Part shown: positions 1-64,000 of the stretch, in pieces
How the letters are laid out: every line of letters begins with the position of its first letter
Position numbering within the stretch: the stretch's first letter is position 1
Assembly: GCA_015179025.1 (NCBI GenBank)
Contig: WHUX01000063.1
Span: forward strand, 221,690 to 285,689
Origin: Terfezia claveryi
Lineage: Eukaryota > Ascomycota > Pezizomycetes > Pezizales > Pezizaceae
DNA length: 64,000 bases
Direction: 5' to 3'
Notes under the pieces: model-generated
Told to the model about the DNA's origin: nothing
The model's database searches: none
Seen by the model: only the letters and a program-made list of their open reading frames with translations
Translations under genes and position numbers: made by a program

Positions 1-2154
1 TAGCAGTATTCGGTGCATTAACCAGACAATAGACGCACTTGATTGGTGAGGTATCGAATTAGGACTAATGTTCTGAAGAGCGCCAAGTGAGGCGATCGGC
101 TGCCACGTTATATGCGTGTATTTGGCGCTATTTGGCCGATTCGCCATAAACAACGTCTCGCAGGTCAAATTGAGGGCATTGAGGTTAGACAACATTGTTT
201 GGTTTTCTTTGTCACTATCATGGCTAGGGCATAGTATATCAATCTTATGCATATGTAAGAGTTGGGGATGTTTGAAACTTTGAAATCGTAGCCCCACACA
301 CTTACCTAATTGACTTCAGTTATAAGTTACTCAACCGGACTAACTATGTGGACTTTTTTTTTTTTTTTAAAAAGTCTATACACCGATACGACGTAATGTC
401 ATGCGGTGGACCTAACCTCGTACTACGATTGGTTTTCTGCAATTCCATCCAATCGGCGATATCGTATCTGTATGTTTGATATGTACTAGTCCATTTTGTT
501 GATGTGTATACAGTACATGCGGCATAAACAATCGTGCATGGATGGTTTAGCAGCTGATACATGGATTATTGCTGTTTGTTCTGCTGTTTGTTCTGGCTAT
601 GGCTCCTGTTGGATGATAGAAGAGTGAGGTGGTCCCGTAAGTTTGGTAGCGATAAGGTGGCAGGCACCCAACTGATCCTGAACGCCATTCTATTATCAGT
701 TTTACTGCGAGGAAACGAACTATGCAGGCCAATGATGCCGATGGTGTAGAGGAAGGAGCTTGGAGATAACTGATTGTGGATGGATGTTCCGTCCAGCCAG
801 TCATAAGAAGGCGGCTCACTCGAATACTTTTTTATAAATTCCACGAGAACTTAACCTTATGTCCGGACCCCCAGCTTGAATGTCGAGTATGAATGGAGGT
901 GGGGGAAGCTGTAGCAAGCCAGAGTAGGGAAAGTATAGTACAGAGGGTGTCTACCTTGAGGGTCAGACTACCTTGAGGGTAAGTTTGAAGGCTACTTGGG
1001 GTATGGGAACAATACTTCAATAGAGCGGCCTGTTCAACTGTCCGACCACCACACTGTTTGTGATATAGAGCTTTCTGACCAGGAATCCCAGGACTCATGC
1101 CCCGGAATACAATGTGGTGCTACAATGTTACTTTGCGAGAAAAAAAGCCAGTAATTGAATTTGAAACACACATGCCGTTAGAGGCTACAGTCTCCGAGGT
1201 GTGAATGAGACCGGTAAGATAATTTTGGAGACGCCTGGTCTGGTAACTTGGCCACGGACAAGAGAGTGTTCTTTACGTAGTTTTCTTGCGATTAATAGTG
1301 AAAGCAAGATATTTCCCTGAGCAAAAAGAGATTGTCCCCTTGCAGCGTTGCGGTACTTCAACCACGACTAATGATATGCCGCCATCGTATCGCCTGCGAG
1401 TCAGCGATCCACACCGCAAGATCCTTGCCAATCATCTGATACAATATAAACGTCACGTCGGAATTACTCTTTCATCTCACGCAGGGAAGAATTCCCGATT
1501 GTCGAGCCTTTGCCGTTGTAACGGCCCGGGGTGTAGATTTTGTTTTATTCGAGCGATAATCTAATTCTAATAACTGATGGAGCACACGACTGGCCTGACC
1601 CATCGCTCGCTCACGCAAGCAAATGATGTATGTCTACTCTTTTCCATCGCCATCGGCAAATCCTGATGCTCAATGCCGTCGCACTCTCTGGATACGATGA
1701 ACTGATGTCTGGCGGCCGCCAGCCGCCCAATCTGGACTGGCCTCTCCCCACCACACCCCGCTGTTGCCTTTTTTTTTTTTCTCACGCTACTTCTCAAGAG
1801 CAATGGGGTATCCTCAAACCAAAAGGTGAGAGCTTATCATAGATCCAGCTTCCTGACATTTGCTTCCTGACATTTGGAGATCTTTAGTGACCTCGATGAC
1901 TTTGTGGGCTAAAAATTGCTCTTGTTGGCCACCCAGACGACACTCATTGATCTACTAATTCATTTGGGCCTCATCCCAATCCCATCTCAGTGCTGCATAA
2001 GCAAGGGGCCTATATTATTACTTCTATTGCTCACCCATCGGCCCTTCGAACGTTACAAGTCTCCTCACTCGCTCCTCTTCCCCCTGTTCTTCATTCCTGT
2101 CCTTACGACTTACTCGGACATACCCCAGCATCATAAGACTTTATTTACTCCCCA
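1..2154. other. Non-coding stretch upstream of the IDO gene
   Basis: No open frame here has convincing protein character, and no tRNA or rRNA pattern was recognised. The last 200 bases (about 1960-2150) are strongly pyrimidine-rich (CT-rich) on the plus strand, as is common in promoters and 5' leaders of filamentous fungal genes, and probably serve the dioxygenase gene that begins at 2155. Homopolymer T runs occur near 353-368 and 1770-1780. Confidence 0.6.
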
Positions 2155-3786
2155 ATGCTTCCACCTATTCCGAAGCTCGAAGACCATTCGATCTCTTGCC
2201 GCAATGGCTTTCTACCTGACCATCTCCCCATACGGCGTCTTTCGGACCGATACTATGAACCATGGGAGGACCTCGTCGATAACCTTCAGGCACTGATTCT
2301 CACAAAACGTGTACGAGCAGCGGTAAACCTGTTACCTCTGCTATCCGTCTCCAGACTTCGAACCGAGCCAGAGCTCCAGAGGGCTTATTCAATTCTCGGG
2401 TTCATCTGTCACTCATACATCTGGGGAGGTGACCGTCCGGCACAAGTGAGTCCTGGGTTTTGAATCTGTCAACGCCAATGCTAATAATTACACAGCGTTT
2501 GCCTGCATGTATTTCAGTTCCATTTCTCAGGATTTCTGAAGCCCTCGAAATTGTACCAGTGGCGTCATATGCAGGGGTAGCACTCTGGAATTATCGAACC
2601 CTGTTTGGTTCCCAAGAAATCGACAATTTGAAGGATTTGGCTACTTTACAAACTTTCACAGGTAGTCTCGACGAGTCATGGTTCTACCTCGTTTCGGTAG
2701 CGATTGAAGCTCGAGGTGCCCCTGTGGTTCCTCGTATGCTAGAGGCCATAGCAGCAGCACGCGAGGGAGATGTGGATACCGTTCTCGAGTTCCTCAACTT
2801 TTTTGCTCAGATCTTGGAGGAGCTTACTGCCCTTCTTGTCCGTATGTACGAAAGCTGTGATCCACATGTCTTTTACTTCAAAATTCGTCCCTTTCTAGCA
2901 GGCTCCAAAAACATGGCAGAAGCTGGACTCCCCCAGGGAGTATGGTACGAGGATGAGGATGGAAAAGGCAGTTGGAGACAATACTCTGGCGGCAGTAATG
3001 CTCAGAGCTCACTTATCCAGGCTTTCGATCTTATTCTCGGAATTGGGCACCGGCCTACCGGGATCAAGAGACCGACTGGTGACGATTCTCACAAGCACGG
3101 CTCGGCCCCACCACAGAAACATAATTTCATTGAGGTAAAAATTTCCCATCAGGCATTTTAGACCCAATTACCTCATAAACCTTGGGTATTGAAGCTAACA
3201 GAATATGATGTAGGAAATGCGTGAGTACATGCCAGGTCCGCACCGTCGGTTCCTCGAGCGGCTTGCATCGGTAGCCAACATTCGGCCGTTTGTTGATGCT
3301 CATCGGGACAACCAAGATCTTTGTGACGCTTTCGATTCATGCCTCGCCATGCTCCGTGGGTTCAGAGATAAGCACATACAAATTGTCAGCCGATACATCA
3401 TCCTCCAGGCCAAAAATGCCAAGAAGCTCAGTACAGAGGCAGCGAAGATTACCCAAAACGTCCTGTCCACACCAGCTACTACACAAAAGGCAAACCTTGC
3501 TAGTACAAAAGCAACCAAAAATGGCCTGACCGGTACAGGTGGTACAGCACTCATTCCTTTCCTGAAGCAGGCGCGGGATGAAACGGGGGAGCCTGCAATG
3601 AGCCCAATTGCTAAAAGATTGCTTGTGCACAGCCCTGGGAAGAAAAGTGCAGTTGTATACGACAATGTCACTGTGGCTGCGGAACTCGATGCTGCCTTTT
3701 CTAACCCGGATGTGCCCGCGCCAATGGTTGGCTTGGCAGGATATTGGTTCAGTAGTAATGAATTTGGAGGACTGTGCTCGTACTAG
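2155..3786 (+). CDS. BNA2: Indoleamine 2,3-dioxygenase (IDO/BNA2 family), three exons
   Basis: Heme dioxygenase that opens the tryptophan indole ring to N-formylkynurenine, the first step of the kynurenine/NAD pathway, expected in the cytosol. Exons are 2155-2445, 2496-3134 and 3214-3786. The introns are GTGAGT..CACAG (2446-2495) and GTAAAA..GTAG (3135-3213), with CTAAT and CTAAC branch sites, and both junctions fall between codons. The product is about 500 aa, near the usual fungal length. It starts MLPPIPKLEDHSISCRNGFL, the family N-terminus, which supports the 2155 ATG. Further family blocks are AYSILGFICHSYIWGG (exon 1), ISVPFLRISEALEIVPVASY and AGSKNMAEAGLP (exon 2), GGSNAQSSLIQ, then EMREYMPGPHRRFLE and GFRDKHIQIVSRYI (exon 3). 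His364 in that last block aligns with the proximal heme ligand of IDO enzymes. GTGGTALIPFLKQARDET follows. The frame is intact throughout. Filamentous fungi often carry several IDO paralogs, so which paralog this is remains open. Confidence 0.95.
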
Positions 3787-5588
3787 CGAAGTACGTGACA
3801 GCATGGGTAACCATTGGAAGTTGCAGAGATTGCAATGTTTTGCTTAGTAGCAAAAGCGAAGTGCACTGCTGACGTACTCTCGGTAATACCCTGGCTTTTG
3901 ATTAATGTGGGGTTTTGGGGATGGTATTCCGATACCCGAAGTTTAATTTGTTTCATCTAGTGATAGCCTTGTTGGAATTGCGTTTTGAGTGTTGTGAGGG
4001 GTGAGGAGGGATAGGAACCTGCCCTTTTTTTTTGATTCCTTTGACGAGGCGTTGGGATAGGTTTCGTGACAGCGCTATTATTGCCTTGTTCTGGATTACC
4101 GATTTCGGATTGACTGGCTTCTCTCCTCACTTATTCCTGGTTATCACATCGTTTGTACCGTTGATTGTGCGATACTTGGTCATCTAGAATTTTGGGGAAT
4201 AATTCCGATATATAGCGCTTTGGGTTATTTACTTAATGTATGAGGGGAGATGAGTGAAGTTGGGAAGATGATGTCTGTTCAACACTAGGGCGTCATTTAG
4301 GTATGAGGATCATGAAGCAGAAAGTAAATAAAAGATATGGATCTGTTACACAAACCTTTCGTCCCCGCAAACCCCAATACTTCCAGCCGCAGAGACGTGA
4401 TCTGAATCATCGCTTAAACTGCATATATTTACCCTGAGGGGACCTTTTTATCTCGTTCCTTGAGCGCAGGTACTCAAAACGGCGACTCAGTTGGAGGTGA
4501 GTTTCCGTTTCTTTATCTGATATTATAAACCCAACTGGCACGCACGGACCTACTGTAAGTGCGTCGTCCTATGCGCACTCATGGTATACATAGTACACTT
4601 AATGGAGAGAATATCTACCTTCAGAAGTGCATAAATATATAACTTATGTATCAGTCCCAAGACGTAAGTCTTGGTAAAAACACCGAAAACACACAAAAAA
4701 GTGACCCCTTTCCAAATACAAAAATTTATAGGCCCTTCAGCTGCCTTGCGTGGATATATTTTGAAGTTCTCGAAAAACTGAAAGTTTTGTTTCCCCCCAA
4801 TAAGTTACAGAGTTACAGTTTTTAATTACAAAAATTGGGCCCTTCAAGTTTCTAATAAAGAACAATTTGGGACTGTGCCTTGTTTCAAGAAAAAAAAACG
4901 TTTAACCAGGCATTGCTGTTGTGCTTCTATGTACTTGTAATGATTTGCCAGGGAACTCGGGTTTTAAACTTTTTTGTTTTGTTTTGTTTCAACACGATAA
5001 CTACGTAGACTAGCCACTTTTGGTTGTGTTTTACCAAGACTTATATAAATCTAGCGGCTATATATAGGTAGTAGTGTTGTCTTCCCCTGCAGACTGGGTG
5101 AAGGGGGAGAGAGGGTCAGGTATAACTACGCTATTCTGACTTATATGATTGGCTAGAACATACATCCATGTATAACATAGATAGGCATATAACGGTACAG
5201 TACATATAAATATACAGTATATATGAAGATCTTATTATGGGTGCTCAAGGCAACCAAGCTTCTAAGGTTTATGTTTATAGAAACGATGATGTGATGTGTG
5301 ATGATCGAGAAAAGAAAGGTTGAGTGAATGAAAACGTAACCAACAACGTCAGAGGGGCTCCCCCGCCAAGTCGCAAACCTGTATGTTTCCTAGTCTACAC
5401 ACGTGAAAGCTCGCTTATCCCACCACACAGTCGTCATTCCGTTTCGGTACCGGGAACGTCAAAAGCAAAATGTCTAGCGTCAAGCGAAAGTGAAACACGC
5501 CCAGACGGAATTGAGACCTGGTAGATAATGTAAAGAAACTCACATACATTCCGCACAACTTTGCCACAAAATCATTAACGCCATATAT
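3787..5588. other. Intergenic, no gene seen
   Basis: AT-leaning sequence with short stop-bounded frames only. It holds T-runs near 4025-4035 and an A/T homopolymer patch around 4890-4990. A short tract with GTAC-rich palindromes lies near 5190-5220 (GGTACAGTAC). Nothing else is supportable. Confidence 0.55.
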
Positions 5589-5843
5589 TCAATTGGTTGC
5601 AAGATCTTTATGTAATGCATATTTTTTTGGTTCATAACGAAAATGTCCGAGAATACTATAATACAGCACAAAATAAGCCAGGATAGATATAATAGGTAAG
5701 ATGATGAACTGCCAAAAAAATGTATTCAAGACGTAAAATTCATTCCCGTCAACGACTGCCACCCTGCCTGTCCCTGCCCCCCTGAATTTCTCGACCGCAA
5801 CCAGTTGGTCTATGGGCATTCGGAATCCCCCTCCCGGCTGCAT
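5589..5843 (-). CDS. Small putative single-pass membrane protein (84 aa), hypothetical
   Basis: An ATG-initiated, uninterrupted 84-codon frame on the minus strand, with an in-frame TAA nine codons upstream of the ATG, so the start is well bounded. The first 40 residues are polar with a Gly/Arg character (PGGGFRMPIDQLVAVEKFRG). They are followed by a strong hydrophobic segment at about residues 43-66 (FWQFIILPIISILAYFVLYY) and a short basic tail (RYEPKKYALHKDLATN). This is the layout of a small tail-region membrane protein. I recognise no family and see no conserved motif. It could also be a chance ORF; the clean TM segment with a basic flank is the only positive argument. Confidence 0.35.
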   Translation of the reverse strand: MQPGGGFRMPIDQLVAVEKFRGAGTGRVAVVDGNEFYVLNTFFWQFIILPIISILAYFVLYYSILGHFRYEPKKYALHKDLATN

Positions 5844-6642
5844 ATTTGTCGTGCCTACGATTTTTCGCTTTTAGTATTATCACCCCTTCCTGATCCTAGC
5901 AAACACCGTCTATCCTTCGTAGTTCATTTCCTCCGTAACTCATCAAAACGTAAAAAAATTTAACACAAAGAACTAGAAATGCAGGGGGAATAAAATAATC
6001 GAGAGCAAGAAAAATACTGGTGACAGAAAAAAAACATAACTGTGTATGCTAGTAATACAAATGAGTGAACAAAATCCCTCCAAGGCATGGGCGTCTTGAT
6101 ATTCGTTGATTAAACTGGATAATGAAACCATAGTCGTGAAATGAGTGTGTAGTGATTGATTCGTGATTCGTGTAAGTGGTCCTGGGATCCATATATTTGA
6201 AACGTCGAATGACAGGGCTATGTGTCTCCGAAATTGTTATTGCGCGGTCCGTGTGACTACAGCTAACCAATCGCCAAACTCATGAGCTGGTCACATGGTT
6301 GTGCCAGCTAAGCAGTGAGTGTATCCCAGGGTCCAATGTAATTCGCAATGACAGTAAGATGCTTAGCAAACCAGACCCAAAGCCAGCACTTTTCCGCAAT
6401 TAGATATAGATCAGAATGGTGTAATATGTTGTCATAGAAAAAGACGCCAAAAAGAAAGAAAAAAAGTTTTAAAAAGAAAAACCCTGATCCAGTGCACCAA
6501 ATACCATATGAAATACGATGCAAAACGAGATAAAAACGGAAAGCCGATTACTAATACAACGCAACGTTGGACCCAAGTGTAAAGTTATGTTGATATAGGT
6601 AAAGCAGAAAAGAGTGCGAGTAAGCTCCCCTTTGAATAGAAG
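5844..6642. other. Intergenic, no gene seen
   Basis: AT-rich spacer between two minus-strand genes, with poly-A tracts near 5953, 6030 and 6438-6480. It probably contains the 3' region of the coiled-coil gene that ends at 6643 and the promoter of the small membrane ORF. No coding signal was seen. Confidence 0.5.
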
Positions 6643-8930
6643 TTATCGGTTTGCAGCCGCTCTTGCCGATGCTAGTGACGCTTTCTCGGTGATTTGGCTG
6701 ATGCTCATCGTTCGCTTCTGAGATGCAAGGGGCAGCGGAGGGGCTAGGTGACTTCCAATTAATAGTGAACGTGTATCCTCAGCTGGAGTTTGCCAGTTCT
6801 CACTACCCTCATCATCAACGCCAAAAGAGAAACTCTGGTTATCATCATCCATATAATCTGTTGCTGAAGCATTGCTATCAAAATTTGGAAATAGATGAGC
6901 ACCTATTCGAGCCAAGTCTTGTCTTCCTCTGGGTGGAGTAAGGTCAGGTGTGGGAACTTCACTGCTCGCTCTCCGCCCGTTCATGAGCAGATCAGGTCGC
7001 TGCGTGCTAGCGGCTGATGTCGTAGCAAGTGATCTTGCAGTGATGGTTGGGCTCCTGCCAACATTGTAAATAGGATCACATTGCAATAGCTGCCGATGGA
7101 GAACATGATTCATCTGTTCCTGTAGAGTTTGCATCTGGGATTCGAGCCTTTTCCGTGCCCCGTATTCTCGCTTAAGTTGTTTGAGAACACCATTGTACTC
7201 GGTCAGGGGTACTACTGGAGTTTGAACAGCTCTTTCCCTGTGGTAATCACTATCGTATCCTCTGCCTTGGTGATTGTTAGGGGTGATTGTATCCATAGAA
7301 TAAACTGTGCTTCGCTTCGATGCATCGGTCGAGGGTCCAGGAGCACCATCGCGTGGTCCATAGGGCCTATTTCTCAGGTTTACTGTCTCGTCGGACGTAT
7401 AGCTGCACACCGAGCTGTCCCCATAAGGTGTCTTGTTGGGTGTTAAAGGGCCACCCCTCCGCATCGTCCCCCAGTCCATTGATCCAGATATTTTACTTGG
7501 ACCCCCATTTGTACTAGATTCCGGTGCAACGCTATACTCTGAATCATGCTCATGCATAAACGTGGAAGTTGTAATGTCTGACTGCGCGGTATCTGGTCGC
7601 TTGCTGAGAGAAAGCTCCTCTGTAAAAGGAGGGCCCAGTGCCGGAGACGTCTGTGCCGACTTGTCTGTTAAGTGTGATGATTTGTGCAAGAGATGTGAAG
7701 ATTTCCGCGAGGGTTGATGTTCTAACTGTGTTGTTGGTACGTGTGTCGTGACGTAGGTTTTCAGCATCGCAACTTGACTCTCCAGGTCGCGCACTCGAGA
7801 TTCTAGGGTCACAGCCTCCGTGATCTTCATTGACCCGTAGTGATTGAAGAAACTCAAAGGACGGGGTCCGTCTGATCCTTCAGTTGCAGCACGTGGAGGT
7901 GATCCCGGGGTTTGGCTTGCTGATCCCCTCCTGCCTTGCGGTCCGTCACTCCAGTGTCGTTTCAAGCTTGGTGGCCGTGGGTATAAACCGCCAGGTACAT
8001 TGCCCCCGGTCACAATGCTTGGGTCTTGGGCGACATCGTCTCCCCGAGCAGCGCCTCCGGGGTGACTGGACTGGCTGCTAGAAGGCCGGCGGACCACTTG
8101 TTCCCAATCTTGCGGGCGGGATTCTATTGGGTCTACTCTATCTTCCCGGATTGGTTCGACCCCAGTTGATCGTCGTCGATTTAATAAATCTGTTGGCAGC
8201 GGTTTCTGAAGACGTCCTCGCCGAGGCGGAGCCGAGGTAGATGCAGTCCCAGCAGCAGCAGCAGTGCTGCTTCTGCTGAGAGTCATCCCGCCTAGACTGC
8301 TGGGAAACGGATCCTAAAACATGCAAATTAAGCATTGGTAACGCAACTAAAACAGGTTGGTGATTATACCACAGAATCACGCCTCCGTGTAATCCCTTGC
8401 TGTTCATGCCCATCTTGAGTTTTCCGTAAAAAAGAGCTGCTTTTCATCTTGAGAATATTGAAAGCGGCCATCCTTAATTTCACACCCTTTTTCTTACTAT
8501 TTGCAGCAGATACCTCGGTCGACTTCTCAGGAAGCCTGTCACTGTCTGCACCAGATTCAAGGTCATCTTCCTTTAGTATATACTCTTCGGGATCGTCGTA
8601 AGGTTTTAGAGCGGTCAGCTTCAGAGGTTGGGATGAGGGATGAGCTTCAATGGCCAACAGAGATGCATTCCTGAGGGTGGGCGATGTTACTCGGCTATGG
8701 GCAGGACTGTTTTGCGTATGTGCACGGTCTGATCGAGTGCGAGGACCTTCTGTTTCCTTAATCATGTCTGTAAAATTCGTGATTCCATTTCGCTGTACTG
8801 GAATCACCGCTAATGCATTGGTATCCTCTTCTTCAATTGCTATCGACCCACTAGGTGTAATATCCCGTTTCTTTGAAATATTCTGCCCCTTGCTACCACC
8901 CTTCAGCCAAGTCATAGTTAGTTGTAGCAT
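6643..8930 (-). CDS. Large disordered/coiled-coil protein, two exons, hypothetical
   Basis: Exon 1 runs from the ATG at 8930 (or the in-frame ATG at 8915, preceded by ACTAACT) down to 8370. A 56-nt intron (8369-8314, GTATAA..TTTTAG) keeps phase 0, and exon 2 runs 8313-6643. The spliced join reads RRRDSV|DPFPSSLGGMTLSR without a break. The protein is about 740 aa, rich in Ser, Arg, Pro and Thr and mostly disordered. Two heptad-like stretches stand out: ITEAVTLESRVRDLESQVAM in the middle and LKREYGARKRLESQMQTLQE further on. An acidic patch (DYMDDDNQSFSFGVDDEG) lies near the C-terminus. The segment SFFNHYGSMKITEAVTLE resembles what I remember from fungal proteins that carry a PH domain upstream, but no PH domain is visible here. 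Further 5' exons could be missing. Function unknown. Confidence 0.75.
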
Positions 8931-11900
8931 CGACAAGGCGCTTTGAAGTACCAAGGACGTTGGTAGCCGTAGGCGTCGCAGTAACAAAAGTTGCGTTCAC
9001 CGTGGCTATCAGAAATTATGAGCCTTGTTCTCAGTTGCTATGGGGCCTGAACCTGATGCCAATCTGGGTTCTAGAGTCCCTTCTTGCCCAACTTACAGCC
9101 AATTGCAAGTATTCCTTAAAAGCTGTTATGGGAGGATTCTCGAATGTGCATGCAGATTATTCAAGGTCGTTCTGTGGAATCAAGTGCACCGTGGATATCG
9201 AGTTGTTAAAAAGGGCAATTTGCGCACGGGCCTGGGAAACAAACGATCAATCCAACTCCGTTTGGCACCGGGTATGTGGGTAGTCAGTCAGACAGACTGG
9301 GTACCAAATTGACGGGAAAGCAACCCGCTTCCAAACAAAACGAAAACAGTAGAGGAAAGACCGAAGAACGAGATTAGAAAGATCTCGGACGGACAACTCT
9401 GTCAACAAACACTGCAGAGGGATGATCTGAGCACGAAGCACAGCTAGATCAACAAAAGTCAAGTTGAAGTTCAGACAATCTTGAAGGCATAAAGAAAAGA
9501 ATGTAAATAGGTCTGGTATGCTGCAAAAGAATACTACCCAGAGGACTGGAGAAGGCGTTCATTCAGCGGGTGAAGGTGTAAAATGAAAGACATCAAAACA
9601 CAGAAGGCATGTACGCATACACGCCAATTGCTGTACGTCAATTTGATAGAACAGAGCCGCTCCAATGGAGGGGGACTGCCACGCTATATGTAAAAGAACA
9701 GCGTTGGATGTCCCTCGTCAATATGCGTACATAACCGCCGGGGATGGGTGCATTAGTACGCAGCAAAGGCTAGGAGCTGCAGAAAAGTGGTTCCTGAAGG
9801 GCCTATCCGGTAGGCCTCTGCTCAAGCTCAGAACGCTCCAACAAGGGTCCTTATTTTGCTGTCGCGGGTGTGAAGTAACACCGACTAGGTGAATTTTTTT
9901 CCGCTGGCAAGTAGCAGTCGAACGAGCTGGCTCCAAATGATTCGGTGATGTGGTGATGTGAGGGTGTTCTTGAGTTCTAAATTAACACCCTCCCACCCTG
10001 GCTCATCCATGCACCTCGATCGCTCGTTAGTTTACAATAAAAGCGTGTGGGTATACTGTATATATATTTGGATCAAGGACCTCAGAACGCAAGGTTGGTA
10101 ATTGACACTTCCAGGACTCTCCCTTCTTCCCTCTCGAGGGTATGAAGTTGACACCAGGTCTTAGACAGACAGCTCGCCCTGTCCAACGGTTAGCCCAAAG
10201 CTTGAATCTCAGGCTGGCATGCCTATCCTTGCTTTCCGGCTTTCGAGATGTAGATGTGTTACCTCTAGGGAGTGGAGTCTTAAGATATGCATCAGAAAGT
10301 TGCCCCCAGCAGCGTCTGCCACCGTCTGGGCCTTTTGACAGCTGGGCGCATATCATATGTGCATCACGTACCTATTTAAATGCTTCGTCTACAGAAAATA
10401 GCTACCAAAGGAGGCAATGTACATGTACCACTCGCGTTCATCCGAATTCTCGACATGGGAAGTATCACTCATATATGTACGGTACATGCCTCAGTATCTT
10501 ACATGCCCCAGTATCTTACATGCCCCACTACCTTACATGCCCCTATATAATCGACCACAAATCTAGAGCCTTTACTGGCCCAGGCATTCAATTCTATCAT
10601 GCACTGCCATCATGCCGTACTAGAGTAATATTCTAGAATGAGAGCTCATCCATACTCAAATAGCCGCATTGCTCTGCTAGCTAGCATTCTTACTTTCGGA
10701 TCTCTATATGAGAAATGTTCTGATAGCTATGTTGGATCCCCTATTCGTCCAGCCAAGTCATGGGCATTTCCTCGTGTATAATTCACAATATCCATGACAT
10801 ACATCCTCGTTATCCACAATGCGATGCTTGCTATTACCGGTACCGCCACCTCCTCATTGAAAAAAGCAAGGTAGAATGAAGGTCGGTAAACAAGACTGCT
10901 ATCGAATGATCCTGATCGCCAATCGGCCTGCAACATTCACAATCCAGCGAATCACGAAGCGACAACGCAGAAACGTCCCATGCAGCCAACGCGTTTCACA
11001 AAACGACCGCACCGCATAAACTCGTGGAGCCGAGACTTGAACGAATATGTATGGTGGATGGGCCTGCAACGACCATGTGCTGCGAATGCAAAAAAATTTA
11101 GAGTATTTTATATTTCCCTGACATGGTTGTACATACAGCAGTATAGGCACGTGATGGGCACATATTGCCTTCGAGTTTCGAAGTTTTCTGTATGTCGTCG
11201 ATGCATCTCAAATTGTACTCGGGCATTCTACGTGTACGATGTCTCTGTTTGGAGTATCCCGGGAAGAATGGTGAAGTCACAGGACAGGTAGGTATATAAG
11301 CTTTTGTGACTGTGGTGATTCCGTGTCTGAGTTAGCAGGGACATATTTTCCTTACGTTTTTTTTTATTCTTGGGAAAAATGGAGTTGTCGACAGGACTCG
11401 TTGGCGATGCCGGATCATAGGTTGCACTGCAGCTGGGCCAAGCCTAGCATAGTTCGATCGAGAAACAACAACTGTTCCTTTTTGGACCACCTTATCACGC
11501 AGCAGCACTACAGCAGCACCATCACCAGTTCTCATCCCATGACCATGCCGTGCAGAAACGCCGACTTTTGAAGCTTGAAGAAAAAATCCTTTGCTACTTG
11601 AGGATGAAAACAGACATGAATGATTAAGGGCCGGGCCGATACGTGTGACAACTAGCGCTTGTACATAAACGTTCGACGTTCTGCTTTACAGCTAAACTCG
11701 ATCTCCACAAGCATCTTCTGTCAGGTACGGACATGCTGACAGGGTCCCAAGTAGCTCCTTACTCCTGAGCCTGGCTCCAACCCAAATCTTCCCAACAACA
11801 TCACTGCCGCATGACAATTACATGGCGAATCCGCATAAGGAGTGTGGTTACGTACTCGAGGCCATATGACCCGACGCTGCGATGAGTATTGTCTCACTCT

Positions 11901-14900
11901 TGACGTGCCGTCACTGACAGCTTTCTGAAGCACAACTACCTAGTGTTGCAAATTGGCTCCAATTGTTCGTTCTGTGTTTTTACCCCTTACAGAAATGCTT
12001 TCGTGGTCCTCGACGTTTGGGAATTTATATGGAATGTTATCCTTGCTGGGTGCTAGCCTGGTTGATAGTTAGGTAGCCCTCCCACTGCTCCCTTGGAACC
12101 CCCCAAACCTCCATCGAATCTGTTTGTCCCCAGCGTACTAATCCTTGTTCCAGATCATCTAGAGTGTGGAGTACCTACTGGTACCAAGGTACCCGACAAG
12201 GGAGAAGGGAAAAGTGTTTACTGGGATATGCGCGAAGTTCGCCCCAAGCGATAAAGATAGGGGAAGTTGAAATAGCAGTTTGAGTCGAACACGTCGCTCT
12301 GAGACTATCCGGGTAATAAAAGGGAATTGTTACTATAGGGCGGAACGGGATTTGCACACAGGAAAATTATTTACAGTCTATTCACACATGCGCACCTTCG
12401 TCGCCTTCCGGAAGAAGTTGCGAACGCCATGTCCATCTGCAGCCTCGTTTCTATGTTCCCACAAGCATAGTGTGCATCGCAACTCGGGAGATGCTCATTA
12501 TCATGGTTTCAACTGGATAATGTTCGGGGTACCCTTGCTTGTCTGGTTTTCTCTTCGCTGCATTCCAGAAAATTCCAGAACCCATGTGGAAGTGCACAAG
12601 CTAAAGCTTGCGACCTTGTTCCATTATTCTCTCACACAATATGTTTTACAGTATGTCCTTCATTTTATCCCGTACCTACCATCGCACTTATTACGCCGCA
12701 TGCGCCGGATCTACATAAATATAGGAACTCCGGACCGAAAACCCCCCCGGAAGCGAGATATTTCTTGAGAAAGGTGTGCATCCAGAAATGTGCGTCTAAA
12801 AGGGTACCTGCCTGCATACGCCCGGTCTCGTGGAGTGGACCCTGACCATAAAACTGGTGGGCAATGCAGTTATCCGCGAAGACAAGATACCGCATCCTCC
12901 ACTTTTGCTCTCTTATTGGTTCAACTAACACCCGAACCACCTTCCTAATATTCCCGTCTTGCTATCCTTGGTCTAGTGCAACAAAGTCTATGTAAGATAT
13001 ACCGTCATTGAGTCAAAGGGCGCTTGGAGGGTGTTGAAGGCTTCTAGTGGGCATACGTCGGCTGTTCAGGGAAGCCTTATCGATGAGGCACTTATCATAG
13101 TGAGTTGCTTAAGGCCAGGTATACATTTGGAAGAGAGCTGCAAGGGTGTCAAGGTTCCATATCTCCTGGTACCGCGTTACAATATCAGTTTAAATTTGGG
13201 TGTATGTTTCACTTATGTCGCCGGGACGGTGGTTCTCTAGTATCAATAGCACTGTTCACATATTGCCAATTTCATTCTAACAATGTAACAATAGTCCCTC
13301 AACTAGCTAAGGAATAGTAGAATAATACACCTTAGTACAACTCGTAAGATTTTGGAAGTTGATAGTCTTTACGGCTTTCATATGGGCAATGACAACTGGG
13401 CTTGAAATTATTGGCAGAGTAGCTTCGACAGTACCGTTTGAGATCTCTCCTCGATCAGGAAAGAAGAAGACCTCCTGGCTAGCTATATATGTTGGAACCC
13501 TTTATATCGAGATATTTTGGACTAAGAACTTTAATGCCTCGTGCTATAGTTTTTAATTTCACAGGGTAATCTACACGAGTTGCAGCACAAACTATATTAA
13601 CTGTTAAATTACAATAACTTCACTAGTTCGGTCTCTAGAGAGCGTGTTTGGTGTTTTGGCCCTTCACCAAGTCTAAGGAGTTGAGGGTAATTGACCACAC
13701 TCATATTATTACCAGATTCTTGAAACGTAACAGAAAAATAGGAGTTTCCTCCAGCCCTCGTAGTGGGTAATGGGCATTCAAGGAGCTATTACAGGACATT
13801 TGAAAGGATTCCATAAAATGCTGCTGAACCAAAAGGTTTTCATCTTCATTAGAGTTCTTTTAGGAAATTTTTATTAAAAAAAATCAACCCAGTACTCGTA
13901 TGCGGCGCTAAGGAGAGGCCCATGACAAGCTACCCAGAAATCGGAGTGGGTTCAAGAGTAGGGCAGGTTAGTTCCGTCCACACGCGCAATTCAATACATC
14001 TTGCAAAGTAGGATCATGAAGTGATGAAATGACATAGTAACACTGCTAATGGAATGCCAAGTTAATCACTGAATTGTCATATCCGTGTGAAGGAACTAGA
14101 TTCATCGGCGAGTATCGTCTCCTTATGCAGTCCTCCTCAGCTATATATGGCGCCTTCTCCCTACCCACCGACGCCAGACGAAGCTGTTCTTGAGAGTGCA
14201 CGTCAAAAAAAGTGTTCCAGCATAGCCGGCCTCGTGAGGTGGAGCCCCGGCAGCAGCATCATGGTTGGATCTTATTCTGAGGTTATCCCTTCATTTGCTA
14301 AACCAATTCCCAACCAATTCCTTTCTCTTCTATTCTCTTCTCTCTCCTTTTCGTCTTCAATCCACCTTATTAAGGTTTTGTCAATTCGTAAGATCATTCT
14401 TATTGGTTTATCCCTTGCTTATCTGGGGAAAGTCTCGCCGGATTACTGGCTGCCAGGTCCAACTTTACACCTCAGGTGCAACAACAATAGACAACCTCAA
14501 ACGAACAGTATGAGTGTCCATTGAACCAAGCTGGTTGTGGGATGATGTGTGATCCAAGTGTGACCCTGGAATTGCTGACAGATGGGCCGAACATAGGAAA
14601 TATAGATGTATAGATAGAGAATAGGTAGGCAATAGGTATGCAGATAGGAGGATATAATCCTTCTTAACCCACCTGTCTACAAGTACCCTTCCACAGGTTG
14701 GAGTCGGAAAAAGTGGACTGCAGGCTGCTTTTGCCTGGCGTATACCTGAAATAATATCCGCGAGTAATACAATATTGATTTTAGGGGCCATTGTTTGTTG
14801 ATTTTTGTTTCCTGTGATTTAGTCGTTTATTTCTATACATGCATTTGTTTAGGCATAATATAGCATGGCATGGCGAGACACATAAATGCACTGAATTTGA

Positions 14901-16814
14901 GGGCAAACTACAGATATCAGAATGAAATGCAGAAGCCGAAGCTATTGTCGCTTCCCTCTGGGAATAAGCCGAAATGTATTGCCAGTCTGTGACTAGAATG
15001 ATGGTTGTCTATTTCGGGCTTTTGTGGTTAGTACAGTAGTTATTATTTGTAGCTTTAGGGTCGCCTTACTTACTAAAGTCGATATTTGATAGTGATCTTT
15101 CTGATTACTATGATTGGGCATATCACTAGTCAAGTTTAAGTTGCCGTGACAGAGGCAAATGGCGAGTTTCAAAATCTGATTAGGGTGTGGAACATCTCTA
15201 CTTCATCAGATTCTATAATTTGGTGATGAAGTGGTGTTAGTGTCATTAGACTATAAAATGTGTCTCTGAGGCAACCAGACTAGTCTCTGAGATGATTTTA
15301 CTCGCAGGTACCGGTAGCTCGTGTTAGTCAGGTTGGCACGTGGTAACTTTGGCATGTCCCCCTTGCAATACCTACAGTCACATGAAAAAAGTCCTCTGCC
15401 TTGGCAAATTCTTGGCAAAACGGCCAACAGTAGCACCAATATAAATATTTTTTAGAAATCAAGGCTGCTAGATAAACACATAAAAAAAATTTCAGAATTA
15501 AGAAAGAAGTTCATAGTCTCTTCTCTAGTTTTTTGCACATAGGTATGATGCCCTAGGCAGGTACAGTGGTTCGGAATTGAACTTATTTTAAAATCCGCAA
15601 AAATGGCGCTAGTATATGGAGAATAGTGCAGAAGACTTTTTTCATGGCATAGAATAATATGTATGTACAGTACATACGGTACGGAATTGACAAGTTTATA
15701 CAGTTGACAAAAAGTTTCGTACCCTGCATTACATTGCAATGCATGTCTTACTCCTACTCAAGCCAGACTACTCCTACTGCTTGTACTGAGGGCCATTTTA
15801 GGCATGGGCGGGGGTATACGAGACTTTTTGCCACCTTAGTACCGGTAGGTACATAGCTGTATCCACCTGTGTGATAAACAAACCCACCTTCGCCACAGCC
15901 AACAATTGTAAAGTAGCCAATTGCAAAAGATTGTATTTTAAGTAGGGTGGAGGCCATGTGGAGATCCCCCTAGTCTGGTTGCATGGAGATCGAGATCATC
16001 GGGGTAGCTTGGTGTTTTCATCCATCTACAGTATTTCCTTCCGGGTCTTGTCAAGTGATTTGTTGGAGTTCCTTCACTATACATGTACTGTACTAGTACA
16101 CGTGTTGTGTACGGTACTGGCTACTTGGTATCCCTCTTAGCGAATATTACTGTACTTAGAAAGTTACATCCTAAGTACGGAGTAAGTAAACAAACTACTC
16201 TACACCCATGTATTAGCCTCGAACCCAACTCTCTTGAAACTTGCGGAACGGACCCCTGTATTGCCGGATTTTAATATCCTTTCTTCAGTCATGCTGATAC
16301 TTAAGCTGTGTGATTTTACAGTTATACATATATGGTAAACGCAGCTGTACTATGTTGTACAACATTCGTAAATTCCACGAAGATATACCTATATCAGAAC
16401 GAAACTTCAAACTCATTATTGAGATCCATTTCCTGTCATGATATCTTTGTAAAAAAATTCAAACAAGATAAACAAGAAACAAAAGCAAGCAAGCAATGAA
16501 TAGATGTAAAAATAATTCATCATTACGCTGGTTGCTTGCTGACTGAGTAATATAGACATGATAAACAAATATACCTTTGCTCTCTCTCTACTGGTGTGTC
16601 CTCCACCCCACATAGATTCATCGATCTATTTATCGACGGCGTATAACATTACCCTTCCCTCCTTGCTATTTCATATCCATCTCTCGCTTCCAAATGAGTC
16701 ATTAACCCTAATCGTCTCCCATCCTCCATCCCCCAAAACGGCAACTGATGCTCTACATCCCACTTCCCTCAAGCAAATTCACTCCCTATTCCTCCACAAT
16801 CGCTATTCTCTCCT
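8931..16814. other. 7.9-kb gene-poor intergenic region
   Basis: Only short frames without domain character occur on both strands, and I could not assemble any spliced gene here. The region contains a 17-bp tandem repeat near 10484-10545 and several GTAC-centred palindromes (10475-10490, 15658-15680, 16083-16125). Composition is mid-AT and not RIP-like. Untranslated regions of the flanking genes must lie at the edges (the 5' leader of the coiled-coil gene just above 8930 and the 3' end of the PEX4-like gene just below 16815). Confidence 0.5.
10484..10545. repeat. 17-bp tandem repeat, about 3.6 copies
   Basis: Unit ACATGCCCCAGTATCTT, with small variations between copies (T/C at position 8; CACTACC in copy three). 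It is a short minisatellite with no gene context. Confidence 0.8.
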
Positions 16815-17608
16815 CTACCATTGCGCAAACCTAACAACCCACACCCTAACCAAACTATCGTACCCCACAAAATCCCCTGCCCTCAACAGCGCCGCCGCAT
16901 CCACATTCAACGGGCTATCCGGCTCCGGGGAGGTCAGTAAGCTATGTATGGCTGTGAGTGTGAACGCGAGAGTATATGCCGGTGACCAGGTTGTTTTAAG
17001 GAGATCGAGGCAGACGTGGCCAGTCTATAGATCGTGTTAGCCCCACTATTCAGAATACGCATAACTAAGGGAAGTGCACATTGAGGTGGACATTGGGATG
17101 GCATATAGGTGTGATGAATTTGACTTTGGGGGGATGTAAGGGGTAGTTGTCGGGGACTATGATGTCGAGGAGCCAGCGGCCTCCTGTGGATAGAATTGAT
17201 TAGTTAGTGTCAGTTGCTTTGACTGTATCTCTTGCTCGCTCGCTTCGCCATGCTCAATTTAGAATCGACCCAATAAGTATTCACCACCTCGTGTAGCTGC
17301 AGCAACCAGCAAATTACTTGTAGCAGCAAACAAACACAACAAAAAACAGGCGGAGAAAAAGCGGTTCACCGCAAACAGCACAGCGAGTAGTTGATAGATG
17401 AGGCTGATAAATGATAAATAGGGAGTAGGCGAAGAGGAGGAAACTCACGTTCATAGGCAGTCCCCGGCACACCCTTCATGATTGCCGTCCAATGGAGGAG
17501 ATCGCCTTCTACGGGTGCAAGCTCTTCGAGGCATTCGTGGGGATCTTTGGCATAGTTTTTGAGTTCGCCGAGGAGGCGTCTGGAGACGGAGATGACGGGG
17601 GCGGCCAT
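16815..17608 (-). CDS. PEX4: Ubiquitin-conjugating enzyme E2, PEX4-like, three exons
   Basis: E2 enzyme; PEX4-type E2s monoubiquitinate the peroxisomal import receptor PEX5 at the peroxisome membrane so that it can be recycled. Exons run from 17608 to 17449, 17183 to 17080, and 17024 to 16815. Introns are 265 nt (GTGAGT..CCACAG, CTAACTAA branch) and 55 nt (GTGCAC..TATAG, CTAAC branch). The spliced product is 157 aa, the normal size of fungal PEX4. Visible E2 landmarks are the N-terminal helix RRLLGELKNYAKDPHE, DLLHWTAIMKGVPGTAYE, GRWLLDIIVPDNYPLHPPK, the HPN motif at residues 82-84 (CHPNVHLN) and the active-site Cys93 in TGHVCLDLL. The C-terminal PEPDSPLNVD..LLRAGD..GYDSLVR block suggested PEX4 over other E2 classes. 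One residue is odd: the usual YEGGRW reads YERGRW across the first splice junction. E2 identity is firm; the PEX4 subtype is an inference from the C-terminal half. Confidence 0.85.
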
Positions 17609-19583
17609 TGCGATCGTTTAGGTATCTGGAGAGTGAGAAGCGTTTGCTTTGGCTTTGAAGATTTTTGTTATTTGCGGTGCAGCTTGGGTCGAATTAACGA
17701 AACTCGAGATACGGGTTATCTGAAACGAATTCTTGTTCACGATGTGGCGAGATGTTCGCTTCGTACAGTATTAGTATTAGGTATTGTATCTCGTTTGGAT
17801 CCGATTGCCCAATAGACAGCTTCCTTCACGCGGTTCCCTGAGATTTTATGTCGGTGAGGGAGAAACGAGAAAAAGGTGGGGTTGCACTGCGGATTAGAGT
17901 ATTACAGTGTAACTAGCCAGAGGCTGATTATTAAAAATAGACAGACGGCAAGTCTGTTTTATTTGGGAAAGGGAAAGATGCGCTATGTAGGTAGGTGTTG
18001 TGTGATTGACGATAAATCGTGGTTATTTCATGAGAGGCAAGACGGATTTTATATGCAACGCGGCAACCACAACACGTACAGGTCGGGATGTCTTGGGTAT
18101 AACTTATGCTTGAACGACGCGCCTACACGAGCAGATGTGAGGTAGGAGCAGGGCGGCGGGATGTCTTATATGGAGTCAATGTTCTCAAGACTTCACAGCT
18201 TTGCGGACGTCAAGAATCTGGAGTTTTGACCTGTCATATCAACCTTCTACCTGAGCTTAGACCTGAGCTCAACCCTGCAATTGCCCCTGCTGCCGGTGAT
18301 ACCCCTAATCCCCATCGCTCTTCATTCAACAAAGCAGCCTGCTATGAGCTGAAGCCTCAACTGAGCTGCCGAGGTGTGGGCGTATGTAGGGGGCAGCGGG
18401 GCGGTGCCCCTTCCTTGTAATATCCGGAACCAGTTATAAATACAAATCACAAAGCTAATATGATATATACCCAGCTCATGGGTTCTTCTTCTTTTCCTAT
18501 TTTGATAAAAAGGCTGACCGTTATTGCCGGGTCATATTGGCAATATCAGACCTCTGGCAAATTATCTCATGACCATGAGCTGTGCAACTAGCTGCCACTC
18601 CTTACTGGAAAGCTTAGTGGTTCTCATTTGAGATGACTTAATTTATTTTAATTGACTTTTTCCTTTGCAGCTTCCAGAAGCATTACATTACCGAGCCCAC
18701 AGGCTGCCGATCTTGAGTTTTCGTAATATCTCATCCCCACTGCGAGGGGTTGTGCAACCAGGCTAACTGCTGTTTAAGTGGTAGTGATTCCATTGTTTGA
18801 TTTCAGTCTATATATATACTCCTCACTTAGATGGTTTATACATATATACCAGTCAGTTAAGTCGGTTTACCATCATCATCGAAGACAGGTAAGATTCCGA
18901 AACTGCTCAATTACACTAGTTGAGAAGCACCTACGTCACCGGCGAATACCTCAATAATACTCCACCGCCACCCAGCATATTGGTTCCAGGCACACGGAGT
19001 GACCCTAGATAGAGTATTCAGGGGAATTAGGGGAATCTTTGTTCCATTATGTAATTACTACTCACTACCGGCTGACCGGCTTAGCGAAAGTACAGTTCTA
19101 CTCTAAACTTTGGTGGATACCTTCCTAGCCCACGCACGATTATACACATCGAGACACTGCCTCAGTGCCTTCCTGGAAGCGGACTCCAAATAGAATCTCT
19201 CACCACATGTATGTAGTGAGTTGTTTTTTTTGTTTTCGAACTCCCGATGGCAAAGCCCGAATTCGCTCACTTGAGGTGTAGATGCACGGCTGTCTGGTTT
19301 TAGGGTAGGAACATGACGAAGATGGACAAGAACATGGACAAATTTTCTTAAATTCACTCCACATACGTTGAGATTCTCAATTCGGCAGTGGTGGAGAACA
19401 AAGGTGAGGAAAGGTGAGGTGATCAAGATAACTAGTACTGGATCTGACTTTACCCAACATACCTGATGTATGCACATACATTCCTTATTCATCTCCAACG
19501 TTGATATCCTATCCTCATCTTCTTGGCTCAAGACTTCTCCGCCCTCTTCTCTTTTTCATCATACACACTCTTCCCTCTCGGAA
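17609..19583. other. Intergenic, no gene seen
   Basis: This holds the upstream region of the minus-strand E2 gene (near 17610-17820) and the upstream region of the plus-strand ATPase pseudogene. A TATATATA-bearing stretch near 18810-18850 could be a core promoter, but nothing confirms it. A minus-strand frame at 19103-19531 ends in a helical-looking stretch (FYLESASRKALRQCLDVYNR) and was not strong enough to call. Confidence 0.45.
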
Positions 19584-20600
19584 ATGAATAATCTGTCGAC
19601 TATCAAGCGAGAGAGACAGTCCGGACTTGCAAGCGCCAATACCGGGGAGAGCAGTGTAAAACTTAAGGACTTGCGCTTGATGATTCTAAAAGGGAGAGTA
19701 AATCCCCGCAAGGGACTGTGCCCACACCATCATAGAGGCTTCACTCGAATTTCATTTTCTACTTCGCACACTTGTGGATTTACATTACTATCATCGTTAA
19801 AGCTCCTGTTCGAGTATTGAAAAAGGAACAAGACAGTGAGCTTGTAACCAAGCGGGTTAAAAAGGCAAATACTCAGTGGAAGTACCATTGTTACCCCAAT
19901 CATGTATCTTGTTACTTAACGGCATTTTGTTAACGAAGAGTATTCTGGTGTCTGTTAGGTGAGGTCCTTCATCATTCATGGACCATACAACTCCGGCAAA
20001 GCGACGTTTTTATGGCCACTCGGAGAGGTGCTCAATAGGGAGGCCGATATCACTTGTGTATCTTTTGATATGCTGGGGATCAAGGGCATGACGGTGAGTG
20101 AATGCGATGGTATCTATAACTGCAGACCTTTGACGAAGCTAGAACTCACTGCGCGCCTAAGAAAGCAAAGTCAACGCCATTTTCTCGTGGATGGAATTCG
20201 AACTTCAATATCATATTCACTTCCGACTCTCGTCTTTTGATAGAAAAGGATTTCTAAGAAATCTTTCGCTCAACATGATCTGCTGTCGGCGCATATAACG
20301 CACTAGACCTCACTCTCGAAAATTTCACAACTAACGAGGAGAGATCTATTCCGGCCTTTAACAAGACTGGCTTCTCTCAGATGCTATTATCTTCTGGGCG
20401 AGCTTTTCGAATTATATAAACGGTATCTCAACCCGGAAGGGGGTCTTTTGGATGTTCAGAAATAGATGGATCAAATGGCCATCCAGCTTCTTTCATAAAG
20501 CTGTTAAAGCTCTTTAGAGTGAAAGTCGACCAGCTCCTGTGGATTTCATGGAGCTTAGCGTTGCACCAAGGCCTTGAGATGGGGCGTATCGTACATTTAA
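19584..20600 (+). pseudogene. Decayed P-loop (AAA-type) ATPase gene
   Basis: Pieces of one protein can be read along the plus strand in shifting frames. The order is an ATG-led segment at 19584 (MNNLSTIKRERQSGLASANT), a basic/acidic segment near 19800-19870 (KKEQDSELVTKRVKKANTQW), and a nucleotide-binding segment at 19959-20240. The last has a Walker A-like HGPYNSGKAT (usual GK[ST] degraded to GKA) and a Walker B-like FLVDGI (usual DE degraded). After that come LDLTLENFTTNEERSIPAFN, LGELFELYKRYLNPEGG and GHPASFIKLLKLF near 20310-20530. The order and spacing match a fungal family of single-domain P-loop ATPases that I remember as hypothetical proteins, some of them linked to Crinkler-like proteins. 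Several frameshifts and stops (for example TAG after DVQK) show it is dead. The family link is from memory; the decay is seen directly. Confidence 0.6.
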
Positions 20601-22973
20601 GCAGACTCTGAGGCGATGAATTTCGGTAGTAGAAAAATCATGTTCGTGGGCCTCACAATCAGCGGACCGGCGGGTGACTAATCTGGACAAATGTCAGCTT
20701 GACATGTTCCTATTGGTCGAGGATGGTCACGAGTTAAATTATATTACACAGCTAGCTGGTTGTGTCTAGTAGTTGGTAGGCTGGTAGCCACTTGTATTCA
20801 GGCAGTCTGCTAGTCAGCTGTTTTGCCTTGCAGTTGATCAGTCTCTCAGTAAGTTAACTCAGTTACTGACTGGTCAGTCTGTCACTCTTGTTGTTTGCAG
20901 AGACATCTCATAGCTAATTTTTATCTATGCTTTTTTTTTGTTAGTTGCGAGTTTCTCTGACTTTATTTGTTCCACTGTCCTCTCTACCAACTGTCTATAG
21001 ATCTTGTCAGGAGTTTGTTACACATTATGGTTGAAGATTGAATTCTTTTTGAGTTGTAATTTGTAAGGAGTCAATATAGGGCTTCTTATATTTGTTGGTA
21101 AATAAATCAAGTAGATATCACCTGCCAAAGGGAAACCCTCGACTCCGTACAAGAGATCTTATGTCGCAGTTCCCAACTACACAAGAGGAATGCGGGACTC
21201 GATGAAATGGTCAACGATAGTGTGGGACAATTTGTATTGGTCACAATCGCAAATTGGAAGGTTAAGTACTTGCACCGAGGACCAGCACGTTGTATTCTAG
21301 ATGGAAAGTCCAGGCACCATACAACAGCTGATTTGAAACCTGGGGAACAGGGACGGATCGCAGAGGATTGAACTACCAGAGGTGATAATGATGAGAAATT
21401 ACAAATGGTTAGAAAGACCAAAGAAACAAGATCATCATGAGGATACGAGAAAAGGAATCTAACATCTCATGAGACATGCTTATGTATACATAAAACTTAA
21501 CGACCGAAAACGGTAGTAGTGTTCCAAGATGGCAGTGGCTCTTGTGTAACGCACCAAAAATGGGAACCTTACGGGAATATTTGTAGTAGTCTGGTTGGCA
21601 CAAGCCTCTCGTAGGTCGGGCACTACTCCTCGGGCAAGGTCGCACCCGTTAATCAGATGCCTTTTTAAGTGTTCAAATCTCAGGGCCTGTTGGGGTAGTC
21701 TAGTCTGGTTGGCACAATCCCCTCCACAGGAAGCTGTTGGGGGTGGGCTCGACTAAGTTGGAGTTTAGAAAAACTTGGTCAGATGTTAATATATTTGCAG
21801 GCGATAATGGTGGTGGACTCAGGATCTAGCTGGCGAAGGCTAAAGCCCTGCCTCATCTGGGGAGTTATGGCTTTGGGGGGAGTGGGAGTGTAGATATCAA
21901 GATTTGAAATTGGTGATACTTCGCCGGATAGTTATGGGAGGGAAAACACCTGACGTAGGATAGATGTGTGGTACATTTCTGGGCACGCAGCTGGGGTACA
22001 TATTTCAGAAAACAAGTAGAGCAATGTATCATGACGTAGATTCTTTTGTGCTTAATTTTCTAGGGCCGGGTTTTGATGCTTTTGAGCACGCGGCTAGGGA
22101 ATATTAGGGGAGGAAATTGGGGAGGTGGCGGAGGTTGGGGTGGCGCAGGCGCGCAAGTATCGTGCGTTAGGTTTGGGGTTTTAGATTAGAAAAGAAATTC
22201 TGGAGGCTACAGAGGTTGTTTGAATGATCAACTTGCCGAGGTATGAAAGGAGGGAAATTAGATAATGCTCAAGGGTATAACGATGAGAATAAAAGGCATA
22301 ATCTAAGAATTGTGGGGTATGTACTGGTTGGGTTTCTTCGCAGGTCCCCTTCCTTTTTAGCGTTATTTTTATTATTGTATTAAGGGACACAGAGTTGCTC
22401 TATATATTATTAATCAGGGTAATCTAGCTGAAAATGCCTGATACAATCTTCCAAATAAAGAGGGGGAGGGGCTCCCTTGCCCTGGTGCAACGTAAACTTC
22501 TCCCTATAGTAATCGTTGACCATTGCTATACCTCAAGGGAAGTCCCAAATAAACGTACTTCAATGAAACACTAGTCTCGATCAGACCCTCGTAGAGGTGA
22601 AACACCCTGTTGTCCACTCCTGCAAAAGGCATGAGGTCACATGCTTGTGCAGTCAAGACTGTGCTTACAACCGCTGGACAGTCAAATGTGGAAAGACAAA
22701 CATCCATCTTTAAATATCTGTCATATACATCGTTGAAGCACATCATTCATATAATATATAGCACTCGGTTGGCCCATAGGCCCGCAGAGCAGATGGGATC
22801 TCTCTTCCGACTCATGACCAGGTACCAAACATTCTTCCACGTCATAAACATAACAAAAACCAGAGCCGCATTCTCCAGACTACCAAATTGTAACCGCAAA
22901 TGCAGCATAGAATCCGCAACAACACAGCAACGCCAACCCAAAGGCAAAAAGCATAAACTGGTATACTTAATAC
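20601..22973. other. Intergenic, no gene seen
   Basis: No convincing coding region. Near 20750-20890 the sequence is enriched in short CAGT/CTGG words (repeated 'tcagtctg/ttagttggt' patterns) without a clear repeat unit. Around 21650-21740 the phrase TCTGGTTGGCACAA occurs twice (about 21590 and 21706), a short local duplication. Confidence 0.45.
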
Positions 22974-24594
22974 TCAGAACTTCCCTCCGAAATCCCTATC
23001 ACGGCCCCTAACCAGTGACTCCTCATGATGCGTACCATCACCTGATAACATCGGTTGACTCATTTCTTTTTCCATCTCTTCCCGCTCCTGCACTCTACGA
23101 CTAGTGCCAATCCTCGGCGCTCCCCCCCTGCCGGGGAAACCAATTGCCGCGACAGCTGGCATAAACGGCGCCTGATCACCCAAATCCATTTCTAGCTGCG
23201 GTGCCGCAGGCCCATAGTATGTCCCTGCCTCATGGGGTGCACTAGCACCCCGTGAAGTCCCAACTGTAGCCGAACTAGCTCCAGGACCACCGGCCGCACT
23301 CTGACTGCGTTTATTCACCGATGTGAATGGGGTGCTGTAGATATATGCCAGCTCTGGGTAAACCTTTGGCTCCTTCTTTTTCGCCAGCCACTGCTTCACA
23401 AGGAAGAATATGACCATGAAAACCACAATCGCTAGAACCCCACCGACTACAATACCGGCTATAGCTCCACGTGGTAGGGGTGAATCTTCGTCCCCTGGTG
23501 TAGGGATTGAGGTCGGAGTGGGAATTGTTACAGTTGTCTCCGTGCCCGTGGATGCACTCGATGTGGGCTTACTCGTCGGTGTAGAATTCAAAATCTCCAC
23601 AGTAAAAAACTGAAATGGCTTCATTGGGGGACCAGAACCCGGTTTTTCCCAAACCAACCCTTGCATGGGCAGTGGTGCAGACTCGGACTGGTGGTTGCCA
23701 CTGAAGGTTACAGTGTAAGTCATTTCCTGAGTGTCTTGCCGCCGTACTAATCGGTTCCTTCTCAGCTTAAGATCATCACTATCATGATCCTTCCCATTTG
23801 TAGATCGAAGCGCCAGAACAACTATTCCGGTTACTACTATTTCGGCCTGGTGCGCGCCCACATGACCGGCAAATGCTGTAGTATCCTTTTTGTGCCACCA
23901 TCTGAAAAGCTGCTTCGTCCCTTCTGCACAAGGGTCCGATTGTTTCCCCTCGCTCTTACTGTCCTCGTCCAAGGGCTCAAGCTTGTTATCCCCACGGGTC
24001 ATCTTCTTGGAGTTCCTCTTAACCTCCCAGACTCCACTAAGTTGATTTCTTTCCTCACCAATTGTACTGTTCACCTCCTTCAACATAGTCCCGTGGACTT
24101 CATAGTCACTTTTACCGATGCCACCGCGCTGCCAAGCTTCCATCCTCCACCACGTCTCATTGTGTTGCGCGGAAGTCAAACTCGACTGTACCGAGGTCAG
24201 GAACTCGCCCTGCTCTCCTCCTACCATCTGAAAATAAAATGTATTTGCTTCGAACCATCCATCATGAACTGGTCCTAGTGTCAGGCGTGATGAGGAATAT
24301 GGGCCAAACTTGAGTTTAGTGGGGAAGCATGAGGTCGGTTTTGACGTCGAGTTGAGGGTTGCGACAATTGTGCCAACATCTGTGGATATCAAACACGACC
24401 GTCAGCCCTATGCCAAATATATAAAATACGAGTTATTTGAGGGACTGGGCCTAGAAACTGTGAGAAATACAAATTGAATCGAGGTTCTTCTTGGCTGCTT
24501 CCTCATCTGTCACAAGAATGGCCATGGAAACCAGTGGCAAAACCCATATTGCAACACACAACAGCTGTATCCACAGAAAGAACCGAGAAATCAT
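22974..24594 (-). CDS. Secreted/plasma-membrane type I protein with Thr/Ser/Pro stalk and one TM helix
   Basis: Exon 1 (24594 to 24471) supplies a clear signal peptide, MISRFFLWIQLLCVAIWVLP. A 91-nt intron (24470-24380, GTATTT..CCACAG, phase 1) joins it to a long second exon (24379 to 22974), giving roughly 509 aa. After an ectodomain with several NxS/T sites comes a Thr/Ser/Pro-rich stalk (PTSKPTSSASTGTETTVTIP), then a TM helix at about residues 347-369 (GAIAGIVVGGVLAIVVFMVI) followed by the stop-transfer KQWLAKKK. The cytoplasmic tail is about 135 aa and disordered. The layout matches fungal Mid2/WSC-like surface sensors, but no WSC or other named domain is visible. The middle of the ectodomain (around ERNQLSGVWEVKRNSKK to RRNRLVRRQ) is unusually charged and may hide an unspliced in-frame intron. 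Confidence 0.7.
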
Positions 24595-26135
24595 CGCATT
24601 ATTCCAACTCCCGTAACTTCTGAGTGGGAATTAATTTCGTAGAGAGAATGTGATCGTCGTCAAGATGATGATAGGGTGCTTTGTTGCGCTGAGCTGCGAT
24701 TTAGTTAGTGATTAAGTAGGTGCAGACAGTAAAATGTAAGAAAAAGGCAGAAAGCCAAACTGTTGGTTTGCCAAAGCTGAGCTGACAGGATGAGATTAGA
24801 ACGTCGAAGCTGGGAGATGGCAAAGGAGGGGAAGAAAAGATAGCCACAACGGAAAAATCATGAGCTGTTGTTGCAGATGCGTTAATATGAAGAAAGGTAT
24901 GAAAGATACTCCAACGTGCAGAAAAAACGAGTTGAAATATTAGGATGAAAATCTCGAGGCAGTACCTCGGACTTGTGGGATAAGCATAAGAATGATATGA
25001 GGGGAGGGGTACACAAATAGAGGGACAGGGAAGTCATACCGGATTGTGCGACCAAGACTAGTTCCAGGGGATGAATTCTTGGTGCGGTGGCAGCGCTCTG
25101 CATGTAGTTGAGGATCTTGATATATTTGAATTTCGAACTTGAAATCTGAATGCAGAAGCATAGCGAGTAATAATCTAATCCATCCCCTGCAGCAGACGGT
25201 AATTAATGAGGAAAAAATCCACCGAGTTTTGTGTAACATCCCTGGCTGGTGTAAGATTGATCTGTGTTCAGCCCTGGGGATCGTCGTGGGTTAGCATGGC
25301 GATGCATCATATGCTCCTCACTCGTATACTTGATAATCAGCCAGATTACTTGTTGGCTAGTATGCTCAAGCAACTATATCAAATTCGCATTCCATAGCAG
25401 CGCGCATCGCACAAACACAATGTTCATGAGGTGGTGCATCAGGACATTCTAATTTCCTCTATCTTTCTTTAAAGCAGGACTGCTCTGACACGTGAAGTGA
25501 TGATCTTTGGTAAGCCGAGGGTTTATGGGGTTGAAGCCGGTCCAGTAGAAGGAGCTCGAACAGGTATGAAGTACCGATATGTGGCAGTCTCGCTACGATA
25601 TGTGGGGCATATCGCCTGTTGGAATCAAGAGTGAAGTAGTCTCGGAAAAAGGATGTGGTCCCCAAGACCAGATATATAGATCTATACTAGGTTGACTGCG
25701 ACTGGATTTCGTGATCCACAGAATCAGAGAATCGCACAATCACATACAACACCCAACGAACGTCAAATAGCTGGATATTCGATACTTCGTTAACAGTACA
25801 TTATAACAGTACATTATAAACCAACAACTAGATCAAGGTTCTCCCCTTCTATAAGAAAACTCATTACCTATAGGGAGGAATTGATGATAAGCAGGACTGG
25901 ATTCAAGGTACGTACAAGTTCATCTACACAACCAGCGCAGTGGGAGAGAGAGAATAAGACTCTGGTCCCTCGAACGACAAAAACTATCCAACAGTCCAAC
26001 TTACATTGAAACCTCTAATCAAACAGCATCCCCCACCGCAGGTGCTAGCTGGATCCGTCGCATTGGGACCGACTCCTCTCCCCATTATCCCCTCGCTGTG
26101 GCCTCTCCACCACCCCATTCGACCCATCCTCCCCT

Positions 26136-26420
26136 AACCCCTCCCAAACTTACCTTTACTCCACTCGTCCAGATCAAACCCCCACCCCATTCACCCGTCC
26201 TACCCCCTTCACCGCCATTTGCTCCATCCTCATTCCTTCCTCCTACGCCCTCCCCAACAAACCTATACCTCCACTTGTCCAGATCAAACCCCTCCTGCCA
26301 AAGCTGCCTCCCCATTCTCCCCATTCTCCTCCCCTCTTACCCCTTCTACCACCCTACTTGCTCCATCCTCATTCCTTCCTCCTACCCCCTCCCCAGCAAA
26401 CATTTACCTTCACTCGTCCA
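26136..26420. repeat. Pyrimidine-rich minisatellite, about 2.5 imperfect units of 110-139 bp
   Basis: The phrase GTCCAGATCAAACCC recurs at 26167 and 26277 (offset 110). TGCTCCATCCTCATTCCTTC recurs at 26220 and 26359 (offset 139). CACTYGTCCA occurs at 26162, 26272 and 26411. The plus strand is almost entirely C/T, a composition able to form triplex or H-DNA. Confidence 0.75.
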
Positions 26421-28079
26421 CACCCACCACATGCACATACCTTTGGCACCACTTCTAGCGCCCCAACCCACTTCAACAATACCCCATGCGGAACATCGAT
26501 CAACCCTGCCTCAGCCAACTGCCTCACCCTTCATTCATTCATATAATCCCTATACGGTCTAGACCCAGCTGCGGTTGAGTTATGGAAGTGGCGTTTATGC
26601 TTTGGGGGTGGAGGAGAAGATTGCCCTTCGCAACTCTGCAACGGTTTTGAAAGCGGCAACAGCTGATGCAGGCTAGGATGAAGGATTCCATTGTGAATAT
26701 TTATGATCTGAGCTGCTTGCCAAATTGAAGAAGTAATAGGATGTAATATAGGATGTAAATTCACTAATAGAACTGTACAAAAACTTGTGGTGGCAAGAAT
26801 GACAGTTTGTGGTGTGGGAACCCTCTAGGATATCCCCTTCACCACTAGCCTGGTTGTACTTCGCCACCTATGAAAACGAAGGAAGTGGAAGACGTTATTA
26901 AACCCGTCTCGATCTCTAGTTGGAGGCCAGCCTAGTCTTGCTTGCCTAGCTTTATCCTTCGGTTGCAGAATCTGAGTAGACGGATACACTCAGCTTGTCT
27001 GGTTACCTTCATGATAATCACAAATGGCTGTTCCGAGGCTCAGAATCGAGCTAGGAGATCCTTCATGATGATAAGATCAGTATTATTGAATCCTCTCCAC
27101 GGGAGGGCATAGGGGGGGGATAGAACATAATTACCCTGAACTCAAAATAAACAACAAACCACCGCACAGGGCGCCATCACAGTAGCCAAATAATGTAAGA
27201 AAGTTGCAATTCTATAAGATGTCGATCCGCCCAAAGCCCAAATTTTTAAAGAAAACAAGCCTGATACACATGCTCGCATTGTCAGCCAGGCTCAAGGGGG
27301 TGCGGTCTAAGATTGTAGCTTACTTACTACTAATTATCTACTTTAGTATGGTGCTTCCTTTGTAGCAACGAATCCCGCGTGAGTTGAGGGTAATTTGAAC
27401 AGATGGCACCACTTTACTGTTACCCTCAAGTCCTGTGACAGCAGAACCTTATTCATGTATAAATAGCCTGTGGCTCTCGTTCTTGCTCCGTTTCCTTTTC
27501 TCTCCACCCAATGTCTTGTATCTTGAGCCGAGTTCCATCGCACTCGTCGGCAAAATAAATCTGCGTCTCCTACGCTTCAAGAAGAACGCGATTTTCAGGT
27601 GCTTTCATGTGCTTTCTGCGCTTCCGCAAATTCCTTTTGCGTCATGGGTAACAAATCGGATGCAGCCTATGTTCTAACCTTGCGCCCTAATATCTCCAAC
27701 AATAATAATCACTACCACAAGCACCACTATAATCCGTCAGAATTAGCTCTAAAATTACGCATAAAATCACCTACAGGAAGATCACCAGGATAAATCCTAC
27801 CATGACTGATACAATTGGCAGTGCAATCACCGTGAACATCAGGACTGAAATCACCATCTCAGAATTCCACTTTTACTGTATGCGAAGACATCGGGTGATG
27901 GTTCTAAGACCGTTGGATCTGGTTCTAAGATGACGGAAGCTGGTTCTCAGATAGTAGGAGGGGGATCCGACATCAGGGGGCTGGCAGAATGTGGATCCAC
28001 TACTTTCAACCTGCGATCGCCTGGGACTTGAAGATTTTTTTCCTGTTATACTATCTAGAGTCCACCTCTATGTACCCTC

Positions 28080-28290
28080 TGATTTCTAGGCTTATTACGG
28101 TGATACGGGCCTTTTGTGACGATGATTCTGGGTTGAGTAGAATGGTAATTTCTAGGCTTTTTTGCACGGTTTTACGGGGCCTATTTGGATGGTGATATCT
28201 GGGCTTATTTGCACGGCGATATGGGGTTTGTTTTGACGATTTCTTCTAGGTTGTTTTGCACGATGATTACTGGGCTTATTTTGGCGCGCC
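28080..28290. repeat. Imperfect G/T-rich short tandem repeat
   Basis: A loosely repeated phrase of about 30-35 nt (variants of TTCTGGGCTTATTTGCACGG followed by a TGATAT/GATGATT segment) recurs five or six times. It ends directly at the border with the AT-rich block. Confidence 0.55.
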
Positions 28291-28299
28291 TTCGCAAGT

Positions 28300-31045
28300 T
28301 AATTCTGATGGTGGCGATATATCTAGCTTATACTATCTTTATTTAATACTTCAAGCTTATAATAAATGTGCAACTTCTTTTTTAAATTTTCCAATATTAT
28401 CAGATTATAGAAATATTAGGTGAACTATCAAGTTGAATCTATAATATTGACTAATAATATTAGTATCATATTACTTATACTAATAAGTCTAACTTAGTAT
28501 TATATCTTTTAATAAAATAACTATATAGAAATTAAACTACTATCTAAAGTTAAGTTAATTATAATAGTAGTAATTAAATAAGAAAATTTTAATATTATTT
28601 ATATATAAAACCTCTTATATAAACTAAACTAGATCAAAATATACTATTTAACTACTCTAATCTAAAAAAAAGTTATTAATATTAATATTAATTTTAATAT
28701 GCACTATTAAGCTTACTATTAATATACTTTATTTTACTAAAAAGGCCTAATTCTATAATATTATATTATAAATAAGTATTTAAGTATTAAGTATTAAGTA
28801 TTATATATAATTATAAGTAATATACTAAGGAAAAAAAAACTAATATATATATAATAAATAAAATAGTAGAATTGAAGTATTTAAAAATTAAGTAAAGTAA
28901 AAAGGTTTAAGCTATATTTAGATAGATATTATAGGTCTAGATATAAAAAAATAAATAAGTTATTATATAAGAAAGAAAGATAATATAGAAAGTAAAATTT
29001 AGTTTTTTCTATAAAAATTTTTAAATAAACTAATTTAAGTATTAGTAAAAAAAAAATAGTATTTAGATATACTATTTAGTATTTAAATATAAGAGCTTAC
29101 TTAAATATATTCTATATATTCTATATATTAGAGATCTTTCATACTCTTATCTAGACTAATTAGTACTCTAGCCATATTTCTACTATACTCTCGTCAATAC
29201 AATAGTTATAGCTTAACACTTTATCTAGATCTTATGAGTAATTTAGTATAGTTCAAGAACTATAGTTTCCTTATCTATAACTTTGATAGTAGAATTCTCA
29301 ATAACTATAACCTCTCCTAACCTATTTAAGCTACCTGCTTCATCACTAAGATATCCTTTATTAGTTTCTATAGACTAAGTAAAAAGCCAAATATTGGAAG
29401 AGCTAGAAATAAGAGGTTTTGTAGTGGTAGAAGAGATGGCAGCTATAGTAGTAAAAGTAGTTAAGAAAAAAGTAAAGAAAGTACTTAAACTATAGGAAAC
29501 AAAAAAGATTAAATAGCAATCATAGTAAGACTAGCTGCTAGTAAAGCAAGTCCTTATTAAAGATCCTTTTGAAAGTGTAAGGGGTTAGACTTTAAAATTG
29601 TAGGAGGCTATATTAGTTATGCTGGTATTAATAAAGCCAATAGCTATTATTCAATCTGCTATTACTTGCAAAAATCGATATAGAGCTTTAATTAAATTAC
29701 ATAAGGTAAAGAACTTGTTCTTTAAAGTTACTATTTATACTAATTATATAAATAGGCTGAAAACTCACTATTTCTTTAGAAAACTAGAAGAGGTTTCTAA
29801 CTATATTTGAGATATAGATAAAAGATGAAATCTAATTTAGTTAGAGCAATAAGTCCATAATCCTATAGTTAAGGCAGAAGCTAAGTATAAGCTTAAAAAA
29901 TTAGAAGATAATAGGAAAAAGATAAAGGATGAAGCAATAAGAAGTCAGGCTAAATTGAATTCAGTTAGAAAAAAGAAGGTAAAAAAAAAGTAGTAGAAGA
30001 GAAATAATAAGTTGCAAGTACTACAAGATTTATTAGAACAGTTAAAAGAGTAGGAAGTTGAGGAGAAAATCTAGTTGGAGACTATATAAAAGGAGAAGTC
30101 TGAATTTAGAGTGACTTTACTATAATAAAGTTAGTGTATAGAAGTATCTATAAATTTATTAGTTGCCGAACTTCAATAAAATAAAGAAAATCGAGCATAG
30201 GAATATTGGGAACTTTTACTAGTATTACTTACTACTGTATAATATCAAGGTTTAGAGTCTTTAAGTTCTGATTTATTGGGTTCAAAATTATCTTGACTTT
30301 GGAAGTAGTCCTCTAATACTGATAGATATACTTAGTATAGTCCATCAAAGTATTTGTTGATTTGATTTCCATTTAAATAGGTATATATATTATATAATAT
30401 AGTAGTAGTAATATAATGAATAGTACTAGACAGTATTCATTTAGTACTATTTATATAATCTATATTTATAGGTATAGATATTTATGTATTTCAGTTCTAC
30501 TAAGATAAGACTTCAGAAGGGTAAAGAGATTACTATGTAGGACATTCCTCAAGAGAATAGTAATTAATTAGTATAATCTATCTTATATGATTTATGCTAT
30601 CTAAGCTATATGATCTTGATCTGATCAGAATATAGGCTTGTTTGCTACTGAGTACTTACTTGCTTTTTCTTTTTGTAGATTTCAAAGAGAATCCAGTAGC
30701 CTATTTATACTCCTCTGAGATCTGATAACTAAAGAAATAAATACAATAAAGAGTAGTATACCAGAAAGTAGTGCACTATACAAAAGAGGTTATATGGCCA
30801 TAGTAATAAGTCACATGCCCTAAAATAAGGTCACACAGCCATAATAAGGGTGTATTCATATGGCAAGTTCCATAGAATTTCCTATAGTAGATTCTACATA
30901 CTATAGACATTTATAAAGCAGTAGAAATTGGTAGAAGGCTAGTCCTTTGACTAAGAGGCTTAGTTACATAATATAGTAGTAATATAGAAAATACAAAAAG
31001 TATATAATCAATTATATAAGCAATGAAATAACATTCTCTATTACA
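28300..31045. repeat. AT-rich, RIP-like degraded repeat block including the 3' LTR of element R
   Basis: GC content drops abruptly near 28300, and long runs of A/T words (ATTATA, TAATAT) fill the block. Relic coding on the plus strand near 29390-30100 (lysine/glutamate-rich, many TAG/TAA stops, e.g. KLKKLEDNRKKIKDEAIRSQ) looks like part of a dead transposon protein, class undetermined. The right-hand part, up to 31045, should be the 3' LTR of the minus-strand element R: on the minus strand it starts TGTAATAGAG at 31045, directly after a purine stretch (GAGAAG) at the expected polypurine-tract position. The far LTR boundary could not be fixed. Confidence 0.65.
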
Positions 31046-34000
31046 CTTCTCTATATAGAAGAATTTACTATCCTTACTTCTCTTACTCTACTATATTGGT
31101 TTCTATACATCTTAAGATTTAATGCATTATTAATACATTAGTATTAATATGAATATCTTTAGTATTTCCTTAACTTATAAGTCTATCTCATTTCTATTGG
31201 ATAAGAGCTCGAGTTTATCTCTAGTTCATAGTCTTTGTTTTCCTCCAGTCATTCAATGTCTCTTGAATATATCTTCTATACTTCCGGTTATCTAGAAGTC
31301 TTAGAGAATTTTGGTAGTGATATCCTTGGCATTTACTCAAGAATTATGTTTAGGAGAGTATCTTAGCCATCTAACCTTATATTGTCTTTCTCCAGTTCTA
31401 GGAGCTGTTTTGAATTCTAATACCTTTTCAAGTTCATAATAATCATCTTGAATTAGTCCCAGTTCCTGAGATTGCCTATTAGGGAACTAGGTAGGATCAT
31501 TTTTATAATAGGGTTTAAGTTTACTAATATGAAAATTATTATATATGAGGTGGAGGTTAGGTTGACTGGATAGGTCTAAGCTATAGTTATTGTATTTCTG
31601 ATTATCAGAAACAATAGGAAATGGGCCTAGCTATTTTGGTTTAAGTTTAAGTAAGACATTCGATAGATTAATATTTTTTGAAGAAAGCATAACTTGTTGT
31701 CTGACTGAAAATTTGACTATATTGGGTAGTTGTTTGTTCGCTTGAGATGCTTGAGTCTTTTTAGTATTATATAGGTTTTTAGATATTACCTCATGACATT
31801 TGTTTGCTAGTACATATACATTAATAGAGTATAGAAGTATCAATACACTAAAATATATATTAAAACTAAATAGTATAGAAAAGGGGCTATTCTGTCTAGT
31901 AGTATTATACCTAGAGTTAAGTTTCAACTATATCTCTAGTAGTTTCTGTAGCCAATCAAATCCTTCAATTTTACAGGCTCTCACTACTTGCAGAAATTTT
32001 TTATTCATAATTTCTAATTGTCTATCTACACATAGATGATATGCAGTAGATGGTTCCAACTTAATTCCTTTATTTCTAGCCCAATCTTGAAAATGTGTTG
32101 ACATAAAAAAAGTGTTACAGTCAAAAACAATTCAAAAAGGGTATTCTATAGTTGAGACTATATAAGTATCAAAAGTAGTAGTACATTATTCTGCTGTGAA
32201 GTTATCTGAGATAGGAATAAGAAACTTGAATCCTGATTATCTATCGACAATTGTTCAAAGTTATAAAATACAAACTATATGATCTTCTTCAATAGGAATA
32301 TTTAGGTGCAAAATTAAATACTTAGTAAATACAGGTACTAACTTCAAAAAATCTATTAATATATCTATCAATAGTCTACTTGATATATGTAATGGGGTTA
32401 CAAGTCCAAGTAGTACCTTATTAGAATACTTTGTCTATTAACAAGTATCATAACTTCTAATATAGTCCTTAGTTAGTTCTGTAAAGAACTGGCAATCATA
32501 TCAGTTAGTAAGATATTTCATCATTTTTTCAATACTATTATAAGTAGTTGCTTCATGTGCATTCTTAATAACTAATTTAAAATAGTTCTTACCTTTAATA
32601 TTAAAGGTAGAAAGCAAGACCAATTTCCATTGTCCTTATTGGTTCTTGATATACAAAAATCTATCTTTTCTCCTATGATCTTTATGATTCATAAAGGTAT
32701 TATAGTAGTTCTTCTAGATAGGACATACTCTTATGCATGATTGATATATAGCTTTTATACCTATACCTTGGTCTAGCCAATATGTAATGAAGTAGTCTTT
32801 GTTAACTACCTATCCGTTGCTAATATAGTTCTCTTCAATAAGCTTGTTAAGGATTAGTTTGATTCTTTGATTGAAATCATTAATAGTAGATTTCTTTTGC
32901 TTATATATAGAAGTATTATATCCTAAGAATATACAGAAATCACAATGTTGTCTAGAGGTCTTGGTGTTTTGAATGAAGGAGGGTGCCGGGCCTTCATCAA
33001 TAGCTACTTGCTTTTGAAAACAAGTGGTAATAGTAGTAGTGTTGATTAGAATTGCATTGCTACTACTAGTAGTTGCAGCCAGTTGTTAAGGTACATTCCA
33101 TAGTTGTTGAGGGGCAATAGGGGTATCCATGATCTCCTATTCCATTTGTCAGGTACTCATTTGTTCAGTAGGGTTACTGAACTAAATGCTGGGTTAGAGA
33201 GAGGTATGTATTAGCTTGTTGGTATTCCATTTCTTTACCTATTCCTTAATTTTATAGATAGCTTCTTCATAGTTGAGAGCTTGTAGAGGTGAATATACTG
33301 GTATTTATTGTACTGGTGCTAGTTCCTTTCGAGACTTATTTGTAGATATGAGATATGTAATATGAGTTGTAAGGAATTCCTTCTTCTTCTTAAAAACTAA
33401 GGCTGATAGGTCATAGTTCAAACTATTATATCTATAGTGGTTACAAATTGCATATGTTTTAACAGTAAACATGCAGTTGTTCATGGCATGGGAGCTGCTA
33501 TGAGTTAGACAGTAGAAATCTTAACAAAAGGACTAATATATCCTTTTGTATTGTTACTAATTGCTGTAAGCAAGGTCAATAGCAATTTCCTGCACTTCTT
33601 TAGGAGCAAGGGCATTTTGTTGAGCATCTTCAGAAGTAGAAGGCCTATATTTCAGTTCAAAAACTATTAAAGGTTTGTTCTTATTTATATTAGGTATATA
33701 ATTATACCCACTAAAAACTTCTTCTGGTATGGTAGACAGAGTCTCATCATCTGAGGACTCTTCTTTCTTCATCATATTATATTCACTTTCTTCATCCTAG
33801 ATACTCTTAAAGTATAGATAGAAGATATGGTGTCCAAGTTCTTTGGCTCTTCCATGACATTTATTAAAGTCACAGTTGACATACTTGAAATTGATAGCTC
33901 TATTGGAAACCATTTTGTTCTAAGTAGAGGTTTCTAGTAAGTGGAAAGTTTTTAAAACATTGGTAAAGATATTGCAGTTATAGGTATAGTTAGGAGGATT

Positions 34001-34232
34001 AATGCTGTTAGAAATATAATCGTCCTTAGTAGTGGAAGTGTCTAAGTATTTATACTTTTATGATAGAGTATTTACTAACAAATTTTTCTTTCCTACAGTA
34101 TGCTATATATCTGTATCAAATTCTATTAGATAATTTTACCATCACCTCAATTTCTGGCTTATAGGTATTTAAGTATAGAAGGTTACTAATAGTTTGTGGT
34201 CAGTAAAGATAGTAAACTTGGGACCTCTCAAT
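31046..34232 (-). pseudogene. Element R (oldest): RNase H C-terminal part, integrase and chromodomain of a RIP-degraded chromovirus
   Basis: Read on the minus strand from 34232 downward, the peptides follow gypsy pol order. The RNase H end (RGPKFTIFTDHKLLVTF) comes first, then a linker, then integrase zinc-finger and core segments (MMKYLTN.YDCQFF, TIVDR.SGFKFLIPI, IKLEPSTAYHLCVDRQLEIM, LKLNSRYNTTRQNSPF). The integrase C-terminal block (KFSVRQQVMLSSKNIN..KLKPK) and a chromodomain-like tail (TGERQYKVRWLRYSP) near 31400 close the series. Stops are frequent and nearly all TAG/TAA/TGA in positions where Gln, Arg or Trp is expected, which fits C-to-T/G-to-A mutation. The copy is cut at 34232 by the insertion of element A; its missing RNase H centre continues at 40299-40463. 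Confidence 0.8.
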
Positions 34233-34693
34233 TGTAACAACCATGTGTTTAGTTGTCATCACCTGCGATCGCAGGTGATGGGTCATTACCATTGTTGTCT
34301 TTATCATTACCTGCGATCGCAGGTGATGGGTTATCGTTACCTTGCTTGGCTTCCGAGATAGGGAAGCTTATTTCCCCCATTGCCCTAACCGAGTTATATA
34401 TATATAGAGCCTGTCCCTTGTACTATCGTTGGATCCCCATCTAATATTTTGTATACCCAATACAGGACCTTGCTTCTTCCAGCGCTTGTGCACCTCCCTT
34501 GTGTACCTCCTTGTCTCATGAACAGCACTGCTGCCTCCTACTACTTCCATATGCCTCTCTCGCCCTCGCCCTTGCCCCCGTCCTAGCCTTTTCCCCTAGT
34601 CACACACGTAGCATTCCTATGTGTGTATTACCCTAGCCTTGCCCTTGCCCTGGCATACCCCTTGGTCACCTTGTCCCTAGAGCTGTCATTACA
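34233..34693 (+). repeat. Element A 5' LTR (461 bp)
   Basis: Starts TGTAACAACC and ends GTCATTACA. The U3 part carries two copies, 48 bp apart, of a palindrome centred on GCGATCGC. A TATATATATAG box lies near 34395-34405, and downstream is a pyrimidine-rich R/U5 region. Confidence 0.93.
34257..34328. promoter_or_regulatory. Paired 24-bp palindromes in the U3 of element A
   Basis: The 24 bases at 34257-34280 form a perfect palindrome with core CACCTGCGATCGCAGGTG. A second copy at 34305-34328 has one mismatch. Related copies sit in the A 3' LTR (39862-39885, 39910-39933), in the D LTR (about 54827-54895, decayed) and, one base shorter, near the 3' end of the C interior (51083-51104). Position upstream of the TATA-like box suggests a dimeric transcription-factor site; this is inference. 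Confidence 0.6.
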
Positions 34694-34870
34694 CTATGTT
34701 GGATCGCCCTGACCAACTAGTACGTCCACATTATAGCAACTCAAGAAACTACTCCTACGCTCCCAGGAGCTAGGTTCCAAGCCTGGCAAGCACTGCCAAT
34801 CCCAAAAAATCAGACCGACTTCGACAACTATCACAACACCATTATCGACATTTACCTCGCTGCGGACACC

Positions 34871-37800
34871 ATGGGTTTGCAACTAGAAGCAGCTATACAT
34901 AAAGCCCAACAGAAACTGGCCAGAGCTGAAGACGAAATCACAATACTCACAGAGGACCTTATATTCTGCCAGAAGGACTTGGCTAATGAAAAGAGGACTG
35001 TCCAAACCCTGACCAGGGTCCTGGACACCATAAACCCTAGGAATCAGGCACCTCAGGCCCCCAAAACATAGAACCTCCCCACTCCACTGAAATTCAAGGG
35101 CAAAAGGTCCCGCCTCAAACCTTAGAAAAACTCAATCAATATCAAGCTAAATGGGGACGCTGCAAAGTTCCCCACTATCTAACACTGCTTGGTCTATGTG
35201 TACGGCCTATTGGAGGATAAAGCCTTGCATCAAGTCCAACCATATGTCTAAGACTCGAGTATCAAACTAGCAGACGTTCCTATACTATTCGCTATCCTCG
35301 ATCAGGCATTTGGAGATCCAGACCTGGCAGGAACAGCAACCAGAGCCCTTCGGGCCCTAAGACAATGAGGCAATGACCTCTCGACATATATAGCCGAATT
35401 CTCGAGGCTAGTAGTAGAGGTACCATGGAACAACCAGGTAAAACTGGAACAGTTCGAAGAGGGCCTTAGTGTCGAGATCAAAAAGTACCTTATTCTGTCT
35501 CCAGCTAAAACTCTTGAGGAGCTCATCGACCTGGCCTCACAAGTGGAACAAAGGATGGCTAGGTTGGGGATGCAACAGGCCCGGATCCATCCCCCCCAAA
35601 ACCCATCGCAACCCCGCCTCTAGAATCAGCACCCCCAGAACCCATCGCAACCCCGTCCCCAGAATCAACCCAACCTAGTTAAGGCAGCACACCCTTCCAT
35701 GGTAGCTGGGGAAACCACCCCAATGGATCTATCTTTGGGAAGACCTCGCCTCACTTAAGGGGAAAGGGATTGCCGCCGCAACAATGGGCTATGCATTGCC
35801 TGCAGCAAGGGAGACCACTTCATTGCGGCATGTCCCCTCTGCAAGAACTGCTCCCTAGCCACCCACGCCATATCCGAATCACGGATCGAAGAAGCTGGTA
35901 AAGAGTCAGGAAAAGGGGAGTCCCTTGCCTAGTTACTGACACTAGCAAGGGACCTGCCCAGGGTCATTTATCTTTGTCTGCATTTTCTTTGCCTACATCT
36001 ATGTCTGTTGATGAGTCTCGCCTATTTGGCGAGCACTTTATTGTACCTATAACTGTCAAGTTCAATAATAAAACAGTGGTTACATCAGCTCTCATAGATT
36101 GTGGTGCTTCAGGAATAGCATTCATTGACCAGACCTTTGTCAGTAAAAACTCTATACCAACCTCCAAGCTAAAGACCCCCCACCTTCTTGATGTCATTGA
36201 CGGCCGCCCTATCTCTTCTGGGGTGATTACAGACCTCGCGTGCCTGCCCAGTACCATGGGTGATCACTCAGAAGATCTCCCAATGTTCGTAACTAAGCTA
36301 AAGTATCCAATTGTTCTTAGGATCTCCTAGCTTAGGATGCACGATGTATCAGTCAGCTTCGGCTCTTACACCCTGCAGTTCAACAGCCAATATTGCAAAA
36401 AGTACTGCGGGAACCCAAAGGCTACCATCACTGGGTTGTGTGTCTTGCCCACCCCGATAATCTACCCGACCTAGGTGGTGCACCTGCCTGCGCACCTCGA
36501 TGCCAATTCCCCTGTTCCCCCTGTGCCCCCTATTCCCCAAAAGCCTCTGAATGTTAGCTTTATCGGGGCAGGGGCTTTCGCTTACCTCACTAGGAGGCAT
36601 AAGCTGAAGGCTCATGCCCTGTTTATACATGAGGTGAACCTAGAAATCAATAAGATGCAGCCTAAGGAGGAGTGGAAGGCCATGGTCCTGGAGGAATATC
36701 ACGAGTTTATTGATCTGTTTTCGGAAAAAGCCGCGGAGAAGCTAGCACTCCACCGACCTTATGACCATACAATTCCGCTAATAGAGGGTAAAACCCCCCC
36801 CTATGGGCCCCTCTATGGAATGTCCCGGGTGGAGCTAGAGGCCCTGAAGAAATACCTGGAGGAAAACCTCAACAAGAGCTTCATTCGCCATAGCTCTTCT
36901 CCAGCGGGTACCCCTGTACTATTTGTGAAAAAATCGGACGGCTCTCTTTGGTTGTGTGTGGACTATCATGGCCTGAACGAGATAACGGTCAAGAATAGGT
37001 ATCCTCTACCTCTGATCCAAGAAACATTAGCCAGGCTCTCCAAGGCAAAATAGTTCACTAAACTGGATTTGAGGGGAGCCTATAACCTAGTCCGAATAGC
37101 TGAAGGTGAAGAGTGGAAAACGGCCTTCCATACTCGGTACGGGCACTTTGAGTACAATATTATGCCTTTCGGCTTAACTAACACCCTGGTCTCTTTCCAG
37201 CACTTTATTAATGATACCCTACAAGACTTTTTGGATGTGTTCTACACAGCCTACCTGGATGATATCCTGATCTATTCAGACACCCTGGCATAGCACAAAA
37301 TCCATGTCCGACAAGTGCTGGAAAAGCTGGAGCAAGCCGGATTATACCTCAAGCCCGAGAAATGCGAGTTTCATGTGCAGGAGGTCAAGTATCTGGGGTT
37401 GATTATCACTACCAAAGGTATCAGGATAGATCCTACCAAGGTTACTGCTGTCCAGGAATGGCAAATCCTAGCAAATCTCAAGGATGTCCAAGCCTTCCTG
37501 GGGTTCACTAACTTTTACCGGCGGTTCATTCTAGAGTATTCGAAGATCGTAGCCCCCTCACCACCCTGACCAAAAAAGACTGGCGCTTCGACTGGAATCT
37601 AAAAGCCTAATCTGCCTTCTAGAACCTTAAGGAAGCTTTCTGCTCAGCACCGATCCTAGCCCATTTCGATCTGGACAGCGAATATATGGTGGAGACTGAT
37701 GCCTCTGACTATGTCTCCGCGGGAATCTTGTCTCAGTATGTCAATGGGATCCTCCACCCTGTGGCCTACTTCTCGAAAAAGCACTCCCCGGCTGAGTGCA

Positions 37801-39675
37801 ACTACGAGATCTATGATAAAGAGCTGATGGCCATCATGCGAGCATTCGAAGAATGGAGGCCACATCTGGAGTCAGCCAAGGGGATCATCAAGGTATTATC
37901 TGACCATAAAAACCTTGAGTATTTTACAACTACCAAGCTGCTGAACTGACAGCAGGCCAGGTGGTTGGAATTCCTCTCTAGGTTCAACTTTAAAATCAAG
38001 TACCAGCCAGGAAAGGCTGGTGGCAAACCGGACGCCTTGACTAGGAGATCAGGTGACCTCCCTAAAGGGGGGGATGAAAGGCTAAAATCCTAAAATCAGG
38101 TAGTATTGAAGCCCGAAAACCTCAATCTGGCGGCCAATGTCCTTGCTGATATAGAAGCTGAGGCTGAGGCTGAGGCTGATATGGAAGTTGAGGCTGAGGC
38201 TGATAGGGAAGTCGACCTCCGACAACTGGTGAGACAGGCATATGAGGATGACCCCCTAGCCAAGGAAATCATCGCTGCAGTAGATTCTGGCCAGCACCGC
38301 CACCCCAAGATCTCCCTGGCTGAGTGTACTATCCAGGAAGGCCTCCTTTACTACCTCGAATGGCTCTATGTGCTGGAAGGAGAGCTGCGCCTATGAGTAA
38401 TAAAGGAACACCATGATACCTCAGCGGCAGGCCACTCGGAAGTGGCTAAAACGTTGGAATTGCTGGCCAGAGAATATATATGGATCGACTAACAGAAGGA
38501 TATGGAGTGGTATGTACGGAACTGCCATGTTTGTAAGTGTACTAAGCCCATCTGCCATACCCCATATGGCACCCTGAAGCCTCTGGATATCCCAGATCGG
38601 CTGTGGCTGCACCTGACCAGGGATTTCGTGACGGGATTGCCGGAAGACTCAGGATTCAATACCATCTTAATGGTAGTAGATCGGCTAACAAAGATGAGGC
38701 ATGTCGTACCTTGTCGGGATACCTGTTCGGCCAAGGAGTTGGCCAACCTCTACCTCAATAACGTGTTCCGGGATCACGGGCTTCCCGAATCTATTGTGTC
38801 AGACCGTGGCCCTCAGTTCACCTCAGACTTTTGGAAAGTATTCTGTGAGCTTCTGGGGATCAAAGTATGTTTATCAATGGCATATTACCCCCAGACGGAG
38901 AGCCAATCGGAGAGGATGAACACCATTATGGAGCAATACCTGCGGGCCTTTGTTTACCAGCAGGACAACTGGGTTTCATTGTTGGCAACCTGCGAATTTG
39001 CCGCCAACAACCAGTTCTTAGAATCATTGAAAATATCCCCCTTCCTGGCCAACTATGGTTGGCACCCCCAGTTCGTAGATGCCCTGACGACCCCTACAGA
39101 AGGCCAGAAATGATACCCCAGCTCAGGAGTTCACAGCTGGACTCGCTGAGCTCCACTCCACCCTAAAAGCGGAGCTGGGATAGGCGCAAGCCATGCAAGC
39201 TAAGTACGCCAATGGATCACGACTGCCAGCCCCCAGATACCAGCCAGGAGACAAGGTGTGGCTCTCTAGTCAGCACTTCCGGACAGAACGACCTTCTTGT
39301 AAGCTGGATCATAAGTTCCTGGGGCTATATGAGGTATTAGGGAATGTGGGCACTCACGCCTACCGGTTGAAGTTCTCTAAAGATATCAAACGCCACCTAG
39401 TCATTCACATTTCAGAGATTGAACCAGCCGCCAACGATCCCCTCCTTGAGCAAAAGCACCTCCCACCCCCTCCTGTAGTAATTGCAGGTAAAGAGGAGTA
39501 GGAGGTTGAGGAGGTACTGGACTCCAGAAAACGCTATAGGTGAGTTCAGTATAAGGTCAAGTGGGTAGAGGACAAGGAGACTACCTGGCAACCTACAGAG
39601 GACTTGGAGAATGCGCAGGATTTGGTTACCCTGTTCCACCAGCAATACCTCAGGAAGCCTCGCCCAGTCGATTGA
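34871..39675 (+). pseudogene. Element A gag-pol relic
   Basis: Gag pieces (coiled MGLQLEAAIHKAQQKLARAE at 34871; FGDPDLAGTATRALRALRQ) end in a zinc knuckle CIACSKGDHFIAAC near 35800. The protease has LIDCGASGIAFID near 36094. The reverse transcriptase (36660-37560) keeps [22 protein letters not shown] and the catalytic YLDD ([10 protein letters not shown]). RNase H follows ([16 protein letters not shown]). The integrase (38400-39113) has the HHCC zinc finger and core (IVSDRGPQFTSDFW, QTESQSERMN). The chromodomain near 39480-39640 has VEEVLDSRKRY...YKVKWVEDKETTWQP. The reading frame is broken mainly by TAG codons (e.g. at 37051 and 37291), each one transition from Gln or Trp, plus a few indels (about 37560). 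Confidence 0.88.
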
Positions 39676-39837
39676 GGTCGTGACTTTGCATCCTTGTTGT
39701 TTTTTCTGTTCTTGTTGTTGTTTGGAGTTGGGGTTCTTGTCCTTGCTCTTGTTGTTGTTGTTGTTTTCTATGTTAATTTTGCTGGTTATCATATCCAGGC
39801 CTTCTAGTCACTGGAGCTCCAGCCTAAGGGGGGATAG

Positions 39838-40298
39838 TATAACAACCGTGTGTTCAGTTGTCATCACCTACGATTGCAGGTGATGGGTCATTGCCATTGT
39901 TGTCTTTGTTATTACCTGTGATCGCAGGTGATGGGTTATTGTTACCTTGCTTGGCTTCCGAGATAGAAAAGCTTATTTCCCCCATTGCCCTAACCGCGTT
40001 ATGTATATATAGACCCTGTCCCTTGTACTATCGTTGGATCCCCATCCAACGTCTTGTATACCCAATACAGGACCTTGCTTCTCCCAGTACTTGTACACCT
40101 CCCTTGTGCACCTCCTTGTCTCGTGAACATCCCTGCTGCCTCCTACTACTTCCGTGTACCTCTCTCGCCCTCACCTTTGCCTCTGTCCTAGCCTTTTCCC
40201 CTAGTCACACTCGTAGTGTTCCTATATGTGTATTACCCTAGCCTTGCCCTTGCCCTAGCGTACCCCTTGGTCACTTTGTCCCCAGAGCCATCATTACA
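39838..40298 (+). repeat. Element A 3' LTR (461 bp)
   Basis: Same length as the 5' LTR. It starts TATAACAACC (TGT mutated to TAT) and ends TCATTACA. Both palindrome copies are present but degraded by C-to-T and G-to-A changes, several at CpG. Confidence 0.92.
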
Positions 40299-40463
40299 TC
40301 AATTGTGCTTCAAAAAATTTCAATAAGTTAATAATCACTAATAATTCTTTTTGAAAGGTAAGATAATTGAGTTGTACTGGATTAAATTTTCTAGAGTGGA
40401 AGTATGATGGTCTGATATACGTTAATAGTCCTTAATCTATCTATTATCCTAGTCCTATATTAC
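40299..40463 (-). pseudogene. Element R, middle fragment: RNase H centre stranded between elements A and B
   Basis: On the minus strand this 165-bp strip reads RPSYFHSRKFNPVQLNYLTF and continues QKELLVIINLLKFFEAQL. These are the RNase H residues missing between the R pieces at 52714 (ending YLVYDTSD) and 34232 (beginning RGPKF). It is trapped between the TSD of element A (TCAAT at 40299-40303) and the TSD of element B (ATTAC at 40459-40463). Confidence 0.88.
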
Positions 40464-40969
40464 TGTCATAACTGTATTCTTAGTCTTGATTTAACACTTG
40501 AACAGGCTTGTTTGGGTATTGTGCTGTTTTGACACTCGAACAGGCTTGTTGGGGTGTCATCAATGGGTGATTGTTATCTTAGCTTCCAAAATAGGAATCT
40601 CAAGAAGCTTATTCCTTCCATGGCCTTGGCCTGGAATTATATATATATATCTTTGTTTCTTCACCCTCTCATTGGATTTCCATCCAACATCTTATATACC
40701 TAATACAGGACCTTGTTTCTCTCAGTACTCATGCACCTCCCTTGTATACCTCCTTGTCTTGTGAACAGCTCTGCAGCATAGCTGCCTCTCTCTGACACAC
40801 GCAGCGATTACTTCCGTGTGTCTCTTGTCCTTGCCTCTTGCCTCCAGCTCTTGCTCTATCTCAGCCTTCCCCTAATTATATATGTAGTGCTTTTACGTAT
40901 ATCTCACCTCATTCCTATACTCACTCCAGCATACCCCTTAGTCGCCTTATTTCCAGAGCCATCATTATA
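40464..40969 (+). repeat. Element B 5' LTR
   Basis: Starts TGTCATAACTG and ends CATTATA (usual CATTACA). It contains two copies of a roughly 38-bp sub-repeat around CACTCGAACAGGCTTG near 40490-40560, and a TATATATATATC tract near 40640. Confidence 0.9.
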
Positions 40970-41099
40970 CTACATTGGATCCTTTGGACCAACTAGTATG
41001 CAGTTATGTTAGGAGCAGCTCTCCCACTACCCACTGTCAGGTTCCAGACCTAGAGAAGCTCCCTTATACCCTCAGGCCTGAATGAATTAAATGCTTTTT

Positions 41100-44000
41100 A
41101 TCAAGAAATCATCTATATCTTCAAGGCCATAGATGCCATTAGGGTCAAACTCAGCAACAGCCTAGCCATGGCTGAACGAAAGCTGAGATCCGCTGATAAA
41201 GAGATCATGGTCCTCCAGACAGATATCGACCATGTAAACCTTGCTCTAGCTAACAAATGGACTATGGTCCAAAACCTCAGCTATGCCCTAGGGAACCTCG
41301 CAATACCTGAGCAGCTAGTAGCAACAATACCGAAAGCATTCTAACTTTCCCCAAGTTCAATGGGGACCGGGTTCATCTATAAGCCTAGAAAAATACAGTC
41401 AGCCTCAAGCTAAATAGGGATTCTACCAGGTTCCTATCAGAATAACATTGACTGGCATACATTTTCGCCTTACTAGAGAGGAAAGCTTATGAACAGATCC
41501 AGCCATATCTCCTTGAAACTGAGATCAAGCTCAATGATATCTTGGCCCTTTTCACAATCCTAGATAGGGTATTCGGGGACCCCGATGCAGTTGGCACTGC
41601 TAGTAGGGCCCTTCGAGCCCTCAGGCAAAAAAACACCAATCTGTCCACTTATGTGGCAGAATTCTCGAGACTGGTGGCAGAGGTCCAATAGAATAACCAG
41701 TCCAAACTAGAGTAATTCCAAGAAGGGCTAAATGATGAAATCCAGCAGGCCATGGTCAGCCTCCCGGAAGCCAAAACCTTTGACGAATTAATTGACCAGG
41801 CTTCCCAGGTAGAATAGTGGATGTTTCGGCTCTGCAACTGCCCCCCGTTTAGGCCAGCACCCTGTCTCCTACAACCCCAGCCTCAGCAACACCATGCTAC
41901 CAAAACAGCTCAGGCCCCTACCCCTACCAATAAACCAGCACACCCATCGTTAGTGGCAAGAGGGCCCACCCCCATGGATTTATCATCAGGAAGGCCTCGA
42001 CTAACCCAGAAGAAAAGGGACTACCGCCATACTAATAAGTTGTACATGGCATACAGAAAAGGGGACCACTTTATTACAGCATGTCCCCAACAAAAAAACT
42101 GCTCCCTGGCTGCTCACGCCATCTCAGAAGCCCGGATGGAAGAAGCTGGAAAAGAGTCAGGAAAAAGGAAGTTCCTTGCCTAGTTACTGATACTAGTAAG
42201 GGACCTGCCCTAGGTTACTTATCTTTGTCCGAGTTTTTTTTGCCTATATCTATGTCTATTGATGAGTCTTACCTATTTGGTGAGCACTTCATTGTACCTA
42301 TAACTATTAAGTTCAATGATAAAACAGTGGTTATATCAGCTCTTATAGATTGTAGTACTTTAGGAATAGCATTCATTGACCAAACCTTCGTTAGTAAAAA
42401 CTCTATACCAACCTCCAAACTAAAGACCCCTCGCCTTCTTAATGTCATTAATGGCTGCCTTATCTCTTCTGAAGTGATTACCGACCTCATGTACCTGCCT
42501 AGTCCTATTGGTGATCACTCAGAAGATCTCCTAATATTTGTAACCAAGCTAAAGTATCCAATTGTCTTTGGGATCCCCTGGCTTAGAATACACAATATAT
42601 CAGTCAGCTTCGGCTCTTACACCTTGCGATTCAACAGCCCTTATTGCAAAAAACACTATAGGAATCCAAAGACTACTGTCACTAGGCTATGCGCATTACT
42701 ACCCCCGATAATCCACCCAGCCCAGATAGTATACCAGCCTATGCACATTAATACTGCCTACTCCTCAGTTACCCCTATTCCCCTCATTTCTCCTGTCCTC
42801 TTTGTCCCCCTGGCACCCCCAAAAATCCTGAATATTAGCTTTATCAGGGCAGGGGCTTTTGCTTACCTCACCAGGAAGCACAAGCTAAAGGCACATGCTC
42901 TCTCCATACATAAAGTGAACCTAGAGATTAACAAGATAAGATCTAAGGAGGAGTGGAAATCTATAGTTCCGGGAGAATACCATGAATTCATTGACCTGTT
43001 CTCAGAAAAAGCAGCAGGAAAGCTTGCCCCCCATCGACTATATGACCACATAATCCTACAGGTAGAAGGAAAGACCCTTTTTATAGACCTCTCTATAGTA
43101 TATTCTAAGTGGAACTAGAAACTTTGAAAAAGTATCTGGAGAAAAACCTCAACAAGAGCTTCATTCACTATAGCTCCTCCCTAATAGGTGCTCCTATGCT
43201 GTTCGTAAAGAAGTCAGATGGCTCTCTTTAGTTGTGTGTTGATTATTGTAGCCTGAATAAGATAACGCTCAAAAACAGATACCTCTTGCCCCTGATTCAG
43301 AAGACATTAGCCAGGCTTTCTAAGGCAAAATGGTTCACCAAATTGGATCTAAGAGGGGCATACAACCTAGTATGGATCGCCGAGGGAGAGGAATGGAAAA
43401 CAGCCTTCCGGATATGATATGGCCATTTTGAGTATAATATGATGCCTTTTAGCCTAACCAATGCATTGGCCTCTTTCCAGCACTTTATCAATGATACTCT
43501 GCAGGACTTCTTGGATGTATTCTGCATGGCTTACCTTGACAATATCCTCATTTACTTGGATTCACTGGCAGAACACAAGATCCACATCAAACAAGTACTA
43601 AAGAAACTAGAGGGAGCCAGGCTATATTTGAAGCCAGAAAAGTGCAAGTTCTATATGCAGAAGGTCAAGTATCTGGGGCTATCTATTACTATAGAAGGCA
43701 TCCAGATAGACCCTGCAAAGGTCACTACAATCCAGGAGTAGGAAACTCCAGCCAACCTTAAGGATATATAGGCTTTCCTAAGATTCACCAACTTCTATTG
43801 CCAGTTCATTCTAGGATATTCAAAGATCATGGCACTACTGATAGCATTAACTAAGACCAAGAGTATAGAAAGAGGCCAGTGCTTCAAGTGGAGTCCAAAA
43901 GCCTAGTTGGCCTTCAAAAAGCTTAAGGAAGCCTTCTACTCAGCCTCGATCCTGGCCTACTTCAATCCTGACAGTGAGTGTATCATAGAAATGGATGCCT

Positions 44001-45645
44001 CTGACTATGTCTCTGCCGGAATCCTGTCTCAGTATGTCAATAGTATTCTCCACTCAGTAGCGTATTTCTCTAAAAAGTATTCACCAGCAGAATGTAATTA
44101 TGAGATCTATAACAAAGAGTTAATAGCTATTGTATGAGCATTTGAGGAATGGAGGCCTCACCTGGAATTGGTAAAGGAGGTTATTGAGGTCCTTTCCGAC
44201 TACAAGAACCTAGAATACTTCACAACCACTAAGTTGTTGAATCGCCGGCAGGCTAGGTGGTCAGAATTCCTGTTCTGCTTTAACTTCAAGATTAGGTATT
44301 GGCCTGAAAAGGCTGGGGGCAAGCTAGATATGCTGACTAGGAGGTTAGAAGACCTCCCTAAAAGGGGGGATGAAAGGCTAAAATACTAAAATCAAATGGT
44401 ATTAAAGCCTGAAAACCTGGATCTAGTAGCCAACATCCTCACTGGAGTTGATACTGAGGCTGAGGCGAAAGCTAATGCTGAGGCCGTTGTGGAAGTTAAC
44501 CTCCAACAACAAGTAAAAAAAGCATATCAAGATGACCTCCTGGCCAAATACATCATTGTAGCAGTGGATTCCAGCCAGTATAGGCATAATAAAATCTCCC
44601 TGGCCGAGTGCAGCACCCAGGATAGTTTTCTCTACTACTTTAACCACCTCTATATACCTGTGAACAATAAACTGCACTTGAGGTTGATCAAGAAGCACCA
44701 CGATATCTTGGCCTTGAGCCATCTTGGGGTGGCTAAGATATTAGAGTTGCTGTCTAGACAATATACGTAGATTGACCAATGGAAGGAGGTGGAATGGTAT
44801 GTACGGAATTGTCATGTCTACAAGCATGCCAAACCTACCCGCCATGCTTCTTATAGTACTCTGAAGTCCCTCGAGATCCCGGATTGGCCCTGGCAACATC
44901 TGACTATGGACTTTGTAACTGGGTTGCCAGAGGACTTGGGATTCAATGCTATTCTAATGGTAGTAGACCAATTAATCAAGATGAGGCATGTGATACCCTA
45001 TCAAGATACCTGTTCTACCCCAGACCTAGCCAATCTCTATCTCAACTAGGTATTCCATTACCATGGCCTCCTCAAATCAATTGTCTCCGACTGTGGCCCC
45101 CAATTCATTTCCAACTTCTGGAAGGCCTTCTGCGAACTCCTAGGAATTAAGGTGCACTTGTTTATGGCATATCACCCCCAATCTAATAGCCAATCAGAAT
45201 GTATGAATGCTATCATAGAACAATAATTGAGAGCTTATACTAGTTACCAAAGAACAACTAGGTATCATTATTAGCCACCTTCGAATTCTCTGCCAATAAT
45301 CAATTCTCTGAGACTCTGAAGACCTTCCCATTCTTGGCTAATTATAGATAGTACCCTCATTTCATAGACTTACTGGCACCTCTGCACAAGGCTAAGAAGA
45401 ACACCCCAGCTAAGGAGTTCACCACAGAGATTGCTGAGTTGTACTCCACCCTAAAAACCAAGTTAGGATATGCCCAAGCTAGACAATCTAAGTATGCCAA
45501 TAGGTCAAGTCTACGTGTACTGAGGTACGAGCTTGGAGACAAAGTGTGGCTATCTAGCAGACACCTCTGGACAGAATGGCCCTTCTATAAGCTGGACCAT
45601 AAGTTCCTAGGTCTCTATGAGTTGTTAGCAGCCATGGGCACTCAC
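41100..45645 (+). pseudogene. Element B gag-pol relic (5' part, up to the element C insertion)
   Basis: Same domain order as A and C. Gag has a degenerate knuckle near 42040-42110 (YMAYRKGDHFITACP, first Cys lost). The protease active site is changed (LIDCSTLGIAFID). The reverse transcriptase at 43200-43740 has AYLDNILIYLD where A and C have [10 protein letters not shown], so one catalytic Asp is replaced by Asn. RNase H and integrase follow to 45640. Many stops are single transitions from Gln/Trp/Arg codons. The frame ends inside the chromodomain at GTH, where element C begins; the remaining codons lie at 51753-52070. Confidence 0.85.
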
Positions 45646-46129
45646 TGTCACAACCGTGTTCTTCATCTTGATTTGACACTCGAACAGGCTTGTTCGGGTG
45701 TCGTCGATGGGTGATTGTTATCTTAGCTTCCGAGATAGAAATCTCGGGAAGCTTATTCCTTCCACGGCCTTGGCCTGGAATCATGTATATATATCTTCGT
45801 TTCTCCGCCCTCTCGTTGGATCCCATCCAACGTCTTGTATACCCAATACAGGACCTTGCTTCCCCCAGCGCTTGTGCACCTCCCTTATGTACATCCTTGT
45901 CTCGAACAAACAACTCTGCAGTACAGCTGCCTCCCTTGACACACGCGGCAACTGCCTCCGTATGTCTCGTGTCACTTGCCCTCTGCCTCTCTCTGCCTCT
46001 TGCCTCTTGCCCTTGCCCCATCTCAGTCTTCCCCTGGTCACACACGTAGCGCTCCTACGTGTGCGATTGCCCCTTGCCACTTCCCCGGCGTACCCCTTGG
46101 TCGCCTTGTCCCCCAGAGCCCTCGTTACA
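45646..46129 (+). repeat. Element C 5' LTR
   Basis: Starts TGTCACAACCG and ends CTCGTTACA. It has a single copy of the GACACTCGAACAGGCTTG sub-repeat, whereas the 3' LTR has two. Confidence 0.93.
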
Positions 46130-46160
46130 CTACGTTGGATCTTTCAGACCAACCGGTACG

Positions 46161-47280
46161 ATGTCCGCGAGCATTCCACTACCCACCGATAGATTCGCAG
46201 CCTGGAGGGCGACTCCGATTCCATCAGACCCACAGAACTATCAGCATACCGAAGAACTGTGATCGAAATATTCACAGAGACTTATGCCATTGGCGAACAA
46301 CAAGGAGCGGACCTTCAGAAAGCCGAAAAGCGAATCCGAGAAGCTGAAGACGAAATAACCCTCCTTCGAGAAGATGCAGCAGAGGACAGGATAACCATCC
46401 GGAGACTGACTCATACCTTGGACCTGGCCGACGGTCCAAAGAACCAGAAAACACATGACCTACCAACCCCGCTCAAGTTTAATGGGGACCGGGGCCGGTT
46501 ACGAGCATGGAAGAACTCTGTGCAAATAAAACTCTCTGGGGACTCAGCGAAGTTCCCCACTGTCCACCACCAGCTCTCATACGTCTATGGCCTCCTGGAG
46601 GGTAAGGCCATGGACTAGGTACAGCTCTTCGTCAAGGCAACGGGGATTGATCTGGTAGATATCCCAGCACTAATGGCAATCTTGGACCGAGTCTTCGGGG
46701 ACCCAAATCCTAAAGGAACCGCCAGCAGGGCCCTGCGAGACCTCAAGCAAAAACACAACGAACTGTCAACCTATGTTGCCGAGTTCTCCAGGCTGGCAGT
46801 AGAGCTCAATTGGAATGACGAAGCCAAGCTCAACCAGTTCAAAGACGGGCTTACCTTCGAGCTGAAAAAGGCTCTGGTCTACTGCCTACCGACCAAGACT
46901 CTGGAGGAACTTATTGAGCAAGCTAGCTGGGTGGAACAGCAGACAGCGGCACTAAGAGCCCCCTAAAAGACACTCCCACCTCGACTCCCCGTACCCCCTT
47001 TCCGATAGCACGCACCCAACCCACACCGGTCAACAAGCCTGCACACCCCTCCCTGGTAGCGGGTGGGCTGCCCCCATGGACCTGTCAGTAGGTAGACCTC
47101 GTCTTACCTAGGAGGAAAGGGACCGTCGCCCACTCAGGGTTTGTGCATTGCATGCGGAAAGGGGGACCATTTCATCGCAGCGTGTTCCCTCCGAAAAAAC
47201 CGTTCGATGGCCGCCCATGCCATCTCCGAATCCAGGATCGAAGAGGTGGATGAGTCGGGAAAAGCGGAGTCCCTTGCCTA
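46161..47280 (+). pseudogene. Element C gag
   Basis: The ATG at 46161 begins MSASIPLPTDRFAAWRATPI. A frame change near 46259 leads into a coiled segment (KAEKRIREAEDEITLLRE), then the capsid-like part TPLKFNGDRGRLRAWKNSVQ. A TAG at 46616-46618 sits where Gln is expected (MD*VQLF). RALRDLKQKHNELSTYVAEF and the zinc knuckle CIACGKGDHFIAAC (near 47142-47186) follow. So the gag is broken by one C-to-T nonsense change and at least two frame changes. Confidence 0.85.
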
Positions 47281-47307
47281 GTTGCTGACACTAGCAAGGG
47301 ACCTATT

Positions 47308-50300
47308 TTGGGTCATTTATCTTTGTCTGTGTTTTCTTTGCCTACATCTATGTCTGTTGATGAGTCTCGCCTGTTTGGCGAGCACTTCGTTGTACCTATA
47401 ACTGTCAAGTTCAATGATAAAATAGTGGTTACATTAGCTCTCATAGATTGTGGTGCTTCAGGAATAGCATTCATTGACCAGACCTTCGTCAGTAGAAACT
47501 CTATACCAACCTCCAAGCTAAAAACCCCCCGCCTTCTTGATGTCATTGACGGCCGCCCTATCTCTTCTGGGGCGATTACCGACCTCGCATGCCTGCCCAG
47601 CGCCATGGGTGATCACTCGGAAGATCTCCTAATGTTCGTGACAAAGCTCAAATACCCGATTGTACTCGGAATCCCGTGGCTGAGAATGCATGATGTATCA
47701 GTCAGCTTCGGCTCTTATACCCTGTAGTTCAACAGCCAGTATTGCAAAAAGCACTGTGGGAATCCGAGGGCTACCGTTACTGGGCTGTGTGCCTTACCAC
47801 CCCCGATAATGCACCCGATCCAGGTGGCACACCTGTCTGCGCACATCGATGCCAATTCCCCTGTTCCCCCTGTCCCCCCGTGCCCCCTGTCCCTCCCGCA
47901 TCTCCTGGCTCTCCTGGTTCCCCAAAGTCCCTCAACATTAGCTTTATCGGGGCAGGGGCTTTCGCTTACCTCACCAGGAGGCACAAGCTGAAGGCTCATG
48001 CTCTGTCCATACATGAGGTAAATCTGGAGATTGGTAAGACCCGGTCGAAGGAGGAGTGGAAGTCCATGGTCACGGACGAATACTACGAATTCATCACCTG
48101 TTCTCGGAAAAGGCCGCAGAAAAACTCGCACCCCACCGGCCATATGACCACACGATTCCGCTGATAGAGGGTAAAACCCCTCCCTATGGGCCCCTCTACG
48201 GAATGTCCCGGTTGGAGCTGGAAGCTTTGAAGAAATACTTAGGAGGAAAACCTCAACAAGAGCTTCATTCGCCACAGCTTCTCACCAGCGGTGCCCCAGT
48301 GCTTTTCGTGAAGAAATCAGACGGCTCTCTCCAGTTGTGTGTCGATTACCGGGGCCTAAACGAGATAACGGTCAAAAACAGGTACCCCCTACCCCTAATC
48401 CAGGAGACATTAGCCAGGCTTTCCAAGGCAAAATGGTTCACCAAATTGGACTTGAGAGGGGCGTACAACCTGGTACGGATCGCTGAGGGGGAGGAGTGGA
48501 AAACTGCCTTCCGGACACGTTACGGCCACTTCGAGTACAACTCATGCCCTTCGGCTTGACCAATGCCCCAGCCTCTTTCCAACACTTTATTAACGACACT
48601 CTGCGAGACTTCCTGGACGTGTTCTGCACGGCTTACCTCGATGATATCTTGATCTATTCAGATACTCTGGCAGAGCACAAAATCCATGTCAGGCAAGTCT
48701 TGGAGAAGCTGGAGCAGGCTGGGCTGTACCTTAAGCCTGAAAAATGCAATTCCACGTCCAAGAGGTGAAGTACCTAGGCTTGATCATAACCACGGAAGGT
48801 ATTAGGATGGACCCCGCTAAAGTTGCTGCAATCCAAGAGTGGGAAACCCCAGCCAATTTGAAGGATGTGCAGGCCTTCCTAGGATTTGCCAACTTCTACC
48901 GCCGATTTATCCTGGGATACTCAAGAATCGCGGCACCCCTGATGGCCTTGACGAAAACGAAGGTAGAAGCTGGCTCACACCTGACAAAAAGGGCCTTCCA
49001 CTGGAATCCAGAAGCCCAATCCGCCTTCCAGAACCTCAAGGAAGCCTTCTGCTCAGCCCCAATCCTGGCCCATTTTGACCCTGATAGCGAGTGCATCGTG
49101 GAAACGGACGCCTCCGACTATGTCTCCGCGGAATCCTGTCCCAGTATGTCATGGAGTCCTCACCAGTGGCCTATTTCTCCAAAAAGCACTCCCCGGCGGA
49201 GTGTAATTACGAAATCTATGATAAGGAGTTAATGGCCATTGTGCGAGCATTCGAGGAATGGAGACCACACTGGAATCGGCAAAGGGGGTTATCGAGGTCC
49301 TCTCTGACCATAAGAACCTAGAGTACTTCACAACCACCAAATTGCTAAATCGCCGACAGGCAGGTGGTCGGAATTCCTCTCTCGGTTTAACTTCAAGATA
49401 AGGTATCGGCCGGAAAGGCTGGGGTAAGCTGGATGCACTGACCAGGAGATCAGGAGATCTCCCTAAAGGGGGGATGAAAGGCTGAAGTATCAGAATCAGG
49501 TGGTACTGAAACCTGAAAATCTCGACCTGGCGGCCAATACCCTTGCTGAAGCTAGGGCTGAGGCTGACCTCCGACAACTAGTGAGACAGGCATACAAGGA
49601 CGACCCCCTGGCCAAAGAAATTATCACCGCAGTGGATTCTGGCCAGCGCCGCCACCCAAGATCTCCCTAGCCGAGTGTACCATCCAGGAAGGCCTCCTCT
49701 ACCACCTCGAACGGCTGTATGTGCCGGAAGGAGAGCTGCGCCTTCGATTGATAAAGGAACACCATGACAGCCTGGTTGCAAGTCACCCTGGAGTGGCCAA
49801 AATGTTAGAGCTTCTGGCCAGGGAATACACATGGATTGACCAACGGAAGGACGTAGAGCGGTACATACGGAACTGCCACATTTGCAAGCATGCTAAGCCT
49901 GTCCACCATGCCCCGTATGGGACCCTGAAACCTCTGGATATCCCTGATCGGCCATGGCTGCACCTGACTATGGACTTCGTGACAGGGTTGCCAGAAGATT
50001 CGGGGTTCAATGCCATCTTGATGGTGGTAGATCGGTTGACGAAAATGAGGCATGTTATACCTTGCCGGGACACCTGCTCCACCCCAGAGTTAGCCAATCT
50101 CTACCTCAATAATGTATTCCGATATCACGGCCTCCCCGAATCCATCGTATCCGACCGCGGCCCTCAGTTCACCTCAGAATTCTGGCAAGCCTTCTGCAAG
50201 CTATTGGGGATCAAAGTGCGTTTGTCAACCGCATACCACCCCCAGACGGATAGCCAATCAGAGAGGATGAATGCCATTATGGAGCAATATCTGCGGGCCT

Positions 50301-51010
50301 TTGTTGACTACCAGCAGGATAACTGGGTTTCGTTACTAGCCACCTGCGAATTCGCCGCGAACAACCAGTTCTCGGAATCCTCCAAAACCTCGCCTTTCCT
50401 GGCTAACTACAGTTGGCACCCCCGGTTCGTAGATGCCCTAGCGCCCCTGCAAAAAGCCAAAAAAGATGCCCCGGCCAAGGAGTTCGCAGCTGGGATTGCT
50501 GAGCTCCACTCTACCCTGAAAGCTGAGCTGGGATATGCACAAGCTAGGCAAGCCGAGTATGCTAACGGATCACGGTTACCAGCCCTCAGATATCAACCAG
50601 GGGACAAGGTGTGGCTCTCCAGCCGGCACTTCCGGACAGAACGGCCATCTCGCAAGCTCGACCACAAGTTCCTGGGTCCATTCGAGGTTTGGCTGCTGTG
50701 GGCACTCACGCCTACCGATTGAGGTTCCCCAAGGACATCAAACGCCATCCGGTTTTACACGTATCGGAAATTGAGCCAGCGGCTGACGATCCCCTCCCAG
50801 GGCAGAAACACCCCCCACCCCCTCCAGTGGTTATCGAAGGTGAAGAGGAATGGGAGGTGGAGGAAGTGCTGGACTCGTGAAAGAGGTATGGGCATCTGCA
50901 GTACAAGGTTAAATGGGTAGGGGACGAGGAGGCTACCTGGCAACCCGCTGAGGACCTGGAAAATGCTCAGGATCTGGTCTCCCTGTTCCATCAGCGATAC
51001 CGAGGAAGCC
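47308..51010 (+). pseudogene. Element C pol (protease, RT, RNase H, integrase, chromodomain)
   Basis: The protease with LIDCGASGIAFID ends at a TAG (47725-47727) where element A has CAG. The RT at 48050-48760 keeps [22 protein letters not shown] and YLDDILIYS. RNase H lies about 49090-49400. The integrase (49721-50722) is the longest intact frame: zinc finger H..H..CHICKH, LTMDFVTGLP, IVSDRGPQFTSEFW and QTDSQSERMN, giving the DDE triad. A chromodomain (EEWEVEEVLDS.KRYGHLQYKVKWVG) ends near 51000. Relative to A the main defects are single-base deletions, many in homopolymers (e.g. GAATTCATCACC near 48090, TCCGCGGAATCC near 49125). Chromodomains of this class target insertion to heterochromatin. 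Confidence 0.88.
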
Positions 51011-51224
51011 CCGTCCGGTTGAGTGATCTCCCATGTCTGAGTTGGGGTTCCTGTCCTTGTTCTTGTTGTTGTTGTCTCTGTTATCACCTGCGACGCAGGT
51101 GATGGGTCTTTGTTGTTTGGAGTTGGGGTTCTCGTTCTTGCACTTGTTGTTGTTTCCTGTGTTGATTTTGCCAGTTGCTGTGCCCAGGCCTCCGTCACTG
51201 GAGCTCCACCCTAAAGGGGAATAG

Positions 51225-51747
51225 TGTCACAACCATGTTCTTCATCTTGATTTGACACTCGAACAGGCTTGTTCGGGTGTCGTGCTGTTCTGACACTCGA
51301 ACAGGCTTGTTCGGGTGTCGTCGATGGGTGATTGTTATCTTAGCTTCCGAGATAGGAATCTCGGGAAGCTTATTCCTTCCACGGCCTTGGCCTGGAATCA
51401 TGTATATATATCTTCGTTTCTCCGCCCTCTCGTTGGATCCCCATCCAACGTCTTGTATACCCAATACAGGACCTTGCTTCCCCCAGCGCTTGTGCACCTC
51501 CCTTATGCACATCCTTGTCTCAAACAAACAACTCTGCAGTACAGCTGCCTCTCTTGACACACGCGGCAACTGCCTCCGCGTGTCTCGTGTCCCTCGCCCT
51601 CTGCCTCTCTCTGCCTCTTGCCTCTTGCCCTTGCCCCGTCTCAGTCTTCCCCTGGTTACACACGTAGCGCTCCTACGTGTGCAATTGCCCCTTGCCACTT
51701 CCCCGGCGTACCCCTTGGTTGCCTTGTCCCCCAGAGCCCTCGTTATA
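51225..51747 (+). repeat. Element C 3' LTR
   Basis: Starts TGTCACAACC and ends CTCGTTATA. It carries two copies of the roughly 38-bp GACACTCGAACAGGCTTG sub-repeat near 51255-51325, the same copy number as both LTRs of element B. This implies that the 5' LTR of C lost a copy. Confidence 0.93.
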
Positions 51748-51752
51748 CTCAC

Positions 51753-52070
51753 ACTTACTGGCTAAGGTTTCACAAGGATATTAAGTGCCATCTGGTTATT
51801 TATGTCTCAGAGATCAAGCCAGCCACCAATGATACTCTTCCCGAGCAAAAGCACTCCCCACCTTCTCTAGTGGTGATTGCAAGTAAAGAAGAGTGGGAGG
51901 TTGAGGAGGTATTGGACTCAAGGAAACGCTATGGATGAGTTCAATATAAGGTCAAGTAGTTAGGAGATGAGGAGGCTCCCTGGCAACCCGCAGAGGACTT
52001 GGAGAATATATAGGACCTCGTTAGTCTATTCTACTAATGATACTCGAGGAAGCCCCACCTAGTCGACTGA
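51753..52070 (+). pseudogene. Element B chromodomain, continuation after element C
   Basis: Resumes the B reading frame as YWLRFHKDIKCHLVIYVSEI, then KEEWEVEEVLDSRKRYG and QYKVK, the chromodomain. It has TAG/TGA stops at Trp and Gln positions. Together with 41100-45645 it shows that C interrupted B exactly at this point. Confidence 0.88.
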
Positions 52071-52209
52071 TATTATAACTTTGTATCTTTATTGTAGTTT
52101 AGAGTTAGGGTTCTTATTCTTACCTTTGTTATTGTTTCCTGTGTTGATTTTACTAGTTATTGTGCCTAGGCTTCCTAGTCACTAGAGCTCCAGCCTAAAA
52201 AGGAGATAG

Positions 52210-52713
52210 TATCACAACTGTGTTCTTAGTCTTGATTTAATACTCGAAAAGGCTTGTTGAGGTGTTGTTCTGTTTTGATACTCGAACAGGCTTGGTCGGG
52301 TGTCGTCGATAGGTAATTGTTATCTTAGCTTCCGAGATAGGAATCTCGGGAAGCTTATTTCTTCCATGGCCTTAGCTTGGAATCATGTATATATATCTTC
52401 GTTTCTCTGCTCTCTCATTAGATCCCTATTCAATGTCTTGTATACCCAATACAGGATCTTGCTTCTTCCAGTGCTCATGCACCTCCCTTGTGCACCTCCT
52501 TGTCTTGTGAACAGCTTTGCAGCATAGCTGCATCCCTCCAACACATATGGCAATCACTTCTATGTGTCTCTTATCTTTGCCTCTTGCCTCAGCCCTTGCC
52601 CTGTCTTAGCCTTCCCTTAATCATACACATAGCGCTCTTACGTGTGTCTCACCTCATTCTTGTCCTCGCCCCAGCAAACCCCTTGGTCACCTTGTCCTAG
52701 AGCCATCATTACA
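52210..52713 (+). repeat. Element B 3' LTR
   Basis: Starts TATCACAACTG (TGT mutated to TAT) and ends CCATCATTACA. Two copies of the CTCGAAMAGGCTTG sub-repeat are visible. It differs from the 5' LTR mainly by transitions. Confidence 0.9.
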
Positions 52714-54297
52714 ATCACTAGTATCATAGACTAAATATTTGGGTTCAGTAGATTTATTATTTCAGGGTTTTAAAACATGTAGGGAATTCACAAGTTCCTT
52801 AAGTTTTTCAAACCCTGTATTATAAGTATCTGTCCATTCCAATTTCTTCATTTCTCCATGCAGTTCTAATAAGATGCTTGCAAACGATGCTAAGTTAGGA
52901 ATAATCTGCTGAGTTAATTAATAATTCCAAGGAATTCTCTAAGATCCTTTTTTTATATAAAAGTTGGGATTGTTAATATGGTAGTTCTCTTCTTTGGGTC
53001 TACATATAATCTGTTCAATATCAAAACATGTTCTAAAATTTCCAATCTTGGAGTAAAGAACTAGCATTTGCTTTCTTTGAGATAGAATTTCTCATCCTGT
53101 AGATGGGGAAGCACTTTTTTTAGTAATTCTATATCTTCTTCATATGTTTTGGAGTTAATAATAATATCATTAATATAAATAATTAAATTTTTATAGACCA
53201 TGTCCTTAAAAATTTCATGCATAATACAAACTATGGTAGCTAGTGCATTATGATCCCTTTTTTACATAACTCTACTTCTGAAATATCCCATATAATATAA
53301 AAAGGTAGAGTATTATTCAGATTCTTTATTATTCCTAATATTATAAAATCTATCACCTAAGTCGAGCTTAGTCCAAATCGGATTCTCTACTACTTGTTCA
53401 ATTGCTTCATTAATATCTAGCACTAAAGTGTGGTCTAGTTCAATAGCTAATTTGTAGTTTTAATAGTCATTAATGTATCTAGCTTCTTTTGGTTTATCTC
53501 ATTTAGGGATAGTAAACATAACTACAGCATTTGTGTTATTTTCTACTCTATATATACGACCTGATGCTTCTTCTTCAACTAATTTATCATGGATTTATTA
53601 TCTAAATTGATATCCTGAGGGTCGTTATTTTGGTATTCAAGTAGCTCTAGCTTTTGGTTTGATAGAGTGATTAATCTTTCTTAGTGGCAGTAATTTCCAT
53701 AAAATTGTCTTAGGAAATTATAAGGGAAACTCTATTATAGGGTTGAATTGTTTTAATTCAGTAGAAACAGCTATTACAAGTTCTATTTCTGAATTGGTAT
53801 CTTCCATATCACTAATATTTTCCTAATTATCTAGTTTACTATAATCTGTAACTGATTCATAGCTGACCTGTATATATACTGATCTCATACTATTCGCTAT
53901 GATTCTAGATCCTTTTTATATACTTAGCTGGAATTGGAGAATATCTTTTGGTTGGATAGTGACTAGTTCCTGATAGGCAGGAATTATTGCTCCTACTTTG
54001 CTGAGAGTAGGTTCTTCTAGTATTATGTCCTATGCAGTCAAATGAGCTATATAGTATATTAATTCTTCTACATAACCTATCCAATTAAGTTTAATAGTAC
54101 AAGCTTTATCTATTGTCCCTTTAGAGCCTTTAATTGTAGTGCTTAATGATTTCTTCTTGATACTTCTAGTTGGTATTTTATATAGGTATACAAATTGAGA
54201 ATTAATTAAGTCTCCTCTTTTCATTTGGAGATCAATTAAAGCTAGTACAGAGTATTGGTTAGCTCTAATGAATATCTTGCTAAAATCTAGTACCTGT
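52714..54297 (-). pseudogene. Element R, upstream fragment: protease, reverse transcriptase and start of RNase H
   Basis: Minus-strand reading from 54297 gives a retropepsin-like domain (VLALIDLQMKRGDLINSQFV, then GSKGTIDKACTIKLNWIGY). RT motifs follow (ARYINDY.NYKLAIELDHTL, IWTKLDLGDRFYNIR, KNLIIYINDIIINS with the YxDD box as YIND, REFLGIINYL). The RNase H start YLVYDTSD ends at the element B TSD. It is the 5' side of the same copy as 31046-34232. Frames are broken by many TAG/TAA codons. Its gag, which would lie above 54297, is absent because element D begins there. Confidence 0.82.
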
Positions 54298-54926
54298 TGT
54301 AATGACAGCTCTAGGGAAAAGGCAATTAAGGGGTATGCCAGAGCGAGGACATGAACAAGGTAAGATATACCTAGGAGCACTATGTATGTGACTAGGAAAA
54401 CTAGGCTTGTCATGGACACCTGTCATAGATGTCATGGATAATGTCACAGGGGGCAGGATGTTCAGAAGGCAGAGGCTAGGGCAAGATATACATAGGAACA
54501 CTATGTATATGATTAGGGGAAGGCTGGGATGGGGCAAGGGCTGGAGGCAAGAGGTAAGGATAAGAGATACGTGGAAATGATTGCCATATATATCAGAGGG
54601 AGGCAGCTATACTGCATTATTGTTTGTATGAGATAAGGATATGCACAAGAGAGGTGTATAAGTGCTAGGAGAAGCAAGATCCTATATTGGGTATATAAGA
54701 TATTAGATAAGGATCCAATAAAAGTATGAGGAATAGAGGCTATATATACATAATTCTGTAAGGGTAATGGAGGGAATAAGCTTCCCGAGATCCTATCTCA
54801 GGAGTTAAGCAAGGTAATGATAATCCATCACCTGCAATCACAGGTAATGATAAAGACACAATGGTAATAACCCATTACTTGTGATCATAAGTAATAACAA
54901 AGACAACTGAGTATACAGTTGTGACA
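54298..54926 (-). repeat. Element D 3' LTR (629 bp)
   Basis: On the minus strand it runs TGTCACAACTG to TCATTACA. It contains decayed copies of the paired palindrome at about 54827-54895 and is longer than the A-C LTRs. It adjoins the protease of element R without a gap. Confidence 0.8.
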
Positions 54927-54929
54927 CTA

Positions 54930-56272
54930 TCCCTCCTTTAGGCTGGAGCTCCAGTAACTAGAAGGCCTGGGCATGATAACCGGCAAAATCAATATAGGAA
55001 ACAATAATAAAGATAAGAACAAAACCCCAACTCCAAATAATAATAAAGATGCAAAAGGTCTAACATCATTCAACTGGGTAAGGCTTCCTTGAGTATTATT
55101 GGTGGAATAGGGTGACCAAGTCCTGTACATTTTCCAAGTCTTCTGCAGATTGCCAAGTAGTCTCCTCGTCTCCTAACTATTTGACCTTATACTGAACTCA
55201 CTCATAGCGCTTTCTGTAGTCTAGTACCTCCTCAACCTCCCACTCCTCTTCACCTGCAATCACCATAGGAGGAGGTGGAGGGTGCTTTTACCTAGGGAGA
55301 GGATCATTGGTAGCTGGTTCAATCTCCAAGATGTGAATGACTGGGTAGTATTTGATATTTTTAGGGAACTTCAACTAGTAGGTATAAGTGCCCATATTCC
55401 CTAATACCTTATATGGCCCTAAAAACTTATGATCCAGCTTACAAGAAGGTCATTCTGTCTGGAAGTGCCAGCTGGAGAGCCACACTTTATCCCCGGGTTG
55501 GTACTTTGGGGCTGGCAATCTCGAGCTGTTTATATTCTCCGATTGCTGGGCTTAAGTATATGCTAGCTCTGACTTCAGGGTGAAATAGAGTTCTGCAATC
55601 CCAACTGTGAGCTCCCTAGCTGGGGCATCATTTCTAGCTTTTTGCAGGGGTACCAGGGTGTCCACAAACCAAGGGTACTAACTGTAATTGGCCAGGAAGG
55701 GGGAGGTTTTTGAGTACTCTAAAAACTGATTCTTAGTAGCAAACTCACAGGTTGCTAATAAGGACTCCCAGTTATTCTGCTAGTAATTGATATAGACCTG
55801 CAGGTACTGTTCTATAATGGTATTCATCCTTTCCAACTGGCCATCCATCTAGAGGTAGTAAGCAGTTGAGAGGTATATCTTGATCCTCAGGAGCTTGAAG
55901 AATGCCTTCCAGAAGTTTAAGGTAAACTAAGGCCCTTGGTTAGACACAATAGATTTAAGAAAGCCATGATACTAGAATATATTACTGAGGTAGAGATTGG
56001 CTAGCTCTGAGACAGAGCACGTGTCCCAGCAAGGTACAATATACCTTATCTTTATCAGCCAATCTACTACCATTAGGATAGCATTGAATCCTGAGTCCTT
56101 TGGCAACCCAGTTACAAAGTTCATGGTCAGGTATTGCCAGGGCTGATCTGGGATTTCCAGGGGCTTCAAAGTTCCGTAGGGGGCATGGCGAGTAGGCTTT
56201 GACTATTTATAGGTATGGTAGTTCCATATATACCTTTCCATATCTTTCCGCTGATCGATCCAGGTGTACTGC
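54930..56272 (-). pseudogene. Element D integrase core and chromodomain relic
   Basis: Minus-strand peptides include GTLKPLEIPDQPWQYL..NFVTGLP, KDSGFNAILMVVDWLIKIRY, the later integrase core and a chromodomain with EEWEVEEVLDYRKRYEVSS-like sequence near 55200-55250. Many stops are present. The integrase zinc finger is cut at 56272 by element E; the N-terminal part resumes at 58602. Confidence 0.8.
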
Positions 56273-56291
56273 ATCACCAAAAATATTATTT

Positions 56292-56330
56292 GCGTCCTGT
56301 GCGTCCGGACGCCTGGGACGCACAGGACGC
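56292..56330. repeat. 15-bp perfect inverted repeat near the left end of element E
   Basis: GCGTCCTGTGCGTCC (56292-56306) and its exact complement GGACGCACAGGACGC (56316-56330) flank nine bases, so the terminus can form a GC-rich hairpin. Further GCGTCCGGACGC 12-bp palindromes occur near the right end (about 58546-58557). Confidence 0.85.
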
Positions 56331-56526
56331 ATGGGAGACAAACTCAAGATCAGGATACCAAACGCTCGGCGCGCGAGCGTCCGGACGCACCCAGACGGTG
56401 CTCGTGCGCCTGGGACGCAACACATGCACTTTGCAGATGCTCCCTCCTCTTGGACGCAACATGGAACAGGATGCTTGTCCCCAACGCTATAGGTTCTACC
56501 GCTGGCGTTGCTAACGGATAGCTCAC

Positions 56527-57180
56527 AATCGCTCTCTTCTACAATGCACACCTGCTCACCACTTGCATGTACGACCTCCAGGTACGTAGCCACTATTGCA
56601 GCCATTGAATATGCACATAGCAGAAATATCCATTGTATTCGCTAATAATTATATACACAGAAGTAAATAGAGCATGCAATCGCTGCTCCAATCGCTCTAA
56701 CACTCGCTCTAATACTCGCTCTAATACTCTCTCTAATACTCGCTCTAATACTCTCTCTAATACTCGCTCTAATACTCGCTCTAATACTCGCCCTAATACT
56801 CGCTCCAATACACGCTCTTATACTCGCTCCATTACTCACTCTAATGCTCGCCGTAATGTGCTGGGATATAGAGTGAAGGGAAAATGCGCGGGGAAGGGAG
56901 GTATATATACAGGAAAACCATAGTTGCCAAGGCCGACTGATAAGGCCGACAATTTAGACTTTCCGAAGACAATGAGATAAGGAATAACAAGAGAAGTGGC
57001 AGGACAGTGATCAATGGCGCTCAGCCCCCTTTCGCCCGCGGGTGCCGTACTATTCAATGCCTGGCCTGGTAATAGTCATATTGGGAAATCGTAGTCATTG
57101 TATAGAGATATATGCGGAGTTCACGCTTTGTGATATGTTTCGTAGGAATTCATGCATTCGCGGCATATATATATATATAT
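56527..57180. repeat. Left arm of element E inverted repeat
   Basis: Matches the complement of 57640-58297 nearly base for base, from AATCGCTCTCTTCTACAATG inward to the start of the AT core. It contains a 12-bp minisatellite (unit ACTCGCTCTAAT, about 14 copies, 56691-56855). Weaker similarity continues outward to about 56482. Confidence 0.85.
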
Positions 57181-57639
57181 GCCAGAAACTCGTGCTTTTG
57201 GAGACATCTAGAGAAATGCATGCATTCGTGGGCATATATATATATATATGCGAGAAACTCGTGCTTTTGGAGACATATATATATATATGCCAGAAACTCA
57301 TGCTTTTGGAGACATCTAGAGAAATGCATGCATTCGCGGGCATATATATATATATATGCCAAAAACTCGTGCTTTTGGAGACATCTAGAGAAATGCATAC
57401 ATTCACGGGCATATATATATATATATGCGAGAAACTCGTGCTTTTGGAGACATATATATATATATGCCAGAAACTCGTGCTTTTGGAGACATCTAGAGAA
57501 ATGCATACATTCGCGGGCATATATATATATATGTGCGAGAAACTCATACTTTTGGAGACTTATATATATAAATACGAGAATTCCATGCATCCGCGGGCAT
57601 ATATATATATAAGTCTCCAAAAGCACGAGTTTCTCGCAT
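57181..57639. repeat. Core tandem repeat of element E
   Basis: Seven direct copies of a unit that includes GAAACTCGTGCTTTTGGAGA, each separated by an (AT)n tract. Spacing alternates between about 68 bp and 40 bp, depending on whether the segment TCTAGAGAAATGCATGCATT is present. The last copy, near 57610-57640, is inverted, so the palindrome reaches into the core. Confidence 0.85.
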
Positions 57640-58297
57640 ATATATATATATATATATATGCCCGCGAATGCATGAATTCCTACGAAACATATCACAAAGC
57701 GTGAACTCTGCACATATCTCTATACAACGACTACGATTTCCCAATATGACTATTACCAGGCCAGGCATTGAATAGTACGGCACCCGCGGGCGAAAGGGGG
57801 CTGAGCGCCATTGATCACTGTCCTGCCACTTCTCTTGTTATTCCTTATCTCATTGTCTTCGGAAAGTCTAAATTGTCAGCCTTACCAGTCGGCCTTGGCA
57901 ACTATGGTTTTCCTGTATATATACCTCCCTTCCCCGCGCATTTTCCCTTCGCTCTATATCCCAGCACATTACGGCGAGCATTAGAGCGAGTAATAGAGCG
58001 AGTATAAGAGCGTGTATTGGAGTGAGTATTAGGGCGAGTATTAGAGCGAGTATTGGAGTGAGTATTAGAGCGAGTGTTAGGGCGAGTATTAGAGCAAGTA
58101 TTAGATCGAGTGTTAGAGCGATTGGAGCAGCGATTACATGCTCTATATATATATCTATTACTTCTGTGTATATAATTATTAGCGAATACAATAGATATTT
58201 CTGCTTTGTGCATATTCAATGGCTGCAATAGTGGCTACGTACCTGGCTGTCGTACATGCAAGTGGTGAGCGGGTGTGCATTGTAGAAGAGAGTGATT
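57640..58297. repeat. Right arm of element E inverted repeat
   Basis: Complement of the left arm with scattered substitutions and a small AT insertion near 58143-58160. It has the same 12-bp minisatellite in complement (57975-58130), with different copy variants from the left arm. Confidence 0.85.
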
Positions 58298-58601
58298 TAG
58301 GGCCCTAGTTCAGCAACGCCAGACATGGAACCTATAGCATTAACAACCTCAATTGATTTGTTGATGCGATGGGAATGAACTCTAACATCCAGACGCAGAG
58401 CTTATATCAACCACCGTCTGGACGGCTATTGTTGCCCCAATAGCGTCGGGATTGTATTGCAACGCAGCGCAGGGCCCTAGTTGCGTCTGGATTGTTATGC
58501 AATACCCTCGGGCGTCCGGATGTACGGGACACACAGGACGCAAAATCGCGTCCGGACGCTTGGTGCTGCGTCCGGATGCCAAATTTTTTTTCCTGATATG
58601 C

Positions 58602-59441
58602 CTGGCTAGCAGCTCTAGGGTTTTAGCAACTCCAGGGTGGCTAGTGGCTAAAGTATCATGGTGCTCCTTAATTAACTTTAAGCAGAGCTTGTCATCTGCA
58701 GGAATATAGAGATAGTCTAGGTAGTAGAGAAGGCTATCTTAGATCAAGTATTCTATGAGGAAAATCTTCATATGGTGATACTGTCCAGATTCTACTGTAG
58801 CAATTATATCTCTAACCAGGGGGTCCTCTGCATAAGCCTACTATACCTGCTGAAGGAGGTCCACTCCAAGGTTCAGTCTAGCTTCCACATGAGCATTAGC
58901 AGCAAGGGTATTGGCTGCTAGGTCAAGATTTTTAGGTTTCAGTACTACTTGATTCTGGTACTTCAGCCTCTCATCCCCTTCTTTAGGGAGATCTGCTAAT
59001 CTTTTAGTTAGTGCATCCGGCTTACCCCTAGCTTTTCCAGGCCGATACTTGATTTTGAAGTTGAATTGAGATAAGAACTCCAACCACCTAGCCTGCTGTC
59101 AGTTCAGCAGCTTGGTAGTAGTGAAGTACTTAAGATTCTTATAATCAGATAGCACCTCGATGATCCTCTTGGCTGACTCCAAGTAAGGCCTCCATTCTTT
59201 AAAAGCTCAGACAATGGCTATTAATTCCTTATTATAGATCTCATAATTATATTCCATTGGAAAGTACTTTTTGGAGAAATAGGCCACTGGGTAGAGGACT
59301 CCATTGATATACTGGGACAAGATTCTGGCAGAGACATAGTCAGAGGTATCTGTTTCCATGACACATTCACTATCGGGATCAAAGTAAGCCAGTATGGGTG
59401 CTGAGCAGAAGGATTCTTTGAGGTTCTGGAAGGTGGATTTA
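58602..59441 (-). pseudogene. Element D RNase H and integrase N-terminus
   Basis: On the minus strand [20 protein letters not shown] and METDTSDYVSARILSQYING begin the RNase [21 protein letters not shown] follows, then integrase HHDTLATSHPGVAKTLELLAR up to the element E insertion. Right of 59441 the homology ends abruptly. Confidence 0.82.
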
Positions 59442-59457
59442 GTGTGCACCACGGAGC

Positions 59458-59565
59458 GAGTACAACTTAGACCTGATCGCCAAGACCCGCCTCAGCAAGC
59501 GAGTTTTGGAGTTTCAACAACTCGCCGAGTCGGCTTTCCTGTCCTACAACTCGACTCGTGATTAA
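59458..59565 (+). other. Orphan coding-like fragment next to the element D truncation
   Basis: A 35-codon frame ending in TAA reads SEYNLDLIAKTRLSKRVLEF and QQLAESAFLSYNSTRD. The bias (AAG ACC CGC CTC; C-rich third positions) looks like coding sequence and unlike the adjacent D relic. It may be the 3' end of a gene or transposon ORF whose upstream part was lost at the D junction. I do not recognise it. Confidence 0.3.
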
Positions 59566-59724
59566 TCGGTGATCTACAGATTACTCGCCAAGCCTACCCT
59601 GTTTCCTTTTTTTTTTTTATTGTTTTGTCCCAACTCTTCTATAATCTTATCACGTTTAACACCCTCATTCCGTTCTCCTATATCTTGGTTGTCTTTGTAT
59701 GACCGATTCTTTCTACCTTCACGG

Positions 59725-59920
59725 GTTGCTTGCATGGTGCCAGATTGCTTGTCTCATATTACTTGCACTATTATGGATTGTATGCACTGTGCCCGATTGC
59801 CTGTCATGGATTCCTTGCACTGTTACGGATTCCTTGCTTCTTTTACTATGCCAGATTGCCTGTCACGGATTGCTTGCACTGTCACGGATTGCTTGCACTG
59901 TCACGAATTGCTCCCACCCG
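59725..59920. repeat. Imperfect 20-bp minisatellite
   Basis: Unit close to GTCACGGATTGCTTGCACT, six to seven imperfect copies, the last two nearly exact (59869-59910). The GTCACGGAT word also forms the 12-bp repeats in the 60.95-kb and 63.63-kb introns. Confidence 0.7.
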
Positions 59921-60242
59921 CTGACAAACAATACTAGCAATCTGTACTACACGGCCAAACAAAATCCTTACCCAAATATCAGTTAAGAAATATATTAATA
60001 TACCTTAAATAAATTACAAGACCCGTCACCATGACTATAACAAAAATCCTTCCCACATCCTACAAAACCTGAAAAATCCTTCCTAACCTCACTTGAGTTT
60101 ACCAATAATCCCCCGTAAATCAATTCATACAACTATACAACATAGAAAGAAAAAAAAAAAACTCTTCAAAGCAAAACCAAATGCCCTAAAGTTCCCTAAA
60201 AAAAGCACTTGGCTGGTGGGATGGTGTTCAACTGGTAGGAAG

Positions 60243-60425
60243 TCAGGTACCGGAACCTAATTCGCTAAAGATTCCAATATTTACCTTGGCTGTCAGGCGT
60301 TCGGGTATCTGTGTTCCTTGGTAATTGACATCTAAACCGGAATCGTATAAATCAGGGCCGTCCCTCTTCGACCATTGATGTAAACCTCCCCACGTTGTGG
60401 TCGTTCTTGTAACTATATATTTCAT
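60243..60425 (-). CDS. Short hypothetical ORF (60 aa), possibly a first exon
   Basis: ATG at 60425 on the minus strand; the product begins MKYIVTRTTTTWGGLHQWSK and has a plausible hydrophilic composition (DGPDLYDSGLDVNYQGTQIP). The end of the frame contains a GTAAAT donor-like site after ERLTAK (near 60284), with a branch-like CTGAC and a TACCAG acceptor about 50 nt on. It could therefore be a spliced gene with a longer second exon. No family recognised; may be a chance ORF. Confidence 0.25.
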   Translation of the reverse strand: MKYIVTRTTTTWGGLHQWSKRDGPDLYDSGLDVNYQGTQIPERLTAKVNIGIFSELGSGT

Positions 60426-60499
60426 CTTCAGTAACAGTGAACCTTCTGCTAAGTGATGTATGGTATGCTAACACAAGGGAATGATTATTGGGTACCTGC

Positions 60500-60720
60500 G
60501 CCTCCTCCTCCTGCTGCCCCTCTGCCTGCTACTGCCCCCACCGTTGCTGCTGCTTCTCCTCCTCCTCCTGCCCCTGGTCCTGCTCCGGCTGCTGCTGCTG
60601 CTGCTACCACCGCCCCTGGTCCTCCCCCTGCCCCTGGTCCTGCTCCTGCTGCTGCTGCTGCTGCTGCTCCTCCTCCTCCTGCCCCTGCTGCTGCTGCTGG
60701 CCCTCCTCCTCCTGCTGGTT
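60500..60720. repeat. GCT/CCT-rich triplet repeat tract
   Basis: Interrupted (CTG)n and (CCT)n runs. All six frames give homopolymer-like peptides (Pro/Ala, Leu, Cys/Ser, Arg/Ser), so long ORFs here are by-products of the repeat. It lies just 3' of the histone-like gene on the minus strand. Confidence 0.85.
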
Positions 60721-60766
60721 ACAGTACTGCACGGCGTCCTCTTTTTGCTTTTTGGGGCATTCTGGC

Positions 60767-61418
60767 TCACAAGAGGTACATGTGGAAATGCCCCCAGCAA
60801 ATTACCCCTGGCCAATATATTCGCCTGAATTTTATGCCATAGTCTAACATCCGCTGTAGGATTGTTTGTCTATTGTGTGTTTCACCGCCTTGTGTTGCAA
60901 TCAGGTTCACCGCTTTTTCCGTATTCGTGATTAGTCATATTTGTCCGTCATAGCATCCGTGACAGCATCCGTGACATATTTTAACTTACTGGTGAAATAC
61001 TTATGCATATATGCTTCCGCCACCTCCTGTATGGCATCTGTTGCCCTCACTTGGATATACTCCACATTATTCCGATCTATGAACTGCGAGTATTTGTCAT
61101 TATTATCCCTATTCACGTCTTGTACAATCTCCCTGCACAGCCTGCAGAATGCAATCTTCGGAAATATTAGGTCAACGCTTCTCTGTTGATTCCTAATCTG
61201 ACGTACGAGGCTGACTGATAATAAGTTAGATTAGTCCTTTTTACTTCATGGAATGGAATGCTTCATGGAATGGAATGCTAACGTCCTTGTGACCGCTTTC
61301 TTATGGTTTTTGGTGCCACCACTTTTTGGGGAGGCATGACTGATTTTATATTCCTAGGGACTTGTGACCTCACTGGTTGCCCGGGGTTTTTCTTCGGAAC
61401 CTGCTTTGTTCTTGCCAT
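60767..61418 (-). CDS. Divergent histone H3-like protein, three exons
   Basis: Exons run from 61418 to 61283, 61214 to 60990, and 60912 to 60767. Introns are 68 nt (GTTAGC..TATCAG, CTAAC branch) and 77 nt (GTAAGT..AAAAAG, CTAAT branch), both phase 1. The 168-aa product begins MARTKQVPKK: H3 residues A1-Q5 with K4, then K9, are kept; K14 and the rest of the tail are not. After RKRSQG, residues 46-79 align ungapped to H3 alpha-N/alpha-1 (LVRQIRNQQRSVDLIFPKIA, CRLCREIVQDV versus H3 REIRRYQKSTELL..KLPFQRLVREIAQDF). Loop 1 is about 14 residues longer than in H3 (NRDNNDKYSQFIDRNNVEY). Alpha-2 follows (ATDAIQEVAEAYMHKYF versus AVMALQEASEAYLVGLF), then VNLIATQ in place of TNLCAIH. The alpha-3 region and C-terminus are unlike H3. 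A longer loop 1 is known from centromeric H3, but identity as CENP-A is unproven. Spliced frames are intact. Exon 3 is the least certain part. Confidence 0.7.
60945..60985. repeat. 12-bp tandem repeat inside intron 2 of the H3-like gene
   Basis: On the minus strand the unit is GTCACGGATGCT, about 2.7 copies. If read through, it would encode VTDAVTDAMTD and stop, so it lies in the intron rather than in the protein. Confidence 0.7.
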
Positions 61419-62199
61419 TCTTCTATGTTAGCTGGTTAAAGGAGGCGATGAACTTGGTGACCCAGGGGCGATAGTGATGATCTTATATGAGACAAGCAAC
61501 ACAGAGCGTTGTGGGGATCCAGACCTAACTATCAAACAATGAATCCAATTTGCCTGCATGTTCCCTCAAGTTAGCTTAGATACATCGATAAAGGAAACCC
61601 GACAAAGGAAACGGACAAACGAAACCTGACAAAGGATATCGACAACTAGCTGTTAGGCTGTTAGTCGTGTACACAATTAAGCTGAACAAGCATCGTCGTG
61701 GCAGATTAACTCGCCTTTTGCCAAATTCCCCAGGGGACTGACTCATTTTGGCCCCCTTAACGGGGCCGTATATGGGTTACTTTTGCCTGCAGGTGGGCTG
61801 GGATTACCGGAGGAGACCAGACAAGCTGAGAGGTGATATATACTAGAGTATATATATATACCTATCTGTCTCATATGCAACCTTAGAACACCGAGGGACT
61901 AGTGCAAGCCGACTCGTGAGTTGTACCCAGTCTAAGCCTGCACTACTAGCCTAATATACCGGGCTTGTGTCAACCAGACTATACCTTAAGTACTCTATTG
62001 TCCACCTAGCGACTAGTCTATACTAACCTATTGCTGTATCCAAAAGAACAATAAATAACAATCCTGACCCACAATGATATATCAAACAACCAATACCAAA
62101 CATTCTATCAGACGACAAGGAAATAGAGAAATAATTGCTGGACAACATAGGGATCTGGGACAAAATATAAATTCCATGACAAAGTGTAAGCTCCATGAC
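61419..62199. other. Non-coding spacer upstream of the H3-like gene
   Basis: No coding signal. Contains a TATATATATA tract near 61850-61860 and a purine-rich direct repeat (GACAAAGGAAAC-type words near 61585-61640). The promoter of the H3-like gene must lie in its left part. Confidence 0.45.
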
Positions 62200-62264
62200 A
62201 CCCTATACGTGGTCATTATTCATCTTGTTCTTCTCCTTCGACATCATCCTCTCCTTCACCTCTT

Positions 62265-62405
62265 TATTCTCTTCATCCTCTTTATCCTCTTCATCCTCTT
62301 CACCCTCTTCATCTTCTTCATCCTCTTCATCCTCTTCACCCTCTTCATCTTCTTTATCCTCTTTACCCTCTTCATTCTCTTCATCCCCTTCTTCCACTTC
62401 ATTCT
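62265..62405. repeat. CTTCATCCT/CTC-type microsatellite
   Basis: Interrupted 9-bp/3-bp pyrimidine repeat (units TTCATCCTC and TTTATCCTC). On the minus strand it encodes the Glu/Asp-rich tail of the neighbouring decayed gene; in other frames it gives Ser- or Leu/Phe-rich artefacts. Confidence 0.85.
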
Positions 62406-63621
62406 CCTCAATCCCCTCCACATCCTCGTAATCATTATCATCTGTGTCGCTCGGGATAAGTCTGGGGGTAAATCGCCACCAAGATGAGGCAATCCTTTTT
62501 GACGTAGCCTCAATACTGGCTATAATAGAGTTTCGATTATACTATCCTTTACCGAATATACCTTGGCATCATCGTTGGAATCAGTAAGCTGGCCTCAGCA
62601 TCAGATGATGAAAGGTCGTCCTCTAGAACCTGGCCATCGCTTTCATCCTCGGAGTCCTATGCTATAGTGAATAATATATCACACTTCTGAAGGGAGAGAT
62701 ACATATGGGTTCAATATCCTCAACTGCATCACTTAAACAATCTTCCGCACCCCCTTCAGCTATTTCCATTTCCTGTATGATCCGATCAGCTATAGCAATT
62801 GCATCATCCTATGCATGTGGCTGTTCAATTGGCCCTCGAACTGTACGTATGCTTAGCGTGAAATGGGCTCAACACTAACAACGACACTAAACTCATTTAC
62901 TGGCTTTGTTCCCGTTTCTTCCAAATCATCTTCTGGAATTGTAAATGCTGGTATATTATCACCTTCGCCTAGCTCAAGTTAAAACCTCTTCTGCACTTGG
63001 GAGAGCCCATACCAGCGATATAAAATATACGCCTTCTTTCGAACTAACATTACCTCCCAGGTCTTTTGGACAAGTCATTCGAACTTGCCGCGTTGTACAT
63101 CACTGAGCTGATTCCTCTTCGTCCCAATTGGTGCACCGGTAACAGTGTCATGCTCACTCTCCGCCATGCCAGCTTTGAGAGCCTGTTAACTTTTGGCACT
63201 TCTAGTCCTTGGCTCGTTCGAACGCTAGAAGTGGACCCAGCAATCTTTTCTAAGTTTCCCGATTTTTCTGGTATGTGGATTGGTTGATATTCCCCAAACT
63301 TTACGACTCCACTAAACTCTTTGTCTAGGTCGAATTCTTTTGAGTCCCAAGGAAATTCCACATACTTCTCATATGGGTTTACTGGCGTAACTGGGGCTAG
63401 GGCAGGCGTGGCTAGGATAGGCGTGACTGGCACAATTGTCACAGAAGTCTTTCTCCGTTTGCGTTTATCTGTTGTTCGATTCCCGATATTGTGTTCCTCT
63501 TCGATGGCATCTTCTTTTCTGTATGGGGCCTACTATTATGATCCTTGCTTTGATAGTCTGTTTTTTTGGCTACACGCTTTCTTGTTAGATCTATGGACGT
63601 CCTGGACACCGTCCGTAAACC

Positions 63622-63658
63622 ATCCGTGATACTATCCGTGACACCATCTGTGACACAG
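63622..63658. repeat. 12-bp tandem repeat inside the large intron of the decayed gene
   Basis: Three copies of ACCATCCGTGAC (plus strand; complement GTCACGGATGGT), the same motif as the intron repeat at 60945-60985. It lies between the GTATGT donor at 63701 and the next coding exon near 63520. Confidence 0.75.
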
Positions 63659-64000
63659 CCCTTGGAGCACTTTGGATCACGCACGACCTTGGAGCACATA
63701 CCTGCAGAAATAAGGCCTTCTAACCGGCGCTGGCGATAGCCAATAGTGGGTATTATACTGGACGCAGTGTGAAACTTCTACAATTCAGCGAATTACACTA
63801 TCTTTCCAATTCAGGCAACCCACAAGGACACAACCTTTGAATATTCTGAGGCCAAGTTATGTGGGTTAAAATGTCTGTGATGTCTCTGTCAGTAATCTTT
63901 CCACCCGCAACTTGCATAGCTGGTCTCTAGTTACAGAACTTAAAGCACTTACCCTGAATTATCGTGAGCACAATTTATGTAGTTGAACTAATGTTTGTTG

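Follow-up and report, generated by a model that had tools for sequence, protein, structure and literature searches.

Genes resembling histone H3 have been described in fungal hAT transposons before. In Pyrenophora tritici-repentis, a hAT element is described that contains a transposase, a central ORF and an H3-like gene (H3L) with ESTs; the elements, of 5.6 and 2.3 kb, form one family of 26 very similar copies that was judged to be recently expanded, and the H3L fits neither the H3 nor the CENP-A group (Manning et al., 2013; PMC3538342). The authors considered that H3L 'may have undergone drift' and asked whether transposon-captured genes feel selective pressure (PMC3538342). In Pseudocercospora fijiensis and five relatives, H3-like genes also lie in hAT elements (Dhillon et al., 2019; PMC6710886). 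That paper describes long elements (~9.5 kb) with a 20-bp terminal inverted repeat (TIR), an 8-bp target site duplication (TSD) and C-to-T decay, in which one H3-like type has a 16-residue insertion absent from host H3 and the transposase shows DUF659 and no dimerisation domain; all copies are dead and intron-less, and were read as a captured transcript. The same paper reports that the Pyrenophora element resembles none of the elements in six other species and that its H3-like copies cluster closest to host H3 (PMC6710886); both points argue against one origin for all H3-carrying hAT elements. A term search of PMC9594970 finds neither 'histone' nor 'H3L'. The published elements mean that the kind is already known. 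What is new, as far as a few literature searches tell, is an intron-bearing gene set with several subfamilies in one genome and the marks of constraint.

The gene analysed here lies in a stretch of 64,000 nucleotides from Terfezia claveryi (the window; C590:221690-285689 in a genome of 72.56 Mb and 794 contigs, whose histone and RPB1 sequences read as those of a filamentous ascomycete), and its features are collected in Table 1. We think it probable that this gene is a copy, now decayed, of a divergent H3 gene (H3L) and that H3L forms part of the working gene set of large hAT transposons. With the Pseudocercospora elements, the T. claveryi elements have in common a great length, terminal inverted repeats, the 8-bp TSD, the H3-like copies, an insertion that host H3 lacks and the C-to-T decay (PMC6710886), but here there are introns, some intact folds, a dimerisation domain and companion genes. 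Compared by description only, they differ from the Pyrenophora element (PMC3538342) in a length of 12.6 kb, in six divergent subfamilies and in a measured constraint on H3L and on a second gene, ORF2.

Table 1. Features of the H3L-carrying element in the window (window positions).
Feature	Position	Strand	Basis
H3L exon 1 (MARTKQ... tail)	61283..61418	-	reading frame and splice sites
H3L exon 2 (alpha-N, alpha-1, enlarged loop 1, alpha-2), 225 nt	60990..61214	-	
H3L exon 3 (loop 2, alpha-3), frame-shifted in the window copy	60767..60912	-	comparison with sister copies
Right-hand part of hAT-type DNA transposon with H3L cassette	59440..64000	.	terminus; repeat unit common to L022, L024, L025 and L026
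Terminal inverted repeat, right end relative to H3L, starts TAGTGTGC	59440..59461	.	two changes against the 22-bp repeat of a sister
Subterminal 19-bp tandem repeats (TTGCACTGTCACGGATTGC)	59797..59912	.	inverted similarity of the two ends of a complete sister
9-bp tandem repeat, region of acidic reading frame after ORF2	62254..62410	-	acidic frames
Broken ORF2 remnant, upstream of H3L	62835..63347	-	C590:284524-285036, 49% identity, internal stops

A first-pass annotation had presented the gene as a non-canonical H3 variant with intact splicing, a longer loop 1 and a non-H3 C-terminus, possibly under selection and possibly tied to a mobile element. The splicing holds: both minus-strand introns (intron 1, 61282-61215, 68 nt; intron 2, 60989-60913, 77 nt) have GT..AG sites, the phases agree, and the spliced product that begins MARTKQ contains no stop. 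This lack of stops is true of the window copy but is no sign of intactness, since the shifted frame merely stays open to 60767. Relative to its sisters, the window copy has a one-base deletion in exon 3 that shifts the frame and destroys alpha-3; what had been taken for a non-H3 C-terminus is decay, and a genuine novel C-terminus is ruled out. In three sister copies without this deletion (L025, L026 and L030) the frame continues across the stretch aligned with H3 alpha-3, and, because the sister proteins with an intact fold align by sequence over alpha-1, alpha-2 and alpha-3, the family encodes the whole H3 fold. The tail past the fold is unstable, L025 and L026 terminating in different frames.

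That the product belongs with the histone-fold proteins was borne out by the PF00125 profile (Pfam cut-off, 26.4 bits), which gave 30.1 bits for the window copy read through the intron and, on exon 2 of sisters, 32.0 bits in subfamily A and 35.4 bits in subfamily B, both above the cut-off. The best PDB matches of spliced sister proteins are H3 chains (L026 of A, E = 1.6e-11; L016 of B, E = 6.9e-11). An AlphaFold2 model of window exon 2 alone (mean pLDDT 54.5) was given no weight. Alignment with the genome's own H3 confirmed the longer loop 1, with 14 additional residues, and neither the near-invariant sequence nor the loop 1 length of H3 is kept, the identity to host H3 being 39-45% over 87 core columns in subfamilies A, B, C and E. 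A search for the real H3 and CENP-A found both in the genome (in C153 and at C773:158053); the window gene is extra, and H3L as a replacement for an absent H3 or CENP-A is ruled out.

Across the genome, the PF00125 profile found 40 places, of which 39 were retrieved separately (the other, C1:708787, falls inside L012). As we read them, thirty-three are H3-like copies of the window kind, the window's own included; the remaining seven comprise the genes for CENP-A and canonical H3, histones of the H2A type, an NF-Y-like protein and one place adjoining an H2A gene. In all, H3L occupies at least 101 places (94 among the matches listed, plus seven places of subfamilies D and F). The gene is multi-copy within hAT elements, which rules out a single-copy host variant. 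Six divergent subfamilies (A-F) have signature residues in common, among them the motif R-[LV]-C-R-E-I-V, found in one representative of each, where host H3 and CENP-A have RLVREI[AS]. Modelled A, B, C and E copies all have an exon 2 of exactly 225 nt and two introns at the same places and in the same phases; the loop 1 insertion is 14 residues in these four subfamilies and 11 in D and F. The tail starts ARTKQ in A and E (VRTKQ in L025) and AGTKQ in B, and the neighbourhood of K9 reads KKNPG (A), RNVKT (B) or RNIKT (E), against ARKST. Taking intact to mean through the histone fold only, we found 3 of 17 A copies (L025, L026 and L030) and 2 of 10 B copies (L016 and L019) intact, and 22 of these 27 not intact; three further A copies (L041, L043 and L053) and one of B (L029) were left out of the count. 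Two copies, L024 and L015, have no stop, but their first donor site is altered.

The carriers of H3L are large hAT DNA transposons. A complete sister element of subfamily A (C773:772295-784890, 12.6 kb) has perfect inverted ends (22 of 22 bp, TAGTGTGCGCCACGGGGCGAGT) and is flanked on both sides by a perfect 8-bp target duplication, TGAGTATT, a duplication thus seen in one of the two elements examined. In the other, a B element, both kinds of ends are present and a matching target duplication was not found, which speaks against a simple reading of that copy. Close to either end of the complete element there are subterminal repeats, and repeat comparison within subfamily A gives a common right border and a long left arm. 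The hAT transposase is encoded near the left end of the complete element, on the strand opposite to H3L: the hAT domain at C773:773774 scores E = 2.7e-19, with one internal stop, and Dimer_Tnp_hAT in the B element scores E = 2.6e-9, while DUF659 and RNase-H matches in the transposase are below the cut-off. Contig C590 stops at 285689, the last base of the window, so that the left end and transposase of the window element fall outside it. The gene sits within a hAT transposon, and the suggestion of a tie to a mobile element is thereby borne out.

The element carries further genes. ORF2 lies upstream of H3L and is followed by an acidic reading frame; it had no Pfam match above the cut-off, and its identification as an HMG-box protein, suggested by eye, was dropped for want of such a match. 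Further upstream, A, B and C copies contain ORF1 (EVPATPSE...), whose A and B forms also gave no Pfam match. As a separate observation, the ORF2 of subfamily C (L018, C512:174873) has an in-frame internal duplication of ~60 residues, with LPKTEVQGPRVVPTRLARVQRVQQFAVVISVVPINRHAYAKFEEPIEG present twice. A genome search with ORF2 gave 133 rows, at identities from 100% down to 28%, and the arrangement of the genes was counted by eye after a single row had been kept for each place (96 of 133 for ORF2, 149 of 150 for hAT, and for H3L 94 places from the listed part of 171 matches plus the seven D and F places). Among the H3L matches listed, H3L lies 0.5-6 kb downstream of ORF2 on the same strand at 64 of the 96 ORF2 places, against two with H3L upstream and one with it on the opposite strand; conversely, ORF2 lies upstream on the same strand at 64 of the 101 H3L places. 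The hAT domain is found 2-12 kb upstream of ORF2 on the opposite strand at 35 of 96 places, the other three arrangements occurring three times, twice and once. Even in the divergent subfamilies D and F, six of the seven places (C27, C90, C143, C245, C667 and C746) have ORF2 upstream of H3L, and in C27, C90 and C143 the hAT domain is also in the expected position. The expected neighbour is absent, again among the matches listed, at 32 of 96 ORF2 places (H3L) and 37 of 101 H3L places (ORF2), and contig ends and decay may account for this third or so of the places.

With subfamilies of different age side by side in one genome, selection on captured genes can be put to the test, and the first indications favour it, in that H3L and ORF2 differ between subfamilies as constrained proteins do. 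Over 110-112 core codons of H3L, with stop-bearing codons left out, the differences at first, second and third codon positions number 16/16/44 (B-C), 11/11/44 (B-E1), 16/15/50 (C-E1) and 44/25/61 (A-B), a third-position excess for which one-sided binomial tests give p values between 9e-4 and 3e-8 (3e-8 for B-E1). ORF2 gives 44/43/123 for A-B (p = 6e-14) and 46/36/89 for B-C (p = 4e-7). When only transversions are counted the excess persists in ORF2 and in the H3L pairs B-C (8/8/21), B-E1 (6/9/23) and C-E1 (11/8/26), and is weak in A-B (25/16/31); since it survives this count, C-to-T decay is not its source. By the NG86 method, dN and dS are 0.150 and 0.872 (B-C), 0.104 and 0.905 (B-E1), 0.111 and 0.853 (B-E2), 0.149 and 1.227 (C-E1), and 0.159 and 1.274 (C-E2); between A and the other subfamilies dS is at or near saturation. 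The dN/dS of H3L in the unsaturated pairs of B, C and E1/E2 is about 0.11-0.26 (NG86, 0.11-0.17; YN00, 0.12-0.26), values that may be too low because dS may be inflated, given that third positions have diverged further than the introns (0.91 and 0.76 identical in B-E1) and the DNA upstream of the gene in B-E1. Between the close copies E1 and E2, which belong to one subfamily, there is no such excess (1/4/3), as is expected if copies decay freely after insertion. The earlier suggestion that selection may be acting thus stands for the family, between subfamilies and on the codon-position pattern, and fails for the frame-shifted window copy. The case for constraint rests on this pattern together with the constant length of exon 2, the shared positions of the introns and the repeated gene order, and H3L looks like a gene that the element has long maintained.

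Single copies, by comparison, decay after insertion through C-to-T change. In 15 A copies compared with L026 as reference we counted 409 C>T and 12 T>C changes (gaps not counted), at per-site C-to-T rates of 0.119 in CpG, 0.053 in CpA, 0.022 in CpC and 0.017 in CpT, so that judged by its dinucleotide contexts the decay of A copies is methylation- or RIP-like, CpG first. L025 and L026 differ at a single site among 1,167 aligned, with gaps ignored, and have different right flanks; this near-identity points to recent movement of subfamily A. Elsewhere in the window, positions 28001-34000 form an AT-rich block of 25-31% GC, against ~45% on either side, as expected for strongly C-to-T-mutated repeats.

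The relation of H3L to the two host genes is less simple. The host CENP-A at C773:158053 has S. pombe Cnp1 as its best PDB match (153 bits, against 141 for the best H3 chain). Core identities to host H3 and to CENP-A, respectively, are 34 and 36 (A), 38 and 34 (B), 35 and 35 (C) and 39 and 36 (E) of 87, 27 and 30 of 86 (D), and 31 and 34 of 81 (F), so that D and F incline slightly towards CENP-A. A tree places A, B, C and E in one group and D with F in another, weakly and with long branches. A single origin of H3L, from either H3 or CENP-A, appears possible from these comparisons. The only canonical-type H3 that PF00125 finds in the host (L010, G000:C153:8707-8961; three introns as read) has an odd tail after residue 19 (KQIKQQFQQAAHKVARKVAHTSNSG), which we take to be several residues longer than the standard H3 tail; if it is no artefact, such a change in the K27 region of a host H3 would be striking in itself. 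A viral origin was also considered, after pattern matches in viral contigs (six with ORF2 and 30 with the H3L alignment), and was set aside, tblastn having found no relative.

How, then, should the gene set be understood? The published readings of the Pseudocercospora (PMC6710886) and Pyrenophora (PMC3538342) genes are in line with transduplication without function, in which a captured host H3 or CENP-A drifts as passive cargo. The loss of the intact fold in most A and B copies (22 of 27), the strong excess of C>T over T>C changes (409 against 12 in the 15 A copies) and the introns that diverge less than third codon positions are all in its favour. However, even where the third positions of H3L have diverged strongly, most differences between subfamilies still fall there, and exon 2 stays at 225 nt. 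In modelled A, B, C and E copies the two introns change neither place nor phase, and the order with ORF2 is found again in distant subfamilies. Such features would be expected to disappear from passive cargo, and we consider drift without function unlikely. A centromere-type histone, on elements that target or mark centromeres, would explain why fission-yeast CENP-A is the best PDB match of subfamily D (2.1e-7, with H3 close at 5e-7) and why host CENP-A is its sole match outside the elements in the genome search. The A core is also slightly nearer to CENP-A (36 of 87 residues, against 34 of 87 for H3), and CENP-A/CenH3 resembles H3L in combining the H3 fold with a loop 1 longer than that of H3. 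The D tail contains a stretch, TGRKTIVG, common with host CENP-A (read in L017, C27:17016; L052 and L054 are also of subfamily D), hinting that D at least is derived from, or has converged on, CENP-A. But the host has its own gene for CENP-A, and H3L occurs in many copies in transposons. In the PDB, H3 comes first for A and B, and the cores of B, C and E are no farther from host H3 than from host CENP-A; moreover, the Pyrenophora H3L is reported to fall in neither group (PMC3538342). For the family as a whole we regard a centromeric role as very improbable.

H3L could also serve the host, or act as a decoy. An element-encoded decoy, whose free tail or fold would bind histone chaperones or the H3K9 methyltransferase and so weaken silencing outside nucleosomes, would account for a tail that holds on to ARTKQ or AGTKQ in A, B and E despite the rapid evolution of the fold (in the core, A and B are identical at 57% of residues). 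In A, B, C and E, moreover, the position of R63 is proline and that of H113 is Q; here and below we assume the usual H3 numbering, placed on the alignment. Yet the fold, the length of loop 1 and alpha-3 are kept, including the residues aligned with R116, T118, I119, D123 and L126, and this degree of conservation exceeds the needs of a tail decoy, which makes that explanation quite unlikely. If H3L is instead, as we favour, a member of the working gene set of the element, then the element may make H3L to enter nucleosomes with H4, and chromatin bearing it might be less open to host silencing. On general grounds, the changed residues around the K9 equivalent might hinder the K9 methyltransferase. 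The region of the enlarged loop 1 faces chaperones in H3 variants, and in H3L a dedicated partner could recognise it; the candidate for this part is ORF2, which has an acidic tail and would perhaps load H3L. Taken to its end, this would give the transposon a chromatin of its own, with an H3 variant placed by ORF2 that evades H3K9 silencing, and in the boldest form the fungal 'captures' would be one old, co-inherited set; we regard this extended version as unlikely. A core histone encoded by a selfish element would offer a direct means of studying how the composition of chromatin governs silencing, and an H3 that tolerates a 14-residue insertion in loop 1 is a natural experiment in histone design.

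Two other genes in the window deserve mention. A plus-strand reading frame at 2433-3161, at the far end of the window, resembles indoleamine 2,3-dioxygenase (PF01231, E = 3.7e-77) and is a host-type gene. Also on the plus strand, positions 49568-50722 contain the integrase part of a retrotransposon, probably of Ty3 type (Integrase_H2C2, rve and SH3_Tf2-1).
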